A stretch of 64,000 nucleotides of DNA from Synergistetes bacterium HGW-Synergistetes-1 (GCA_002839185.1 PGXO01000004.1:186001-250000); one strand, 5' to 3'. Positions 1 through 64,000 are shown, counted from the first letter of the stretch. Translations and numbers: made by a program. The notes: a model not told the origin generated them from the letters alone.

Positions 1-152
1 CTGCAAAAGGAAAGGTCAAGGGAAGGATGTTCTACGGCTGTACGAGATATCCTGAATGTGACTTCATTTCGTGGAAAAAACCCGGAACGGCAGACCAGGA
101 AGCTGCAGTTACAGATCCCGCAGAAATTGAAAATGCAGATACAGAGATGTAA
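1..152 (+). CDS. topA: DNA topoisomerase I, C-terminal end (partial)
   Basis: The frame beginning at base 3 is open from the window edge to a TAA at 150-152. It encodes a zinc-ribbon segment with the motif [15 protein letters not shown], followed by an acidic tail ending ENADTEM. The GxFxGCxxYPxC pattern is the signature of the C-terminal zinc fingers of bacterial type IA topoisomerase I, which relaxes negative supercoils. Only about 49 residues are visible. It overlaps the start of trmFO by 20 bases. In Bacillus subtilis topA also lies directly before trmFO, which supports the identification. Confidence 0.8.
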
Positions 153-1479
153 AAAGATAACAATAACAGGAGGAGGACTCTCCGGTTCAGAGGCAGCATG
201 GCAGCTTGCGCAGCGAGGATTTCATGTCAGGCTTTATGAAATGAGGCCTGAAAAAAAGACTCCAGCACATGAAACGGCTTTTCTTGGTGAGCTGGTATGC
301 AGCAACTCTTTTGGAGGGGAAAAACCGACCACCCCTGCAGGTATACTTAAATCAGAACTAAGCCTCTTAGGCAGTCTCATAATGGATTGTGCCCAGAAAA
401 GCAGAGTTCCTGCAGGGAACGCGCTTGCTGTTGACAGAGATGTCTTTTCACGCCTTATCGATTCAGCGATCTCGTCTCATCCAAACATAGAGGTCATAAG
501 AGAAGAGATGACCGAACTTCCGGAAGGCCCTTCCATTATTGCGACAGGACCGCTGACAAGCGATGCATTCGCGGAAAGCCTTAAAAAACTGGTTGGCGAA
601 GACCTCCTCTATTTTTACGATGCTGTCGCCCCGATAGTGACGCTTGAAAGCGTAGATCCCGAACATTCATTCAGAGGAAACAGATATGGCGAGAGCGGAG
701 ACTATATAAACTGCCCAATGGACGAGGATGTATACCATGCTTTCTGGGAGGCATTGGTGGCCGCCGAGACTGCTCCAAAACACAGTTTCGAAAACGAAGA
801 GATGAGACACTTCGAAGGCTGTCTGCCTGTGGAAGTGATCGCAAAGAGGGGAGAAAAGACCCTTCTTTTCGGTCCGCTCAGGCCTGTAGGTTTCACTGAT
901 GAAAAAAACGGGAGGATATACACTGCTGTTGTGCAGCTGAGGCAGGACAACGAAGATGGAACTCTTTACAACATGGTCGGCTTCCAGACCAACCTGAAGT
1001 GGGGCGAACAGGAGAGAATCTTTCGAATGATACCCGCGCTCAGGAATGCTGAATTTATCCGTAAAGGAGTAATGCACAGGAACCTGTTTGTATGTGCGCC
1101 TACTGTTCTTGACGGATACCTCAGGCCGGTCGGCAAAATGGATACATTCCTGGCCGGGCAGATGACCGGTGTCGAGGGATATCTTGAAAGCACAGCAATG
1201 GGGCTGGCCTCTGCACTATTCATGACTGCACAGCTCAGAGAGGTTTCAATGCCGGATTTCCCGTTTGAGACTGCAATAGGATCACTTCTGAATTACCTTA
1301 GGACTGCCGTTCCAAAAACTTTCCAGCCAATGAATGTAAATCTTGGAATATTCCCAAAACTTGAGGGAAAGAAGATCAAAAGACGCACTGAACGCTGCGA
1401 GGCTTATCATGAAAGGGCGATAGGCGCGATGCGCGACTTTATCAAATCGCACGCAGAGTTATTTAACAGCGATAAGTAG
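133..1479 (+). CDS. trmFO: Methylenetetrahydrofolate--tRNA-(uracil-5-)-methyltransferase TrmFO
   Basis: Makes 5-methyluridine at position 54 of tRNA, using methylenetetrahydrofolate and FAD in the cytoplasm. From the ATG at 133 the protein is 448 residues. It has an N-terminal FAD fold ([11 protein letters not shown], residues 13-23), then the family signature [16 protein letters not shown]. Cys56 (in ELVCSNSF) and Cys230 (in [10 protein letters not shown]) correspond to the two catalytic cysteines, Cys53 and Cys226, of the B. subtilis enzyme. The same frame is open further upstream, but homology begins only at KKITITGGG, so 133 is chosen although its ribosome site is weak (TTG at 127 is an alternative). 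It probably shares a transcript with topA, and a strong terminator follows at 1756-1793. Confidence 0.95.
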
Positions 1480-1501
1480 CCAGGATGGAGATTACGCCTT
1501 G

Positions 1502-1755
1502 GGAGTCGATAGCAAATCAATTGGAAATCAATTGGGAATCGATTGTTAGAGACTGTGGCAAAAATCGTGCTGCGGGAATCAATTGATGATCAATTGCAAA
1601 TCGATGGGGGAGTCAATTGTGAATCAGTTGTTTGGATCTGAGAACCTGGCCTCTCACTGAGATCCGGGATTCAGGCACTTTGAACCTTCCCTATAACTAA
1701 ATAACTAATTTTTTGAACCAACCAATTGACTTGCCACCGATTTGCTATTGATTCC
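1502..1755. repeat. 11-bp periodic degenerate repeat block (AATCRATTG type)
   Basis: Between trmFO and its terminator lie words of the form RAATCAATTG. The TC dinucleotides fall at 1506, 1517, 1528 and 1539, then at 1579, 1590, 1601, 1613 and 1624: a spacing of 11 with a single 12. At about 1720-1755 the complementary words (CCAATTGACTT, GCCACCGATTT, GCTATTGATTC) run in the opposite sense, also every 11 bases. The two senses could pair. There is no open frame. Other blocks with the same period but different words occur throughout the window. Confidence 0.75.
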
Positions 1756-1793
1756 CTGTAGGAGACAGAGAACCCTGTCTCCTACAGCTTTTT
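1756..1793 (+). terminator. Rho-independent terminator of topA-trmFO
   Basis: A perfect 13-bp stem (CTGTAGGAGACAG pairing with CTGTCTCCTACAG) with a 6-base loop, followed by C and five T. It ends the topA-trmFO transcript before the xerC promoter. Confidence 0.9.
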
Positions 1794-1845
1794 AGACTGA
1801 ATAGTAAACAAATGCTTGTATCTTGTGAATTTTCTTAAAATTCGC

Positions 1846-1873
1846 TTGAAATTTCAACTCTACATGCTAGAAT
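1846..1873 (+). promoter_or_regulatory. Probable xerC promoter (leaderless transcript)
   Basis: TTGAAA at 1846-1851, 16-base spacer, TAGAAT at 1868-1873 preceded by TGC, which makes an extended -10 element. The -10 ends only 7 bases before the ATG at 1881 and no Shine-Dalgarno sequence is present, so transcription would start at or next to the start codon. Confidence 0.6.
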
Positions 1874-1880
1874 ACCATTC

Positions 1881-2768
1881 ATGGCAGAAAACATATCAGA
1901 AAATGTCGATCAGTTTTTAGCATTTATGGAATCCAGAGGCCGCTCAAAAAACACTGTTATTAACTACAGGGTCGATTTAGAGCAGTTCAGGGAGTATTTG
2001 CTGAGACAGGACATCTCAGATGTTTCTGGGATAGATTCTCAGTCAGTCCGAGTCTACCTCTCAAATATCATAGGTTTCGGCATAGCAAAATCGTCCGCTG
2101 CAAGAAAGCTTTCCGCTGTAAGAGGCTTCATAAGCTGGCTTTCTTCGAGGGAAATACTTGAGTATGGTGTTGCAGCAGGACTTAAGGGACCCAAGTTGCC
2201 GTCGTCCCTTCCAAGAGCTCTGTCATATGAGGAGACAGAAAAGCTTCTTGTAGAAGGGCCTGAAAATGGTAAACACTATCAGAGGGACAGGCTGATACTT
2301 GAGCTGCTTTATGGTTCAGGTCTCCGTGTATCTGAATTGATAGACCTTAATTGGGAAAACATAGAGACAGATCAAAGGATGATCAGAGTGTTAGGCAAAG
2401 GTTCAAAGGAACGGCTTGTACCATTTGGTCCGAGCGTCAAAGAACTCCTTGAGGACTGGAGCCTCCTTTCAAAAGAAGGAACCAAAGGACCTCTGTTCAT
2501 ATCAGAAAAGGGAGCAGAAAGGCTTACAGTCAGAACAGTGCACAGACTGGTACAAAGAGCTGCTTTGCGGGTAGGGATCTACGGAGTATCACCGCATACA
2601 TTGAGGCATTGTTTTGCGACACATCTGCTTGAACGCGGAGCTCCGCTGAGGGTCGTCCAGGAACTCCTAGGCCACGAAAGCATAGCCGCGACTCAAAGAT
2701 ACCTCTCTATTACAGCGGAACAGATGAAGAGAAGTTATATGGAGCACCACCCGAGAGCACACGAGTAA
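1881..2768 (+). CDS. xerC: Tyrosine recombinase XerC/XerD family (CodV-like)
   Basis: Site-specific recombinase, in this family normally resolving chromosome dimers at dif. The protein has 295 residues: an N-terminal SAM-like core-binding domain (about 1-90) and a C-terminal catalytic domain. All catalytic residues are visible: Arg149 (GSGLRVSEL), Lys173 (GKGSKERLVP), His239 and Arg242 (HTLRH), His265 (GHES) and the nucleophile Tyr274 (QRYLSIT). The length is normal for XerC/D. It lies directly before codY, like codV in B. subtilis, but the hslV and hslU genes found between them there are absent. XerC and XerD cannot be told apart from the sequence alone. The start lacks a ribosome site and is probably leaderless. 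Confidence 0.9.
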   Translation: MAENISENVDQFLAFMESRGRSKNTVINYRVDLEQFREYLLRQDISDVSGIDSQSVRVYLSNIIGFGIAKSSAARKLSAVRGFISWLSSREILEYGVAAGLKGPKLPSSLPRALSYEETEKLLVEGPENGKHYQRDRLILELLYGSGLRVSELIDLNWENIETDQRMIRVLGKGSKERLVPFGPSVKELLEDWSLLSKEGTKGPLFISEKGAERLTVRTVHRLVQRAALRVGIYGVSPHTLRHCFATHLLERGAPLRVVQELLGHESIAATQRYLSITAEQMKRSYMEHHPRAHE

Positions 2769-2808
2769 TACTTAAAAAATAGAAAAAACAGGGAAGGAAG
2801 TTGTTGCA

Positions 2809-3645
2809 ATGGACACACCGAAAGAACTTATTGAAGCAAGACCCAAAATCATGAATCCTGCCGCAATGCAGGATCTTCTTGAGAAAACGCGGATAGTCAG
2901 CCGTGCTCTCCAGTCGCGCAAGGATCGAGGAACTCCCGACTATCCCAAACTTGCAAGACTTATGTCAGACCTCTCAGCAGCTAACGTCTACGTTATCAAC
3001 GAAGACGGAAAGATACTGGGCTACGCCTGGATAAGCGAATATGACTGCCCAATAATGGCAGACCAGCTTCTGGACGGTGCAATGCCGGCCGCTTACGTTG
3101 AAAAGGTAAACTCGTTCCACGAGTCAATACTGAATCACACGGACCACGGCCTCTGCGCCTATGCAGATCAGCCATGCACATACTCAAACAAGCATGTGCT
3201 TCTTGTCCCGATCAATGGTTCCGGGGAAAGGCTGGGAACACTTATACTTGCCCGTTTTGGCTGTCAGTTCGACACAAGGGACCTTGTCCTTGCCGAGTAC
3301 CTTGGTACAGTGGTAGGACTGGAAATACTTAACGACAGAGGAAAATCGATAGAAGAACGCGGACGTGAGCGTCTTGTGGTCCAGATGGCCATGAGAGCCC
3401 TATCATACTCTGAAGTTGAATCAGTCAGACACATAATCGAAGATCTGGGCGGGTCAGAGGGTGTTGTTGTAGCAAGCAAAGTTGCAGACAGAGTCGGTGT
3501 AACGAGAAGCGTTATAGTAAACGCATTGAGAAAACTCGGAAGCGCTGGTATCATAGAGAGCAGGAGCCTTGGGATGAAAGGAACATACATCAAGGTCCTC
3601 AGCCCGCTGTTTTTAGAGGAGCTTGGCATAGCAGTCTCTCGTTAA
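2809..3645 (+). CDS. codY: GTP- and branched-chain amino acid-sensing transcriptional regulator CodY
   Basis: Global regulator that, with GTP and branched-chain amino acids bound, represses nutrient-scavenging genes. 278 residues with an N-terminal GAF-type sensor (about 20-165, including GTLILARFG) and a C-terminal winged helix. The helix region carries the nearly invariant strings ASKVADRVGVTRSVIVNALR and IESRSLGMKGTYIKVL (about 220-265), which match the B. subtilis DNA-reading helix almost exactly. A good ribosome site (AAGGAAG) precedes the ATG. The cheY-like gene follows after 21 bases, so the two are probably cotranscribed. CodY is best known from Firmicutes; here it sits in a genome with lipid A genes. 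Confidence 0.97.
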   Translation: MDTPKELIEARPKIMNPAAMQDLLEKTRIVSRALQSRKDRGTPDYPKLARLMSDLSAANVYVINEDGKILGYAWISEYDCPIMADQLLDGAMPAAYVEKVNSFHESILNHTDHGLCAYADQPCTYSNKHVLLVPINGSGERLGTLILARFGCQFDTRDLVLAEYLGTVVGLEILNDRGKSIEERGRERLVVQMAMRALSYSEVESVRHIIEDLGGSEGVVVASKVADRVGVTRSVIVNALRKLGSAGIIESRSLGMKGTYIKVLSPLFLEELGIAVSR

Positions 3646-3666
3646 AAATTTAGGGAGGGTGATATC

Positions 3667-4035
3667 TTGAAGGCAAAAATCCTCATCGCCGATGATTCGG
3701 CCTATATGCGTTCGATACTAAAAGACCTGCTCCTTCGGAACGGTTATGATGTCATCGGCGAGGCAGAGAACGGTAAAGAGGTTCTTGGTCTATACCGGAA
3801 ACTCAAGCCTGATGTCGTAGCGATGGATATCATGATGCCTGAGATGAGTGGTATACAAGCTCTCAAGGAAATCAAAGAAAATTATCCGGAGGCCAGGGTG
3901 GTCATGTCCGCGGCGATGGGTCAGCAGCATTTAGTTGTTGAAGCCATAAGAGCAGGTGCGGCCGACTTTTTTATAAAGCCTGTCCAGGCAGAGAGAGTTG
4001 TCGAAGCGATAGACAAAGCGCTGCAGCACAGGTAG
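3667..4035 (+). CDS. cheY: CheY-type single-domain response regulator
   Basis: A stand-alone receiver domain of 122 residues, phosphorylated by a histidine kinase and acting by protein contact rather than DNA binding. Acidic pocket Asp9 and Asp10 (IADDS), phosphoacceptor Asp54 (VAMDIMMPE), switch Ser81 and conserved Lys104 (FFIKPV) are all present. The start is a TTG preceded by AGGGAGGGTGAT. In B. subtilis the region after codY holds flagellar genes, so a chemotaxis or motility role is reasonable, but no flagellar gene lies nearby and the output partner is unknown. Confidence 0.88.
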   Translation: MKAKILIADDSAYMRSILKDLLLRNGYDVIGEAENGKEVLGLYRKLKPDVVAMDIMMPEMSGIQALKEIKENYPEARVVMSAAMGQQHLVVEAIRAGAADFFIKPVQAERVVEAIDKALQHR

Positions 4036-4158
4036 GCTGTTTTATACAACAAATGGAGTAGCTATTTTTATTTATTATGGTAAAATGCGCTCCATGATAT
4101 TTTTTTAAAGACTCCGTGCAGAACGGAGACATATTTTTCTTGGAGGTCAGAACCGCAT

Positions 4159-4584
4159 ATGGTAGATAAGGTACCCGCAGCATCAGGAGTAAGCGTGGGG
4201 GATGTGCTTAACGGAACTGTAGAGCACGTTGCCGCCTACGGCGCGTTTATCAGGCTCGAATCGGGACAGAAGGCGATGGTCCACATATCAGAACTGTCTC
4301 ACAACTATGTAAAAAAGGTTGAGGACGTTCTGGAAGTCGGACAGAAAATAACCGCAAAGGTTATTAAGATCGATGAAAAGGGCAGGATAGACCTTTCTAT
4401 AAAGGCGCTTCAAATCAAAGAGCCTCCCGCCAGACCGGTCTACCGTGAAGATGACTTTGAGAAGAAACTTACTACATTTCTCAAATTCAGCGATGAAAAA
4501 ATTGCCGACCTCAGTAAATCAAAAGAAGTCCGCAGCACTAAAAGAAAAACCGGAACCGGAACCGGACAAACCGGCAAAAAATAG
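4159..4584 (+). CDS. S1 RNA-binding domain protein (YugI/GSP13-like)
   Basis: 141 residues with one S1 OB-fold domain (about 12-83): VGDVLNGTVEHVAAYGAFI, MVHISELSHNYVKKVEDVLEVGQ, KGRIDLSIKAL. The C-terminus is a basic Lys/Arg/Thr/Gly tail ending TGTGTGQTGKK. Small single-S1 proteins of this form bind RNA or the ribosome, and GSP13/YugI of Bacillus is a general stress protein. GGAGG lies just before the ATG. An extended -10 (TGGTAAAAT, 4078-4086) upstream suggests its own promoter. The exact RNA target cannot be read from the sequence. Confidence 0.85.
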   Translation: MVDKVPAASGVSVGDVLNGTVEHVAAYGAFIRLESGQKAMVHISELSHNYVKKVEDVLEVGQKITAKVIKIDEKGRIDLSIKALQIKEPPARPVYREDDFEKKLTTFLKFSDEKIADLSKSKEVRSTKRKTGTGTGQTGKK

Positions 4585-4594
4585 TGTCGGGGAA

Positions 4595-5164
4595 ATGATA
4601 AAAAAAGATTCCTTTAAGGAGCCGGCGGCAGATCATCCGCCGGCTTTTTGGACACCTTTGAGTGGCGGTGATATTGCCATTCTAAGAAAAAGGAACAGCC
4701 GTCGGCGTTTCGATCTCTCGATTATCTATGCTGTGGCGGCAAGATGTTCTTATGAATTTCCACAGGTACTGGTATGCAGGCCTCACCGAAGGGGAGGAAC
4801 TCCTTTCCCAACAATGTTCTGGCTGACATGTCCGTTTTTAGACCGTAAATGCGGTGAACTGGAATCGCTCCAGAAGATAGGCGAACTGGAAGGACTGTTC
4901 ATGACCAGACATACAGAAGTTTCCATATGGCATGAAAGATACGCTCTTTTGAGGAAGAGCATATCTGCTAAAGAGACAGATATCCCTACCGGGGTCGGAG
5001 GAATAAATTGGCGGGATGTCCCTCATGCTGTAAAATGTCTTCATCTTCAGGTTGCTACATGGCTTGGCTGGAGGTATCACCCTGCAGAGGACTGGCTCAA
5101 AGAACAGTTGGAAGTTACAGAATGTGCCTGCGGGATTTGCGGAAAAACAGATGATAATAAATAA
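4595..5164 (+). CDS. DUF501 domain protein
   Basis: 189 residues from the ATG at 4595. The core matches the DUF501 family: AVAARCSYEFPQVLVCRP, then GGTPFPTMFWLTCPFLDRKC, then an HERY segment and a cysteine-rich end (TECACGICGK). The function of the family is not established; in other bacteria it often lies near eno or ppx. The start is uncertain. A perfect terminator-like hairpin (4621-4649) lies inside the first 20 codons, and the family homology starts only near codon 26, so translation may begin at the TTG at 4658, downstream of the hairpin. Confidence 0.75.
   Translation: MIKKDSFKEPAADHPPAFWTPLSGGDIAILRKRNSRRRFDLSIIYAVAARCSYEFPQVLVCRPHRRGGTPFPTMFWLTCPFLDRKCGELESLQKIGELEGLFMTRHTEVSIWHERYALLRKSISAKETDIPTGVGGINWRDVPHAVKCLHLQVATWLGWRYHPAEDWLKEQLEVTECACGICGKTDDNK
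4621..4649 (+). terminator. Terminator of the S1-domain gene, inside the DUF501 5' end
   Basis: Perfect 8-bp GC-only stem (GCCGGCGG / CCGCCGGC), an 8-base loop and five T. It lies 36 bases after the stop of the S1-domain gene. If DUF501 is translated from 4595 the hairpin is within coding sequence, so it may act as an attenuator between the two genes. Confidence 0.7.
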
Positions 5165-5202
5165 AAAATCCTGATCATAATATATAATTTAGCAAGTCCT
5201 TA

Positions 5203-5230
5203 TTGACTTTCTCGTAAAAACCTGTAAAAT
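5203..5230 (+). promoter_or_regulatory. tRNA operon promoter
   Basis: TTGACT at 5203-5208, 16-base spacer, TAAAAT at 5225-5230, 23 bases before the first tRNA. The tRNA-Ala promoter at 41167-41194 has the same -10 and spacer length. Confidence 0.75.
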
Positions 5231-5253
5231 TACCCATCGTGATGTACATTTTT

Positions 5254-5329
5254 GAGCCGTTAGCTCAGCTGGCAGAGCACCGGACTTTTAATCCGGGTGT
5301 CCCGGGTCCGAGTCCCGGACGGCTCACCA
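5254..5329 (+). tRNA. tRNA-Lys (TTT)
   Basis: 76 bases with CCA encoded. Acceptor stem GAGCCGT / ACGGCTC, D-arm TAGCTCAGC, anticodon loop CTTTTAA giving anticodon TTT, T-loop GGGTCCGAGTCCC. First of three tRNAs in one transcript. Confidence 0.95.
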
Positions 5330-5338
5330 TTTTTTTGC

Positions 5339-5414
5339 GGTCCCATCGTCCAGAGGCCTAGGACACCGCCCTTTCAAGGCGGCGACACGAGTTCGAATCT
5401 CGTTGGGACCGCCA
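5339..5414 (+). tRNA. tRNA-Glu (TTC)
   Basis: 76 bases with CCA encoded. Acceptor stem GGTCCCA / TGGGACC, anticodon stem CCGCC / GGCGG with loop CTTTCAA giving anticodon TTC, and T-loop GTTCGAATC. Confidence 0.95.
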
Positions 5415-5425
5415 TTATTTTAGAG

Positions 5426-5501
5426 GCCAGCGTAGCTCAGTTGGTAGAGCAGCGCACTCGTAATGCGCAGGTCTCCGGTCCGAATCCGGACGCTGGCTCC
5501 A
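5426..5501 (+). tRNA. tRNA-Thr (CGT)
   Basis: 76 bases with CCA encoded. Acceptor stem GCCAGCG / CGCTGGC, anticodon stem GCGCA / TGCGC with loop CTCGTAA giving anticodon CGT. The apparent reading frame through the three tRNAs is an artefact. Confidence 0.95.
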
Positions 5502-5515
5502 CTCGAAAAAATACA

Positions 5516-5545
5516 AACCCCGGTCAATGTGACCGGGGTTTTTTT
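5516..5545 (+). terminator. Terminator of the tRNA operon
   Basis: Perfect 10-bp stem AACCCCGGTC / GACCGGGGTT with a 5-base loop, followed by a T run. It starts 15 bases after tRNA-Thr. Confidence 0.93.
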
Positions 5546-5650
5546 GTAGTTCAGCTCACTTAAAATGATCCATCGTTCCTGTGAAACAACTCCGCTATCT
5601 GTTAGAATTTCTGGTGTTGGAGAACAATGGTGAAACTGCGGCAGGGACGG

Positions 5651-5740
5651 GCAAGCAATCGGCAAGCAGTTGTTTATGAATTACAGTTAAGCGATGGCTA
5701 AGCAATTGCTCAGCGACGGCTCAGCCATTGCTCAGCCGCA
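5651..5740. repeat. 11-bp periodic degenerate repeat block (GCTMAGC type)
   Basis: GC anchors of AAGC/CAGC words fall at 5655 and 5666, then at 5691, 5702, 5713, 5724 and 5735, exactly 11 bases apart within each run. The words read GGCAAGCAATC, GCTAAGCAATT, GCTCAGCGACG, GCTCAGCCATT. The rest of the gap 5546-5786 shows no gene. Confidence 0.7.
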
Positions 5741-5786
5741 TTTGAAATCGCCGCTTCACAAATCTTAAGACCGTACAAAGGGGATC

Positions 5787-6521
5787 ATGATAGTGTTAAA
5801 AAGTCATAGCTCAGCTTCAAACAACAAGGAGGGTGTCCTTGAAACACCGGGACTTTCTTTGGTCATCAAAAGAAAAATAACGTTTGTAAGACATGGAATC
5901 ACAGAGTGGAACAAGATGTTCCGTTATCAGGGCATAACAGACGTACCTCTTTCACCTGAGGGAGAAGAACAGGCAAAAAAGGCTGCGCTGCGTCTTTCAT
6001 GCGAATCTGTTGACAGGGTCATATCGAGTCCGCTCGAACGTTCGATGAAGACGGCTGTCATCATTGCAGAAACTATAGGAATCAAGAGCGTGGAAGCGTG
6101 GGATGAACTTAGAGAGGTCGACTTTGGTGCGTGGGAGGGGCTTACAGTACCCCAGATAAAGGAAAAATACGGAGAAGATCTCTTCGAGAAGTGGAAAGCT
6201 TCACAAATCGACGTTACTGCAACAAACGGAGAAGATGCGGATCTGGTGTATAAAAGGGCTGAAGGCTGTGCTGCGAAGATATTGGCACTAAAAGATGAAC
6301 ATGTCGTAGTAGTTGGACATGGAGCACTTTTCAGAGCTCTTTTGCTCCCTCTGATAAAGATACCGAGAGGGAATGTGTTCTGGAAGATGAAAATGGACAA
6401 CTGTTCTCTTTCAGGTATCGGTGTAGACAGGAAAAATAGAGCTTTCATAGTTTTTTTCAACGACACAATCCACCTGAGGACAAAGATCGATTGCATCAAA
6501 GATATTCCTCTGCCGTGGTAG
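5787..6521 (+). CDS. Histidine phosphatase (phosphoglycerate mutase-like) family protein
   Basis: 244 residues. The phosphohistidine motif is FVRHGITEWN with His36; the second histidine is His178 in VVVVGHGALFRAL; the motif LREVDFGAWEG holds the usual acid residue. Known members are phosphoglycerate mutases, alpha-ribazole phosphatases (CobC) and sugar phosphatases, and the substrate cannot be chosen here. AAGGGGAT precedes the ATG at 5787. The first 28 residues are extra to the family core, which begins at KRKITFVRHG, so a later TTG (about 5859) is an alternative start. No cobalamin genes lie nearby. Confidence 0.85.
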   Translation: MIVLKSHSSASNNKEGVLETPGLSLVIKRKITFVRHGITEWNKMFRYQGITDVPLSPEGEEQAKKAALRLSCESVDRVISSPLERSMKTAVIIAETIGIKSVEAWDELREVDFGAWEGLTVPQIKEKYGEDLFEKWKASQIDVTATNGEDADLVYKRAEGCAAKILALKDEHVVVVGHGALFRALLLPLIKIPRGNVFWKMKMDNCSLSGIGVDRKNRAFIVFFNDTIHLRTKIDCIKDIPLPW

Positions 6522-6596
6522 ATTTCATAGATTAATGGTAGAATCACCAATGTAGGTGTAGTTGCATAGATTGTATAAAAAACGCGAAACGAGGAT

Positions 6597-7220
6597 ATGC
6601 CTTTGAAAAGCGATCCCGAGAAAGTTACGACAGGGAATGACGAGAATAGACCAGAAGCAGAAAAAAAACTGTGGTTAAGGTGTTCCAACGGAGATGAGGA
6701 AGCACGGGAGGAACTTATCCTTGCATACAGGCCTATGGTCTATTGGCTTGCGAAAAAACTTAAAGTTCCATACGGTACTTATCCCGACCTGATTCAGGAA
6801 GGTATGGTCTCTCTTATCAAAGCTGTCGACCGTTTTGACGTAGAAAGAAACAACTGTTTTTCTACGTATGCCTATTACAAGATAAAGGGCGGGATGATAA
6901 ATTTCATTCAGCGTGTAGAAGCAAAGGCTCCGATCCCGGTCGATGATGAGACGGTTTTTATCCATGAAGCTCCACTGACCGGATCTCTGTCTGAACATGC
7001 AGACAAGTCCGAATGGACTCTTGATCTTGAGCAGGCCCTGAACAGCTTGTCCCAGAGAGAGGCAGATATCGTAAAGGCTCTTGTGATCGAAGGCAGAATG
7101 GCCAAAGAGGTTGCTGAAGAGGCAAATCTTGACATAAGCCACATTTACCGGATCCGCAGGAAAGCTATGGCCAAATTACGTAAGTGGCTAAATGCAGATG
7201 AAGCCACTTCCGCCATGTAA
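6597..7220 (+). CDS. RNA polymerase sigma-70 family factor (FliA/WhiG-like)
   Basis: 207 residues. Region 2 spans about 36-100 (YRPMVYWLAKKLKV, DLIQEGMVSLIKAVDRFD, FSTYAYYKIKGGMINFIQ) and directs core binding and -10 recognition. Region 4 is at the C-terminus (LNSLSQREADIVKALVI, SHIYRIRRKAMAKLRKWL) and reads the -35. A short acidic linker replaces most of region 3. The architecture resembles FliA/WhiG-type alternative sigma factors; the regulon cannot be read from this window. GAGGA precedes the ATG closely. The next gene follows after 47 bases. Confidence 0.85.
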   Translation: MPLKSDPEKVTTGNDENRPEAEKKLWLRCSNGDEEAREELILAYRPMVYWLAKKLKVPYGTYPDLIQEGMVSLIKAVDRFDVERNNCFSTYAYYKIKGGMINFIQRVEAKAPIPVDDETVFIHEAPLTGSLSEHADKSEWTLDLEQALNSLSQREADIVKALVIEGRMAKEVAEEANLDISHIYRIRRKAMAKLRKWLNADEATSAM

Positions 7221-7267
7221 TACGGGATAATAATTAAACATCCCCATGGGCATGGAGGAGGCACCGG

Positions 7268-7888
7268 ATGAAAAAGAAGATCTCAAGGATACAAAGATGG
7301 CTGGACAGACTTTCCACCGCCTGCGAGACCGGAAGGTGGGATTCTGCTCTTGTGGAAGCAGACTGCCTTTCAGCAGAGGTACGTGAGATAAGAGAAGACC
7401 TGACTCAGAAACTTGAAAACGATCATGCTGCGGCAGTAAACATATTCAGCAGATCCGCAGTCACCATGAGTATCAAAAGCGTTGGGATAGCGCTCTTTAT
7501 TGTCTTGGTTTCGACCATACCTCTTGCAGTTGAATCTGAAAGGCCATGGACAGCTCAGACTGATACGAAAGCGGCCCAAGGCCCCGGAGATGAGATCCTT
7601 GCGTGGGTGACACGTGAGGAGGATGAACTTCTCAGGACCCTGAGATCAGACCTCAGCGGCCAAAATGCAGGAGCGATTCAAACAGAGAGCGTTTTCTCGG
7701 CACCTGTAAAAAAGAGAACTTCTGCACAGGCTAAAAGGGAAATAGTTGTGGTTTCTGAAATACCTGCTGTCCGGAATATACCTGTGAGATCTGAAGCCGG
7801 AATAAGTGCAGAGGATCTAATGGCTCTTTTGCAGATAGGGGAAAAGGCTCTGAGAGGAGACACCCCTGCGATCAAAGTAATAAAATAG
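7268..7888 (+). CDS. Single-pass membrane protein of unknown function
   Basis: 206 residues, not recognised. Residues 1-60 look helical and charged (cytoplasmic), about 68-88 form one hydrophobic segment (SVGIALFIVLVSTIPLAV), and the rest is polar and probably outside the cytoplasmic membrane. A strong ribosome site (GGAGGAGG) precedes the ATG. It sits between the sigma factor and bamA. An envelope-sensing or anti-sigma role would fit the position but has no motif support. Confidence 0.7.
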   Translation: MKKKISRIQRWLDRLSTACETGRWDSALVEADCLSAEVREIREDLTQKLENDHAAAVNIFSRSAVTMSIKSVGIALFIVLVSTIPLAVESERPWTAQTDTKAAQGPGDEILAWVTREEDELLRTLRSDLSGQNAGAIQTESVFSAPVKKRTSAQAKREIVVVSEIPAVRNIPVRSEAGISAEDLMALLQIGEKALRGDTPAIKVIK

Positions 7889-7946
7889 CAACATTGCGCT
7901 GATACATGCGCTGATATTTTTATCCATTTCAGAGGAGTGGTTTTTT

Positions 7947-9833
7947 GTGTCTTTCCATGCCAGGTTTTTTTCAGCAATAATTCTTGTTTTCCTTTTGATA
8001 CTCACACCTGCATATGCAGCAGAAGAAAGCCTGACCTCCCCTGATATTCAGGAAACAACAGCAGATAAAGGAACGGAAAAGCTGCAGGAGGAACAAAAGA
8101 TACTGGCCCTTACAGGACCTGTTATTCTTGATATAAAGGTTCAAGGGAATGTCGAAGTCGTAACGGAGCACATGTTGAGCATAATAACCTCAAAAGTCGG
8201 AGAACCAGTCGACGAGGAGAAACTGCGAAAGGATGCAGAGGCCATCTTTGAGCTGGGGTTCTTTGTCGCTACAGATTACAAGGTAACGGACAAGCCAGAT
8301 GGGGTGGACGTACTCTTCACTGTGCAGGAAAACCCGGTCGTCAGCAAAATAAATTTTGAAGGCAACACAGTATATTCCAACGAAAAACTTGAAGAGATGA
8401 TATTCACAAAACCTGGAATGATCTTCAACAGGACGTTCTTTAGGAATGACCTTCAGAGGATAAAGGAGAAATATCAGGCAGACGGATATGTGATGGCAAA
8501 CGTGGCTGACGTAAGGATCGAAGGTACAGAGATAACAGTCGTTATTGTAGAACCAAAGATAAGCCAGATAGTCATCCAGGGCAACAAGATAACTAAAACG
8601 CATGTTGTCAGAAGATACCTCAAAATAAAAGAGGGTGAACTTTTCAATTCCAACAAACTCCGCTTATCTCTCAGCAGGCTCCAGGGCGTAGGCTTTTTCA
8701 GCGATGTCAACGTCAACTTTGAACCTGGCGATGACCCGAAGGATGTTATTATTATACTGACTGTTGAAGAGGCACGCACAGGAAAGTTAGGATTTAACAT
8801 TGCTTATGGCACACAGAGCGGGTTTGGCGGAGGACTGAGCTACGAAAACACCAACATTGGCGGTCGCGGTATGAAGCTTAGTGTTGGTTTTGACCTTGGC
8901 AACAGAGAAGAGTACTGGGCGAGTTATGAACAGCCTTACATGGGTGGAAAAGTCACTGCCTGGAAGGTGGGCGCATACAAGAGAGCCTGGACTGATCTAA
9001 GATACTATGTTGATAATAAAGAGCAATTCAGGTATGACAGGGACAAGGTAGGCGCTTTCTTTGGTTTTGGACGCAAGTTTAAAGAAGATTCGATCTACAA
9101 CTGGTATCTCTTGTTTGACTGGCATGAAGTTAAAAATGATCCTAAAAATCCGCCCGCAGGCTATGAAAAAAGCAATTGGGGCAATATCCCAATAGATAAA
9201 AAAGTTCCCCCGACAACAATTTTGGATGACCTCGGAGACGGAACATACTATTCTGCAACAGGATCGGTCCGCCGTCTTAACATTGATGAGTACCTGCCCT
9301 ACTCAAAGGGCGATGTTGAGACATTGAACATCCAGTATGGACAAGCTACTGTAGAAGGTGTTAACTACAACTTTTTCAAGTACTGGCTAGAAGCCAAATT
9401 TTACTTCCCGGTTGAAAAGCTATTCAAAGATTTCTTTGAGACCTCTTTCGGAGGAAATTCTGACAGGCCGGTAATGTTCGCAGCAAGAATAATTGCCGGA
9501 TCATCTTCAGGCGATGTCCCCTACGAAGAAATGTATACGGTGGGCGGAGACACAACATTGCGCGGTTACGACGATGATCGTTACCACGGAGAAGAGATGC
9601 TTTTAGGCAACTTTGAACTCAGGGTTCCTATGGATAAGAATTTCTCCCTGGTAGCTTTTTATGATATTGGACGTTCATGGAGAAAAGAGGGCGACACTGC
9701 AAGCTTCGGAAACGATATGGGATCATCTCCTGGATTTGGTGTCAGGATAAACACTCCACTAGGCAACCTCAGGCTTGACTATGCCACAGGCGATGAGGGC
9801 AGATTCCACTTTGGTTTCGGAGAGCTTTTCTAA
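7947..9833 (+). CDS. bamA: Outer membrane protein assembly factor BamA (Omp85 family)
   Basis: Inserts beta-barrel proteins into the outer membrane. 628 residues from a GTG start preceded by GAGGAGTGG. A signal peptide covers about 1-25 (RFFSAIILVFLLILTPAYA). Three POTRA-like modules follow (about 55-128, 129-205, 206-285: VILDIKVQGNVEV, KINFEGNTVYSNEKL, IVIQGNKITKTHVVRRYL), then the barrel from about 290. The loop-6 motif appears as TTLRGYDDD and the protein ends in Phe (FGFGELF), as outer-membrane barrels do. Proteobacterial BamA usually has five POTRA domains, so this is a short form. It heads the envelope cluster. Confidence 0.93.
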   Translation: MSFHARFFSAIILVFLLILTPAYAAEESLTSPDIQETTADKGTEKLQEEQKILALTGPVILDIKVQGNVEVVTEHMLSIITSKVGEPVDEEKLRKDAEAIFELGFFVATDYKVTDKPDGVDVLFTVQENPVVSKINFEGNTVYSNEKLEEMIFTKPGMIFNRTFFRNDLQRIKEKYQADGYVMANVADVRIEGTEITVVIVEPKISQIVIQGNKITKTHVVRRYLKIKEGELFNSNKLRLSLSRLQGVGFFSDVNVNFEPGDDPKDVIIILTVEEARTGKLGFNIAYGTQSGFGGGLSYENTNIGGRGMKLSVGFDLGNREEYWASYEQPYMGGKVTAWKVGAYKRAWTDLRYYVDNKEQFRYDRDKVGAFFGFGRKFKEDSIYNWYLLFDWHEVKNDPKNPPAGYEKSNWGNIPIDKKVPPTTILDDLGDGTYYSATGSVRRLNIDEYLPYSKGDVETLNIQYGQATVEGVNYNFFKYWLEAKFYFPVEKLFKDFFETSFGGNSDRPVMFAARIIAGSSSGDVPYEEMYTVGGDTTLRGYDDDRYHGEEMLLGNFELRVPMDKNFSLVAFYDIGRSWRKEGDTASFGNDMGSSPGFGVRINTPLGNLRLDYATGDEGRFHFGFGELF

Positions 9834-11085
9834 GCAAGACAAATATCTGTTTAAATCATGGGTTGCGGCCATCTTTATAGCCGCGACCCTTCTTATGTTT
9901 ACAGGCAGAGCCTTTGCATATTCTGTTGATGCAGATGGTGTGCCGGAATGGCTTTCTCTGATAATCGAAAGAAGCATATCTGCGGTTGCAGAACGGATGC
10001 CTGAGTCACAGTCGGACGAAAACGCAGAAAAAGTTATAGAAGTCATATCAGGGAAGCTCTTCGACGGGTACAAAGTTGATTCAGTCTCTATTAGCTCAGG
10101 TGTGATAAAAATAAGCCTGTCCCCTGAAAAAACTTCGGATAAATGGAGAGTCGAAGTCCAGACGCCTCAGATCCAGGACCCGCCGCTGCAATGGATCAAA
10201 GCAGATATTGCAGCAACAGAAAAGCTGCTCAACGAACTTATCCAGGGTCTTCCTGTCGAAGCCTTGAACTGGTGTGATGCCGGACTTAAAGAAGAAGTAA
10301 TAAAGATACTGTCCCCTGTCCTACCGGGCTGGAAACCGACACTTATGGTCCATTCTGAAAAAGAAGAATATATTATGAAGATCTCTCTTTCTCCTGAACT
10401 TCCTCTTGTGCTTGCAGTCAACCCGACGCTCACATCAAATTCCCTGCCAACGTTGCTGCACGAAGACCTGAGGGAAGACCTCATGGAAAGGTCCTCCCCT
10501 TTCATTGGACTCCCGGTAATCTGGGCTAAGCGACATGAAAAAGAGATAAATGTATGGACAGAGAGCTTTCTCCTGACAAGAGGAATAGTTGAAAGGACAT
10601 CAGCTGAACCAAAATCCTCTTTCTCTGCAGGGCAGGTATCACAGATGAAAGTCAATGTTGAGAGCAGACATTACACGATAGCTGCCTGGGCAGCTCTCTA
10701 CGCCGGTACACAGGACAAAACAGGAGAGATCGGCGTACACCTTGGCCGAAAACTGAAAACTTTTTCAAGATGGAACATGGAAATCTACGGAGAGGGCATA
10801 ATAGAGCTGCAGGATTGGGATCCCGAAGGCAGATTGGGACTTAGATGGTCTCCCTGGGGTGATGTATGGATAGGCGGAGAATGGTCAACAAAAGACAGCA
10901 TGTGGTGGGGGCGCATCAATATCGAACCAAGGATGCACAAGCCTTATGCCTGGTTGCGCTGGAGGGAAGACGGAGAATACAACGCCGCTATAGGTTACAA
11001 GGCGACTGAATATATTTCTTTTGAGCTTCACTATGACTCGCGTGACGAAGATTCAATCGGACTAAGGATGCTTGGAAATCTGTAG
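9781..11085 (+). CDS. Secreted or outer-membrane protein of unknown function
   Basis: 434 residues from the ATG at 9781, overlapping the end of bamA. A signal peptide lies at about 29-47 of this reading (WVAAIFIAATLLMFTGRAFA). The C-terminal 150 residues alternate aromatic and polar residues (RWNMEIYGEGIIELQDWD, DVWIGGEWSTKDSMWWGRIN, YISFELHYD), which suggests antiparallel beta strands, perhaps a small barrel. TTG codons at 9775 and 9811 are alternative starts; 9811 gives the more usual signal-peptide length and follows GAGGG. Overlap with bamA and position before lpxD suggest an envelope role. I do not recognise the family. Confidence 0.7.
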   Translation: MPQAMRADSTLVSESFSKQDKYLFKSWVAAIFIAATLLMFTGRAFAYSVDADGVPEWLSLIIERSISAVAERMPESQSDENAEKVIEVISGKLFDGYKVDSVSISSGVIKISLSPEKTSDKWRVEVQTPQIQDPPLQWIKADIAATEKLLNELIQGLPVEALNWCDAGLKEEVIKILSPVLPGWKPTLMVHSEKEEYIMKISLSPELPLVLAVNPTLTSNSLPTLLHEDLREDLMERSSPFIGLPVIWAKRHEKEINVWTESFLLTRGIVERTSAEPKSSFSAGQVSQMKVNVESRHYTIAAWAALYAGTQDKTGEIGVHLGRKLKTFSRWNMEIYGEGIIELQDWDPEGRLGLRWSPWGDVWIGGEWSTKDSMWWGRINIEPRMHKPYAWLRWREDGEYNAAIGYKATEYISFELHYDSRDEDSIGLRMLGNL

Positions 11086-11109
11086 CATTTTTGAAAGGAA
11101 CTGATCGTT

Positions 11110-12147
11110 ATGAGTATAGAAGGACTTACTTTGGCAAATATTGCAAATATGGTTAATGGTACGTTGAAGGGAGAAGGCGGTTACGTTGTGACCTCAATAT
11201 CGTCACCGGAAACCCCATGTTACGGCTCGATTTCTCCGCTGTGGGAAAAAAAACTGGTTTCACTTGCAAGCAATGAGGCTGTTTTGCTGACTAAATACGG
11301 CTGGATCCCAGAAAATGGACGGGGTGTGGAAGTTGAAGATCCCAGAAGAGCTTTGGTTACTCTTCTTGAATATTTTGACACAGAAAAAAAGAACTATTAT
11401 TCCTCTGTACACGAAACCGCAGTGATATCAGAAAACGCTGCTATAGGAAAGAATGTGATAATAGGCCCGGGATGTGTGGTTTCTGACCACTGCAGCATAG
11501 GTGACGGCTGTACTCTTGCAGGGAATGTCTGGGTGGGAAAACACGTTTCTATAGGTGATAATACATCGATAGAACCTGGCGTAGTAATATATGACAGATC
11601 TTACCTGGGCAGAAACTGCATAGTTCATGCAAACGCCGTGATCGGGTGTGAAGGATTTGGCTTTATGCCTGACTCAGAAAAAGGACTGCTTCGTATACCT
11701 CAGATAGGTACTACGGTGATAGAGGATGATGTAGAGATAGGCGTATGTTCAAGCATTGACAGAGCTACGTTCGGAGAGACAAAAATATCCAGGGGAACAA
11801 AGATAGACAGTCATGTGAAGATCGCCCATAACTGTACGGTCGGGGAATACTGCATCATTGTTGCACAGGCGGGGATAGCGGGAAGCAGCACGCTCGGGAA
11901 TGGCGTCACAATGGCAGCGCAGTCAGGAGTGGCTAATCACGCCAGGGTCGGGGATGGAGTCATTGCTGCAGGAAGGGCTGGCATAACAGAGGATATTCCT
12001 CCCGGATCAGTTGTGTCGGGTTTTCCGGCAATAGACCATAAAAAAGATCTCCGTCAGATTGCTGCAATCAGACAGCTCCCTGATACGATCAAAAATATCA
12101 AAAATATTGAAAAAAGACTTGATGAGCTGGAGTCTGAGAACAAGTAA
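11110..12147 (+). CDS. lpxD: UDP-3-O-(3-hydroxyacyl)glucosamine N-acyltransferase LpxD
   Basis: Third step of lipid A synthesis: transfers a 3-hydroxyacyl chain from ACP to the 2-amino group of UDP-3-O-acyl-glucosamine. 345 residues: an N-terminal uridine-binding domain (1-100), a left-handed beta-helix of hexapeptide repeats (about 105-320), and a C-terminal helix (KNIKNIEKRLDELE). His240 in KIAHNC is the expected catalytic base; GCEGFGFMPD is the typical LpxD loop. The stop TAA overlaps the ATG of lpxC (TAATG), indicating translational coupling. Confidence 0.95.
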   Translation: MSIEGLTLANIANMVNGTLKGEGGYVVTSISSPETPCYGSISPLWEKKLVSLASNEAVLLTKYGWIPENGRGVEVEDPRRALVTLLEYFDTEKKNYYSSVHETAVISENAAIGKNVIIGPGCVVSDHCSIGDGCTLAGNVWVGKHVSIGDNTSIEPGVVIYDRSYLGRNCIVHANAVIGCEGFGFMPDSEKGLLRIPQIGTTVIEDDVEIGVCSSIDRATFGETKISRGTKIDSHVKIAHNCTVGEYCIIVAQAGIAGSSTLGNGVTMAAQSGVANHARVGDGVIAAGRAGITEDIPPGSVVSGFPAIDHKKDLRQIAAIRQLPDTIKNIKNIEKRLDELESENK

Positions 12148-12965
12148 TGTCATTTACAATATCTGCACAAATAGAATTTACAGGAGTAGGACTGCATTCA
12201 GGAGATATCTCAACAGTCTTGGTCCACCCCTCTCAAAAAGAGGGTATTTATTTTTCCACCGAGAACGGACTTTTTCCTCTTACCTCGGCCCATGTAGAAG
12301 AGGACAGCAGGCTTACAGGATTCAGTCTTCCTGACGGGACCATAGTAAGGACAGCGGAGCATCTTCTGGCTGCTCTGACCGGGCTTGAGATCGACAGCGC
12401 GGTCATCTCGCTGACCGGGGAGGAAATACCTATCCTGGATGGAAGTCCGCACCCATTCGCCATGGCATTCTTAAAGGCGGGGATAACAGAATATGGGGAA
12501 AAGCCGAGAAAAAAAGCCCTCTCAGTTCCGATCGTCATAGATGACCCTTATAAAGACCGGGCGATAATGGCTCTTCCTTCGGAGAGACTTAAAGTCACCT
12601 ATGTGATAGACTATCCCGGTACTCCGGTGGGGACTCAAAGAGCATCATATATAATATCGCCGGACGTCTTTCTTGACAGGATATCAAAGGCCCGAACATT
12701 CGGACTGACCTCAGAGCTGGACTACTTGAAAAAGAGTGGTCTTGCTAAGGGCGGATCTCTGGAAAATGCTCTCATGTTCGATGAAAATGGCCTTTTGAAT
12801 GAAGATGGACTTCGTTTCCCTCTGGAGTGTGTAACGCATAAGATAAACGATCTTCTCGGGGACCTGGCTCTCTTAGGATCTATCCCGACCGCCCATTACA
12901 TTGGCATATGTGCCGGACATGATCTTCATGGAAGGCTTGTAAATAGAATAAAAAGGGTCATATAA
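12147..12965 (+). CDS. lpxC: UDP-3-O-acyl-N-acetylglucosamine deacetylase LpxC
   Basis: Zinc enzyme for the first committed step of lipid A synthesis. 272 residues, slightly shorter than the roughly 300 of enteric LpxC. TGVGLHSGD is the N-terminal signature. The zinc ligands are visible as His in AEHLLAAL (about residue 71) and His/Asp in HKINDLLGD (about 231-235); the substrate-loop string ILDGSPHPF is present. It overlaps lpxD by one base and precedes fabZ by 36 bases, in the same transcript. Confidence 0.95.
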   Translation: MSFTISAQIEFTGVGLHSGDISTVLVHPSQKEGIYFSTENGLFPLTSAHVEEDSRLTGFSLPDGTIVRTAEHLLAALTGLEIDSAVISLTGEEIPILDGSPHPFAMAFLKAGITEYGEKPRKKALSVPIVIDDPYKDRAIMALPSERLKVTYVIDYPGTPVGTQRASYIISPDVFLDRISKARTFGLTSELDYLKKSGLAKGGSLENALMFDENGLLNEDGLRFPLECVTHKINDLLGDLALLGSIPTAHYIGICAGHDLHGRLVNRIKRVI

Positions 12966-13001
12966 TTATTTGACCGAATCTTTTAACTGGAGGCATATAG
13001 G

Positions 13002-13472
13002 ATGAAATATGACATCAATAAAATATTGGAACTTCTGCCGCACCGTTATCCGTTTCTCCTGGTAGACAGGATCGAGGATCTGGTGCTGACAGACGATCTG
13101 GTAGAGGTGACAGGAATTAAAAATGTAACGATAAACGAACCGTTTTTTCAGGGGCACTTTCCCGACGAACCAGTAATGCCTGGAGTCCTTGTCATCGAAT
13201 CCATGGGTCAGGTAGCGGCTGTGCTGCTGAAGCTTTATACCGAGATCAAAGAAAACGAGCGCCGCCTGGTATATGTCACATCTATCGACAAAGTGAAATT
13301 TCGCAGGCCGGTGAAGCCCGGTGATCAGCTAAAAACAGTAGCTACTCTCGTAAAACGCAGGGGAAACAACTTCAAATTCAAGTTCAGGGCAACAATTGAC
13401 GGAGATCTGGCTGCCGAAGGTATGATGGGCTGTGTAGTCTCTTCAGGCCTTACCCTCAAACCCGAGGCATAG
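13002..13472 (+). CDS. fabZ: 3-hydroxyacyl-[ACP] dehydratase FabZ
   Basis: Dehydrates 3-hydroxyacyl-ACP in fatty acid elongation and so competes with LpxA and LpxD for the same acyl-ACP pool. 156 residues with a hot-dog fold. LLPHRYPFLLVDRI starts the family signature, and FFQGHFPDEPVMPGVL with the following IESMGQ holds the catalytic His (about 51) and Glu (about 65). TGGAGG precedes the ATG. Between lpxC and lpxA it occupies the position seen in many diderm genomes. Confidence 0.96.
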   Translation: MKYDINKILELLPHRYPFLLVDRIEDLVLTDDLVEVTGIKNVTINEPFFQGHFPDEPVMPGVLVIESMGQVAAVLLKLYTEIKENERRLVYVTSIDKVKFRRPVKPGDQLKTVATLVKRRGNNFKFKFRATIDGDLAAEGMMGCVVSSGLTLKPEA

Positions 13473-13478
13473 ACCGGA

Positions 13479-14306
13479 ATGAGCGTATATATCCATCCAA
13501 CCGCGATAGTATCTCCGAAAGCACAGCTTGGAGAAAACGTCAGGATAGGTCCATTCTGTATGGTGGATGACAAAGTGATATTGGGAGATGCGACTGAACT
13601 TAGGGCCTATGTCCACATATATAACTACACAGAAATGGGCTCAGGCTGCACAATCTTCGATCACACCGTCATAGGAGGAGAACCCCAGGATATCACCTTC
13701 AGGAATGAAGAGACCTGGGTTAGGATAGGCAATAACCTCATGTGCCGTGAGTATGTCACTATGAACAGGGCTGTCGGCGAAGGCCAGTCTACCACTGTGG
13801 GCGACAACTGTTTTATTATGGAAAATGTCCATCTTGCCCATAACGTTAAAATAGGACATGACTGCACCATAGCCAACAAATGCGGCTTTTCCGGACACAC
13901 ACATATAGGCGATTTTGTAGTGGTCGGCGGAATGGCAGGGTTTCATCAGTTCGTTCATGTCGGATCATACTGCATGATCGGAGGATTATCGAAGATAGTT
14001 CGGGATGTTCCTCCCTTTTGCCTGGCAGACGGAGCTCCTATCAGAGTCTATGACATAAACAGGGTAGGACTCAAACGCAGGGGGTTCGACTCCGAAACCA
14101 GAAGGCGCATAAGGGATATGTTCAGGATCCTCTATGATCCTGCACGCACTATCCGTGAAGGACTTAACGAGCTTGAGATAAAATATGGCTCGACTGCGGA
14201 AGGCAGGATAATACTTGACTTCGCATCTGAGTCGACAAGAGGACTTTCTCCCAGGATAAATCATGACTGGGACCGCAGGGATCCCGGAGAAAAGGACATT
14301 GATTAA
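13479..14306 (+). CDS. lpxA: UDP-N-acetylglucosamine acyltransferase LpxA
   Basis: First reaction of lipid A synthesis: 3-O-acylation of UDP-GlcNAc. 275 residues: hexapeptide-repeat beta-helix (about 1-190) and a C-terminal helical domain (GLKRRGFDSETRRRIRDMFR). HLAHNVKIGHDC (about 118-129) carries the catalytic His, and GGEPQDITF is the typical substrate strand. Only 6 bases separate it from fabZ; its end overlaps kdsC. Confidence 0.96.
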   Translation: MSVYIHPTAIVSPKAQLGENVRIGPFCMVDDKVILGDATELRAYVHIYNYTEMGSGCTIFDHTVIGGEPQDITFRNEETWVRIGNNLMCREYVTMNRAVGEGQSTTVGDNCFIMENVHLAHNVKIGHDCTIANKCGFSGHTHIGDFVVVGGMAGFHQFVHVGSYCMIGGLSKIVRDVPPFCLADGAPIRVYDINRVGLKRRGFDSETRRRIRDMFRILYDPARTIREGLNELEIKYGSTAEGRIILDFASESTRGLSPRINHDWDRRDPGEKDID

Positions 14307-14775
14307 GCTTTTTGCCTTTGACGTCGATGGGACCCTGACAGACGGGGGAGTCTACATGGATGGAAAAGGCGGGGAATTCAAACGCTTCGACATCCAGGAT
14401 GGTTACGGAATAAGAAAGCTCATCGACCTGGGTGTAAAAGTATTCTTTGTCAGTGGGCGTTACTCAGCTGCTACTCAGCAGAGAGCTGATGACTTAGGTA
14501 TCACAGGATGCATAAATGGAACAAGAGACAAGCTCGGTGTACTTAAAGCGCTTGCAGAAAATAACCGTATAACACGTGCAGAGATTGCTTTTGCGGGCGA
14601 CGACATTCCTGATGTAGAATGCATTAAATGGGCAGGCTTGGGGATAGCTGTGGCAAACGCTGTCCCGGAGGCTGTCAAGGCAGCTGACTGGAAGACAGAG
14701 AGCCCCGGCGGCAATGGAGCGATCCGTGAGTGCGCTGAGAAAATAATTGAAATCAACGAGGGCGAAAGTGAATAA
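14263..14775 (+). CDS. kdsC: 3-deoxy-D-manno-octulosonate 8-phosphate phosphatase KdsC
   Basis: HAD-family phosphatase releasing Kdo from Kdo-8-phosphate for the lipopolysaccharide core. 170 residues with FAFDVDGTLTDGGVYMD (motif I), FVSGRYSAA (motif II, Ser), and FAGDDIPD (motif IV). A compact enzyme with no cap domain, like KdsC. The ATG at 14263 gives a 44-base overlap with lpxA. A TTG at 14299 preceded by GGAGAAAAGGA gives MIKLFAFDVDG, which matches usual KdsC N-termini and may be the true start. Confidence 0.92.
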   Translation: MTGTAGIPEKRTLIKLFAFDVDGTLTDGGVYMDGKGGEFKRFDIQDGYGIRKLIDLGVKVFFVSGRYSAATQQRADDLGITGCINGTRDKLGVLKALAENNRITRAEIAFAGDDIPDVECIKWAGLGIAVANAVPEAVKAADWKTESPGGNGAIRECAEKIIEINEGESE

Positions 14776-15895
14776 TAATCTTTTTGATAAATATCTAAAA
14801 TTCAAAGCGCTTGACAGGTTTATCTTCGGTGAGCTTATTGGTCCTTTTTTCTTCGGACTGATGGCTTTCACTATAATCATGGTCGCCGGAGGACTCCTTT
14901 TCAGGATAGCAGATCTCATCATAAAGAATGGAGTTCCATTAGGCATAGTAGTTCGGCTTTTCCTCTATTATCTGCCTAAGATGGCGGCAACAGCTATACC
15001 CATGAGCTGTCTGCTTGCTGCGTTGCTTGGTTTCAACAAGCTATCGACTAATTCTGAGCTGGTAGCGCTCAAGTCATCCGGTATATCCTTTACCCGGATA
15101 ATCAAACCTGTAATTATCATGGCCTTTTTTGTCTCGATGGGAGCTTTCTTTATAAATGAAACGCTTGTCCCTATAAGTGAAAGGGCTGCAGCAAACGTGA
15201 TGGCTTACGAAGTTTTCAAACAATCTCCGCCTGTATTCAGGGATAAAGTATTCCTTAAAGAGGAATCAGGTGGGGAACTTAAGCGTGTTATATACGTAAA
15301 CAGGATAGATGTTAAAGATGGCAAGATGAGTGATGTAGTAGTCCAGGAATTTGAAAAAGGGCTTCTCAGCAGGCTGGTCTCCGCTAAAAAAGGCGAATGG
15401 ATAGACGGAAGCTGGTGGCTTGAAGAGGGCAAAGTCTTCGAGATAACTAAAGATAGCGATGTATCGCTCCTCTTCACGTTCGACAAACAGGCACTCCAGC
15501 TTGACCTCAACCCTGAAGAGGCAGCAAGAACAGCCAGGACTCCGGACGAAATGACATTAAATGAACTCTTACGTGAGATCAAAATGATGAAGCAGAAAGG
15601 CATGGATGTATCTAAGATATTGATGATACTCAACCTACGTTTTTCAGTCCCCTGGGCATGTCTGGTGCTGGCTATAGTTGGAGCGGCAGTGGGGAGCCGG
15701 CCTCAAAGGTCAAGTTCCGGTATGGGGCTTGGCTTGAGCGTTATCATAGTTTTTGTCTATTATGTCATCCTATCTTTCACACAGTCTTTAGGAGATGCCG
15801 GTTATCTGCATCCGGTATTTGCCGCATGGATAGCCAATATAGTCTTCCTCATCATAGGTGGCGGGCTGACGCTTAGAGCGAACAGGCTTGGGTGA
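14768..15895 (+). CDS. LptF/LptG (YjgP/YjgQ) family lipopolysaccharide export permease
   Basis: Inner-membrane permease of the Lpt transporter that extracts lipopolysaccharide and passes it to the periplasmic bridge. 375 residues from a GTG at 14768 preceded by GAGGG (a TTG at 14747 is possible). Three hydrophobic segments lie near the N-terminus (RFIFGELIGPFFFGLMAFTI and following), a periplasmic domain spans about 140-270, and three segments lie near the C-terminus. The string LVPISERAAANVMAYE is characteristic of the family. Its start overlaps the kdsC stop and its end overlaps birA. LptF and LptG cannot be separated by eye. Confidence 0.9.
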   Translation: MNNNLFDKYLKFKALDRFIFGELIGPFFFGLMAFTIIMVAGGLLFRIADLIIKNGVPLGIVVRLFLYYLPKMAATAIPMSCLLAALLGFNKLSTNSELVALKSSGISFTRIIKPVIIMAFFVSMGAFFINETLVPISERAAANVMAYEVFKQSPPVFRDKVFLKEESGGELKRVIYVNRIDVKDGKMSDVVVQEFEKGLLSRLVSAKKGEWIDGSWWLEEGKVFEITKDSDVSLLFTFDKQALQLDLNPEEAARTARTPDEMTLNELLREIKMMKQKGMDVSKILMILNLRFSVPWACLVLAIVGAAVGSRPQRSSSGMGLGLSVIIVFVYYVILSFTQSLGDAGYLHPVFAAWIANIVFLIIGGGLTLRANRLG

Positions 15896-16910
15896 TCTTT
15901 TGCCTGACAGCATTGATAGATCTACCAGCCGCTACAGGCTTTTGGAATATCTTGCAGCATCCGAGGGAGAGTTTGTTCCAGGTTCTGTCCTCGCGGAAAG
16001 GTTGGACTTTTCAAGGCAGGCTCTGTTCAAGCATATCTGTGCGCTTCGTGAAGAGGGTCTTGATATAAAATCTGTGCCTCAAAAGGGATATATGATAAAA
16101 AACATCAGCGAAACAGATTCCATGAGCCAGACACTGATGGATTTCCTTTTAAGGGATGATCCTTTGTTCAGCAAATCAATTTATTTTCCAACCATAACTT
16201 CTACACAACATGCCATAAAAAAGCTTGCCCAGCAGGATGCACCTGAGGGTATAGTTGCTATGGCTGATGAACAGACAGAAGGAAGAGGGAGAAGGGGACG
16301 CTCCTGGCATGCTCCCTCTTCGAAAAACCTGCTCTTTTCCGTCTTGCTCAGGCCTGAGCTCAGGCCTGGCGATGTACAGCTTCTTAACCTTGCTGCAGGG
16401 ATCGCGGTCAGATCAGTACTCAAAGACCAATACCAGGTCGATGCAAAACTCAAATGGCCCAACGATATCCTGGTGAACGGACGCAAGATATGCGGCATCC
16501 TCAGCGAGGCAGCGGGTGAACCGGACCGGATATACTATGCAGTTACAGGCATAGGCCTCAACGTGAATTTCACAGAGGAAGATATGAGTGAAGAGGTCAA
16601 AAATATAGCAACCTCGATCAATATTGAGAAAGGTCACACAGTTCCCAGGCCCCTTCTCCTTTCGCGCATCCTTCACAGCCTGTCGTCATACGTCCTGGAA
16701 CTGAAAAAATCTGACGGAAAAGAAAAACTCCTTTTCTCCTACAGAAAAGAGTGCGATACTATAGGCAGAGAGATCAGCGTTATGCAGGACGAAGAGAAGT
16801 TTACAGGCACTGCTCAGGGGATAACGGAGCAGGGAGCCCTTGTCGTAAAGGTCGGAGATAAAGAAAAAATTTTTGCCGCGGCAGATGTCACGCATCTTCG
16901 CATGAAATAG
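15888..16910 (+). CDS. birA: Bifunctional biotin operon repressor / biotin--[acetyl-CoA-carboxylase] ligase
   Basis: Activates biotin with ATP and attaches it to carrier proteins; the N-terminal helix-turn-helix allows repression of biotin genes. 340 residues: winged helix about 12-70 (VLAERLDFSRQALFKHICAL), ligase core with GRGRRGRSWHAPSSKNL (biotinyl-AMP loop) and LKWPNDILVNGRKICGIL (lysine motif), then a small C-terminal SH3-like domain. TTG start at 15888 overlapping the permease stop; a second TTG at 15900 is equally possible. It is the last gene of the envelope run before selD, 16 bases away. Confidence 0.95.
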   Translation: MGDLLPDSIDRSTSRYRLLEYLAASEGEFVPGSVLAERLDFSRQALFKHICALREEGLDIKSVPQKGYMIKNISETDSMSQTLMDFLLRDDPLFSKSIYFPTITSTQHAIKKLAQQDAPEGIVAMADEQTEGRGRRGRSWHAPSSKNLLFSVLLRPELRPGDVQLLNLAAGIAVRSVLKDQYQVDAKLKWPNDILVNGRKICGILSEAAGEPDRIYYAVTGIGLNVNFTEEDMSEEVKNIATSINIEKGHTVPRPLLLSRILHSLSSYVLELKKSDGKEKLLFSYRKECDTIGREISVMQDEEKFTGTAQGITEQGALVVKVGDKEKIFAAADVTHLRMK

Positions 16911-16926
16911 AAAGGAAGGGATCTGT

Positions 16927-17958
16927 ATGAGGCTTTCAGAACGTGCCCGTACAAGTGGCTGAGCGGCAAAAATCGGTCCGGCGGAGCTGGACAGTTTACT
17001 GAAAGACCTTCCTGTATTTAGGGATGAAAGCCTTATTGCCTCGTGGAACAGGGGCGAGGACGCTGCGCTGTGGAAGATAGACGAAGAAAGGGTAGGGATC
17101 CTGACGGTGGATTTTATAACCCCCGTTGTAGATTCCCCCGAGTATTTCGGCAAAATAGCTGCAGCAAATTCCCTGAGTGACGTCTATGCCATGGGCGGCA
17201 AACCCCTCATAGCTCTTAATGTCGTATGCTTTCCAACCGACTGCGAGCCCCTCGATGTCCTTAAAGAAATACTGAACGGCGGTGCACAGAAGGCCATTGA
17301 GGCAGGCGCTATGCTTGCGGGCGGACACAGCGTCCAGGATGAAGAACCAAAATACGGGCTAGTTGTCTTCGGCGAAGTCAAAAAAGACAGGATGTGGACA
17401 GTCGGGACGGCAAAACCGGGCGACGTCCTGATCCTGACAAAACCGATAGGGACCGGGATAGCTGTGACGGCGATCAAGGCCGGACTATTTTCAGATGAAA
17501 ACATAGATGCAGCCGTGCAAAGCATGGCGAAGCTTAATTCAATCCCTAAGGTCCTTTCAGAGGACATTTGCAGAGCAGTTACAGCCTGTACCGATGTAAC
17601 GGGATTCGGGCTGGCGGGCCATGCGCTCGACCTGCTCTCTGACGGCGCCTCCCTGGAGATCGAAATGGAAAGCCTCCCGCTCCTTCCAGGCATAGGAGAA
17701 ATGGCGGACATGGGACTCATTCCTGCCGGAGCATACAGGAATAAGGAACATTCAGGATCAAAAGTCATAAACGAGTCAAGAATGGGCATCTTTGCAGAAG
17801 ATCTAATATTTGACCCCCAGACCTCAGGAGGTCTTCTTATAGCCATTCCATCGGAGCTCGAAGAGGAGCTGATCAAGCAGCTCCATGCCGGTGGATTTAA
17901 TTGGTCGGTAAGGATAGGTAAGTTTGTTGAGGGGGATAATTTGATTAAACTGGTTTAA
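16927..17958 (+). CDS. selD: Selenide, water dikinase SelD, itself a selenoprotein (in-frame UGA)
   Basis: Makes selenophosphate, the selenium donor for selenocysteine, from selenide and ATP. From the ATG at 16927 (after AAAGGAAGGG) the frame reads through a TGA at 16960-16962 to a TAA at 17956-17958, 343 residues. The UGA falls exactly where the family has its catalytic Cys or Sec, in TSG-U-AAKIGP (residue 12). Downstream motifs are normal: NRGEDAALW, VDFITPVV, DVYAMGGKP, AGGHSVQD, DVTGFGLAGHA, DPQTSGGLL. A conventional caller would start at a GTG (17107) and lose 60 residues. A bSECIS-like hairpin follows the UGA at 16976-16992. Confidence 0.95.
16976..16992 (+). promoter_or_regulatory. Candidate bacterial SECIS hairpin of selD
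   Basis: GTCCGG (16976-16981) pairs with CTGGAC (16987-16992), one pair being G-U, around loop CGGAG. The stem begins 13 bases after the UGA at 16960-16962, which is in the usual distance range for bacterial SECIS elements, and the loop has G in its second position. The structure was paired by eye only. Confidence 0.55.
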
Positions 17959-17960
17959 CG

Positions 17961-18208
17961 CAATTGGGGCATCTAGCGGCGCTGACTTAGCAAGGCTTGC
18001 GGCCCCTCACTTCGACGTATGTTTAATGCTTTGGCGAAGTGCGGCATGGTGATGCCGCGCGAAGTGGCGATTTTATCGCCGCGAAGCAGTTGGGAAGCGG
18101 TTGTTAAGAGCCAAGTACCAACTGATTTCCAATCGATTCCCTACTGACTTCCGCCGGATGTTTTCCGGCAAATTCCTGTGTCGTTATCATATCCGATCTG
18201 CCCCAATT
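17961..18208 (+). repeat. Palindrome-ended intergenic element, long form (copy 1)
   Basis: Begins CAATTGGGGCAT 2 bases after the selD stop and ends ATCTGCCCCAATT. The left part carries the core GCGCTGACTTAGCAAGGCTT and TTCGACGTATG. The centre is an inserted cassette: two linker-hairpin units (GCGAAGT then GCGGCAT/ATGCCGC; GCGAAGT then GGCGAT/ATCGCC) and an 11-bp periodic run (CCAACTGATTT, CCAATCGATTC, CCTACTGACTT). The right part is GTCGTTATCATATCCGATCTG. About 248 bases; close relatives lie at 24104-24350 and 40511-40765. Confidence 0.8.
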
Positions 18209-18612
18209 AAGACAATAAAATTATCGTAAAAAAATCTAAGGAAAATTCAGTTTGTGAGAAGTGGCGATTTTATCGCCGCGAAGCAGTAGTTTTAAAACAT
18301 AGCTAAGCAATTGCTGAGCGGTCGCTGAACAATTTTAAAATCCTAATAGAACCGTCGTCCCCGAATGCTTGAATCGGGGATCCAGTGTCTCTGAAATTAG
18401 ATTATAACTGACTTTTGCGTTCTTGAAATGTCAGAAGCCAGGTTAACCACTAAACGTTGGCAGATCTATAATCCCCAAAAAGAAATAAATATCAGTCATA
18501 TCCTTATGCAGTAACAATGGTGAAACTGTCGGACATCAATCCGGCGTGAAGCTGCGGCAAAAAATGCCGTATAAAGCAGTTTTGTTGTAAACTGATATTA
18601 CACCACTTTACT
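18209..18612. repeat. Repeat-filled gap before the Synergist-CTERM gene
   Basis: Contains a linker-hairpin unit at about 18257-18287 (GAGAAGT, then GGCGATTTTATCGCC, then GCGAAGCAG), 11-bp words at 18300-18330 (GCTAAGCAATT, GCTGAGCGGTC, GCTGAACAATT), and a GTCGTCCCCGAATGCTTGAA / CGGGGATCC palindrome at about 18352-18387. No gene is visible. Confidence 0.65.
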
Positions 18613-18633
18613 GTGAAAGGATGTGTAACTGTT

Positions 18634-20226
18634 ATGAAAAAAGTTGCAGCATGCTTGCTCCTGATCCTGTGTCTCTGTATCGGGATCACGGGCGCCGAGG
18701 CCCTCAGTATCGAGATAGTCGCACCGTCTGAGGGGAGCCGGATACTTGCCCCGAAGCGCGACTTTTACGTGATCGCATCGCTTGACCGTGAGGGGCAGAC
18801 CCCAGAGGGAAAGCCTTTCAACGTGCGCTTCGAACTCTCCCTTAACGGAAATCCAACGCCTCTCCGAACCATCACGAGCGCTGTGGATGACAACGGCCTG
18901 ACCCCGGCAACCGCGATCGAGACAGACTACGCGAACGGCTGGACTCCCGCGACCTCGGCTGACATAGTTGCTTCGCCGCTTCCGGACCTTGTATTCGATC
19001 CTGCCCAACCGAGTTCGAAATTAGACCCTGAAAAAAAGGCTGTCGTTATGGAATACTACGCTGCGGCGCTTATACAGGGCGGCTGCACCAAGGATTTCGA
19101 CACAGACTATGACAGTAAATATTCCCAGGATCTTGAGGATGGCAGTTACACGCTCACCATCACGGCCGTCGGCAAGGATGACGGCCTGGTTCTTGACACA
19201 GAAAGTATTGACCTTACCTTCGGATCCGTTCCGGACAAGATCCTCTCCCGTTTCAGCCCGGCAGAACACATGACTAACGTTACGGCCTTTGCTGAAGCAA
19301 ATGACTCGCACATGTACCTGGACCTTTTTCCCGGCTACTGGGATGCGAAAACGCTGCCCCACGGGACAGAGCCCTCGACACTCTTCTATGAGATCGTGAA
19401 ACGCTGGCGCGTCAGCGATACACTCGAATACCTGAACGGCACGGTTCGCGGTATCATCTACTGTGTCCATGAGACAAGCGCTACGCAGGCGGTAGAGATC
19501 GGCGGCATGGCCAGTGCCCTTCTGCTCGATAGTGATTCGATGCTTTGGTATTACTACGACATCGGCGACACTACCGTAAAATACGATACAGGCAACGGGA
19601 GCACCGCAGAGAAAAAGGGCAGCATTGTCGCGTTCGATGCTGACGACCGTCTGGTGCTCACGCGCGCCGAGATCCGAGGAGACGGCGTGACAGAAGTTCC
19701 TGAGGCCGATTACGTATGCTCGCCCGACTTAGCGGACAAGCAGGTCGACTGGAACGTATCAAACGGTGTCTTCGTGAAGCCGAAGCAGCTTCTCAGCATT
19801 TTCGGTGCGGTCACCCCGATCCAGCCAGACCCCGAGGATGTTGTTGCAAATGATGACGGGACCTACAGCGTGAACAACCGCATCGCGACAGTACATTACT
19901 CCGTGCTTGACGGAACGACAGAAGTCCTTTCCTTCGACGCGAAGCTCGTTAAGCTGATTCGCTACGGAATCAACGGAGATAAAGCGTCAATATACGAATT
20001 CCGTCACGACATCCCCATTCCCGATGACTTCGACAGCCCTCTGACCGTAAAACTCTCGGCGTTCGACAGTCACGGAGATCCTGTGGAAGGAACTAGCGAA
20101 ACATTTGTCATGCACCTGAATGAGTCAAGCTCAGGAGGATGTTCGACCGGTTTTGCTTCGCTCCTGGCATTGCTTCTCATCCCGCTTCTCTTAATCAAGT
20201 ATGACCGGAGTCGCTGGGAACAATAA
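18634..20226 (+). CDS. Secreted protein with Synergist-CTERM sorting signal
   Basis: 530 residues, function not recognised. A signal peptide covers about 1-24 (KKVAACLLLILCLCIGITG). The body is acidic and beta-rich. The C-terminus is SSSGGCSTGF, then a leucine-rich membrane span (LLALLLIPLLLI), then KYDRSRW. This GGC plus hydrophobic plus basic tail matches the Synergist-CTERM domain, a lineage-specific surface-sorting tag. The ATG at 18634 is chosen over the GTG at 18613 because the signal peptide starts there. Codon use is more GC-rich and regular than the neighbours (many GAC, CGC, GCG), so recent transfer or strong expression are both possible. It stands alone between repeat-filled gaps. 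Confidence 0.8.
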   Translation: MKKVAACLLLILCLCIGITGAEALSIEIVAPSEGSRILAPKRDFYVIASLDREGQTPEGKPFNVRFELSLNGNPTPLRTITSAVDDNGLTPATAIETDYANGWTPATSADIVASPLPDLVFDPAQPSSKLDPEKKAVVMEYYAAALIQGGCTKDFDTDYDSKYSQDLEDGSYTLTITAVGKDDGLVLDTESIDLTFGSVPDKILSRFSPAEHMTNVTAFAEANDSHMYLDLFPGYWDAKTLPHGTEPSTLFYEIVKRWRVSDTLEYLNGTVRGIIYCVHETSATQAVEIGGMASALLLDSDSMLWYYYDIGDTTVKYDTGNGSTAEKKGSIVAFDADDRLVLTRAEIRGDGVTEVPEADYVCSPDLADKQVDWNVSNGVFVKPKQLLSIFGAVTPIQPDPEDVVANDDGTYSVNNRIATVHYSVLDGTTEVLSFDAKLVKLIRYGINGDKASIYEFRHDIPIPDDFDSPLTVKLSAFDSHGDPVEGTSETFVMHLNESSSGGCSTGFASLLALLLIPLLLIKYDRSRWEQ

Positions 20227-20234
20227 AAGACCTT

Positions 20235-20269
20235 CGATCGGGCTGCCTGAAGGATGGGTGGCCCGATCG
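20235..20269 (+). terminator. Hairpin after the Synergist-CTERM gene
   Basis: CGATCGGGC (20235-20243) pairs perfectly with GCCCGATCG (20261-20269). There is no T tract after it, so it may be a terminator of an unusual kind or an RNA 3' end stabiliser. Confidence 0.5.
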
Positions 20270-20292
20270 TCTATCTTCACCGACGGGTGGTC

Positions 20293-20334
20293 CGCAAGCC
20301 CTGCTAAGTCAGCGCTGTTATATATCCCAATTGT
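20293..20334 (-). repeat. Fragment of the palindrome-ended element
   Basis: GCAAGCCCTGCTAAGTCAGCGC followed by ATCCCAATTG is the terminal third of the 127-bp element family in minus orientation (complement of CAATTGGG and GCGCTGACTTAGCA). It lies immediately upstream of the prfB -10. Confidence 0.6.
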
Positions 20335-20345
20335 ACGCGTACTTT

Positions 20346-20354
20346 TGATATAAT
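20346..20354 (+). promoter_or_regulatory. Extended -10 promoter of prfB
   Basis: TGATATAAT (20346-20354) is an extended -10 with a perfect TATAAT core. No good -35 is seen at the right distance. The prfB ATG is at 20403, after GGGAGAGG. Confidence 0.5.
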
Positions 20355-20402
20355 AAAGCTCGCACAACAAAGCACTATTTGTAATAAAAGGGAGAGGTAC
20401 AC

Positions 20403-21528
20403 ATGGTAGTATTGCCAATATCTACTGTCATGACCGATCTGCGCTCGTCTTTTGACGAGTTGCGTGAAAGTCTTTGACCCGTCTACACTGAAAACAAGGA
20501 TAGAAGAACTTCAAAAACTTACAGTTGAACCCGACTTCTGGTCCTCGGATAATGCCCATGAGGTAAACAGGGAGATATCACTTCTTCAGTCCAGACTTGA
20601 CAAAATCGAATCATCACAAAATGAGCTTCTTGAGCTCGAAGCTATCGCTGAGCTGCTGAGTGAAGTTGATGATCCTGAGCTGAACTCAGAGTTCTATGCC
20701 AGATCATCCGCAATGGCAAAAAGCATCGAAGCATACCAGATACTAGTGCTGCTTGACGGAGAATATGACTCCGGCGATGCGATAATGACCATTCATGCCG
20801 GGGCCGGTGGCCTGGACTCACAGGACTGGGCAGAAATGCTCTACCGTATGTACATGCGCTGGGCAGAATCAAATAAATTCACCGTAAAGCTTATAGATGA
20901 ACTGCCCGATCAAGAAGCAGGGATAAAAAGCGTAACTATATCTATTAACGGAGATTACGCATATGGATATTTGAAAGGCGAGCAGGGAGTACACAGACTT
21001 GTAAGGATATCTCCCTTCGATTCAGCGAAACGGCGTCACACAAGTTTCGCCTCAATTGAAGTTATGCCTGTCCTTCCTGACAGTGTCGAGGTGGAGATCA
21101 GACCCGAGGATCTGAAAGTGGACACGTTCCGTTCAAGCGGAGCCGGCGGTCAGTATGTCAACATGACGGACTCTGCGATAAGGATAACCCATATGCCGTC
21201 CGGAATAGTCGTAAGCTGTCAGACAGAACGATCTCAGCACATGAACAGGGCGACCGCGATGCAGGTACTTCGTTCAAAGCTCTTTGAGAAGACGCTCAGG
21301 GAGAGGCAGGCGCAGCTCGACAACATACAGGGCGAAAAAAGAACTGTTGCGTGGGGAAGTCAGATACGGTCCTATACGCTTCAGCCCTTCCAGCTGATCA
21401 AGGACCACCGTTCAGGATGTGAAATTGGAAATGTCCAGGCAGTACTGGACGGTGACCTCGATGAGCTTATAATGAGTTATTTAAGGTATATGAAAACCGG
21501 GAAACTCCAAAACGGGAGTGACAATTGA
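20403..21528 (+). CDS. prfB: Peptide chain release factor 2, with programmed +1 frameshift
   Basis: Recognises UGA and UAA stops and releases the peptide. The 5' frame runs from ATG 20403 to an in-frame TGA at 20475-20477 in the context CTT-TGA-C. Slipping one base continues in the next frame (LDPSTLKTRIEEL) to a TGA at 21526-21528, about 374 residues. This is the classical RF2 autoregulatory site. The anticodon-like tripeptide is SPF in VRISPFDSAKRRHTSF, and the catalytic GGQ is in SSGAGGQYVNM near residue 246. Unlike E. coli there is no AGGGGG-type internal Shine-Dalgarno before the slip site. The S55 peptidase gene overlaps the stop. Confidence 0.94.
20472..20478 (+). promoter_or_regulatory. 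RF2 programmed frameshift site
   Basis: CTTTGAC: slippery CTT codon, then UGA followed by C. The preceding bases are GCGTGAAAGT, only weakly complementary to the 16S rRNA 3' end. Confidence 0.9.
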
Positions 21529-23789
21529 AGATGAATATAAATTCTCTGCATCGCTTGAAACCGCTAAAAATTGAGCAGATCGCCCCGCAAGTCCGGGAAC
21601 AGGGCAGTTTTTTGCTCAAATTAACAGTAATCGCGGCCATATTACTCTTTTTTGGGAGTGTATTGCTGCCGGTGTCATCCTGTGCGGCTGAAAATATGCC
21701 ATTCGTCCCGGCTGACCCTGTCTTGCCTCTGTCGCAGATAAAACCGGGAATGAAGGCTGAAATAAGAACAGTACTGCGTGGAACTAAGATATCCAGGTTT
21801 CCTGCTACTTTGCTTGGCATAGTTCCAAGGAAGACAAGCCCGAAAAACCTTGTCCTTATAAGGGTAGACGACCCTTATGTGAGGGCAAATGGAGGCATCG
21901 CAGCAGGAATGAGCGGTTCTCCTGTATATGTCGGAGGGAAACTCGTCGGCGCTATAGGTTACGGATGGCAGTTCAGCGACAACAACCTTGGCCTTGTCAC
22001 ACCGATCGAGGAAATGGTCAAAGCCTTCAACTGGCCGGACAAAATTCCGCCTTTCGGAGTATCGGTTAAGATACCGAAAGAGCCGATCAGTGCGGACATT
22101 AAACCTGATGCTAAAGAGAAAAAAACAGAAGAGCCGGTTTCAGACGATGTCAAAGAAGAACCGGCCTCCTGTGATTTTGCAATAGAAGGGATCACATCAG
22201 CGGACGTAACATCAGGAGACCAGTGTCCTGAAGAAGATCCTGCAACTGATAAAGGAACGGAAGAAACAGAAGAGCCGAACGACGAAACGGTTTCCGATGA
22301 TATCAAGACCGAACCAACATCAGAAGACATCGCAAAGCTTTATGATGCCGAACTTGTACCCCTTGGGATGCCGATACTTGTCGACGGCATCAGCAACAGG
22401 GTCACAGAGGAGTTGAAAAAAAGGCTCGGATTGCCTCTGATACCTCTGGGCGGAGCATCGTCAGAAGGCACTGCCGCCAAACTCAACACAAAACCGGAAC
22501 CCGGATCAGCGATAGGGGCCTCTCTTGCATGGGGTGACATACAGATCGGCGGGATAGGGACACTTACAGCGCTTTCAAAAGAAGGACGCTTCCTTGGCTT
22601 CGGTCACCCAATGGCCGGTCAGGGTGCAGTCGCATACCCATTGACAGAGGCTACGATACTTCAGGTCATACCCGGCATGGAGAGCTCATTCAAACTTGGG
22701 TATCAGGGTCCGATAATCGGAATAATAACCCAGGACAGGCCTGAAGCCATTGGCGGCTACATCGGGCAGCTGGCGCCCGCGATAAGTTACAGGGTAAGGT
22801 TCAACGACGTTGACAGCAAAAAAGATACTGTAAAAAGATTCCAGACTGTTGCGGATTCTTTCACCGGTCCGGTGATCGGAAGCATGGGAATGCTTGGGAT
22901 AATTGACGATCTATGGGCACGAAGGGGAGAGGGCACTGCCATTCTCAAATATAAATTCTACGGAGGGAACCTTCCAAAAGGATGGGAGAGGAGAAATATC
23001 TTCTTTTCAGAACAGGACCTTATGGGCTCGTTGCTGACGGAATTCGATAACCTTGCGGAGCTCTTTTCGCTCAACCAGTTCCAGGAGATCAGGCCGTTTG
23101 GCGTAGAGCTTGACGTTGAAATAACGAGGGACGCCCGTGTTGTTTTCATTGAAAAACTTGAAATCGTTGACAAAAAAGACTCTTATGCCCCGGGTGAGAA
23201 GATAGAACTTGAGATAACGCTGAGGCCCTGGCGCAAAAGATCGATGATAAAGAGGATCCCGATAACTGTTCCGCAAAATGCTGTAGGTTTCTGCGAGATC
23301 CTTGTCAGGGGCGGCGGCATCATGGAACCGGAGCAGGAATCGCTTGCAACGGGTCTGCGCGCGATATCGAGCCTTGACGACCTTCTGAAAGAACTGAGCA
23401 TAAAGGAAACCAACAATCAGATCGTTGCGGAGATAGACGGTCCTGAGGCCAGAGATAAAGAGAGCAAGGAAAAGCCAAGCATTGAAGACCTCCTTGACGA
23501 CCGCCTGCAGAGTGAGATCCGGGCAGAACGCATCAAAAAGGGCGCAATGGTCATAGTAGACACGAATTACTATGTAGAAGGCCTGCTCCGTAAAATGATA
23601 AAAATAAAAAGATCAGACGGCAAAGAAGAAGCAGGCCCTACTCCTGAAGAAGAAACCACAATGAGGGCTCAGGCCGAAGCGCTGGAAGCGGCAGGCGGTG
23701 AAGTCGAAGAAGCTCCTCCGGAAACGGAAGGATCTATTTCCGTGAAGCGGCGATTTAATCGCCGTGAAGCAATAGTGAAGCAATGGTGA
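21525..23789 (+). CDS. SpoIVB peptidase S55 domain protein
   Basis: 754 residues. A hydrophobic export segment lies at about 29-50 (LLKLTVIAAILLFFGSVLL). The S55 serine-protease signature is GGIAAGMSGSPVYVGGKLVG with the serine near residue 130; GFGHPMAGQGAVAYPLTEA is a second conserved block. In Bacillus SpoIVB cleaves SpoIVFA to activate a sporulation sigma factor, but this phylum does not sporulate, so a different envelope-signalling target is likely. An acidic insertion (about 190-270) repeats EEPVSDD-like segments. TTG start overlapping the prfB stop (TTGA). The last residues (VKRRFNRREAIVKQW) are encoded by intergenic repeat sequence. Confidence 0.85.
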   Translation: MKMNINSLHRLKPLKIEQIAPQVREQGSFLLKLTVIAAILLFFGSVLLPVSSCAAENMPFVPADPVLPLSQIKPGMKAEIRTVLRGTKISRFPATLLGIVPRKTSPKNLVLIRVDDPYVRANGGIAAGMSGSPVYVGGKLVGAIGYGWQFSDNNLGLVTPIEEMVKAFNWPDKIPPFGVSVKIPKEPISADIKPDAKEKKTEEPVSDDVKEEPASCDFAIEGITSADVTSGDQCPEEDPATDKGTEETEEPNDETVSDDIKTEPTSEDIAKLYDAELVPLGMPILVDGISNRVTEELKKRLGLPLIPLGGASSEGTAAKLNTKPEPGSAIGASLAWGDIQIGGIGTLTALSKEGRFLGFGHPMAGQGAVAYPLTEATILQVIPGMESSFKLGYQGPIIGIITQDRPEAIGGYIGQLAPAISYRVRFNDVDSKKDTVKRFQTVADSFTGPVIGSMGMLGIIDDLWARRGEGTAILKYKFYGGNLPKGWERRNIFFSEQDLMGSLLTEFDNLAELFSLNQFQEIRPFGVELDVEITRDARVVFIEKLEIVDKKDSYAPGEKIELEITLRPWRKRSMIKRIPITVPQNAVGFCEILVRGGGIMEPEQESLATGLRAISSLDDLLKELSIKETNNQIVAEIDGPEARDKESKEKPSIEDLLDDRLQSEIRAERIKKGAMVIVDTNYYVEGLLRKMIKIKRSDGKEEAGPTPEEETTMRAQAEALEAAGGEVEEAPPETEGSISVKRRFNRREAIVKQW

Positions 23790-23850
23790 AACGGTTGTGA
23801 AAAGCGGCTGAGCAATCGCTGAGCGGTTGCTGAGCAATAGCTGAGCGATT
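23738..23850. repeat. Linker-hairpin plus 11-bp periodic block at the S55 gene 3' end
   Basis: Starts inside the coding sequence with GTGAAGC then GGCGATTTAATCGCC, followed by GTGAAGCAATA, GTGAAGCAATG, GTGAAACGGTT, GTGAAAAGCG (10), GCTGAGCAATC, GCTGAGCGGTT, GCTGAGCAATA, GCTGAGCGATT. The word changes from GTGAAGC to GCTGAGC partway while the period stays at 11. Confidence 0.75.
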
Positions 23851-23869
23851 GTAGGACCTTAGGAACCGG

Positions 23870-24103
23870 ACCCTCTTCGTCTTCCCCGAGTGCTTAAATC
23901 GGGGATCCAGCGGCTTCGGTTTGGATCTTAAAAAGCCTGTAATAGCAAAGATCTAAAGAAACTGGATCCCCGCTCAGTGGCATACGGGGATGACGGGGAC
24001 GAGACACTGGATCCCGGCTCACGGCCAGAGAGCCAACGAGTTGCGAGTTGTGCGAATCGGCTGGTAGTTACATCAAGTGCATACCGGGATGACGGGGTGG
24101 AGG
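23870..24103. repeat. CCCCG/CGGGG palindromic repeats
   Basis: Copies of TCCCCGAGTGCTTAAATCGGGGATCC (shown here only as the arms CCCCGA and TCGGGGATCC) at about 23880-23912, then CTGGATCCCCG ... CGGGGATGAC at about 23961-23995, and shorter copies to 24100. No gene is visible. Confidence 0.65.
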
Positions 24104-24350
24104 CAATTGGGATTTAGAGCGAGTGATAACGACGCAAGAATCTGCCGGAAAAACATCCGGCGGGAGTCAGTAGGGAATCGATTGGAAATCAGTTGGTACT
24201 TGGCTCTTAACAACCGCTTCCCAATTGCTTCGCGGCGATAAAATCGCCACTTCGCGCGGTACGCTCCTTGCCGCACTTCGCCAAAGTATTAAACATACGT
24301 CGAAGCGAAGGACCTTGAGCCTTGCTAAGTTAGCGCTCCGCTTTTAGGTT
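24104..24350 (-). repeat. Palindrome-ended intergenic element, long form (copy 2, one end lost)
   Basis: Minus-orientation relative of 17961-18208. It starts CAATTGGGATTTAGAGC, passes through ATCCGGCGGGAGTCAG, 11-bp words, the hairpin GGCGATAAAATCGCC, and TACGTCGAAGCGAAGG, and reaches the core CTTGCTAAGTTAGCGC at about 24320-24337. The distal inverted end is missing, and the next element begins 13 bases on. Confidence 0.75.
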
Positions 24351-24362
24351 TTTCGATAAATA

Positions 24363-24504
24363 AATATTTGGCAATTGGGATTTAGAGCGAGTGATGACGA
24401 CGCAACACGAAAAATTCAAACTAAGGCGTATATGAATACGTCGAAGTGAAGGATTTTGAGTGTTGCTAAGTCAGCGCCGCTATAAATCCCAATTGCCAAA
24501 TATT
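24363..24504 (-). repeat. Palindrome-ended intergenic element, short form with 22-bp perfect ends
   Basis: AATATTTGGCAATTGGGA at 24363-24380 begins a 22-base arm (24363-24384) that is the exact reverse complement of 24483-24504. Between them lies the family core in minus orientation (GACGACGCAAC, TACGTCGAAG, TGCTAAGTCAGCGC). The right arm overlaps the end of dgkA: it supplies the last eight codons (LIFGNWDL) and the TAG stop. Confidence 0.85.
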
Positions 24505-24848
24505 AACAGGAAAGCTGCTCCATAGCCCAGGAGCAGGCTGAGCATGACAGCTGCGGACAGCATATCCTTTGCACGCTTGACATCTTCCCTGTAGATAGAG
24601 CCGAGCAGCAGATCTATTATCGTTTCAGCGGCAGTATTTATAAGTTCGATAACTATCGGAAAGAGCCCTGCCAGAAAGACAGCTAGGATAGCTTTGATAT
24701 CCTTGTCCATCCATATCGCCAGAACCAAAAGAAACGCAAGTGCGCCAAACTCGCGTCTTACTGCGTTTTCGGAAACAAAAGCAGAGTAAATGCCATTCAG
24801 GGAAAACATAGTCTTGTTGATCAGGTTGCCGCTCTTCCACTGTTTCAT
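24480..24848 (-). CDS. dgkA: Diacylglycerol kinase DgkA
   Basis: Small integral-membrane kinase recycling diacylglycerol to phosphatidic acid. 122 residues, the usual length. It has three hydrophobic helices and the family motif ELINTAAETIIDL, followed by VKRAKDMLSAAVM, holding the metal-binding and catalytic Glu and Asn residues. The C-terminal residues LIFGNWDL and the stop come from the inverted arm of the repeat element at 24363-24504. Divergent from fhs with about 120 bases between the starts. Confidence 0.92.
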   Translation of the reverse strand: MKQWKSGNLINKTMFSLNGIYSAFVSENAVRREFGALAFLLVLAIWMDKDIKAILAVFLAGLFPIVIELINTAAETIIDLLLGSIYREDVKRAKDMLSAAVMLSLLLGYGAAFLLIFGNWDL

Positions 24849-24891
24849 ACTTTATCACCATACATCACGAAAATAAAATTAGTATTTAACA

Positions 24892-24920
24892 TTAACATTT
24901 TGGGCCATTTATGGTATATA
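24892..24920 (+). promoter_or_regulatory. fhs promoter
   Basis: TTAACA at 24892-24897, 17-base spacer, TATATA at 24915-24920. The fhs ATG lies 48 bases downstream of the -10, with GGAGGAGG before it. Confidence 0.6.
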
Positions 24921-24967
24921 TAGTAACTTCAACCCCAGTAGTAATTATATATCAGGAGGAGGATATT

Positions 24968-26638
24968 ATGTTCTCAGATATTGAAATAGCACAGCAGGCA
25001 AAGCTCAGACCGATCCAGGAGATCGCAGATAAGGCGGGTATCCCTGAGGAATATGTGATCCCATACGGAAGAGATAAGGCGAAGATATCCCTTGATTTCG
25101 TAAAAACACTTGAAGGAAAACCCAACGGCAAACTTATCCTTGTGACTGCCACGACACCAACCGCAGCAGGAGAAGGAAAGACCACGGTCACGATAGGCCT
25201 TACTCAGGGGCTTGTCAAACTCGGCAAAAAGGCCATGACCTGTCTGAGGGAACCCTCCCTTGGCCCCTGCTTTGGAGTTAAGGGCGGGGCTGCAGGCGGC
25301 GGTTATTCACAGGTACTTCCTATGGAATCGATCAACCTGCACTTTACCGGAGACATCCATGCGATAGGAACAGCACATAACCTCCTCTCTGCAATGATAG
25401 ACAACCACATCCAGCAGGGCAACATACTCAACATTGACCCGCGCAGGATAGTATGGCGCAGGGTAATGGACATGAATGACCGTGCGCTCCGTAACATCGT
25501 GATCGGACTTGGCGGTACGGCACATGGCGTTCCACGTGAAACAGGATTTGACATTACAGTAGCATCAGAGGTAATGGCGATCTTCTGTCTGGCAGACAGC
25601 CTTGAAAATCTCAAGGCACGCCTTGCCAGGATCGTTGTAGCGTACACTTATGACGGCAAGCCTGTAACTGCTCGTGACATCAAGGCAGAGGGTGCAATGA
25701 CCGCACTGCTTCGTGATGCCATCAACCCCAACCTTGTACAGACGATAGAGGGGGTTCCTGCATTTGTACACGGCGGACCCTTTGCGAACATAGCGCACGG
25801 AACTAACTCAGTCACGGCAACAAGGATGGCCCTCAAGCTTTCAGATTACGTGGTTACAGAAGCCGGATTTGCCTCCGACCTGGGCGCTGAAAAATTTATG
25901 GACATAGTTTCGCGTTACGCCGGTTTCCATCCGGACGCAGTTGTCATAGTTACAACCGTCCGTGCCCTTAAGCTTCACGGAGGCGCAGCGAAGGACCAGC
26001 TGAAATTCGAGAATATCGAGGCGCTGAAAAAGGGCATCCCCAACCTCGAAGCCCACATCCAGAATATGAAGCAGTTTGGCGTTCCTGTTGTTGTAGCCCT
26101 TAACCGTTTCGTTGATGACACAGATGCCGAACTCAAGCTTGTCCAGGATGCAGCTCATAACCTTGGCGCAAGGATATCCCTGACTGAAGTCTGGGCAAAA
26201 GGTGGAGAAGGTGCGCTTGACCTGGCCGAACAGGTACTGGACATGATAGAAAACGAAAAGAACGACTACCAGCCGCTCTATGAGCTTAAAATGCCCCTAC
26301 GGAACAAGATCCATACCGTAGCTACAAAGGTCTACGGAGCCGATGACGTGGTGTACGAAGACAAGGCTTCCAAGATGCTCCGGGAGCTCGAAGATCTTGG
26401 ATACGGAAACCTGCCTGTCTGCATGGCAAAGACCCAGATGTCCCTTTCCGATGACGCGTCTGTAAAAGGCAGACCTAAAAACTTCAAAGTCACAGTGCGT
26501 GAAGTCCGTCTGTCCGCAGGAGCAGGATTCATCGTTGCTATTTGCGGCGCTATGATGACAATGCCGGGACTCCCGAAGGTCCCTGCCGCCGAAAAGATCG
26601 ACGTAGACAACGAAGGACGCATAGTAGGGCTCTTCTAG
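24968..26638 (+). CDS. fhs: Formate--tetrahydrofolate ligase
   Basis: ATP-dependent formation of 10-formyltetrahydrofolate from formate, feeding one-carbon metabolism; common in amino-acid-fermenting anaerobes. 556 residues, normal length. The nucleotide loop is [16 protein letters not shown] (about 60-75). [14 protein letters not shown] and [11 protein letters not shown] are conserved family blocks. ATG 24968 is preceded by a strong GGAGGAGG; the frame is open upstream but without homology. Monocistronic, with a promoter before it and a strong terminator after it. Confidence 0.97.
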
Positions 26639-26667
26639 ATCCTGTTGGAATTATCTCAAACAAACAG

Positions 26668-26706
26668 AGCACAGCGGACCGCGCAAAGATCCGCTGTGCT
26701 TTTTTA
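26668..26706 (+). terminator. fhs terminator
   Basis: Perfect 11-bp stem AGCACAGCGGA / TCCGCTGTGCT with an 11-base loop, followed by six T and more T-rich sequence. Confidence 0.93.
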
Positions 26707-26748
26707 TTTTCTTCCTCAGTTCGTTAATTCATTCTCTTTTGGTTAGTC

Positions 26749-26777
26749 TTGACACCTGTCTTGTCAGGTGCTATCGT
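26749..26777 (+). promoter_or_regulatory. nadA promoter with a probable NiaR operator in its spacer
   Basis: TTGACA at 26749-26754, 17-base spacer, TATCGT at 26772-26777. The palindrome CACCTG-N6-CAGGTG (26753-26770) overlaps the -35 and fills the spacer, which is where a repressor would block RNA polymerase. The last gene of the operon encodes NiaR, so it is the natural candidate ligand. Confidence 0.65.
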
Positions 26778-26816
26778 TCGTGCCGTTGATTTTTTCAAAA
26801 GTTGAGGGTGGCACGG

Positions 26817-27731
26817 ATGACAAATGTCAAAGAAAGAATAATCGAGCTTAAAAAGAAAAGGAATGCTGCGATCCTTGCACATTACTATGTCCCGGACGAA
26901 GTGCAGGAGATCGCTGATCATATGGGCGATTCGTACTATTTGAGCGTGATAGCTTCTCAGATAAAGGAGAAGGTGATCCTATTCTGCGGAGTTTACTTCA
27001 TGGCTGAGAGTGTGAAGATTATGAACCCGGACAAAACTGTTTTGATGCCGGACCCGGGAGCGGATTGTCCGATGGCTCACATGGCTGCAACGTATGAGAT
27101 CGAAAGTATGCGGGACAAATACGAAGACCTTGCCGTTGTCTGCTATATAAATTCCACTGCAGAGACAAAAGCCCACTCTGATGTATGTGTCACTTCCTCG
27201 AATGCACTCAAAGTTATCAGATCCCTGCCTCAAAAAAACATCTTTTTCATTCCGGACAAAAACCTTGGAAGATACATATCTCTGACAATACCCGAAAAAA
27301 ACTTTATTTTCAACGATGGTTTCTGCTGCGTGCACGCAGGGATCAGGGCAAAAGATGTCCTTGACCTGAAAAAGGAACATCCTGAGGCAAAGGTCGTCAC
27401 TCACCCCGAATGCAGGGAAGAGATAACCGGGCTTTCGGATCACATTGGCAGCACCTCTAGTATTATCGATTATGTTGAAAAATGCTACTCTGAAGAATTT
27501 ATTGTCTGCACGGAGAGAGGCATCTTCCATGAGCTCAATAAGAGGACATCAGGGAAATGCTTTTATACCCCCTCCAAATGTACTGTCTGTATGGATATGA
27601 AAAAGAACACGCTCGAAAATGTCCTAAGAGCTCTGGAGGAACCTGGCCATGAGATCCATGTCGATGAGGAAATGGCAGCAAAAGCCCTTCAACCTCTTCA
27701 AAACATGCTCAAGTATGCAAAAAGCGAATAG
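26817..27731 (+). CDS. nadA: Quinolinate synthase NadA
   Basis: [4Fe-4S] enzyme condensing iminoaspartate with dihydroxyacetone phosphate to quinolinate in de novo NAD synthesis. 304 residues, with AHYYVPDEVQEIAD at the N-terminus. The three cluster-ligating cysteines appear as Cys84 (GADCPMA), Cys199 (HPECREE) and Cys258 (VCMDMKKNT). ATG 26817 is chosen because GAGGGT sits 7 bases upstream; an in-frame TTG at 26802 is less likely. nadB follows after 5 bases. Confidence 0.96.
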   Translation: MTNVKERIIELKKKRNAAILAHYYVPDEVQEIADHMGDSYYLSVIASQIKEKVILFCGVYFMAESVKIMNPDKTVLMPDPGADCPMAHMAATYEIESMRDKYEDLAVVCYINSTAETKAHSDVCVTSSNALKVIRSLPQKNIFFIPDKNLGRYISLTIPEKNFIFNDGFCCVHAGIRAKDVLDLKKEHPEAKVVTHPECREEITGLSDHIGSTSSIIDYVEKCYSEEFIVCTERGIFHELNKRTSGKCFYTPSKCTVCMDMKKNTLENVLRALEEPGHEIHVDEEMAAKALQPLQNMLKYAKSE

Positions 27732-27736
27732 ATAGA

Positions 27737-29020
27737 ATGAAAAAGTTCGATGTGATCATAGTAGGTACCGGAGTCTCGGGACTCTTCGCCGCGCTTAATC
27801 TGCATAACGACAGACAGATAGCAGTGCTGACCAAAGCAGCCCTGAATGAAACAGACTCTTTTCTGGCGCAGGGCGGTATATGTGTGCAGGCTGATGATGA
27901 AGATTTCGAAAGTTTCATGGAGGATACGCTGAGTGCGGGCCACTATGAAAACAACAGGGAAGCTGTCGCTGTGATGATAAACCAGTCCAGGGAGATAATA
28001 GAGGACCTTCTTCAGGCGGGTGTCGAGTTCGACAGAGACAATTCAGGCTTTTCGTACACCAAAGAGGCTGCACACTCAAGGCCGAGGATACTGCATTGTA
28101 AAGACAGCACTGGCAGAGAGATAAACAGCAGATTGCTTAAAAAGGTGCAGGAGCTCAGCAACGTTACTGTAATGGAAAAGATCACTGTTACAGACATACT
28201 TTCAGAGAATGGCCGCTGTCACGGTGTGACAGTAAGGGACATCAGCGGAAAATATGAAAATTACTGCGCCCAGGCAACTATATTGGCGACAGGCGGAATA
28301 GGGGGACTTTTTAAGCGGTCCACAAACTACTCCCATCTTACAGGAGACGCCCTTGCAATAGCTTTGAAAAACAAGATCAGGATCCGTGATATCAGCTATA
28401 TCCAGATCCATCCTACCTCGCTCTATACGGAGGAACCGGGCAGGGCCTTTCTCATATCTGAATCAGTTCGCGGAGAAGGTGCCGTACTCATAGACAAAGA
28501 TGGAAAGCGCTTCACGGATGAACTTCAGCCCCGCGATATTGTGACTCAAAAGATATATCAACAGATGGAGAAGGATCAAATGCCCTATGTACGCCTCTGT
28601 CTCAAAGGATATGTGAAGGGCGATATTGCGAAAAGGTTCCCCATGATCTATGAGCATTGTCTGAAGCAGGGATACGACATAACAAAAGAGCCCATTCCGG
28701 TCACGCCCGCCCAGCACTACTTCATGGGCGGCATTGAGACAGATCTCAACGGCAGGACGGACATGGACTCCCTCTATGCGGTAGGAGAAACGAGCTGCAA
28801 CGGAGTCCACGGCAAAAACCGCCTCGCAAGCAACTCCCTGCTGGAGAGCCTGGTGTTCAGCAAGAGGGCAGCGCAGGACATAAACAGGAACCGGCATTCG
28901 GTAGAGCATCCTACCTTCCCTGAACCGTCTGAGTTTTCCTGTGAAGAGCGTATCCTTGAAGATAAAGACTTGATCATGAGTGAGATAAGAAAGGGAGAGA
29001 GTAATGCAGGAAAACATTGA
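27737..29020 (+). CDS. nadB: L-aspartate oxidase NadB (short form)
   Basis: Flavoprotein oxidising aspartate to iminoaspartate, the substrate of NadA. In an anaerobe the acceptor is probably fumarate rather than oxygen. 427 residues. FAD motif GTGVSGLFAAL at the N-terminus; HSRPRILHCKDSTG, IQIHPTSLYTE and GRDGI-like GRTDMDSLYAVGE blocks are family-specific. Enteric and Bacillus NadB have about 530-540 residues; the C-terminal helical domain is largely absent here. The end overlaps nadC by 17 bases. Confidence 0.94.
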   Translation: MKKFDVIIVGTGVSGLFAALNLHNDRQIAVLTKAALNETDSFLAQGGICVQADDEDFESFMEDTLSAGHYENNREAVAVMINQSREIIEDLLQAGVEFDRDNSGFSYTKEAAHSRPRILHCKDSTGREINSRLLKKVQELSNVTVMEKITVTDILSENGRCHGVTVRDISGKYENYCAQATILATGGIGGLFKRSTNYSHLTGDALAIALKNKIRIRDISYIQIHPTSLYTEEPGRAFLISESVRGEGAVLIDKDGKRFTDELQPRDIVTQKIYQQMEKDQMPYVRLCLKGYVKGDIAKRFPMIYEHCLKQGYDITKEPIPVTPAQHYFMGGIETDLNGRTDMDSLYAVGETSCNGVHGKNRLASNSLLESLVFSKRAAQDINRNRHSVEHPTFPEPSEFSCEERILEDKDLIMSEIRKGESNAGKH

Positions 29021-29843
29021 CAGGCTGATCATTTCGGCCTTGCAAGAGGATATATCACACGAAGACATAACGACAAATGCGGTGATAAAGGAGTACTCAA
29101 AAGGCAGGGCTAAACTCATTTGCAAAGAAGATGGGGTCATAGCAGGACTCAAAGTCTTCGAGCGCGTCTTCCTGCTTCTCGACAATAAAATTAAGATTGA
29201 TCATTATTTCCATGATGGAGATACCGTTAAGGAAAATGACACTGCAGCTCTCGTTGAGGGAGACATCCGGGCAATACTCTCAGGCGAACGTACCGCGCTG
29301 AATTTCATACAGAGGATGAGCGGAATTGCTACACACACAAGAAAGATAGTGAAACTGCTCGAAGGCAGTGGTATAAAACTGTTGGATACCAGAAAAACAA
29401 CCCCTAACAACAGGATATTTGAAAAATATGCGGTCAGGGTAGGCGGGGGACACAACCATCGGTTTAACCTTTCCGGCGGCATAATGCTCAAAGACAATCA
29501 TATAGCCGCAGCTGGGGGAGTGAAGCAGGCCGTTGCTTCAGCAAGGGAATATGCCCCCTTTGTCCATAAAATTGAGGTAGAAGTTGAAGATCTGGAAATG
29601 GTCAAAGAGGCAGTGGAGGCTAAAGCGGATATAATAATGCTTGATAACATGAATGTTGAAGAAATGAAAAAAGCTGTGGAATTTATAGCTGGCAGGGCTG
29701 AGACAGAATGTTCAGGAAATGTCACAATAGAAAACATCCCCATGATAAGGGAGACAGGTATAGATTACATATCATCAGGTGCCATTACATACAATTCTTC
29801 AATACTGGACCTGTCGCTGAAAGAACTGGAAAGGATAAAATGA
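29004..29843 (+). CDS. nadC: Nicotinate-nucleotide pyrophosphorylase (quinolinate phosphoribosyltransferase) NadC
   Basis: Converts quinolinate and PRPP to nicotinate mononucleotide with loss of CO2. 279 residues, normal length. LLDTRKTTPNNRIFEKYAV and GGGHNHRFNLSGGIMLKDNH carry the substrate-binding Arg, His and Lys residues; IEVEVEDLEM and IIMLDNM form the acidic sites. Overlaps nadB by 17 bases and lies 4 bases before niaR. Confidence 0.97.
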   Translation: MQENIDRLIISALQEDISHEDITTNAVIKEYSKGRAKLICKEDGVIAGLKVFERVFLLLDNKIKIDHYFHDGDTVKENDTAALVEGDIRAILSGERTALNFIQRMSGIATHTRKIVKLLEGSGIKLLDTRKTTPNNRIFEKYAVRVGGGHNHRFNLSGGIMLKDNHIAAAGGVKQAVASAREYAPFVHKIEVEVEDLEMVKEAVEAKADIIMLDNMNVEEMKKAVEFIAGRAETECSGNVTIENIPMIRETGIDYISSGAITYNSSILDLSLKELERIK

Positions 29844-29847
29844 AATA

Positions 29848-30354
29848 ATGGACGGAGAAAAGAGAAGATATAATATTCTGGAAAATCTCAAACAGACCAG
29901 CATTCCCCTTTCGGGGTCATTACTGGCTGATGCCTACGGCGTGAGCCGACAGGTAATAGTCCAGGATATCGCCCTTCTCAGGGCACAGAAACATGATATC
30001 CTCTCAACAAACTCCGGCTACATTCTGAAAATACCTTCAAGACCCCAGAGACTTTTTTACGTAGTTCACGATGACGAGAGCATCCTGGACGAACTTTTCA
30101 CAATAGTAGATCTGGGCGGTCACATAATTGACGTCCAGATCCAACATCCGGCATACGGAAATTTTGCTGCAATGCTCAATGTGAGATCCCGCAAAGATGC
30201 GGAAAAACTCATGGAAAGCATTTCATCGGGCAGGAGCCGCCCTCTCAAAAACCTGACGCAGAACAGACACTGCCACCTGGTTGAGGCTGAGACCGAAGAA
30301 GATCTGAATATTATAGAAAGTGAGCTGCGCAGAAAAGGATATCTTTGCGACTGA
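29848..30354 (+). CDS. niaR: NAD biosynthesis transcriptional repressor NiaR
   Basis: Niacin-responsive repressor of NAD genes, known from Firmicutes and Thermotogales. 168 residues: N-terminal HTH_11 winged helix (about 5-60, GSLLADAYGVSRQVIVQDIA) and C-terminal 3H domain whose histidines bind metal and ligand (GGHIIDVQIQHPAYG, NRHCHLVEAETEEDL). Last gene of nadA-nadB-nadC-niaR, so it likely controls its own operon through the palindrome at 26753-26770. The ATG follows nadC by 4 bases. Confidence 0.92.
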   Translation: MDGEKRRYNILENLKQTSIPLSGSLLADAYGVSRQVIVQDIALLRAQKHDILSTNSGYILKIPSRPQRLFYVVHDDESILDELFTIVDLGGHIIDVQIQHPAYGNFAAMLNVRSRKDAEKLMESISSGRSRPLKNLTQNRHCHLVEAETEEDLNIIESELRRKGYLCD

Positions 30355-30367
30355 GATACTCCGCAAA

Positions 30368-30494
30368 GCAATTGGGGCATCTCGGAGCGCTAGCTTAGCA
30401 ACATTTGCGGTCCTTCGCATCGACGTATTGATATACGCCTTTGCTTGAACCACAGCATGTTGCGTCGCTATCATCTCCGATCTGCCCCAATTGC
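30368..30494 (+). repeat. Palindrome-ended intergenic element, short form (127 bp)
   Basis: Perfect 12-bp inverted ends GCAATTGGGGCA / TGCCCCAATTGC. Inside: GGAGCGCTAGCTTAGCAAC, TCCTTCGCATCGACGTAT, ATACGCCTTTGCTTGAACC, TGCGTCGCTATCATCTCC. It starts 13 bases after the niaR stop. Confidence 0.85.
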
Positions 30495-30770
30495 AGCAGT
30501 AGTGTCTGTCGCCTTGCGGCCCTGACTTAGGAAGGCTGGCGGCGAATTCGCCCGCCGGAGAATTTGCGAGGAATGCACTCGCGAATTCGCCGCGGTGGCA
30601 TCACCGCAAATTCCCCGGACTTGCCCCTCCGCCTCTACCAACTGCTTGCCGATGCTTGCCAATTACTCGCCCAGATTTATTACAATTGCTTCACCACGGC
30701 TTCACGCGACCGCACTTGTCGCAGCTTCACGCCGGTGGTTTCCCGGCAGCTTCACAATTGTAAAGTCCTC
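30495..30770. repeat. Linker-hairpin (GAGAATT type) and 11-bp periodic blocks before ileS
   Basis: At 30538-30612, hairpins such as GCGGCGAATTCGCC.. and GCGAGGAATGCACTCGC and GCGGTGGCATCACCGC are separated by GAATTCGC or GGAGAATTTGC linkers. At about 30634-30700, 11-base words follow (GATGCTTGCCA, ATTACTCGCCC, AATTGCTTCAC, CACGGCTTCAC). No gene and no T-box (no TGGNACC motif) is visible. Confidence 0.65.
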
Positions 30771-30799
30771 TTGTATCATACCCACATCACATTTATAAT
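30771..30799 (+). promoter_or_regulatory. ileS promoter
   Basis: TTGTAT at 30771-30776, 17-base spacer, perfect TATAAT at 30794-30799. The ATG of ileS follows at 30879, with TAGGAGG before it. Confidence 0.75.
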
Positions 30800-30878
30800 G
30801 TACAGGTTGTACAATACGGCGATATATTCTGCCTATGCCGGACGACATGGCGGACCGAGCTTATAGGAGGTAACATCA

Positions 30879-33659
30879 ATGGCAAATGATTATAAAGACA
30901 CACTGTTTCTCCCGCAGACGGATTTTCCGATGCGGGCCAACCTTTCACAGAGGGAACCGGAGTATCTCAAATTCTGGTACGACATCGACCTCTACGAAGA
31001 ACTGAAAAAAAAGAACAAGGGCAAACCCTCATTCATTCTCCACGATGGGCCTCCATACGCCAATGCGAGCATACACATCGGTACAGCGACCAACAAGATC
31101 CTCAAGGACTTCATAGTCAAGTACAAATGGCTGCGCGGCTATTTTGCGCCATACGTGCCGGGATACGACACACATGGCCTTCCTATAGAACTTAAGGTCC
31201 TCAAGGAAATGGGCATTAACCGTGATAACATCAGCCCGGTAGAACTTCGTGAAAGATGTACGGAATATGCCAAAAAGTTTGCAGGAGTCCAGACGGAACA
31301 GTTCAAGCGCCTTGGTGTGATCGGAGACTGGGATCACCCCTACATGACGCTTGTTCCAGCATACGAGGCCACACAGCTTGAAGGATTTGCCAAGATGGTC
31401 GATAAAAACCTTGTATATAAGGGACGCAAGGCGATCCATTGGTGCATCGACTGCGAAACTGCCCTTGCGGCTGCGGAAATAGAGTACTCAGACGAAGTAT
31501 CGCCCTCGATATTCGTAGCCTACACATACAAAGACGCTGCAAAAGTTTTCCCGCAGCTTGAAGGAAAAGATGTTGACATAATCATCTGGACGACCACTCC
31601 GTGGACACTTCCGGCTTCAATGGCCGTCGCTGTCCACCCCAGGTTCGACTATGGATTCTATGAAGTCGGGGACAAGGTATACCTCATCGCGCAGGGACTG
31701 AAGGACAAAGTAATAAAGGCCACAGGCCTTGACCTAAAAGAGCCGATCATCTCATGCAAGGGCGCTGAACTTGAAAATTCAAAGGCGCTGCATCCCTTCT
31801 ACGATAAGGAAGTCCTGGTAGTACTTGCTGAGTATGTAGATCTTGAGACAGGAACAGGCTGCGTTCACACAGCACCCGGACATGGCAACGATGACTACGA
31901 GACCGGCGTGCGCTATGGCATTGAAATATACAATCCAGTTGATGAGACAGGACATTACTACTCCGACACGCCGCTTTTCGCAGGAATGTCGCTCTCAGAA
32001 GCTGAGAAGAAGATCTTCGAAATACTGACGGAATCAAAAAAACTCCTCGGACGTGAGAAGCTCTCCCACTCTTACCCGCACTGCTGGCGCTGCAAGAAAC
32101 CCGTAATATTCAGGGCGACCGAGCAGTGGTTCGTCTCAGTTGCAGACTTCAGGGACGAAGCGCTTAAATCCATAGACGAAGTCAGATGGATACCCGACTG
32201 GGGCAAGGAACGCATCACGAACATGGTCAGGGACCGTTCAGACTGGTGCATAAGCAGACAGAGGACATGGGGAGTTCCTATCCCGGCCTTCTACTGCGAA
32301 GACTGCGGAGAGGTCATCCTTACAGGAGACAGGGTACTCAGGGTAGCCGACAAGGTCAGGGAACTCGGCAGCAACTGCTGGTGGAGCCTAAGCCCGGAAG
32401 AGCTGATCGGCGATCTGGCCGTATGTCCCAAATGCGGCAGCAAACACCTCCGCAAGGACGAAGACATCATGGACGTATGGTTCGATTCAGGCTCCAGCCA
32501 TTCGGCAGTTCTTGACAACTGGGAAGACCTCCGCTGGCCGGCAGACTTATACCTTGAGGGAAGCGACCAGCATCGCGGATGGTTCCAGACATCGCTCCTC
32601 AACAGCGTTGCGACCCGCGGAACTGCTCCATACAAGATAGTGCTGACCCATGGATTTATCATGGCCGGAGACGGACGCAAGATGTCCAAGTCCCTTGGAA
32701 ACGCCATGACTCCTGAAAACATAATAGACAAAAACGGCGCGGACATCCTCCGCATCTGGGTAGCCTCCTCCGATTACCGCGGCGATGTCCGCATTTCGCA
32801 GGAGATATTCGAGAACCTTATAGAATCATACCGCCGCATCAGGAACACGGCGCGGTTCCTGCTGGCCAACCTCAAGGGATTTGATCCGGAAAAAGACAGC
32901 ATGCCCAATGATAAGCTTTCGCAGATAGACCAGTACATACTGATCAAGCTCGAAAAGCTTCGTTCAAGATGCACGAACGGATTTGACGAGTATGAGTTCC
33001 ATCAGCCCATGACGCTTATACACCAGTTCTGTGACAACGAGCTCAGTTCATTCTACATAGACGTGAGCAAGGACAAGCTCTACGCAGACGGCGAACATGA
33101 TGACAGCCGCCGCTCGATCCGCACCGTAATGTGGAAAGTGCTCAGGACCATAACGCAGATGATGTCCCCGGTCCTCTCCTACACAGCGGAAGAGATATGG
33201 CAGAAAATGCGCGAGATGGATCCCTCACTGCCGAAGAGCGTATTCCTCACAGACTGGCCGGAACCGCTTGGTGAAGGATTAGATACCTCTGTTGAGGCAC
33301 TTTGGGACAGCATCATGAATGCCAGACAGGGAGTCCTCCGAGGACTCGAAGCAGCAAGAAGCAAAGGAGTCATCGGTCACTCACTCGACGCACATGTCCA
33401 GATAAAGCTCAGCGACTACTACAAAGGACTTGCGGGCAAGGTCAGCGACGAGACATGGGAGTTTGTCCTAATCGTATCTTCATGTGAGATAGTTGATGAG
33501 GTCAGGGGCTCAGAAGTCGTATACGAAGACGAAACCACGGGACTAGTGATAGGTGTTGACAAGTCCAAAGACGAAAAATGTCCGCGCTGCTGGAAGAGAA
33601 GGCCCGAAGTTGCAGAAAAAGGCCTCTGCAGCCGCTGCAAAGATGTCATCGGAGACTAA
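30879..33659 (+). CDS. ileS: Isoleucyl-tRNA synthetase
   Basis: Charges tRNA-Ile with isoleucine and edits valine. 926 residues, normal for bacterial type. HIGH motif in PPYANASIHIGTATNK (about 57-72); KMSKS motif in DGRKMSKSLGNAM (about 600); CP1 editing domain with WTTTPWTLPA and GTGCVHTAPGHG; C-terminal zinc finger CPRC...CSRC near residue 905-920. TAGGAGG precedes the ATG. The rluD start overlaps its last 17 bases. Confidence 0.98.
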   Translation: MANDYKDTLFLPQTDFPMRANLSQREPEYLKFWYDIDLYEELKKKNKGKPSFILHDGPPYANASIHIGTATNKILKDFIVKYKWLRGYFAPYVPGYDTHGLPIELKVLKEMGINRDNISPVELRERCTEYAKKFAGVQTEQFKRLGVIGDWDHPYMTLVPAYEATQLEGFAKMVDKNLVYKGRKAIHWCIDCETALAAAEIEYSDEVSPSIFVAYTYKDAAKVFPQLEGKDVDIIIWTTTPWTLPASMAVAVHPRFDYGFYEVGDKVYLIAQGLKDKVIKATGLDLKEPIISCKGAELENSKALHPFYDKEVLVVLAEYVDLETGTGCVHTAPGHGNDDYETGVRYGIEIYNPVDETGHYYSDTPLFAGMSLSEAEKKIFEILTESKKLLGREKLSHSYPHCWRCKKPVIFRATEQWFVSVADFRDEALKSIDEVRWIPDWGKERITNMVRDRSDWCISRQRTWGVPIPAFYCEDCGEVILTGDRVLRVADKVRELGSNCWWSLSPEELIGDLAVCPKCGSKHLRKDEDIMDVWFDSGSSHSAVLDNWEDLRWPADLYLEGSDQHRGWFQTSLLNSVATRGTAPYKIVLTHGFIMAGDGRKMSKSLGNAMTPENIIDKNGADILRIWVASSDYRGDVRISQEIFENLIESYRRIRNTARFLLANLKGFDPEKDSMPNDKLSQIDQYILIKLEKLRSRCTNGFDEYEFHQPMTLIHQFCDNELSSFYIDVSKDKLYADGEHDDSRRSIRTVMWKVLRTITQMMSPVLSYTAEEIWQKMREMDPSLPKSVFLTDWPEPLGEGLDTSVEALWDSIMNARQGVLRGLEAARSKGVIGHSLDAHVQIKLSDYYKGLAGKVSDETWEFVLIVSSCEIVDEVRGSEVVYEDETTGLVIGVDKSKDEKCPRCWKRRPEVAEKGLCSRCKDVIGD

Positions 33660-34665
33660 AAGAGAAGATATAAATATAAAAGCGGGGGAGAGGGAAGCCT
33701 CTTCCCTCTTTTTCTATGAGGGTGAAGATTCTCAGGAGAGTATCGCTGTAACTGAAACATTCACAGTATCAGAAGAGATGTCCGGTCACAGGCTTGACTT
33801 TGTCATCTCAAGGCAGCTTGGCCTCAGCAGGGGTTTTTCGCAAAAGCTCATAAAAGAGGGAAGGACATCGCTCCTCCCCGAAAGGCGCATCAAGTCCTCT
33901 ATAAAAGTTGATACGGGTGATGAAATATCGGTCTCGGTCCCCCCGGAAGTGACCCTCGACCTCGAACCTGAGGACGTGCCGTTCGAAGAAGTATACTCAG
34001 ACACCGACATAATAGTGATAAACAAGCCCGCAGGCCTGGTAGTCCATCCCGCTCCCGGCCACTGGACAGGGACCCTGGTCCACGGACTTCTTTACAGATA
34101 CCCGGACATCGGCTGCCTCAACGGAGTAAAGCGCCCCGGCATAGTCCACAGGCTCGACGCCACAACATCCGGCCTTATGGTTGTAGCAAGGAACGGCCTT
34201 GCACAGGAAGGGCTCTTCAGGGACTTCAAAGCCAGAAGGGTAGAAAAGGAATACCTCGCGCTTTGTTGGGGAACGCCAGCCTCACCAAAAGGCGAGATCC
34301 GCTATCCCATAGGCCGCGACCCATACAACAAGCTGAGAATGGCCGTAACGGAAGACGGCAGGGACGCCTGGACGGACTACGGGACCATCTGGAGCAGAAA
34401 CGGATACACCCTGATAAAATGCCGCCTCCACACCGGCCGGACCCACCAGATAAGAGTCCACCTGGCCGCTATAAAATGCCCCCTGGTTGGCGACAGGACC
34501 TACGCCCCCTCAAGGCCATCGCCCTTCGAAGAGGACAGGGTCTTTCTGCATTCATGGAAGCTAAGTTTCGAACATCCCCGCTCGAAGCAGAAAATGGCTT
34601 TTCGCGCGCCGTTGGCGCCAGAGCTGTCTGCACTGCTGGCAGAAATAGGCGAAGTGCGGCGATAA
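33643..34665 (+). CDS. rluD: RluA/RluD family ribosomal pseudouridine synthase
   Basis: 340 residues. N-terminal S4 RNA-binding domain (about 45-105, HRLDFVISRQLGLSRGFSQK) and a catalytic domain with the family motif HRLDATTSGLMVVA, whose Asp172 is the nucleophile. RTHQIRVHLAAIKCPLVGD is the usual C-terminal signature. The lineage resembles RluD, which modifies 23S rRNA helix 69, but the exact site is not provable. ATG 33643 overlaps ileS. The last residues (EVRR) and the TAA stop lie in a linker-hairpin repeat (GCGAAGT, GCGGC...GCCGC). Confidence 0.92.
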   Translation: MSSETKREDINIKAGEREASSLFFYEGEDSQESIAVTETFTVSEEMSGHRLDFVISRQLGLSRGFSQKLIKEGRTSLLPERRIKSSIKVDTGDEISVSVPPEVTLDLEPEDVPFEEVYSDTDIIVINKPAGLVVHPAPGHWTGTLVHGLLYRYPDIGCLNGVKRPGIVHRLDATTSGLMVVARNGLAQEGLFRDFKARRVEKEYLALCWGTPASPKGEIRYPIGRDPYNKLRMAVTEDGRDAWTDYGTIWSRNGYTLIKCRLHTGRTHQIRVHLAAIKCPLVGDRTYAPSRPSPFEEDRVFLHSWKLSFEHPRSKQKMAFRAPLAPELSALLAEIGEVRR

Positions 34666-35209
34666 TATGCCGCGCGAATCTATTGGTAATCGATGGGGAA
34701 TCGGTGGCGAGTCAATGGGCAGGGTCGGGGAATTGCGGCGTGGGTCATACCGCGGTGAATTCGCGACATTCGTCGCTGGAGAATTTGCTCGCTACGCATC
34801 GCGGAGAATTGCGGCCATAGGCCGCGGAGGTTCAAAAGAACCGTCGTCTCCATATGCCCAACCCTCCGTCGTTCCCGTATGTCCCACCCTCCCGTCGTTC
34901 CCGTATGCCTCTGAGCGGGAACCCAGGTCTGCACTTGGTTTTTGACTTTTTTGGAGTGATCACATTCCTTTGTAAATTTAAGGTTTGACAATAAACAAGA
35001 ATGTTGAATCTGAAATTATATACAAATTCAAAATCGTTAGACCTGGATCCCCGCTCAGTGTCATACGGGGATGACGTAGGGGAAGGTCATACGTGGATGA
35101 CGGAGAATTAGACATAGGGCAAGGATGGATACGGGCAGCATTCTGGATTACTAATAAAATATTGAAATACGAAAAATATATGATAAACCACGAAAGAAGG
35201 AACAAAGGC
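34645..35209. repeat. Mixed repeat gap after rluD
   Basis: 34647-34670: linker-hairpin with GCGGCGATAATATGCCGC. 34676-34735: 11-base words GAATCTATTGG, TAATCGATGGG, GAATCGGTGGC, GAGTCAATGGG. 34750-34830: GAATTCGCGACATTCGTCGC and GGAGAATT-linked hairpins. 34840-34935 and 35040-35100: three or more TCGTTCCCGTATG / GGATCCCCG palindromes. No gene is supported before 35210. Confidence 0.7.
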
Positions 35210-35488
35210 ATGTTTCAACCGACTGTTTATATCCTTGCAAGCAAACCAAACGGAACACTATATGTAGGAGTAACTTCAAATCTTTCACAGAGAATAACTC
35301 AACACAGGGAAGATCAGGTTCCCGGTTTTTCAAATAAATATCACACCTATATCCTTGTCTGGTACGAATATCATGAGACTATGATCTCAGCAATTGAAAC
35401 AGAGAAAAAGATCAAAAGATGGGAAAGGCAATGGAAAATCGACATGATCGAAAAAGTAAATCCTAATTGGGAAGACCTGGATATATAA
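35210..35488 (+). CDS. GIY-YIG nuclease family protein
   Basis: 92 residues. The GIY-YIG core is YILASKPNGTLYVGVTSNLS followed by a conserved Arg (QRITQHR) and a late Glu. Small stand-alone members (UPF0213, often called putative endonucleases) have no proven role in most genomes and tend to lie in variable regions. AAAGG precedes the ATG; further in-frame ATG codons upstream (35180) lack a site. Surrounded by repeat blocks on both sides. Confidence 0.8.
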   Translation: MFQPTVYILASKPNGTLYVGVTSNLSQRITQHREDQVPGFSNKYHTYILVWYEYHETMISAIETEKKIKRWERQWKIDMIEKVNPNWEDLDI

Positions 35489-35836
35489 CGATGTTGGCCT
35501 TACTGTTCTACATGATTTCGATCTGATCATTCCATTTGATTGCAGCGCAAGTTCTCTTTTTGTGATTTTTGCATAAAGCTCTCCTCTTTTCCATATGGTT
35601 CTCCCGCCCCGTCGTTCCCTTATGCCACACCTCGGTCATTCCCGTATGCACTTGATCAGGAGAATGCCGTTTTCTACTATGGAAACAATTAAATAATCCA
35701 CAGCATTCGAACTATTTCGAGTGCGTTCCGAGATCAGGAATCCAGGTTTGCTCTTTCTTCTCGTCATCCCCATATGACCTTCCCCCCGTCATACGGGGAT
35801 GAGAATAATTAAATGTATTATTTTGTGTCACATCCC
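35489..35836. repeat. CCCCG/CGGGG palindromes, gap before rqcH
   Basis: GTCGTTCCCTTATGCC, GTCATTCCCGTATGC, CGTCATCCCCATATGACC and CGTCATACGGGGATGAG lie at about 35610-35660 and 35757-35805, mutually inverted. No gene is visible. Confidence 0.55.
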
Positions 35837-35963
35837 GGAATTATTGCAGATTGGAGATGATAGCGACGCAGTATGAAGTGGTTCGAGCTAAAGCGTATAA
35901 TAATACTCTGAAGCGAAGGACCAAGAATGCTGTTAAGCCAGCGCTCCAAGATGCATTAATTCC
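35837..35963 (-). repeat. Palindrome-ended intergenic element, short form (127 bp, different tips)
   Basis: Ends GGAATTATTGCA and TGCATTAATTCC match with one mismatch. The interior is the same as the 30368-30494 copy in reverse (GGAGATGATAGCGACGCA, AAGCGAAGGACC, TGTTAAGCCAGCGCTCC), but the tips differ from the CAATTGGG tips of other copies. It ends 9 bases before the apparent rqcH start. Confidence 0.8.
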
Positions 35964-35971
35964 AAATAATT

Positions 35972-37636
35972 GTGAAGGGGGTCCTATCCATCTCTTTCGG
36001 GCCTGAACTTGTCTGGATCTGGAACAGGGAGCTAAAAAAACATATTGGCAAAAGAGTACAGAAGCTTGAGGGCGGGGACAGCTGGGTGGCAGTTTCTATT
36101 TCGGGGAGCACTGTGCTGTTGCTTTCATGGGGGGCACAGAACTGCGGAATAGCAGTTATCTCAGATAAAGAAAAAAAAGATCTCATTTCAAGTGCCAAGC
36201 AGACTCCGCCGATAGTAAACGCCCTCAAAAGCAACATTTCCGGAGCGGAGCTTACTGATGTCTGCCAGCTTAACAGGGACAGGATCATCAGACTTACCTT
36301 TACAAAGACTATAGGCGCCGGATTCTCTAATACAAGGCATCTGATCCTTGAGACGATGGAGCGCTACAGCAACCTCATTCTCTTAGATGAAAACGACATG
36401 GTCCTTGAAACAGCCAAGCATATACATCCTGCAGACAACAGGTTCCGCTCCGTTCTGCCCGGCCAGCCTTACTCCATGCCCCCGGAATTTAAGGGCATTG
36501 CGTTGGAGGAATGGCTCGAACACCCCTCATCCGAAACTCTAAGATCTGTTGCAGGATTTGGAAAAAAACTTCTTGAGAGATTTGCCGAAATGGAAGTCGA
36601 AAGAGCAGCCCGATACCTGAATGGATTTTACAAAAATGAAACTGACATTTCCTCCTATATTCCGCAGCTTGTAAAAAAATATCTCACCGCATTACCCGGG
36701 TTGTTGGAAGGAGCGTCGGCCGTACAGGATACAACAGTTGCCGATACAGGACGGACAGTTGTTTTAAGTCCGATCGCTGATGTATCCCTGAACAGAAGAC
36801 GTAGGGTTATCACTGATCATATAGAACGCGAAACAGTGAGGCGAGAAAGGCAGATAGGAGACATTGAAAAGCTTCTTCACGAAGAGGATGCGGAAAAATA
36901 TAAAAAATATGGTGATGCTCTTGTTGCGAATTCATGGCAGATAACTCCCGGAGCCGAAAAGGCCTGTGTGACCTACTGGGACAGTGAGGGCAATGAGGTC
37001 AGGGAAACGGTGCCTCTTGATCCCAGGCTCTCCGCGGCAAAAAATTCAGCACGTTATTTTGCGAAATACAAGAAGATAATTTCGGCACAGGAAAGGGCAG
37101 CCAAAGTTCTGATAAAAGTTAAAGAAGAGCTGGAGGATCTCAGGGAGCAGATGGCGATCATACAATCAATGGATGACACAGAGTCGCTTGCTCTTGTTGA
37201 AGAGGAACTTGGCATCAAAAATGTGAAGCAGCGAAACGTTAAAAAGAAGACCGCCGCCCCCCTGCCTCCGCATAAGAGATTCGATCTTGAATATGCACTT
37301 GTTTTTGTCGGATTCTCTTCCAAGGGCAACAGATACGTTACATTCAAGCTTGCCAATGCTGATGATATTTGGTTTCATGCGCAGGGCGTACCCGGAGCCC
37401 ATGTCATATTGCGATTCACTTCAGCCCCAACCGAAGAAGAAAAGGATAAGGCCATCAAGTTCTGTGCCTCCCTTGCCGCTAAATACAGCAGGAACGGCGA
37501 TAACCCCGGACAGAGGGTAGATTATACCCTCAGAAAGTACGTTATCCCTATCAAGGGCGGAGAGGCCAATGTGACGTATAGGAATTTTAAAAGCATTGCT
37601 GCCGGGGAATTAAAGCATCTTGAAGCGCTAGCTTAG
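35972..37636 (+). CDS. rqcH: Rqc2 homolog RqcH / NFACT (fibronectin-binding A-like) protein
   Basis: Binds stalled 50S subunits carrying peptidyl-tRNA and directs C-terminal alanine tailing. 554 residues: NFACT-N domain (1-200), a coiled-coil middle (about 285-400), and NFACT-R at the C-terminus with ADDIWFHAQGVPGAHVILRF. The GTG at 35972 is the only usable start and sits within 9 bases of a repeat element; there is no proper Shine-Dalgarno upstream, and the N-terminus is shorter than usual, so the 5' end may have been remodelled. Its last residues (ALA) and TAG stop lie in repeat-element sequence GCGCTAGCTTAGC. Confidence 0.9.
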   Translation: MKGVLSISFGPELVWIWNRELKKHIGKRVQKLEGGDSWVAVSISGSTVLLLSWGAQNCGIAVISDKEKKDLISSAKQTPPIVNALKSNISGAELTDVCQLNRDRIIRLTFTKTIGAGFSNTRHLILETMERYSNLILLDENDMVLETAKHIHPADNRFRSVLPGQPYSMPPEFKGIALEEWLEHPSSETLRSVAGFGKKLLERFAEMEVERAARYLNGFYKNETDISSYIPQLVKKYLTALPGLLEGASAVQDTTVADTGRTVVLSPIADVSLNRRRRVITDHIERETVRRERQIGDIEKLLHEEDAEKYKKYGDALVANSWQITPGAEKACVTYWDSEGNEVRETVPLDPRLSAAKNSARYFAKYKKIISAQERAAKVLIKVKEELEDLREQMAIIQSMDDTESLALVEEELGIKNVKQRNVKKKTAAPLPPHKRFDLEYALVFVGFSSKGNRYVTFKLANADDIWFHAQGVPGAHVILRFTSAPTEEEKDKAIKFCASLAAKYSRNGDNPGQRVDYTLRKYVIPIKGGEANVTYRNFKSIAAGELKHLEALA

Positions 37637-37960
37637 CAACATTTGTGCTCCTTCGCCTTCAACGTATGCAGGCACAATGGCAAAGTGCGGCGTGAAGATG
37701 CCGCGATAAGTGGCGATTTCATCGCCGTGAAGCAGTCGGGAAGCAGTTGTAGGGGCGGTCAAACGGACGATCGTCAAACAGTAGTCAAACGGTTGTGAGA
37801 GAAGGCGGCGAGGATCATGCCGCGGTGAGTTTGTGGCCTCCGGCTTCGGAGAATTCGCGACACTTGTCGCTGGAGAATTTGGCGGAGGCTTCATCCGCCG
37901 GGGAATTGGCCCTTGATATTGTTGAGTGGTTGTAAAAATATTGACAATATCGGTTTCTCG
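37625..37960 (+). repeat. Partial palindrome-ended element plus linker-hairpin arrays after rqcH
   Basis: 37627-37672: element core GCGCTAGCTTAGCAACAT...CAACGTATG overlapping the rqcH stop. 37683-37730: GCAAAGT + GCGGCGTGAAGATGCCGC and ATAAGT + GGCGATTTCATCGCC. 37728-37800: 11-base words GAAGCAGTCGG, GAAGCAGTTGT, GTCAAACAGTA, GTCAAACGGTT. 37800-37905: GAGAATT-linked hairpins (GCGACACTTGTCGC; GGCGGAGGCTTCATCCGCC). No gene is visible. Confidence 0.7.
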
Positions 37961-38001
37961 ACTTGGAATACCAATTTCTTATTGCTTGGAGGGACAGAGT
38001 C

Positions 38002-38876
38002 ATGAGTAATTTGAAAAAAACTTCCTTAATTACTGTACAGAATATTCCTGTAACGATCATGAATGTCAATCAAAATGACTACATCTGCCTGACAGATATG
38101 GTGAAAGCTCGGGCGGACGCACCACGAGCAGCGGATATTATCAAAAATTGGCTGCGCACCCGATCTACTCTGGAGTTTTTGGGTACTTGGGAAATTTTAT
38201 ATAACCCCGCTTTTAAAGTGGTCGAATTCGACCACTTTAAAAGCGGAGCCGGTCTCCATACTTTCACGCTGAGCGCAAAAGAATGGATAGAAAAAACAAA
38301 CGCAATTGGAATGTATGTTCAGGTCGGGAGGTATGGTGGTACATATGCACATAAAGATATTGCGTTTGAATTCGGGTCAGCGATCAGTCCCATCTTTAAA
38401 CTGTACCTGCTCAAAGAATACCAACGACTTAAAGACGACGAAAATGACCGTTTAAAGCTTGAGTGGACCGCAAAGCGTTTTTTGTCTAAGAACAATTACC
38501 TGATCCATACAGATGCAGTAAAGAATTATGTTTTACCGCAAAAGAATTTTGCAAAAAGTATGGAATGGCTTGCGTATGCTGACGAAGCTGATCTGCTGAA
38601 TGTAGCGCTGTTCGGATGCACAGCCAAAGCGTGGCGTGATGCGAACCGGATATTCCAAAGAATTATAATATCAGAGACTACGCTTCTATTCTTGAACTGA
38701 CGGTATTATCAAACTTGGAAACCCACAATGCTGAGCTGCTAAAAGAAGGAATGGATAAGGCTGATCGTTTTGATACTCTATACAAAATCGCACAATATCA
38801 GCTTCAAGTGTTAATGGAAGCAGAAAAAATAAAGGAATTGCCGGAAGTAATTGAGAAAAGAAGGGAAATTAAATAA
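38002..38876 (+). pseudogene. KilA-N domain protein, frameshifted
   Basis: KilA-N is a DNA-binding domain of phage and mobile-element proteins. The intact part (38002-38646) has YICLTDMVKA, NWLRTRSTLEFLGTWE, GRYGGTYAHKDIAFEFGSAI, all typical. At AWRDAN (about 38646) the frame breaks: continuing as written gives a short tail and a TGA at 38698-38700. Shifting to the frame beginning GAT at 38649 restores DIPKNYNIRDYASILELTVL and continues to a TAA at 38874-38876, as in full-length relatives (about 290 residues). One missing C in AACCGG explains it. TGGAGGGA precedes the ATG. No other phage gene lies nearby. Confidence 0.8.
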
Positions 38877-38884
38877 TAATTGTG

Positions 38885-39085
38885 TTGTAAAGCCGGCTCA
38901 GGTGCATACTGGGATGACGTGGAGGGTGCATAGCGGGATGACGAAGAAGAGCAGGTTCACCGTTCTTAAAAACTGATTTGCAATAGATTCCCGACCAATC
39001 AGCAATCGATTCCCGCGGCACGATCCACGCCGCAGCCTTTTCCAACTGATTTGCAACAGATTCCCAACCGACTCCCGCGGCACGG
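38885..39085. repeat. 11-bp periodic block with GCGGCAC hairpins before the DUF1015 gene
   Basis: AACTGATTTGC, AATAGATTCCC, GACCAATCAGC, AATCGATTCCC, hairpin GCGGCACGATCCACGCCGC, then AACTGATTTGC, AACAGATTCCC, AACCGACTCCC, and GCGGCACGGGCCCATGCCGC. Two different 11-base words alternate, giving a 22-base dimer. Preceded at 38900-38945 by CCGGGATGACG-type units. A TATAAT at 39102-39107 may be the -10 of the next gene. Confidence 0.7.
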
Positions 39086-39148
39086 GCCCATGCCGCTGTA
39101 GTATAATACTCTGTGCCAAATAAACATCACAGCAAAGGGGAAATTCAT

Positions 39149-40384
39149 ATGAAGCCATGTTTTATGCCTGCGGACATACTGCTGCCGAATGAAAAAATAG
39201 AAATGGAAAAGTGGGCCGTTATCGCCTGTGACCAGTACACTAGTCAGCCTGAATACTGGGAGAAGGTCAGGGAATTTGTTGGGTCATCCGAATCCGCGCT
39301 TAACCTCGTGTTTCCTGAAGTCTATCTTGGAAAAGAAGACGGCAGGATCGAGAATATATGCGCCTCCATGAAGGAATATCTTAAAAACGGTACCGTGACC
39401 CAGGCTGTATCCAACGGCTATATCCTCGTCGAACGCCAGGTCGGTCACGGAACAAGGACGGGCCTCATCGGAGTCATAGACCTTGAAGAGTATGACTTCA
39501 CCCCGGGCTCGGAAAAGCTTATAAGGGCAACAGAGGGAACAGTCCTCTCCAGGATCCCCCCGAGGGTAAGGATAAGGGAGAACGCCGTACTCGAATGCCC
39601 CCATGTCATGCTCTTGATCGATGATCCTGAGAGGCAGCTTATCGAACCCCTGGCGGCTAAAAAAGAAAACCTGAGAAAACTCTACGACTTTGACCTCATG
39701 CTTGACGGTGGCAACGTAAGGGGCTATGCGGTCGAAGGGGAGAGGGCAGAGTCTCTGACTAAGCTTATTTCCCAGATGCAGGCAGAGAGCAACAACTTTT
39801 TCCTGGCGGCCGGCGACGGCAACCATTCACTTGCAACGGCAAAGACATGCTGGGAGAAAATAAAAGTAAACCTGAGCGAAGAAGAAAGGGCCAACCATCC
39901 CGCCAGATTCTCCATGGTGGAGGTCATCAACCTTCATGACGATTCACTTAACTTTGAACCCATCCACCGTGTCGTCGACGACTATGACTGTGCGACGATT
40001 CTTAAACATTTCAATAAATATATCGAAGACAACGGGCTGACTGGACGCGAGGGTGATGAAATAACCTTCGTTGATCCCAGTGAAAATAAAGTAGGTTTTG
40101 CTCTTGATGGACTAAACGGAAGACTTCCTGTCGATGTCCTCCAGCGCTTCCTCGATGAACTTACGAAGAACGACCCGGATAAGCTTGATTACATCCACGG
40201 CGAGAACCATGTAATGGACCTCTTAAAAAAGAAAAAAGCGACAGGCATCCTGCTCAAGTCGATAGACAAAAGCAGCCTCTTTCCCGGCATAGCCGCCGGC
40301 GGAGTACTGCCCAGAAAGACCTTCTCAATAGGGCATGCCGATGAGAAGCGATTCTACGTAGAATGCCGCAAGATATGCGGCTAG
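39149..40384 (+). CDS. DUF1015 family protein
   Basis: 411 residues, matching DUF1015: CFMPADILLPNE at the N-terminus, VIACDQYTSQPEYWE, the motif GDGNHSLATAK (about 215-225), and a C-terminal GVLPRKTFSIGHADEKRFY. The biochemical role in bacteria is not established with certainty. AAAGGGG lies 8 bases before the ATG. Monocistronic; the last base of the TAG stop is the first base of a palindrome-ended repeat. Confidence 0.85.
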   Translation: MKPCFMPADILLPNEKIEMEKWAVIACDQYTSQPEYWEKVREFVGSSESALNLVFPEVYLGKEDGRIENICASMKEYLKNGTVTQAVSNGYILVERQVGHGTRTGLIGVIDLEEYDFTPGSEKLIRATEGTVLSRIPPRVRIRENAVLECPHVMLLIDDPERQLIEPLAAKKENLRKLYDFDLMLDGGNVRGYAVEGERAESLTKLISQMQAESNNFFLAAGDGNHSLATAKTCWEKIKVNLSEEERANHPARFSMVEVINLHDDSLNFEPIHRVVDDYDCATILKHFNKYIEDNGLTGREGDEITFVDPSENKVGFALDGLNGRLPVDVLQRFLDELTKNDPDKLDYIHGENHVMDLLKKKKATGILLKSIDKSSLFPGIAAGGVLPRKTFSIGHADEKRFYVECRKICG

Positions 40385-40510
40385 CAATTGGGGCATCTCG
40401 CGGCGCTGACTTTACAACACTCAAAATCCTTCGCTTCGACGTATGCCCAATACGCCTTAGCTTGAATTTTTCGTGTTGCTTCGTCATCATCCGCGATCTG
40501 CCCCAATTGC
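40384..40510 (+). repeat. Palindrome-ended intergenic element, short form (127 bp)
   Basis: Perfect 12-bp ends GCAATTGGGGCA / TGCCCCAATTGC, core CGGCGCTGACTTTACAACAC, CCTTCGCTTCGACGTATG, and TTGCTTCGTCATCATCC. It begins on the final G of the DUF1015 stop codon. Confidence 0.85.
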
Positions 40511-40765
40511 GAAAAGTATGGAAAACACTCGCGGCGCTAACTTAGCAAGGCTTGCGAACCCTCGCTTCGACGTATGTTTAATACTTTGGCGAAGTGCGGC
40601 ATGTTGATGCCGCGCGAGTGGCGATTTTATCGCCGCGAAGCGGTTGGGAAGCGGTTGTGAAGAGCCAAGGACCAACTGATTTCCAATCGATTCCCTACTG
40701 ACTCCCGCCGGATGTTTTTCCGGCAGATTCCTGCGTCGTTATCATCCGTTATATGCCCCAATTGC
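40511..40765 (+). repeat. Palindrome-ended intergenic element, long form (copy 3, left end lost)
   Basis: Core CGGCGCTAACTTAGCAAGGC at about 40532, then GCGAAGT + GCGGCATGTTGATGCCGC, GCGAGT + GGCGATTTTATCGCC, 11-base words (CCAACTGATTT, CCAATCGATTC), CCGCCGGATG...CCGGC, and right end TATGCCCCAATTGC. The sequence just after both this and the preceding element is nearly the same (GCGAAAAGTATG, GCGAAAAGCATC), suggesting tandem duplication. A further tip (TAAATCCCAATTGCC) is at about 40805-40820. Confidence 0.8.
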
Positions 40766-40874
40766 GAAAAGCATCTATTGAATTAACTTCGTCGTCGATT
40801 GCTCTAAATCCCAATTGCCTCCTTACATCATCCCTGCTCGGGTGCATACCGGGAAGACGAAATGAATATGTTCT

Positions 40875-41015
40875 TAGGTTTTAACCAACTGATTTGCAAC
40901 TGATTACCAATAGATTTGCGATTGACTTCCGGCGGATCCTCTCTCTTCCTGCACTTACAACCGCATGCCGATGCTTGCCAACCGATTGCCATCGCTTGCC
41001 TGGCTTAATCGCCGC
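40875..41015. repeat. 11-bp periodic blocks
   Basis: 40888-40935: CAACTGATTTG, CAACTGATTAC, CAATAGATTTG, CGATTGACTTC. 40968-41015: CAACCGCATGC, CGATGCTTGCC, AACCGATTGCC, ATCGCTTGCCT. Two different words in the same period within 130 bases. Confidence 0.7.
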
Positions 41016-41022
41016 ATGCCCT

Positions 41023-41055
41023 AAAAAAAATCGGGCCTCCGTTTGGAGGCCCGAT
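41023..41055 (-). terminator. Terminator of tRNA-Ala (minus strand)
   Basis: ATCGGGCCTCC / GGAGGCCCGAT, 11-bp perfect stem with loop GTTT. On the minus strand it is followed by eight T. Confidence 0.92.
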
Positions 41056-41071
41056 GATTCGGCGATATGAA

Positions 41072-41146
41072 TGGTGGAGCTGAGGCGATTTGAACGCCCG
41101 ACCCCTTCCGTGCGAGGGAAGTGCTCTCCCGCTGAGCTACAGCCCC
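41072..41146 (-). tRNA. tRNA-Ala (CGC)
   Basis: 75 bases with CCA encoded, read on the minus strand. Acceptor GGGGCTG / CAGCTCC includes the G3-U70 pair that marks alanine tRNAs. Anticodon stem CTTCC / GGAAG with loop CTCGCAC gives anticodon CGC. T-loop GTTCAAATC. Confidence 0.93.
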
Positions 41147-41166
41147 ACTCGTAACGCACGCAGGTA

Positions 41167-41194
41167 ATTTTATCACGTTGCAACACCTTGTCAA
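41167..41194 (-). promoter_or_regulatory. tRNA-Ala promoter
   Basis: On the minus strand: TTGACA (41194-41189), 16-base spacer, TAAAAT (41172-41167), 20 bases before the tRNA. Confidence 0.75.
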
Positions 41195-41261
41195 CAGACG
41201 CGGGCAATTGGCAGATCAGGGTAATTTTTTACTGTTGCTAATGTATAAACTGAAAATACTT

Positions 41262-42647
41262 CTATTCGGCAGCTGTTTTTTCTTTTTTGCTCTGAACGGC
41301 ATGGACCAAAAATGCGACAGTCACGCCCATGAAAAGACCGAGCAGGGATGCAAGCAGCAATATCTTTAGCTTGCCCTGCGAAGCCGGCTCAGTCGCGAGC
41401 ACGGGTTTTTCGATTATCCTTACAGTGTCGTTAGCCTCTACGTTTGCAACCTTAGAGACCTGATATTCGTCAGCAAGGAGAAGATATGATTTTGTTAATA
41501 TGTCCCTCTCTGTTGCCATTTTGTGGATCTGATTTGATATCTCAGCTATCCTTGCTTCTGTCATTTCACTGTCTTTTCTCAAGGAATCAATGCGTTTTCT
41601 TAATTCTGCAGTAGAGGCTTTTAACGTTGCAAGTTCAAGTTCATCAGAATATAGTTTTGCTTTTAACGTTGAGTTTTGTGCGTTCAATATCTCGTCATCG
41701 ATGTTCATGTTTTTAAGTTGTTTTAGTTCTTCGGGGGTAAGTTCTCTTGCGAGGAAATTCCAGACAGCTTCAGTGCTCATTCCCTTACTAAGGGATAATT
41801 TCTCAGGTTCAAGGGAGAGGAGTTTTCTGGTCGCTTTTATCCTTGACTCCAAAGGAGCGATTTTTAACATCTCTTCGTTGTACTGTTCCATTGCTTTACC
41901 GTATATTACACTTGTAGTCTCAAGTTTCGAAGAAAGTATTTTTAGTGGATTCTTTTTTTGGTATTCAAGCAATGTACTTTGTGTTTTATCGAGGTCATTT
42001 TTTACAGAGAGCATAGAGTCTTTAATGTATGTGAAAGAAGTTCCGGCCCTGTCCATAAACAGAGCGGAGTTTCTGTCGATAAAGAGTTTGCCCCACACAT
42101 TCAGCAACTCAACAGATCTTTCGGGTTCTACGTCTTTCATCTTCACAGTCAATGTCAGTTTTTCGGAATTTGCCCCGGTGTTTTCAGATGACTTGTTCAG
42201 CTCGACTTTCATATTGAGCCGAAGACTTTCGGGAGTAGGGACTGAAACGTTCTCTTCGTTCTTTGGGTTATAAACGGCTTTTATCGTGTCATAGAGCAGG
42301 TCATCTGCTGTCGCGAGAGACAAATATACATCAGGAGGAAAGAGAGGGCTTGAATTTCCTTGTGAGGAGTCTTTGTCCTTTCTCATCTCAGCGCTCATCT
42401 CAGCCGGAACAGGGGGCATGAAAAGCAATGTCGTCCTGCTTTCATAGTATGGTTTCATAAGTGTTGTGTAGCCAAAACCGCACAGCGCAAATATGATAAC
42501 GAAGGCGGCGATCAAAAACTTCTTTGACCAAAAGATCATAAGTATGTCGACAATGTCTATCTCAGCTCCGTCATACTCTTCGTTATAGTTCATATAAAGT
42601 CTTTTTTCCTGATCGGGTTGGCAAGGGTCTTTTTGATTGTTTTCCAT
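41262..42647 (-). CDS. Wzz/chain-length determinant family protein
   Basis: Inner-membrane protein that sets polysaccharide chain length together with the Wzx/Wzy system. 461 residues: first membrane segment at about 38-60 (FLIAAFVIIFALCGFGY), long periplasmic coiled-coil region, and second membrane segment near the C-terminus (LKILLLASLLGLFMGVTVAF) preceded by a proline-rich EKPVLATEPA. No tyrosine kinase domain is fused. The ATG at 42647 is preceded by GGAGGATATC. Divergent from the plus-strand polysaccharide cluster that it presumably serves. Confidence 0.87.
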   Translation of the reverse strand: MENNQKDPCQPDQEKRLYMNYNEEYDGAEIDIVDILMIFWSKKFLIAAFVIIFALCGFGYTTLMKPYYESRTTLLFMPPVPAEMSAEMRKDKDSSQGNSSPLFPPDVYLSLATADDLLYDTIKAVYNPKNEENVSVPTPESLRLNMKVELNKSSENTGANSEKLTLTVKMKDVEPERSVELLNVWGKLFIDRNSALFMDRAGTSFTYIKDSMLSVKNDLDKTQSTLLEYQKKNPLKILSSKLETTSVIYGKAMEQYNEEMLKIAPLESRIKATRKLLSLEPEKLSLSKGMSTEAVWNFLARELTPEELKQLKNMNIDDEILNAQNSTLKAKLYSDELELATLKASTAELRKRIDSLRKDSEMTEARIAEISNQIHKMATERDILTKSYLLLADEYQVSKVANVEANDTVRIIEKPVLATEPASQGKLKILLLASLLGLFMGVTVAFLVHAVQSKKEKTAAE

Positions 42648-43131
42648 GATATCCTCCATGAGTAATAAAATCTTAATTATCATTATAGATTTTTGCTTAC
42701 CGATTTGACCGTCAAATCAGCTTGATAATTATACTATGTAAGAGCCAAATTTAAAGATATCAAAAATTGTCCGGGAAGAAAGACCGGATGTGCATGTCTG
42801 TGATATCCTATTTACTCAAACAGCATGAGTGAGATCCCGGATGATGCAAGAAATTTAATCGCGCGTAAAAATTTCTAGAATTTAACACCATATTTCTTAT
42901 TCGAGAATATAATACATCTTGTCTTAATTGTTTATGCTTACAAAGCTGACTTACAAAGCTGATATCAAATGTTGCATTTGACATAAAGACTAAAGTATAA
43001 TTTTGTGCTAGAATTACCCTACTCTAAGGTATTCTTAAAACTAGTAGTATTATGACTTTATTCAGATATTTCACAAAGTTATTTTTAAATAGTTCTCTAT
43101 TATATGTTTATTGCAAAGGACTGGCTTTATT
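42648..43131. promoter_or_regulatory. AT-rich divergent promoter region of the polysaccharide cluster
   Basis: About 480 bases between the divergent wzz-like and pglF-like genes, without repeats of the families seen elsewhere. TTGCAT (42972-42977), 18-base spacer and TATAAT (42996-43001) form the best plus-strand promoter. No JUMPstart or ops motif was seen. Confidence 0.45.
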
Positions 43132-45024
43132 TTGATAAAAGAACATTGTTTTCTGAAAAGTCTTTTGTCTATTTATCTTAAAGTTGCGTCAAGGAGGAGA
43201 TATGTGCTCTTCCTTGACTTTATTTCACTTGCCCTCGCGGTCTACTTCGGATACGCCCTCAGGCTTACTTTCTTTATTGAAATGGGCTACGCCGGAGAAC
43301 TTGTTCAGACTATTTTCATCTTCTCCGCCTGTATTCTTATCCCCCTCATTTGGGGTGGGGTTTACAAAGTCGTGTGGCCCAGAGCGAGCGTAGAAGAATA
43401 TACGATCCTGCTAAGATGGTATGTTGTAGGCACAGCCATCTTCCTGGTCCTCTTCAAGATAAGCGATGAATTGAGGATCCCCAGATCTTCCCTCTCTATA
43501 CTTATTATCCTCGGTCTCTTCTTTCTTACAACGACTCGAGCTTTCTGGAAGCTTGCATTCGTGACACGCTCCTTAAGAACATGCGAACAAAAGCGGGCAC
43601 TTATTATCGGTGCAGGAGAGGCGGCCACGATGCTTGCAAGGGACCTTATCAGAAACGACACGGATCTTAAACCGATCGGCTTTGTCGACGATAAACCCGA
43701 ATTGAATAACATGTTGCTGGCATCACTTAAGGTGCTTGGAACTACAGAAGATATCCGCAAGATAGTAATAGCCGAGAATGTTACGGTAGCATTAATAGCT
43801 ATTCCCTCCGCGCCGGGCCATAAGATAAAGGAATTTATCGGAACAATGGATGGCCTAAATATTGAAGTCAGGATACTGCCCAGCCTTCTGGATATTGCAG
43901 ACGGAAACGTAAGCGTCAAACTACTCCGTTCTGTTAAACTTGAAGACCTCCTGCGCAGGGAGCCAGTCAAACTGGACAACCCGGAGATAGAAAACCTTAT
44001 CAGGGGCAAACGCGTCCTTGTTACAGGCGCCGGCGGCTCGATCGGATCCGAGATTTGCAGGCAGGTAGCTGCAAAAGGGCCTTCCGAACTGCTTGTTCTT
44101 GGTCACGGAGAGCAGTCCATCTATAACCTGCTTGAATCATTCAGCCAGTCCGGCAACAAAGTGCCTATTGTACCGATAATCGCTGACATAGCGGATAAGG
44201 TCACCCTTGAATCGATATTCAAAAAACACATGCCGCACCTTGTCTTCCACGCCGCTGCCCACAAGCATGTACCGCTGATGGAAGATAACCCAAGGGAGGC
44301 CCTTCGCGTCAATTCTTTCGGGACAAGGACACTTGCGGAAATGGCAGGCAAATACCAGGTGGAGAGAATGGTAATGATATCAACGGACAAGGCGGTCCAC
44401 CCCTCTAGTATAATGGGAGCAACAAAAAGGATAGCCGAGCGGATGCTCTTCTATGTCCAGAAGAGATATCCTGATACATCCTATATGGCAGTACGCTTTG
44501 GCAACGTCCTAGGAAGCCGGGGCAGTGTCATCCCAAAGTTTGAGCAGCAAATCGAAAGGGGAGGCCCTGTCACCGTAACGCACAAAGATATGAAGCGCTA
44601 CTTCATGCTTATCCCTGAGGCAGTAAGCCTTGTGCTCCAGGCCGGAACAATGGGAAGCGGGGGAGAACTTTTCGTCCTTGATATGGGAGAACCCGTAAAC
44701 ATAGCAGAAATGGCCGAGACCCTCATAAGGCTCCACGGTCATGAACCATACAGGGACATCAAAATAGAATTCACAGGTATCCGCCCCGGAGAAAAACTCT
44801 ACGAAGAGCTCTTCTACGATCCGGACCACGTAGGTACAACGTCCAGCGAGAAGATATATCTGAGCAAGTTCTCCCCCGAGAAAGAATCGCTGCTTCCCAG
44901 AGTCGAAAGGCTTTTGGCAGACTCGGCGGAAGCTTCTTTGTCTGAAGCAGAGTTAAAAGCCGCAATATTCCAGCTGGGCGGTAATGGGGAGAATGTGGCG
45001 GCGGAGCCGCCGATAAGGCTATAA
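43132..45024 (+). CDS. pglF: Membrane-bound nucleoside-diphosphate-sugar 4,6-dehydratase (PglF/WbpM/CapD type)
   Basis: Converts UDP-GlcNAc to a 4-keto-6-deoxy sugar, first step to bacillosamine- or QuiNAc-type sugars. About 630 residues. Four hydrophobic helices lie in the first 120 residues, then a CoA-binding-like domain (RALIIGAGEAATMLAR), then the dehydratase (LVTGAGGSIGSEICRQ near 298; MISTDKAVHPSSIMGATKR; GEKLYEEL). TTG 43132 follows AAAGGA by 11 bases; TTG 43111 is an alternative. The last residues (NVAAEPPIRL) are encoded by the first unit of the hairpin array. Confidence 0.9.
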   Translation: MIKEHCFLKSLLSIYLKVASRRRYVLFLDFISLALAVYFGYALRLTFFIEMGYAGELVQTIFIFSACILIPLIWGGVYKVVWPRASVEEYTILLRWYVVGTAIFLVLFKISDELRIPRSSLSILIILGLFFLTTTRAFWKLAFVTRSLRTCEQKRALIIGAGEAATMLARDLIRNDTDLKPIGFVDDKPELNNMLLASLKVLGTTEDIRKIVIAENVTVALIAIPSAPGHKIKEFIGTMDGLNIEVRILPSLLDIADGNVSVKLLRSVKLEDLLRREPVKLDNPEIENLIRGKRVLVTGAGGSIGSEICRQVAAKGPSELLVLGHGEQSIYNLLESFSQSGNKVPIVPIIADIADKVTLESIFKKHMPHLVFHAAAHKHVPLMEDNPREALRVNSFGTRTLAEMAGKYQVERMVMISTDKAVHPSSIMGATKRIAERMLFYVQKRYPDTSYMAVRFGNVLGSRGSVIPKFEQQIERGGPVTVTHKDMKRYFMLIPEAVSLVLQAGTMGSGGELFVLDMGEPVNIAEMAETLIRLHGHEPYRDIKIEFTGIRPGEKLYEELFYDPDHVGTTSSEKIYLSKFSPEKESLLPRVERLLADSAEASLSEAELKAAIFQLGGNGENVAAEPPIRL

Positions 45025-45120
45025 ACATTTGAGAAGTGCCGGTGAAACCGGCGAGAAGTGCGGTTTGAAAAACCGCGGGAAGTGCAGGCGAAGCCTGCGA
45101 GAAGTGTCGGCGAAGCCGAC
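44991..45120 (+). repeat. Hairpin array F1 (GAGAAGTG linker, downstream of pglF)
   Basis: Five units, each a linker (GAGAATGT, GAGAAGT, GAGAAGT, GGGAAGT, GAGAAGT) followed by a hairpin: GGCGGC-GGA-GCCGCC, GCCGGT-GAA-ACCGGC, GCGGTTT-GAA-AAACCGC, GCAGGC-GAA-GCCTGC, GTCGGC-GAA-GCCGAC. Arms differ in every unit yet pair perfectly; four of the five loops are GAA. Unit length is 22-24. The first unit overlaps the pglF coding end. Confidence 0.88.
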
Positions 45121-45140
45121 GGAAGAGATTTAGGGTATTT

Positions 45141-45276
45141 ACAACGCTTATCGTGACGAAGTCACACTTATCGTTGCGAAGCAACCCTTCTCGTCACAAC
45201 GCGACACTTTTCGTCACATAGTGACTCTTCCCAAAGGTTTTAAACAACCCTTCTCGTTGCGAAGCAACACTTCTAA
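45141..45276 (-). repeat. Hairpin array R1 (CACTTCTC linker, upstream of the AlbA_2 gene)
   Basis: Hairpin first, linker after, mostly 20 bases per unit: GTGAC-GAA-GTCAC then ACTTATC; GTTGC-GAA-GCAAC then CCTTCTC; GTCAC-AAC-GCGAC (one mismatch) then ACTTTTC; GTCAC-ATA-GTGAC then TCTTCCC; a gap; then GTTGC-GAA-GCAAC and ACTTCT. The linker is the reverse complement of the F linker, while loops still read GAA or similar on the plus strand. Confidence 0.85.
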
Positions 45277-45315
45277 ACCATTTCCCAGTGGTTTTAAAGG
45301 AGATAAGGATAATTT

Positions 45316-46773
45316 ATGACTCTCGGTTTTGAAAACGAAACACTGGAGTTTAAAAAATCAACCCGCGAACTCAAAGAAGCCATTGTATCTATTTGTGCGA
45401 TTTTGAATAAACATGAGTATGGAGAGTTATATTTTGGTATTAGACCTGACGGTACTCCTGTAGGACAGGATATCAGTGAAAAAACATTGCGTGATATAAG
45501 TGCGGCGATCAACAATTTTATTGTTCCTCAGATTTTTCCGGAGGTTAAAGAAGTAATAATAGATGGCAAATCATGCGTACATGTTAAATTTGAAGGGCAT
45601 AATCCACCATATTTTGCCAATGGTAAGGCTAGAATTCGTGTTGCTGATCAGGATATTTTGATGTCTCCTGAACGAATTGAAGAGTATGTAATGAAAAAAA
45701 ATGACAATACTAACCTTTGGGAGCAACAAGTTTCTGATTACACAGTTGAAAAAGTTGAGGATGTATTACTGGAAAATTATATTGACAGAGCACGTGAAAT
45801 TAAACGCATTGATTTTGATTATTCGGATAAAAAAACAGTTCTGAATAAGCTTTTTCTTACACAGGGAGAATTTTTGCTGAACGCAGCAAAAGTGCTTTTT
45901 TGCGATAGCATCCTTGCAGAATTGCAGATGGCAATTTTTGCCACAAGCGAAAGACTGACATTCAACGATATCCAAAGAAAACATGGAAATATTTTTGAAC
46001 TTGTTGGGGCAGCAGAGTTGTATATCAGAAACAATATGAAGTGGAAAGTTGATTTTGATGGTTCAAGAGAACGCAAGGAAACACCGGAAATACCTATCCA
46101 GGCATTACGAGAAGCACTTATTAATTCATTTTGTCATAAAGACTACAACGCACAGCAGTGTAACGAAGTAGCGATATATAAAGACAGGATAGAAATATAC
46201 AACCCGGGAAAATTCCCTGAGGGATATACTCCTGAAGATTTTATTCTGAGAGATGAGAGACCGGTAAGAAGGAATCCTCTGATAACCCAGATTCTTTATT
46301 ATTCTAAAGATGTTGAGAGCTTCGGGTCGGGATTGAAACGGATCACAAATGCCTGTAAAGAAGCAAATGTAAAAGTGGATTATAAATTGATGAAATCAGG
46401 ATTTGTGGTAGTCTTTCAAAGGGATAAAGATATTATTCCAATGGCACAAGTTGAGGCACAAGTTGAGGCACAAGTTGAGGCACAAGTTGAGGCACAAGTT
46501 GAGGCACAAGTTGAGGCACAAGTTGAGGCACAAGTTGAAATTTTGATAATGAGAGCCTGCCAAAAAACGCCACTTTCTTCTGGAGAAATAGTTATAGCAC
46601 TTGGACACAAACAGCTTAGCGGTAACCTCCGCAAAGCCCTTGTAAAATTGAGAAAAGAAGGATTTCTAGAATTTACTATCAAAGATAAACCCAGGAGTAA
46701 AAGCCAAAAATACAGATTAACCGAAAAAGGCGATAAGCATTTGAGAAGTGCCGGTGAAACCGGCGAGAAGTGA
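45316..46773 (+). CDS. AlbA_2 / HATPase_c_4 putative DNA-binding and ATP-binding regulator
   Basis: 485 residues. N-terminal AlbA_2 (Schlafen-like) domain: [53 protein letters not shown]. Middle helical region, then a GHKL-type ATP-binding domain: [49 protein letters not shown]. After it come eight tandem AQVE repeats, then a winged-helix end ([15 protein letters not shown]). Such proteins are annotated as transcriptional regulators or RecG-like ATPases and occur in variable regions. It is a stranger in a sugar cluster. The final twelve residues and the stop lie in the downstream array. AAAGGAG precedes the ATG. Confidence 0.88.
46444..46539 (+). repeat. Coding 12-bp tandem repeat (AQVE x 8)
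   Basis: Eight nearly identical copies of GCACAAGTTGAG, the last ending GAA. Copy-number change would lengthen the interdomain linker by four residues without breaking the frame. The complementary strand has an accidental open frame made of LCLN repeats. Confidence 0.95.
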
Positions 46774-46947
46774 CGGTGAAACCGTCGAGAAGTGGCGGAC
46801 CAAGTCCGCCGAGAAGTGCGGTTTGAAAACCGCGAGAAGGCGCAAAGCATTTGAGAAGTGCGGCGAAGGGATACCGCGAGAAGTGACGGACTAAGTCCGT
46901 CGAGAAGTGCAGCGTAAACGCTGCGAGAAGAGTCGGCGGAGCCGACG
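46743..46947 (+). repeat. Hairpin array F2 (GAGAAGTG linker, after the AlbA_2 gene)
   Basis: Eight good units plus one degenerate piece: GCCGGT-GAA-ACCGGC; GACGGT-GAA-ACCGTC; GGCGGAC-CAA-GTCCGCC; GCGGTT-TGAA-AACCGC; a short GGCGCAAAGC remnant; GCGG...CCGC (imperfect); GACGGAC-TAA-GTCCGTC; GCAGCG-TAAA-CGCTGC; GTCGGC-GGA-GCCGAC. Linkers are GAGAAGT or GAGAAGA. The AlbA_2 gene's stop TGA is the GTGA of the second unit. Confidence 0.88.
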
Positions 46948-46974
46948 GAATGGTTTCGAAGTATTTAAACAACA

Positions 46975-47056
46975 ACTACTTCTCAACCACTTCTCGTTGC
47001 AAAGCAACCCTTCCCGTCGCGTAGCGACACTTCTCGTGACGAAGTCACACTTCTCC
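46975..47056 (-). repeat. Hairpin array R2 (CACTTCTC linker, before the four-helix-bundle gene)
   Basis: Bare linkers ACTTCTC and CACTTCTC, then GTTGC-AAA-GCAAC, CCTTCCC, GTCGC-GTA-GCGAC, ACTTCTC, GTGAC-GAA-GTCAC, ACTTCTCC. Units are 20 bases. The order GTTGC, GTCGC, GTGAC is a rotation of the order in R3. Confidence 0.85.
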
Positions 47057-47089
47057 ATGGTTTACAAAGTATTTAAAGGAGGTCCACCC

Positions 47090-47452
47090 ATGCCGGACTT
47101 TGGATTTCAGAACCTTGATACTTATCATCTTGCAAAAATGCTTGTTATCGAAACCTATAAAACGACAGATACATTTAGTAACAGTGAGAAATATGGTCTG
47201 TCTCAGCAGATGAACAGAGCAGCAGTGTCAATACCTTCGAATATTGCCGAAGGATATGCAAGAGAAGGAAGTAAGGATAAATGCCATTTTCTTAACATAG
47301 CATACGGATCATTGATGGAACTGGTTTGTCAGTTTGAAATTGCATGGGAATTAGATTTCGTTGAAGAAGAAAAATACCAAGATTTTAAAAATAAAGCTCA
47401 TAAGCTGGCAATCAAGATAAGCAAATTTAGAAACTATTTAAGTAAAAAATAG
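47090..47452 (+). CDS. Four helix bundle protein (S23 / rRNA intervening-sequence family)
   Basis: 120 residues, with the family signature QMNRAAVSIPSNIAEGYARE and ending FRNYLSKK. Relatives are encoded in intervening sequences of 23S rRNA genes in some bacteria and resemble the Avd accessory protein of diversity-generating retroelements; their function is unclear. Here no rRNA gene and no reverse transcriptase is near. A very strong AAAGGAGG lies upstream of the ATG. The gene is bounded by hairpin arrays on both sides (R2 before, F3 after). Confidence 0.9.
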   Translation: MPDFGFQNLDTYHLAKMLVIETYKTTDTFSNSEKYGLSQQMNRAAVSIPSNIAEGYAREGSKDKCHFLNIAYGSLMELVCQFEIAWELDFVEEEKYQDFKNKAHKLAIKISKFRNYLSKK

Positions 47453-47567
47453 AGAAGAGTCGGCGGAGCCGACGAGAAGTGCGGTTTGAAAAACCGCGGG
47501 AAGTGCAGGCAAAGCCTGCGAGAAGTGCTGGCATAGCCAGCGGGAAGAGTCGGCGTAGCCGACGGAA
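47453..47567 (+). repeat. Hairpin array F3 (GAGAAGTG linker)
   Basis: Starts 1 base after the four-helix-bundle stop: GAGAAGA + GTCGGC-GGA-GCCGAC; GAGAAGT + GCGGTTT-GAA-AAACCGC; GGGAAGT + GCAGGC-AAA-GCCTGC; GAGAAGT + GCTGGC-ATA-GCCAGC; GGGAAGA + GTCGGC-GTA-GCCGAC; GGAAGG. Confidence 0.88.
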
Positions 47568-47587
47568 GGATCTAGGGAAGTTACAAC

Positions 47588-47745
47588 GCTTCTCGTGACG
47601 AAGTCACACTTCTCGTTGCGAAGCAACCCTTCTCGTCGCAAAGCGACACTTCCCGAAGGTTTGACGGAGTTACAACGCTTATCGTGACGAAGTCACTCTT
47701 CTCGTTGCAAAGCAACACTTCTCGTCGCATAGCGACACTTCTCGG
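47588..47745 (-). repeat. Hairpin array R3 (CACTTCTC linker, before the sugar transferase)
   Basis: Two rounds of three hairpins in the same order: GTGAC-GAA-GTCAC, GTTGC-GAA-GCAAC, GTCGC-AAA-GCGAC, then after a 30-base gap GTGAC-GAA-GTCAC, GTTGC-AAA-GCAAC, GTCGC-ATA-GCGAC, separated by ACTTCTC-type linkers. Confidence 0.88.
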
Positions 47746-47784
47746 ATCACCATCCACACCAAGACAAGAACGGAGCATGCAACT

Positions 47785-48429
47785 TTGTTATTTATGAGCG
47801 GAGAAAGCTATAAACCAATAAAACGCATAATAGATCTAACTCTCTCAATTGCGGGCCTCGTAGTCTTGTCGCCGGTATTGTTGGTTTTGGCTTTCGCTAT
47901 CAAACTGGACTCTCCCGGTCCTGTTCTTTTCAAGCAAAAACGGGTGGGGATCAACAAGACTCACTTTAATATTTATAAATTCAGGACTATGAGGATGGAT
48001 ACACCTAAGGACACGCCTACACATCTGCTGGAAGATCCGGATAATTACATTACAAAGATGGGGCGTTTTTTGAGGAAGACCAGCCTGGACGAGTTGCCTC
48101 AGATAATTAACATATTGTACGGACAAATGTCTATAATAGGACCCAGACCTGCACTTTGGAATCAGTATGACCTTATTGAGGAACGTGACAAATACCGTGC
48201 AAATGACATAAGACCGGGGCTGACTGGATGGGCCCAGGTAAACGGACGCGATGAACTGCCGATAGAAGTCAAGGCAAAATATGACGGAGAATACGTACAT
48301 AGGATGAGTTTCCTATTTGACCTGAAATGTTTCCTTGGCACGATTGCAGTGGTAATGAACCGCGACGGTCTTGTCGAAGGCGGCACAGGCAAGATGAAAG
48401 ATAAACAGGAGAAACTTAATGACAACTAA
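47785..48429 (+). CDS. Initiating sugar phosphate transferase (PglC/WcaJ-type bacterial sugar transferase)
   Basis: Transfers the first phospho-sugar to undecaprenyl phosphate. 214 residues: one membrane-embedded helix at about 15-36 (LTLSIAGLVVLSPVLLVLAF), then FKQKRVGINKTHFNIYKFRTM, SLDELPQIINILYGQMSIIGP with the catalytic Asp-Glu, and RPGLTGWAQVNGRDELP. The small size fits the PglC class. TTG 47785 has GGAG about 9 bases upstream; ATG 47794 lacks one. Together with the PglF-type enzyme it may start the chain with a bacillosamine-like sugar. Confidence 0.9.
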   Translation: MLFMSGESYKPIKRIIDLTLSIAGLVVLSPVLLVLAFAIKLDSPGPVLFKQKRVGINKTHFNIYKFRTMRMDTPKDTPTHLLEDPDNYITKMGRFLRKTSLDELPQIINILYGQMSIIGPRPALWNQYDLIEERDKYRANDIRPGLTGWAQVNGRDELPIEVKAKYDGEYVHRMSFLFDLKCFLGTIAVVMNRDGLVEGGTGKMKDKQEKLNDN

Positions 48430-49285
48430 GAAAATATTAATAACTGGCGCAAATAGCTATATAGGAATGTCCTTTGAAAATTGGGTCAGCCAATGGCCGG
48501 ATGAGTACAGTGTTGAAACCGTAGACATGCTTGACGGTTCATGGCGTGAAAAGTCATTTGCCGGTTATGATGTTGTTTTTCATGTTGCGGGGATCGCCCA
48601 CGTATCCGCGGACCCGTCGAAAGAAGACCTTTATTACAAGATCAATCGTGATCTTGCCATTGAAACAGCAGAAAAAGCAAAAACCGAAGGTGTCAAACAG
48701 TTTATCTTTATGAGCAGCATGATCGTTTACGGAAAAGACGAACCGGCAGGAAGCCAAAAGGTAATTACCTCAGAAACACAGCCTTCACCCTCTGATTTTT
48801 ATGGCAGGAGCAAGTTTGAGGCAGATCTTTCAATTCAAAAAATGGCTGATGGAAACTTTGCAGTTTCAATAATGAGACCTCCTGTAATATATGGTCCCGA
48901 GTGCAAGGGGAATTTTCCAAGACTTCTGAACCTTGCAAAAAAGACATTTGTCTTTCCAAACATAACCAACTTAAGAAGCATGCTTTATATCGACAACTTT
49001 TGCGAATTTTTGAGGATAGTAATAGATCAGACTAAAACAGGTATATTTTTCCCACAAAACATAGAATATGTATCTACTAAAGATGTGATAGTTGAATACA
49101 GGAAACAGACAGGTAAATCGACTGTACTTCTGCCTTTTCCGGGTTTTATTGTATCTCTTATGTCAGGGATAGATGTCTTTAATAAGGCATTCGGCACAAA
49201 AGTTTATGATAAAAATTTGAGCCAGTTTGACCTGAGCTATAATGTAGTAGATTTTGAAACCGGCATAAAAAGGATGTCTGTTTAA
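48419..49285 (+). CDS. NAD-dependent epimerase/dehydratase (extended SDR)
   Basis: 288 residues. Rossmann start KKILITGANSYIGMSF, VFHVAGIAHV, FIFMSSMIVYG and the catalytic YGRSKFEAD (Tyr and Lys). Members of this group reduce or epimerise nucleotide sugars or lipid-linked sugars after the initiating transferase. The exact product is not determinable. A paralogue with the same layout is at 54900-55769. The ATG overlaps the transferase end. Confidence 0.82.
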   Translation: MTTKKILITGANSYIGMSFENWVSQWPDEYSVETVDMLDGSWREKSFAGYDVVFHVAGIAHVSADPSKEDLYYKINRDLAIETAEKAKTEGVKQFIFMSSMIVYGKDEPAGSQKVITSETQPSPSDFYGRSKFEADLSIQKMADGNFAVSIMRPPVIYGPECKGNFPRLLNLAKKTFVFPNITNLRSMLYIDNFCEFLRIVIDQTKTGIFFPQNIEYVSTKDVIVEYRKQTGKSTVLLPFPGFIVSLMSGIDVFNKAFGTKVYDKNLSQFDLSYNVVDFETGIKRMSV

Positions 49286-50502
49286 TGTCCGGTAAGCATA
49301 TATTGGTCGTATCACAATATTTTTATCCGGAACAGTTTCGTATAAACGACATTTGTTCAGAGTGGGTCAAAAGGGGATATAAGGTTACGGTTTTGACAGG
49401 CATACCCAATTATCCTCAGGGTAAATTTTATAAGGGGTATGGATTTTTTAAAAAAACAAAAGAGCAATATAACGGTATGGAAATAAGAAGGATCCCCTTG
49501 CTTCCAAGAGCTAGAGGTGCTGTCATGATGGCCCTGAATTATTTTTCTTTTGTGGTTTCAGGTTTTTTCTGGTCAATTTTCACCGGTTTGAATGCTGACA
49601 TTGTCTTTATTTACGAAGTCTCTCCCATGACCCAGGCACTGCCGGGAGTATGGTACGCCAAACGAAAGAAAATACCGTGCTTTTTGTACGTAACCGATCT
49701 TTGGCCGGAGAACGTTGAGATAGTTGGTGGAGTAAAAAATAAAGCCATTCTTGGGCTGATTGGAGAGATGGTCGATTATATTTACAAAAGTTGTGATCGG
49801 ATCTTTACTTCATCAGAGAGTTTTGTTAAGGCAATTGTTGACCGTGGAACCGATAGGAATAAGATAGAGTTTTGGCCTCAATATGCTGAAGACTATTACA
49901 AGCCTTTGGAAAATACAGAAGTAATTGTCCCCGAAATTCCTCATGATGATATTATTAATATTATTTTTGCAGGTAACATAGGTGTTGCACAGGGTCTTGG
50001 TATACTTACTGAAACAGCATTGATATTGAAAAACAAGTCAATAAAAGTAAAGTTTAATATCATAGGAGACGGAAGATATAAAGACACTCTTGTTTCAAAA
50101 GTCAAAGAGGTTTCTGTAGAGGATTATTTCAATTTTATTGATAGGCAACCGCCGACAAGGATACCTGATTTCATGGCTTTAAGCGATGCTGCACTTATTT
50201 GTTTGTCAAAAAGCAAGGTTTTTTCTATGACTATTCCGGCAAAAACACAGTCATGTTTAGCTTGTGGGATACCGGTCATTGTTTCAGCTGATGGGGAAGT
50301 GCAAGATATCATTAATAAAGCAAATGCTGGATTATGCAGCTGCGCAGGAGATGCAACTGCTTTAGCTGGTAACATAATAAAATTTGTCCACATGTCTAAT
50401 GAAGAACATAGAATTATGAGACAAAATGCGCTTAACTACTATAATACTGAATTCGCTAAAGAAAAACTGTTAGATAGAATGGATAAATGGTTATCAAAGT
50501 AA
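49285..50502 (+). CDS. Family 4 glycosyltransferase (WbuB-like)
   Basis: 405 residues with a GT-B fold. N-terminus HILVVSQYFYPEQFRINDIC and VLTGIPNYPQGKFYKGYG closely follow WbuB, the putative N-acetyl-L-fucosamine transferase of E. coli O-antigens. IPCFLYVTDLWPENVEIV and the C-terminal nucleotide-sugar site (IPAKTQSCLACGIPVIVSAD) are typical. It starts on the last base of the preceding stop. The following genes make the donor sugar, so the linkage to L-FucNAc fits. Confidence 0.85.
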   Translation: MSGKHILVVSQYFYPEQFRINDICSEWVKRGYKVTVLTGIPNYPQGKFYKGYGFFKKTKEQYNGMEIRRIPLLPRARGAVMMALNYFSFVVSGFFWSIFTGLNADIVFIYEVSPMTQALPGVWYAKRKKIPCFLYVTDLWPENVEIVGGVKNKAILGLIGEMVDYIYKSCDRIFTSSESFVKAIVDRGTDRNKIEFWPQYAEDYYKPLENTEVIVPEIPHDDIINIIFAGNIGVAQGLGILTETALILKNKSIKVKFNIIGDGRYKDTLVSKVKEVSVEDYFNFIDRQPPTRIPDFMALSDAALICLSKSKVFSMTIPAKTQSCLACGIPVIVSADGEVQDIINKANAGLCSCAGDATALAGNIIKFVHMSNEEHRIMRQNALNYYNTEFAKEKLLDRMDKWLSK

Positions 50503-50521
50503 AAAAGGGGTTGAAGAATCA

Positions 50522-51547
50522 ATGTTTAAACATAAAACACTGTTAATAACCGGTGGTACAGGGTCTTTTGGAAATGCTGTAATGGAAAGGTTTTTAAATA
50601 CACCTGTTAAAGAGATACGTATTTTTTCCCGTGATGAGAAAAAACAAGATGATATGAGAAAGATATACAAAAACAATAAGCTGAAGTTCTACATCGGTGA
50701 TGTCAGGGATCTGGCAAGCGTGAAAAACGCAATGCATGGCGTTGACTATGTCTTTCATGCGGCGGCATTAAAGCAGGTCCCATCCTGTGAGTTTTTCCCC
50801 TTGGAGGCAGTAAAAACAAACGTTTTTGGAACAGATAATGTCCTCACAGCGGCAATAGAATATTGTGTCAAAAAAGTAATTTGTCTTTCCACAGACAAGG
50901 CGGCATATCCAATTAACGCAATGGGAATATCAAAAGCAATGATGGAAAAAGTTTTCGTTGCAAAATCAAAAACAGTAGACCCAGACCAGACATTGATTTG
51001 CGGCACCAGATACGGCAATGTAATGGCATCAAGAGGATCAGTCATACCGTTGTTTATTGATCAGATCAAAAATGGCCAGCCACTTACTGTAACAGACCCG
51101 AATATGACAAGATTTTTGATGAGTCTGGAAGAGGCGGTGGAACTTGTTGTCTTTGCATTTGAAAATGCTGAAGCAGGGGATATTATGGTCCAGAAAGCGC
51201 CTGCCTCAACTATCGGTGATCTGGCAAAGGCGGTCATAGAGATATTCAATGCCTCAAACAAAATTAAAATTATCGGAACTCGGCATGGTGAAAAATTATT
51301 TGAGACATTGCTTACTAAGGAAGAGCGTGTATGCGCTCAGGACATGGGAGGATATTTTAAAGTCCCCGCTGACAAGAGAGATCTCAATTACGATAAATAC
51401 TTTGTTGAGGGTATCGAACATCTGAAACGTGCAGAAGATTACAATTCTCATAATACCGAGAGACTTAACCTTGAACAAATTAAGGATAAACTTTTGAAGC
51501 TCCCTTATGTCCAGAAGCAACTCAAAGACTGGGAGACAAAAAAATGA
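50522..51547 (+). CDS. capE: UDP-GlcNAc 4,6-dehydratase/5-epimerase (CapE/FnlA/WbjB type)
   Basis: First enzyme of UDP-N-acetyl-L-fucosamine synthesis. 341 residues, soluble (no membrane helices, unlike PglF). LLITGGTGSFGNAV, VFHAAALKQVPSCEFFP, LSTDKAAYPINAMGISKAM (the Met replaces Tyr in the catalytic triad in this family) and GTRYGNVMASRGSVIPLF. AAAGGGG lies before the ATG. It overlaps the next small frame by ATGA. Confidence 0.92.
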   Translation: MFKHKTLLITGGTGSFGNAVMERFLNTPVKEIRIFSRDEKKQDDMRKIYKNNKLKFYIGDVRDLASVKNAMHGVDYVFHAAALKQVPSCEFFPLEAVKTNVFGTDNVLTAAIEYCVKKVICLSTDKAAYPINAMGISKAMMEKVFVAKSKTVDPDQTLICGTRYGNVMASRGSVIPLFIDQIKNGQPLTVTDPNMTRFLMSLEEAVELVVFAFENAEAGDIMVQKAPASTIGDLAKAVIEIFNASNKIKIIGTRHGEKLFETLLTKEERVCAQDMGGYFKVPADKRDLNYDKYFVEGIEHLKRAEDYNSHNTERLNLEQIKDKLLKLPYVQKQLKDWETKK

Positions 51548-51675
51548 AGATACTGGTACTAGGTGGTTCAGGAATGGCAGGTCACACAATTGCCATATAT
51601 CTTGAAGAATCATGCCACGATGTTGCATCTTTAAGCATTCGGGACGAATTAAAATACTTGGGAGAGCATAGATGA
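51544..51675 (+). pseudogene. Truncated duplicate of the RmlD-like reductase N-terminus
   Basis: A 43-codon frame starting on the capE stop (ATGA) and ending on the start of the next gene (ATGA). It reads MKILVLGGSGMAGHTIAIYL, then EESCHDVASL, closely paralleling MKLLVIDTVGMVGHVVAIYM, then KEQGHEVLGI, of the following gene. It holds a complete GGxGxxG nucleotide-binding motif, whereas the full-length gene has DTVGMVG. It looks like the remnant of a tandem duplication or an allele replacement. It may still be translated as a coupling peptide. Confidence 0.75.
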
Positions 51676-52520
51676 AGCTATTAGTAATAGACACCGTAGG
51701 GATGGTAGGACATGTTGTCGCCATATACATGAAAGAGCAGGGTCATGAGGTTTTAGGTATTAATGAAACGTCCTCTGAGATAGTTCAAACAATAGTTGGC
51801 AGCTTATTAGACACAGACCTTTTTGCAAATGAAATAAAGAACGGCAGGTATGACGCTGTTATAAACTGCTCAGCTATCATCAACCAAGATGCAGAGGCGG
51901 ATAAATCAAAAGCAGCATTTATCAATGCATATCTGCCACATTTTCTTGAGAAAGTAATTTCTTGTACTAATACGGTGCTTGTTCATCGGAGTACAGACTG
52001 TATTTTCTCAGGAAATAGAGGACAGTATGCATTGGATGATTTTCCTGATGCCCCTAGCTTCTATGCGAGAAGCAAAGCCCTAGGCGAAGTGATTAATAAT
52101 AAAGACATAACCATCCGTACTTCATTGATAGGTCCGGAATATGATTACTGCGGAAGCGGTCTTTTCAACTGGTTTTATAGCCAAAAAGGTGATGTCTGTG
52201 GTTTTGCAAATGCTTTCTGGACCGGCCTCACTACAATAGAGTTTGCCCGTGAAATTGAAAAACTTCTTTTTGAGCATGCACACGGTTTGTTCCAGTTAGT
52301 ACCTGATCACGCAATTACGAAACATGACCTGTTACTGCTCTTTGAGAAATATTTTCCAAAAAACAGGAACGTCATAAGAGTTGACAATAAACTAGTAGAT
52401 AAATCTTTGATCCAGTGTCTTAATGGATATGAAGTTTTAATTCCTGATTATGAAGATATGATTAAAGATATGGCCAATTGGATCAATAACCATAAAGAAC
52501 TGTATACGAACTACAAATAA
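51672..52520 (+). CDS. RmlD-like nucleotide-sugar reductase (SDR) of the L-FucNAc set
   Basis: 282 residues. Rossmann-type with YDAVINCSAIINQDAEADKS, LVHRSTDCIFSGNRGQY, and the catalytic FYARSKALGE; similar to dTDP-4-dehydrorhamnose reductases. Between capE and wecB it probably does the C4 reduction done by CapF/FnlB, but lacks the C-terminal cupin domain of CapF (about 370 residues). The usual first glycines of the NAD motif are changed (DTVGMVG), so cofactor binding may be altered. Confidence 0.83.
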   Translation: MKLLVIDTVGMVGHVVAIYMKEQGHEVLGINETSSEIVQTIVGSLLDTDLFANEIKNGRYDAVINCSAIINQDAEADKSKAAFINAYLPHFLEKVISCTNTVLVHRSTDCIFSGNRGQYALDDFPDAPSFYARSKALGEVINNKDITIRTSLIGPEYDYCGSGLFNWFYSQKGDVCGFANAFWTGLTTIEFAREIEKLLFEHAHGLFQLVPDHAITKHDLLLLFEKYFPKNRNVIRVDNKLVDKSLIQCLNGYEVLIPDYEDMIKDMANWINNHKELYTNYK

Positions 52521-52535
52521 AGGAGATTGCTAGAA

Positions 52536-53663
52536 ATGAGTAAATTGAAATTAATGATTGTCATGGGAACTCGCCCGGAGATTATTAAGTTGTCCGAGAT
52601 TATAAAAAAGTGTGATAAATACTTCGAATTAAATATTGTCCATACAGGACAAAATTATGATTACTCATTGAATCAGGTGTTTTTTGAGGAACTAGGGTTA
52701 CGTGAGCCTGATTTTTACCTTAATGTGGCAGGAGATAATTTAGGTCAGACAATGGGTAATGTACTTGCAAAGTCCTACGAACTCTTTGATACAGAAAAGC
52801 CGGATGCTATACTTGTGCTTGGAGATACCAACTCCTGCCTCTGTGTAATTTCTGCGAAGCGCCTCAAGATACCCATATTTCACCTTGAGGCCGGCAATCG
52901 CTGTAAGGATGAAAATCTTCCTGAAGAAGTTATAAGAAGGATCGTTGACGTTACCAGCGATGTCAATTTATGTTACTCTGAAAATGCCCGCCGTTATATC
53001 CTTGACGCAGGTGTAAAACCTGAAAATACCTATGTCGTAGGTTCCACCATCGCAGAAGTATTGACAGCTAATATTGATAAGATCGACGATAGCAAGGTCC
53101 TGGAAAAACTTGAACTTAAGCCGCACAAATATATTCTTCTTTCAGCCCATAGAGAGGAGAACATTGATATTGAATCCAACTTCTTCAGCCTAATGAATGC
53201 TGTTAACGCAATGGCTGAAAAATATGATATGCCGATTCTTTACAGCTGCCATCCCCGTTCAAAAAAATATATAGAGCAAAGAGGCTTCAAATTTGATCCA
53301 CGTGTTATTCAACATCAGCCACTTGGTTTCTTTGATTACAACAAACTGCAGCAGAACGCTTTCTGTGTAGTATCTGACAGTGGCACGATTCCTGAAGAGG
53401 GTTCATATTTCAATTTCCCCGCTGTGTCAATTCGTACCTCTACTGAACGTCCGGAAGCTATGGACAAGGGCATCTTTGTCATTGGTTCTATAACTTCTGA
53501 TTACGTGCTTCAAGCCGTTGACCTTGCAGTTTCTATGCATGCGAATGGCGATGATGGCCTGACTGTCCCGGCTTATTGCGATGAGAACGTAAGCACAAAA
53601 GTTGTGAAGATCATCCAGAGCTATGTAGGTATTATTAATAGAATGGTCTGGAGGAAAGCGTAG
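52536..53663 (+). CDS. wecB: UDP-N-acetylglucosamine 2-epimerase family (WecB/CapG/FnlC type)
   Basis: 375 residues with the hydrolysing or non-hydrolysing 2-epimerase GT-B-like fold. IVMGTRPEIIKL, VHTGQNYDYSLNQVFFEEL, LVLGDTNSCLC, HLEAGNRCKDENLPEEVIRR, SAHREENID, and SDSGTIPEEG are conserved active-site blocks. After capE and the reductase it would finish UDP-L-FucNAc. ATG 52536 is chosen because AAAGGAG lies 10 bases upstream; TTG 52527 is too close. Confidence 0.92.
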   Translation: MSKLKLMIVMGTRPEIIKLSEIIKKCDKYFELNIVHTGQNYDYSLNQVFFEELGLREPDFYLNVAGDNLGQTMGNVLAKSYELFDTEKPDAILVLGDTNSCLCVISAKRLKIPIFHLEAGNRCKDENLPEEVIRRIVDVTSDVNLCYSENARRYILDAGVKPENTYVVGSTIAEVLTANIDKIDDSKVLEKLELKPHKYILLSAHREENIDIESNFFSLMNAVNAMAEKYDMPILYSCHPRSKKYIEQRGFKFDPRVIQHQPLGFFDYNKLQQNAFCVVSDSGTIPEEGSYFNFPAVSIRTSTERPEAMDKGIFVIGSITSDYVLQAVDLAVSMHANGDDGLTVPAYCDENVSTKVVKIIQSYVGIINRMVWRKA

Positions 53664-53669
53664 TAGTAA

Positions 53670-54779
53670 ATGAATATATTAGTATATGATATTGCTGCTG
53701 AATCCGGCGGAGCACTAAGTATACTTACTGATTTTTATGATCAAGTATGTAATTTACATGATGATAACAATATTTGGTATTTTGTTCTAAGTGTTCCTAA
53801 ACTTGAAAATCAGAAGAATATACGTATCACACAATATCCATGGGTTAAACGAGGCATTATTTTTAGGTTATGGTTTGAGTTTGTGCAAACAAGAAAAATT
53901 ATAAAAAAATATAAAATTGATGTAGTAATTTCATTGCAAAACACAACTATACCTTTTTGTAATAAACCACAAATTGTTTCGTTGCACAATACTTTGCCCT
54001 TTTTTCGTTGTGATTTAAGTGTAATGTCGGGGATGAAATCAGTCGTTAAACAATATTTTATTAACAAAAATATAATAAGATCATTAAAAGCTGCTCATTC
54101 TATCATGGTACCAGCAAACTGGATAAAAGATTTGTGCCATAAACAATATAAGGTGAACGAAAATAAAATTTATGTTTTACCTGTGAAAATTGATGCGAAT
54201 AATATACAAACGTGTACTGATTTAAATATGGCTAATAAAACTTTTTTTTACCCGGCTGCAGCACAACCATACAAACGACATATGATGATCCTTAAGGCCT
54301 GTAAAGAAATTAAGTCAAAAAATATTGATTTCAATGTAGTGTTTACTATTACAGGAGCAGAAAACGCCTATGCAGTTAAACTAAAGGAGTATTCAAAAAT
54401 AAATGATTTGAATGTAGTTTTTGTTGGAATGCTTCGTCGTCAAGAAGTATTGGAATATTACACTAAATCAGTTTTGTTATTTCCGTCCATAATTGAAACT
54501 GATGCTTTGCCTCTTGAAGAAGCAAAATCATCGAACAGTTTTATTTTTGCATCAAAGTCGCCATTCTCTCAGGAGATATTAATGGATTACGCTAATTGCG
54601 AATTTTTTCAGGATGGAGATTATAAAAAATTGAGCTTGTTATTGGAAGATATGATCCTAGGGAAATTTGATCTTAACGTTAGTAAGTGCAAAGCAGTAAG
54701 GATCAATACCATGAATAGAGCAGAATTATGTTTGGCAATTTTTAACGAGAATTATAATAAAAATATTGAGTTAAATTAA
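53670..54779 (+). CDS. Glycosyltransferase (GT-B, family 4-like)
   Basis: 369 residues. SGGALSILTDFYDQV at the N-terminus, SLHNTLPFF in the middle, and the C-terminal FYPAAAQPYKRHMMILKA and FPSIIETDALPLEEAKSS, typical of GT4 donor-binding halves. Acceptor and donor unknown. Base composition falls markedly from here to about 58811 (many AAA, ATA, TTT codons). Confidence 0.82.
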   Translation: MNILVYDIAAESGGALSILTDFYDQVCNLHDDNNIWYFVLSVPKLENQKNIRITQYPWVKRGIIFRLWFEFVQTRKIIKKYKIDVVISLQNTTIPFCNKPQIVSLHNTLPFFRCDLSVMSGMKSVVKQYFINKNIIRSLKAAHSIMVPANWIKDLCHKQYKVNENKIYVLPVKIDANNIQTCTDLNMANKTFFYPAAAQPYKRHMMILKACKEIKSKNIDFNVVFTITGAENAYAVKLKEYSKINDLNVVFVGMLRRQEVLEYYTKSVLLFPSIIETDALPLEEAKSSNSFIFASKSPFSQEILMDYANCEFFQDGDYKKLSLLLEDMILGKFDLNVSKCKAVRINTMNRAELCLAIFNENYNKNIELN

Positions 54780-54899
54780 CATTTTTTGCGTAATTCAAAT
54801 ATTAAAACTAAATAATATTTAACTCCAGGTAGAATGTCATCTTTCAAATTTCTGCTGTCATTGAGAAAAAAAGCATCAGAATAATAGGAGAACTCATAA

Positions 54900-55769
54900 A
54901 TGAAAAAAATTTTGGTTACTGGTAAAACGGGAGGAATATCAAACGGTTTTAGGGATTATTTATCCGAAACTTTTTCAGATGACTATGACGTAAAAATAAT
55001 ATCACTACGCGATGAAAAATGGAAAAATATGAATTTCGGAGAATTTGATGCGATATATCACTGTGCCGGACTTGTTTCAGGACCATATGAAGAACTTGAA
55101 CGTGTTAACATGAATATTTCAGTGGAACTGTTTCACAAAGCAATTGACGATGGTGTAAAAATCTTTATCTATCTTAGCTCCATGGCAGTTTATAGTTTGG
55201 AAAATTTAAAAAAACCAATGGGTGGAATAATTGGACCGGACACTCCGTTGAACGGCCAAACAGCATACGGTAGAAGTAAAATCGAGGCAGAAAAATGTCT
55301 TCTTAACTTAGAGACTAAAAATATAAAATTAGCTATCATTCGAGCTCCCAGTGTTTTCGGGAGAAAATCTGAACAGGTAATGGAAATGTATGCAAAAGCT
55401 TTGAAGTTGCCAATTTTCCCGCTGATGTTTGATGAATGTAAACGAGGGCTAATTTACATCGATTGTTTGTCCGAAATGGTAAGGCTTATCGCTGAAACCG
55501 GCCAGGGTGGGATTTATTGCCCACAGAATTTACCTCTATACTCAACGAGCGATATTATTCGTGAACTAAAACAGATATTAAATAGTCGTACAATCTTGTT
55601 TAACATCCCTCGCTTTTTACAGATCAGATGTAAATTTACTAATCGTAGGTTTGGTAATCAATGCTATACTGATGAACTTAGCAGAGCGTTTGAAAACTCA
55701 TATTGTGTTCTCGACACTAAAACAGCAATACAGAAATCCCTAAGTACAAATGAATATAACTCAATCTAA
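54900..55769 (+). CDS. NAD-dependent epimerase/dehydratase (extended SDR), paralogue
   Basis: 289 residues: KKILVTGKTGGISNGFRDYL, IYHCAGLVSGPYEEL, FIYLSSMAVYSLENL, and catalytic AYGRSKIEAEK. Same size and layout as the SDR at 48419-49285, and both end with a DTKTAI/DFETGI-type segment, so they are likely paralogues acting on related sugars. The exact reaction is unknown. The 5' spacer of 120 bases shows no repeat. Confidence 0.8.
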   Translation: MKKILVTGKTGGISNGFRDYLSETFSDDYDVKIISLRDEKWKNMNFGEFDAIYHCAGLVSGPYEELERVNMNISVELFHKAIDDGVKIFIYLSSMAVYSLENLKKPMGGIIGPDTPLNGQTAYGRSKIEAEKCLLNLETKNIKLAIIRAPSVFGRKSEQVMEMYAKALKLPIFPLMFDECKRGLIYIDCLSEMVRLIAETGQGGIYCPQNLPLYSTSDIIRELKQILNSRTILFNIPRFLQIRCKFTNRRFGNQCYTDELSRAFENSYCVLDTKTAIQKSLSTNEYNSI

Positions 55770-56017
55770 TGGTTTATTTTCATCAGAGAGAGAGCAAATT
55801 TGAATATATTGATCCTTTTACTACAGACAGACAAAGAATTTAGAAAATACTGGGTTACCTCAGTTCCACATAATGGTTCAAATAAAAGCCATAACAAAAT
55901 CCAAAATTAGTGACTATGAATTGTAAGAAGATGTACAAAAAGTTGTTGATAGACCAATATTATTGCAAATTGCTTAATAAAATATAATTTTTTGTCTTTT
56001 TGAAAGAGAGGAAAATT

Positions 56018-57355
56018 ATGCTAGATTATTTGTTTGTGTATGAACATAAAGTTAGAGAACTGGAATCAGTCTGTCTTTTGATTGCAGCGCTAGAATTAAA
56101 GGGGTATTCATGTGATGTTGTTGAAATACATGATTTATCTTTTAAAAATTTAAAATACAGGTTCCATAATAAACCAAGAGTCATTGTTGTTTTTGCTCTT
56201 TACAATGATATTGTTTTCAATGAGCTCGTCGTTGATATTGTTGGATATTGTAAAAAAGTTGTCAACTTACAGTGGGAGCAGATTATATCTGACAATGAAA
56301 TTAAATTGACCTTTTATAATCCTAAGGGACTTGCTGCATTGGCAACACATGTATGCTGGGGACAAAACACCTTCCACAGGTTACACCAGAACGGAGTAAG
56401 AAATGCCATTATCACAGGACCACTACATTTAGATTTTTTGAGGAAAGAGTTTAAGGATTTTTATCTAACACGAGAAGAGTTATGTAAGAAGTACGATATT
56501 GATACTACTAAAAAAATATTGCTGTACATATCTTCATTTAATTTTGCATCAATGAAAGAAAAAGAAAAACTGGCAATTGAAAAATTGACAGGCGGAAGCT
56601 ATGATGACATGGTTAGTTTATCTATAATGTCAAGAGAAAAAACATTAACGATATTCGAACAACTGCTTGAAAGTGATTATGGAAACGAAATTTGTATAAT
56701 ATATCGACCGCATCCGTGGGAAAATATTGATAATATTTTGATCGATATGAGCAAAAAGCATTTGAACTTTAAAGTAATAGATGATTGTTCAATAAAACAA
56801 TGGATATTATCGGTCGATCATATCTTTACGTGGTATAGTACATCAATTGCAGAAATATATTTTGCGAATAAAAGTTGTTTTCTCTTCCGTCCCTGTCCAA
56901 TTGATGAAGAAATTGACGTTACAATTTTAAAAGGAGCAAAATCAATTGCTACGTTGGATGAAGTATGCTCAGCAATAAGACAAAACGATGATGTAGAATT
57001 CCCCATTTCTTCCGAAGTAATAAATGAGTATTTTGATTTTTCTGTTGATAATCCGTCTTATAATAGAATACTAAGTTTGTTGATCAATATTTATCAAAAC
57101 AAAGAGTATGATGTTGTATATAATAACAAAAAATCTTTTTATTTGTTGCAATTTTTAAAAAAAATAATAAAAATGTTTATTGTTAAGTATAAAATTAATT
57201 CTAAAACTTGGCCATTAAGTGCTATCTGTAATACAAGTGAATATTTAGATGATTTCTGGTTTAATTATGCAAAAGTGAAAACAGAGGTTGTTTCAATGGA
57301 AGAAATATCTTTAATAGTGTCTAAGTTAAAAAAAATAATTCAAAATAATATTTAA
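56018..57355 (+). CDS. Putative surface-carbohydrate glycosyltransferase
   Basis: 445 residues, moderately recognised. MLDYLFVYEHKVRELESVCL at the N-terminus, VNLQWEQIISDN, VCWGQNTFHRL, the string IIYRPHPWENIDN and TWYSTSIAEIYF. The RPHP and ST(S) elements recall CDP-glycerol glycerophosphotransferase-like and capsule transferases with a GT-B fold. GAGAGGA precedes the ATG at 56018. AT-rich. The 230 bases before it (55770-56000) hold only a 36-codon frame at 55801-55908 without recognisable homology. Confidence 0.65.
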   Translation: MLDYLFVYEHKVRELESVCLLIAALELKGYSCDVVEIHDLSFKNLKYRFHNKPRVIVVFALYNDIVFNELVVDIVGYCKKVVNLQWEQIISDNEIKLTFYNPKGLAALATHVCWGQNTFHRLHQNGVRNAIITGPLHLDFLRKEFKDFYLTREELCKKYDIDTTKKILLYISSFNFASMKEKEKLAIEKLTGGSYDDMVSLSIMSREKTLTIFEQLLESDYGNEICIIYRPHPWENIDNILIDMSKKHLNFKVIDDCSIKQWILSVDHIFTWYSTSIAEIYFANKSCFLFRPCPIDEEIDVTILKGAKSIATLDEVCSAIRQNDDVEFPISSEVINEYFDFSVDNPSYNRILSLLINIYQNKEYDVVYNNKKSFYLLQFLKKIIKMFIVKYKINSKTWPLSAICNTSEYLDDFWFNYAKVKTEVVSMEEISLIVSKLKKIIQNNI

Positions 57356-57371
57356 TTATATATAATAAATT

Positions 57372-58811
57372 ATGACTAAGGAAAATTATTTTTTTATAAA
57401 CCTTATTAAATTTTCTGTACCAACTTTTTTTACTTTATTTGTTGGGATTGTTGCTATTCCTATACTTTCAAGAGTATATCCAACGGCTGAGTATGGTAAA
57501 ATTAATTTATTTTATACTATAGGTAATGTAATATATATGGTGGCCTTAGTTGGTCTTGATTCAGCGTATATTAGATTTTTTTATGAGCCAAGAGAGAAGT
57601 ATGATAAAAATGAAGTTTTTAAATTAGCCCTATCCTTAGGGGTGTTAATCAGTATATTTTTATTTTCATTTACATACGTAACATTTTTAGATGAGGTATT
57701 GTTATTTTTGTTTGGTGAAAAAAATATTATTGCATTTTTATTCCTTTTTATTTTTGTTGTTGGCCAGATTATTTTTAGAATGGAAACTATTACGTCAAGG
57801 ATGAATCAAAATTCAAGGCTTTATTCTTTTGAACAAATATCCATGACATTTTTTACTCGAATATTTTTTGTTGTTGTCACAGTTTTTTCTACATACTATA
57901 TGCCTTCAATTGCGTTTATCTCAATTTCTACTATATTTGTAAGTTGTTATTTTTTTATTGCAAATAATAGCTTTAATAATTTTAAAAAAATTTCATTTCC
58001 TAATTCAAAAATTACTTTAAATTTACTGGCTTATGCATTTCCATTGATGCCATCTTCTTTGCTTTTATGGCTTAACAATTCAGTTGCTAAGATAATACTG
58101 ACTTCTTCCGGCGACTTCGATGCTTTAGGTATTTATGCAATGGCATCATCTATAGCTTTTGCTTTTGCTGCAATTCCTGGAGCATTTGGAACATATTGGT
58201 CTCCTTTTATATATGAAAATTATGAAAAAGAACAGACGATGATTAAAAATGTACATGATTATATTATGATTTTTTCTATTTTTATTTGTATCATGATAAT
58301 TGTGTTTCAAGATTTTATTTTTATGATACTGGGTGTGAATTATAGATCTTCTCAGCCATATTTTATGATGTTACTGTTTTCGCCTTTAGCCACACTGATA
58401 TCTGAGACGACGTCTTATGGTATTAGTATCGCTAAAAAAACTCACCTTACTTTATACATATCACTTGTTGCATGCTTATTAAATTTGGTTATATGTAAAA
58501 TGTTGTTCTCCACACTAGGAGTTATTGGAGTTGCGTTGGGAGGAACAATCTCAGCAATTTTTCAATTATTCCTGCAGTCAATTATTGGACAAAAATTTTA
58601 TAGAAGTATAAATAGTTATAGTAAATCTTTGTTTTTTTCTACTATTATATTTGTTTTGTGTTTTCTTAATATCTATCTTTCACGTTTTTTAGTCACTAGA
58701 TATTTAGTTTGTTTGACGGTCTTTCTTTTAACAGCTTTTTCTTATTTGAAAGAATTAATAAAGTGTAAAGATAAAATAATAGATCTTTTCAGTATATTGC
58801 ATAAAAAATAA
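57372..58811 (+). CDS. wzx: Oligosaccharide flippase (Wzx-like, MATE/MVF superfamily)
   Basis: Flips lipid-linked oligosaccharide across the inner membrane. 479 residues with about 12-14 hydrophobic helices; IPILSRVYPTAEYGKINLFY and SAYIRFFYEPREKYDKNEVF at the N-terminus are typical of Wzx and polysaccharide transport proteins. Very AT-rich, as flippases often are. No Wzy polymerase is recognised in the window. The start is 16 bases after the preceding stop, with a weak ribosome site. Confidence 0.88.
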   Translation: MTKENYFFINLIKFSVPTFFTLFVGIVAIPILSRVYPTAEYGKINLFYTIGNVIYMVALVGLDSAYIRFFYEPREKYDKNEVFKLALSLGVLISIFLFSFTYVTFLDEVLLFLFGEKNIIAFLFLFIFVVGQIIFRMETITSRMNQNSRLYSFEQISMTFFTRIFFVVVTVFSTYYMPSIAFISISTIFVSCYFFIANNSFNNFKKISFPNSKITLNLLAYAFPLMPSSLLLWLNNSVAKIILTSSGDFDALGIYAMASSIAFAFAAIPGAFGTYWSPFIYENYEKEQTMIKNVHDYIMIFSIFICIMIIVFQDFIFMILGVNYRSSQPYFMMLLFSPLATLISETTSYGISIAKKTHLTLYISLVACLLNLVICKMLFSTLGVIGVALGGTISAIFQLFLQSIIGQKFYRSINSYSKSLFFSTIIFVLCFLNIYLSRFLVTRYLVCLTVFLLTAFSYLKELIKCKDKIIDLFSILHKK

Positions 58812-58897
58812 CTTTGTATTTTGATTAGAAATGTGCGAAAAATTCTTGACAGTAAAATATTTTAAATAATGTATTTTTGACAAAGGAGCAAATAGAC

Positions 58898-59863
58898 ATG
58901 AAAATACTTGTTACCGGAGCTGCTGGTTTTATTGGTTCACATCTGACAGAGAAATTACTTGACGAAGGACATGATGTCAGGGCATTTGTCCGTTACAATT
59001 CCCGTAATGAATGGGGATGGCTGGAAAACAACTATCACCCCAACCTGGAAGTTTACAGCGGAGATATAAGGGATTATGACTCGGTTCATACGGCAATGAA
59101 GGGTGTGGATGCTGTTTTTCACTTAGCAGCATTGATAGGTATTCCCTATTCTTATGTTTCACCTATGGCATATATAAAAACTAATGTGGAAGGCACATAT
59201 AATATTTTACAGTCAGCAAGGGAGTTTGGGGTACGTGTTGTACACACTTCCACCAGTGAGATTTATGGAACTGCTCAGTACGTTCCAATAGACGAAAAAC
59301 ATCCGGTTAACCCACAGTCACCATATGCGGCCACAAAATCAGGAGCAGATCAGCTTGCACTGACATATCATCGTTCTTTTGATACTCCTGTTGTTGTTGT
59401 CAGACCTTTCAATACATACGGTCCGAGACAGTCAGCCAGAGCAATTATTCCCACAATAATTTCGCAGGCCTTATCAGGGGTAAATGAGATCAAACTTGGT
59501 AATCTTTCACCCACACGAGACTTGAATTTTGTCACTGATACTGCCAGTGGATTTATTAAGGTGGGAATGTCAGGCAAAGCCATTGGCAAGGTTATAAATT
59601 TAGGAACAGGCAAAGAGATCTCTATTGGTGATCTCGCTGGTAAGATTTTGTCTATAATTGGGTCGAATGCTACAATAAACTCCGAAGGACAGCGTCTTCG
59701 TCCGAAGAACAGTGAAGTAGAGAGGCTTTGTTCTAATGCGTTACTTGCGAAAGAGGTATCTGGCTGGGAACCTGAAGTATCTTTAGATGATGGGATAAAA
59801 ATGACAATAGAGTGGATCAAATCCAACTTATGTACATTTAAACCAACCATATACAATGTGTGA
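58898..59863 (+). CDS. legB: NAD-dependent 4,6-dehydratase LegB
   Basis: Converts an NDP-GlcNAc to its 4-keto-6-deoxy form, first step of legionaminic acid synthesis. 321 residues. KILVTGAAGFIGSHL, RYNSRNEWGWLENN (the NEWGWL string is characteristic of LegB), VFHLAALIGIPYSYVSP, catalytic SPYAATKSGADQL and RPFNTYGPRQSARAIIPT. CAAAGGAG precedes ATG 58898. Base composition returns to that of the rest of the window. Eleven bases before legC. Confidence 0.9.
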   Translation: MKILVTGAAGFIGSHLTEKLLDEGHDVRAFVRYNSRNEWGWLENNYHPNLEVYSGDIRDYDSVHTAMKGVDAVFHLAALIGIPYSYVSPMAYIKTNVEGTYNILQSAREFGVRVVHTSTSEIYGTAQYVPIDEKHPVNPQSPYAATKSGADQLALTYHRSFDTPVVVVRPFNTYGPRQSARAIIPTIISQALSGVNEIKLGNLSPTRDLNFVTDTASGFIKVGMSGKAIGKVINLGTGKEISIGDLAGKILSIIGSNATINSEGQRLRPKNSEVERLCSNALLAKEVSGWEPEVSLDDGIKMTIEWIKSNLCTFKPTIYNV

Positions 59864-59874
59864 GGAGATAAAAA

Positions 59875-60975
59875 ATGAAAATTGAGTTGGACTCCCCTAA
59901 CTTGGGTGAACTGGAAAAAAAATATCTATGTGAATGTGTTGATTCTTCCTTTGTTTCAACGATAGGACCTTTTGTCACAAAATTTGAGGAAGAATTTGCA
60001 CAATATTTGGAAGTACCCCGCGCTGTGTCTGTTCAAAGTGGTACTTCAGCTTTGCATATTGCTTTAATAGAACTGGGGATCACCTCTGGAGATGAAGTTA
60101 TACTTCCAGCCTTAACTTTTGTTGCGTCTGCAAATCCCGTGCGGTATGTTGGAGCCACTCCTGTTTTTGTTGACGTGGACCCAGTAACATGGGGTATTTT
60201 ACCAGAAAAAATAGAAGAAGCTATAACTAATAAGACTAAGGCAATTATGCCGGTCCACCTGTATGGAAATCCGTGTGATATGGATTCTATTATTTCTATT
60301 GCAAAAAAGTATGACCTCTTTGTAATTGAGGATGCTACAGAAAGCCTGGGAGCAACATATAATGGACTATGCACAGGAACGATCGGCGATATCGGCTGTT
60401 ATAGCTTTAACGGAAATAAAGTAATAACCACCGGTGGCGGAGGTATGGTCGTAGCAAAAGATGCACAAAGGGCTGAACACATCAAATTCCTTGTCAATCA
60501 GGCAAGAGATGTTTCAAAGGGCTTCTATCATACAGAAGTAGGTTATAACATGCGGATGACAAACCTTGAAGCGTCATTGGGACTGGCACAAATGGAAAGA
60601 CTGCATACCTTTCTTGAAAAGAAGAGGAGCTTTAATAATATATACCGAAAAATTCTTGCTGATATACCATTTATAAAATTCCAGGAAGAAAATGCTTATG
60701 GGAAAAGCGCTTGGTGGCTCTCTTCTATAACAGTAGAGCATCCTCAAAAGGATATCCCGACTATTCAGGAAGAATTGAAAAGTAAAGGCATCCCGTCCAG
60801 GCGTTTGTTTGTCCCAATCAATAATTTCCCCCCTTACAATGATGCTAGCAATGATCTTTTATCAGTTTGTGAACACTTGTATAAATGTGGGCTAAACTTG
60901 CCGAGCTCCACTGTCAATGCAGAAAAAACAATACAATCTGTAGCAGAAGAGATAAAAAAAATATGCATATATTAA
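59875..60975 (+). CDS. legC: PLP-dependent aminotransferase LegC (DegT/DnrJ/EryC1 family)
   Basis: Adds an amino group at C4 of the LegB product. 366 residues. VQSGTSALHIALIELG (phosphate loop), MPVHLYGNPCDM, VIEDATESLGATYNGLCTG, and SFNGNKVITTGGGGMVV with the cofactor lysine at about residue 182. The CTE-type LegC family also includes the perosamine and QuiN aminotransferases, but the neighbours favour LegC. TGAGGAGA precedes the ATG. Overlaps the next gene by 13 bases. Confidence 0.9.
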   Translation: MKIELDSPNLGELEKKYLCECVDSSFVSTIGPFVTKFEEEFAQYLEVPRAVSVQSGTSALHIALIELGITSGDEVILPALTFVASANPVRYVGATPVFVDVDPVTWGILPEKIEEAITNKTKAIMPVHLYGNPCDMDSIISIAKKYDLFVIEDATESLGATYNGLCTGTIGDIGCYSFNGNKVITTGGGGMVVAKDAQRAEHIKFLVNQARDVSKGFYHTEVGYNMRMTNLEASLGLAQMERLHTFLEKKRSFNNIYRKILADIPFIKFQEENAYGKSAWWLSSITVEHPQKDIPTIQEELKSKGIPSRRLFVPINNFPPYNDASNDLLSVCEHLYKCGLNLPSSTVNAEKTIQSVAEEIKKICIY

Positions 60976-61985
60976 TAGTTGGGCTAGGCTCTATGGGGAA
61001 AAGGCGCCTCAGAATTTTAAAAGAACACTTTCCTGAATTTTCTGTTTCAGCCGTGGAATCCAGAGAGGATCGGCGTGTAGAGATAAGTTCGGATTATTCA
61101 ATTGTTGTCTACTCTAACATTATAGATGCATTTAATGACAAAAAATTCGATGCTGTTTTAATATGCACATCTCCTCTTTCCCATGGTGAGATAGCGTCTA
61201 TGGCTATTAAAAATAAATGTCATGTATTCTGTGAACTTAATCTCGATAATTCCTGGTACAGAAACGTTGCAGACCTTGCAAGAGAAAATAAAAAACATGT
61301 ATTTTTGTCTTCGACTATGCTTTATCATGATGATATAAACTGGATAAGCTCTCAAATCAAAGAAATAAATTCCCCATGTGCATACGAATATCATGTTGGA
61401 CAGTATTTACCAGACTGGCATCCATGGGAAAAACCGGAAGACTACTTTATTTCCAACGTAAAAACAAATGGATGCCGTGAGCTATTAGCTATCGAGATGC
61501 CTTGGATTGACAGGGTCTTTAGCCCGATTGTCTCAATAAAATCATTCTCAGCAAAAGTCAACAAAGATTTAACCCTGGATTGGCCTGATATTCGCAGTAT
61601 GATCATTTGTCACAAAAATGGAATAATCGGAACTTTAATTGTTGATGTCGTAAGCCGCATTCCCAGAAGAGATTTCAGAGTATGGGGAGAGTGGGGAGAT
61701 ATAGCTTGGGCAGGAAAAATCGGCTCCTTGCGCCAAAGTATTAAAGGAAACGAGTGGAAGTACATTGATTCGGCAACGGTTGATTCACCAAGTAAAAATA
61801 GAGCTGATCCGGAATATAAATATGCAAGTATTATCAATGAAAAACCTTACGTGAGCGAAGTTGCTGATTTTATAAGGCTGATCCAGGACAAACCACCAAA
61901 TATAATAACTCATACGATCTATGATGACTTAAGGATCCTGGATAATATTAACAAAATTGAAGAGGCTTCTCTGGAAGGGATATAG
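60963..61985 (+). CDS. Gfo/Idh/MocA family oxidoreductase
   Basis: 340 residues. NAD motif HILIVGLGSMGKRRLRIL, AVLICTSPLSHGEIASMAI, the dinucleotide loop CELNLDNSW, and a beta-rich C-terminal domain (EYHVGQYLPDWHPW). Likely modifies a nonulosonic acid or its precursor, though the step is not assigned in the known legionaminic route. ATG 60963 lies inside the legC end. Followed by a second, shorter paralogue sharing YLPDW. Confidence 0.8.
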   Translation: MHILIVGLGSMGKRRLRILKEHFPEFSVSAVESREDRRVEISSDYSIVVYSNIIDAFNDKKFDAVLICTSPLSHGEIASMAIKNKCHVFCELNLDNSWYRNVADLARENKKHVFLSSTMLYHDDINWISSQIKEINSPCAYEYHVGQYLPDWHPWEKPEDYFISNVKTNGCRELLAIEMPWIDRVFSPIVSIKSFSAKVNKDLTLDWPDIRSMIICHKNGIIGTLIVDVVSRIPRRDFRVWGEWGDIAWAGKIGSLRQSIKGNEWKYIDSATVDSPSKNRADPEYKYASIINEKPYVSEVADFIRLIQDKPPNIITHTIYDDLRILDNINKIEEASLEGI

Positions 61986-61988
61986 ATT

Positions 61989-62915
61989 ATGAAAGTTTGC
62001 TTTTGGGGACTGGGCTCAATTGGTCAGCGTCATTTAAGAAACCTTAAAAAGGTATGCGAAGAACAAGACCTAAAGTTATCAGTTGATGCCTTTCGTTCAT
62101 CAAAAACTCCTTTGTCTGAAGACATTGATAAACTTGTAGACAAAAGCATATATGTTGAGAAAGATCTTAAAGCTGAATACGATATTATCTTTGTTACTAA
62201 TCCTACAGTCTGCCATTATGAGACGCTAAAAAATTACATTGTTAAAACCAGATCTGCATATATCGAGAAGCCGATATTTATCAACACTTCTCAAAAATGG
62301 TGGGATATTCCCTGGCGTCCAGAGGGTACCTATCATGTTGCATCTCCGCTTAGATGGCATCCTATAATCCAATACATTAAAAAATATCAAAAAAATTTAT
62401 CAGCAATATCAGTAAGGATTATCTGTTCCAGTTATCTTCCTGATTGGCGAAAGGACTGCGACTATAGAAAAAATTACAGTGCAATTAAAAAAATGGGTGG
62501 CGGCGTAGCCTTAGATTTGATCCATGAGTGGGATTATTTGACCTATCTTTTTGGTTTCCCTCAAAAAATAGAATTTTTGAAAGGAAAATACTCATCTTTA
62601 GAAATTGACAGTGACGATCTTGCTATATATATTGCACAATACAAAGATATGTTGACAGAGATCCATCTTGATTATTTTGGCAGGGTCCCTAAGCGAAAGA
62701 TTGAAATATATAGCAACGGCGGTCTCTTTGAGGGTGATTTTATCACGAATAAAATAACAAACTGTACAGGGGAAAGTTTTATCCTTAATAATACTGATAT
62801 GTACCTTTGTGAGATGAGGGATTTTATTAAAAATTGCCTTGAAGGAACCAAGGGTGATAACACACCTGAGAATGCATGGAAAGAACTTGGATTGACCGAG
62901 GGGGTAGTATTGTGA
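61989..62915 (+). CDS. Gfo/Idh/MocA family oxidoreductase, paralogue
   Basis: 308 residues. VCFWGLGSIGQRHLRNLKKV at the N-terminus, IIFVTNPTVCHYETL, YIEKPIFINTSQ (the EKP motif with the catalytic-site Lys, which the preceding paralogue lacks), and SYLPDWRKDCDY. GGVALDLIHEWDYLTYLFG is conserved in the family. Three bases after the previous stop. It may act on the same sugar as its neighbour; substrate unknown. Confidence 0.82.
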   Translation: MKVCFWGLGSIGQRHLRNLKKVCEEQDLKLSVDAFRSSKTPLSEDIDKLVDKSIYVEKDLKAEYDIIFVTNPTVCHYETLKNYIVKTRSAYIEKPIFINTSQKWWDIPWRPEGTYHVASPLRWHPIIQYIKKYQKNLSAISVRIICSSYLPDWRKDCDYRKNYSAIKKMGGGVALDLIHEWDYLTYLFGFPQKIEFLKGKYSSLEIDSDDLAIYIAQYKDMLTEIHLDYFGRVPKRKIEIYSNGGLFEGDFITNKITNCTGESFILNNTDMYLCEMRDFIKNCLEGTKGDNTPENAWKELGLTEGVVL

Positions 62916-63679
62916 TCAAAATTTTATTTTCCATCTGCGGCAGAGGTGGCTCCAAAGGAGTAAAAAATAAAAATATACGTACATTTCTCAACGCCCCTTT
63001 GATCCATTACTCGCTGGTAGACGCATATCTTGCTTTCAATGATAAAAATAAGGACATTGAAAAACATATCATCGTTGACAGTGATTCTGATTTGATCTTA
63101 GAAACGGCAGCATCTTTTCTGCCTAATATTTACATTCATAAACGTGAAGCGCGATATGCCGGGGACAATGTTGCTAAAAAATTGGCTATTAGTGCTGCTT
63201 TGGATGACTTTGAGAAGAATGTCTGTCTTGTTGATTGTGTTATTGATTTGGACATAACATCTCCACTACGCACAGTGAAAGATATTGATAATATTTATGA
63301 GTTATATCAAAAAGGCAATAATGATATTGTTTTTTCTGTAGTGCCAGCCAGACGCAACCCATACTTTAACATGGTCGAGAGGTTGGACAGCCATACACAG
63401 CTTTGTAAAAAAGCAAATTTCGCATGTCGTCAAGATGCTCCTCCAGTATATGAAATGAACGCTTCGATATACGCGTATAAGCCAGAATGTCTTAGAAATT
63501 CAAAATCTATTTTTGAAAATCTTACAGACTGTGTTGAAATGAAAGATTATGGAGTTTTGGACATAGATAATGAGCATGATTTTGAATTGATGGAACTTGT
63601 TTATGCTCATATTGCAGAACGCGACGACGAATACTATTCTGTTAAAAGGCAAATGGCTCAGGGCGGATCATTGTCATGA
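62912..63679 (+). CDS. legF: Acylneuraminate / CMP-legionaminate cytidylyltransferase
   Basis: Activates a nonulosonic acid with CTP. 255 residues from GTG 62912, which overlaps the previous stop (GTGA) and has GAGGGGG before it. SICGRGGSKGVKNKNIRTF is the CTP-binding signature; VDCVIDLDITSPLRTVKDID and VPARRNPYFNMVE are typical of NeuA/PtmB/LegF. Whether the sugar is legionaminic acid or another sialic-type acid depends on genes outside the window. Confidence 0.88.
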   Translation: MIKILFSICGRGGSKGVKNKNIRTFLNAPLIHYSLVDAYLAFNDKNKDIEKHIIVDSDSDLILETAASFLPNIYIHKREARYAGDNVAKKLAISAALDDFEKNVCLVDCVIDLDITSPLRTVKDIDNIYELYQKGNNDIVFSVVPARRNPYFNMVERLDSHTQLCKKANFACRQDAPPVYEMNASIYAYKPECLRNSKSIFENLTDCVEMKDYGVLDIDNEHDFELMELVYAHIAERDDEYYSVKRQMAQGGSLS

Positions 63680-64000
63680 CTTATAAAATAGCCGTTGTCA
63701 CAGGAACCAGAGCAGAATACGGACTTTTGTACTGGTTAATGAAAACCATGCAAAACGATTCAGAAATGGAACTGCAGCTGATCGTCACCGGGGCTCATTT
63801 AAGCCCGGAGTTTGGATCGACTGTGAATGATATTGAAAAAGACGGATTCAGGATTGACTGGAAAGTAGAGATGCTGCTCTCCTCTGATTCAAGTGTTGCC
63901 ATAACAAAATCATTAGGACTATGTGTAATTGGTTTTGCCGATGCTTTTGATCACCTGAAACCGGATATGGTTATTTTGCTGGGGGACAGATATGAGATAC
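63676..64000 (+). CDS. legG: UDP-N-acetylglucosamine 2-epimerase, NeuC/LegG type (partial)
   Basis: Starts ATG 63676 overlapping the previous stop (ATGA) and runs off the window. The visible 108 residues include KIAVVTGTRAEYGLLYWLM, LIVTGAHLSPEFG and DMVILLGDRYEI, which are specific to hydrolysing NeuC/LegG epimerases rather than WecB. A NeuB/LegI synthase is expected further downstream. Confidence 0.88.
   Translation, partial: MTYKIAVVTGTRAEYGLLYWLMKTMQNDSEMELQLIVTGAHLSPEFGSTVNDIEKDGFRIDWKVEMLLSSDSSVAITKSLGLCVIGFADAFDHLKPDMVILLGDRYEI

Follow-up and report, generated by a model that had tools for sequence, protein, structure and literature searches.

Tagged REPs carry a conserved unpaired tag beside a stem, and most of their families show alternative complementary residues in that stem; they have short loops, form facing dimers and clusters, and prefer the 3' ends of genes (PMC3733652). 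In REPINs, compensatory changes are common in the spacer hairpins (PMC3116915). The repeats described here resemble GTAG- and CGTC-tagged REPs and BIMEs (PMC3733652; PMC8266576) in consisting of a short palindrome flanked on one side by a conserved unpaired tag, with stems of 5-13 bp that use alternative complementary residues and loops of 2-4 nt. Like them, they are intergenic, clustered and mostly near 3' ends, sometimes reach into genes, and form facing pairs that can co-fold. The initial annotation of this locus had seen in its variable stems and constant foot the reverse of the usual REP conservation, but this is the very pattern of tagged REPs (PMC3733652). The differences lie elsewhere. 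The tag is GRGAAGTG or GGRGAATTT, of 7-9 nt; the units stand head to tail, which is rare among REPs, in arrays of 3-8 with many stems per array; and a Y1/RAYT gene is absent from this genome. The units lack a GTAG (or GYRG) tag, their feet being GRGAAGT/GATAAG and elsewhere GGxGAATT, and they also lack the CGTC tag of CGTC-tagged REPs (RPE). They do share with GTAG-REPs the short palindrome (stem 5-13 bp, loop 2-4 nt, complementary alternatives), the high copy number and the extragenic position near gene 3' ends, and with BIMEs the layout of palindromic units in both orientations with motifs between them, here F then R with a spacer. Because they carry a tag other than GTAG or CGTC and no Y1_Tnp is found here, we regard them as REP-like rather than as REPs.

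REPINs and tandem REPs of Pseudomonas fluorescens also form inverted pairs with compensatory changes in spacer hairpins, and some form tandem arrays; their REP sequence is highly conserved with tandem units 72-112 bp apart, whereas our stems are variable and our units follow one another directly every 20-28 bp (PMC3116915). The parts of the source on sponge hairpin elements that we cite (PMC2800124) describe conserved stems with substitutions in the loops, as here, in mitochondrial elements, and mention neither a constant tag nor facing arrays. As in CRISPR, a constant element alternates with a variable one, but CRISPR has direct repeats of 24-48 bp and unique spacers, whereas here only 7-9 nt are constant and the variable parts are nearly all palindromic. 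Neisserial intergenic mosaic elements (dRS3) are likewise composite intergenic mosaics. The GTCATTCCCGG...CCGGGATCC-like repeats beside our arrays are ones that we take to resemble dRS3; to our knowledge, the neisserial elements do not consist of arrayed hairpins with a tag and variable stems. The suggestion that no described family has this design agrees with Rfam, where only tRNAs exceeded the gathering score in the sources searched and nothing relevant appeared at a loose threshold. Our search of the literature on repeats of this phylum found nothing relevant.

The window is the whole stretch of DNA analysed, 64,000 nucleotides from Synergistetes bacterium HGW-Synergistetes-1. Three gaps between genes (44991-47745) each consist of an F array followed by an R array (Table 1). 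An F unit is the tag GRGAAGTG and then a hairpin, and an R unit is a hairpin and then CACTTCTC. We counted 18 F hairpins (5, 8 and 5 in gaps 1, 2 and 3, beginning at 44997) and 14 R hairpins (5, 3 and 6), the numbers first estimated; four R hairpins (45193, 45256, 47635, 47724) were assigned by hand reading and the rest by script. The linker, initially called constant, is indeed a GRGAAGTG foot, but the variants GATAAG, GAGAAGA and CACTTATC occur. Array stems have 5-7 bp and loops mostly 3-4 nt. The R stems are of the 5-bp form GTNNC, a set distinct from the 6-7-bp F stems, and one of them in R array 1 (45193-45205) has an A/C mismatch. There are about 12 distinct F stems and 4-5 distinct R stems, and the 32 hairpins are not independent inventions: the stem order GCGGTTT-GCAGGC-(GCTGGC)-GTCGGC is found in both gap 1 and gap 3, and an 89-bp tandem duplication (copy at 47579-47741) makes up R array 3. 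Three-nucleotide loops read [AG]NA on the gene strand in 24 of the 26 scored in the window arrays (14/16 F, 10/10 R), with none of the reverse type. Since loops keep the same gene-strand polarity in both halves, an R array is not the inverse of an F array as a whole.

Table 1. Arrays, neighbouring genes and further mosaics of the same design in the window.
Feature	Position	Strand	Description
Same-design mosaic	34652..34850	+	Class A hairpin with the stop of the RluD-like ORF (ORF end 34665), 11-mers, class B (GGxGAATT) units
Same-design mosaic	37677..37910	+	Class A pair (GCGGC, GGCGAT), 11-mers, class B (GGxGAATT) units
WbpM/CapD-like polysaccharide biosynthesis gene	43111..45024	+	Pfam Polysacc_synt_2, 3e-113
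F array 1	44990..45125	+	Five foot+hairpin units (GGCGGC, GCCGGT, GCGGTTT, GCAGGC, GTCGGC); tandem period 22
R array 1	45143..45275	-	Five 5-bp hairpins with CACTTCTC-type feet; period 20
SLFN_AlbA_2 + HATPase_c_4 gene	45316..46773	+	Pfam; ORF runs into F array 2, which supplies the stop
F array 2	46743..46950	+	Eight hairpin units; internal copy of the gene-end sequence GCATTTGAGAAGTG
R array 2	46977..47055	-	Three hairpins (GTTGC, GTCGC, GTGAC)
23S rRNA-intervening-sequence (four-helix bundle) protein gene (IVP)	47090..47452	+	Pfam 23S_rRNA_IVP, 1.3e-33; between arrays
F array 3	47452..47567	+	Five units; first foot uses the G of the TAG stop codon
R array 3	47588..47745	-	Two runs of three hairpins, each GTGAC, GTTGC, GTCGC
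Bacterial sugar transferase gene	47785..48429	+	Pfam; downstream of the arrays

The arrays abut stop codons, and they supply the stop in three genes of the window. The last codons and stop of the WbpM/CapD-like gene lie in and adjoining the first unit of F array 1. The gaps do lie between genes, as initially described, but the first unit lies within the 3'-terminal part of the preceding ORF. The TAA of an RluD-like ORF (33553-34665, named by eye) is also inside a class A hairpin unit. Across the genome, 8 of 20 array ends that face a gene 3' end lie at most 30 nt from the stop, against 0 of 20 that face a 5' end, distances that depend on whole-genome gene calls made by simple codon-based prediction. 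The WbpM-like protein is conserved to the same point in this genome (G000) and in two relatives (G001 and G002), after which different arrays supply the stop: GAGAAGTG units in two species and GGCAAGC 11-mers in the third. The AlbA_2/HATPase_c_4 gene has an internal repeat, eight perfect 12-bp copies of GGCACAAGTTGA (protein QVEA) at 46443-46538, fewer of which are present in the AlbA gene remnant of G001.

The arms differ from unit to unit over a constant foot and change together, as first noted. The pairing is far beyond chance. When units are cut out by their tags alone, the two arms match completely in 37 of 43 F-type units, whereas redistributing the arms over the units leaves 5.6 such units (p<=0.0002). 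For 22 distinct 22-nt units from several genomes, 97.0% of stem positions form standard pairs (74.6% when shuffled), covariation is 0.668 against 0.208 in shuffles and at most 0.092 when the frame is slid, and double-sided changes affect 35 cells, where shuffles give 9.9. Class B stems, which follow the tag GGxGAATT, covary too (99.0% paired; 0.469 vs 0.200). Between nearest copies, five of six unit sets show 0.20-0.44 differences per site and link in the loop and 0.05-0.08 in both stem and foot, i.e. about 3-6 times more in the loop, with a stem rate that is biased downward because units were chosen with at most one unpaired position. The exception is the 20-nt unit set, which is diluted by chance matches. 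Firmer evidence than this rate comes from paired stem changes under identical loops (GACGGT/GCCGGT, GCAGCC/GCAGCG, GCCTGAC/GCCTGAT, GCGGCTT/GCGGTTT), a clean example being GACGGT[GAA]ACCGTC to GCCGGT[GAA]ACCGGC. The arms of relatives stay paired as well, and uncompensated drift, which would have spoken against the initial claim, is not what we see. Compensation had been taken to mean that the paired state itself is kept. The covariation statistics confirm that pairing is maintained, but selection on it does not follow, since DNA template switching homogenises the arms of inverted repeats without selection and could produce such a pattern (PMC8604942).

When the three gaps are folded as RNA, the prediction pairs F tags with R tags and lets the hairpins protrude on both sides, with a gain from tag pairing of about 28-41 kcal/mol over local hairpins; for gaps 1 and 3, the z of the fold is about -5.7 to -7.4. 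The opposite strand and DNA parameters give a similar fold and both strands are about equally stable, so that folding cannot choose between RNA and DNA.

The same design recurs across the 2.17-Mb genome, which we pieced together from stretches (about 1.2 kb of one contig is absent and about 1.8 kb is N). Arrays of GAGAAGTG are dense only at the polysaccharide locus and occur elsewhere as single or paired units. A second foot family (class B), with the tag GGRGAATTT or GGxGAATT(T/C), shows the design at about 20-23 places, where 79 units delimited by tags each have a hairpin of their own and F halves precede R halves. Any tag with a perfect hairpin gives 228 matches, 105 of them in 31 clusters of at least two units, while some of the isolated matches are due to chance. 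Wherever a cluster contains both orientations (12 clusters), it runs strictly F then R, in line with the BIME-like layout first suggested, and none of the 14 mixed class B clusters identified by feet alone is reversed. This order makes the feet of one half complementary to those of the other, so that each gap can fold into one branched ladder. We also found 43 related arrays of 11-bp tandem repeats (GCTGAGCARTN, GGGAATCAATT, GCTGAGCAATA, GTGAAGCAATA and others) with no clear hairpins, 41 of them intergenic, against 0 in the reversed control; in the window, such arrays stand at 1512-1544, 18302-18334 and 23764-23850. Many gaps are mosaics of array units, 11-mers and GTCATTCCCGG...CCGGGATCC repeats.

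We scanned 188 genomes of the phylum, judging by eye which matches were real hairpins and which were chance. Class A arrays occur in four other members of the genus and in one genome of a sister genus (G030), and class B in six of eight genus members with one convincing match outside (G016); the remaining matches of both classes look like chance. Both foot families are thus essentially confined to one genus. A search for three consecutive GRGAAGTG feet, with one genome per species, gave no comparable strong-hairpin arrays in the stretches fetched among the matches listed, and one gap tried in each of the plasmid and phage collections found no similar DNA.

In orthologous gaps, whole units are swapped at unit borders while their neighbours still align; the content of the gaps differs, though none of the four orthologous gaps offers a clean empty site. 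Identity to G001 is 86-95% along the window up to 40.4 kb and mostly 69-77%, where matchable, in the polysaccharide locus, apart from one stretch of 88.6% at the AlbA gene end. At the orthologous locus of G001 (L143 17500-20000, minus strand), all that is left of the AlbA gene is a C-terminal remnant flanked by arrays, and an IVP gene was not found. We considered the IVP gene as a carrier of the arrays and rejected it: its relatives in G001 and G006 (L365, L366) are flanked by other intergenic repeats, not by GAGAAGTG arrays. These flanks suggest that accessory genes often lie between such mosaics. Elsewhere in the window (37632-38920), a KilA-N-like gene (named by eye) and its array are 98.8% identical to G001 over 1,291 bp and the next gene 94.6%, which could reflect either recent exchange or strong conservation.

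Our preferred reading, to which we give a probability of about 0.6, is that the arrays belong to a genus-specific family of palindromic repeats with tags, arranged in the manner of REP/BIME intergenic mosaics. On this reading they are a real, well-supported and apparently undescribed variant of these. The unit is a constant unpaired tag followed by a short, mostly perfect hairpin, repeated head to tail, and two facing arrays with complementary tags allow the gap to form a single branched foldback of DNA or RNA. This arrangement and the potential to fold are both evident, and from the modelled folds we infer that such folding may also take place in the cell. Between species, the units behave as interchangeable blocks that are duplicated, swapped and lost at unit borders, and within a unit the loop drifts while the stem changes in pairs. 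Hairpin formation in single strands may help units to be copied and kept perfect, through recombination and template switching or through some enzyme, and units may persist because they are tolerated, and perhaps useful, directly behind stop codons. At the polysaccharide locus, the arrays border accessory genes and probably provide homology for exchanging them. Several observations count against this reading: the single loop polarity, tags other than GTAG and CGTC, the rarity of head-to-tail units, the lack of Y1 and of a clean empty site. The single polarity in particular points to some strand-specific role that purely selfish DNA leaves unexplained.

Alternatively, the arrays could be RNA elements under selection, i.e. 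ladders of hairpins in transcribed 3' or 5' UTRs that terminate or insulate transcription, or shield the ends of mRNAs, between genes of the polysaccharide cluster, with stems that covary because the RNA must fold. The [AG]NA loops on the gene strand in both halves and the position of the arrays against stop codons fit this explanation, and hairpin clusters have been proposed as terminators in which poly-U trails are not always needed (PMC8355165). Yet our hairpins precede GAGAAG or CACTTCTC and no U-tract of an intrinsic terminator was found; terminator-like matches are weak and number 6 against 2.5 in shuffles. Single-sided stem changes in class A (GT 2, AC or CA 4) show no G-U excess, and as a discriminator between RNA and DNA these mismatches are too few, without a clear excess. 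Moreover, the two halves of a class B array are inverted copies down to their loops and show no strand polarity, class B arrays occur in gaps of every gene arrangement, and both strands fold about equally well. We therefore consider selected RNA elements unlikely, though they retain some plausibility. A bolder reading, in which complementary tags zip facing arrays into a branched ladder acting on transcripts or single-stranded DNA, in a genus-wide structure-maintained system with its own copying or correcting enzyme and with a sequence that may vary provided that the tags still pair and the hairpins still form, seems to us more doubtful still.

The arrays could also be a by-product of DNA metabolism, in which template switching between arms would create the hairpins and keep them perfect, together with tandem slippage on the foot and with neither function nor transposition. 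The arm homogenisation without selection described above (PMC8604942), the tandem duplications within arrays such as the 89-bp copy, the divergence of loops over identical stems and the change of foot sequence from locus to locus all agree with this. Template switching can, however, invert loops, and no inverted loop occurs in the window arrays; the confinement to a genus, the ordered modules at distant loci and the strict F-then-R order would also be left unexplained, and this origin appears a little less credible again. That R array, gene and F array form an exchangeable cassette with recombination borders, in a role comparable to that of Neisseria intergenic mosaic elements, is very improbable: the accessory genes between arrays (AlbA-like, IVP, KilA-N-like), the AlbA remnant at the same place in G001 and the 98.8% segment beside 94.6% speak for it, but the neighbours of most class B arrays are ordinary genes.

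Read as REP/BIME-like repeats, the arrays add an apparently undescribed lineage to the tagged palindromes, with two tags and one architecture in one genome. Their many paralogous and orthologous copies allow arms, loops, tags and units to be compared, so that they form a natural data set on stem covariation, which bears on whether covariation originates from selection on folded RNA or DNA or from template-switch correction of inverted repeats. They are also a warning that compensatory change alone is no proof of structured RNA.

A Y1/RAYT transposase was also considered as the mobiliser of the repeats and rejected. No such gene was found in this genome or in G001; Y1 genes are present in G002 and G007, and the G002 copies are flanked by another repeat, GGGGTCAGACC. 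In G002, two near-identical genes for 311-aa Y1 (RAYT/TIRYT-like) transposases (L424 and L426) are preceded by GGGGTCAGACCTACACA repeats, a repeat that also adjoins an array in G001 (L142). Finally, a scan of viral contigs gave one array: a contig of IMG/VR (L281 8145-8235) carries about three 22-bp units of GGGGGGAAGTGTCC (GGGAAGTGT units) with a partial hairpin, directly after a stop codon and similar in look to the arrays described here.
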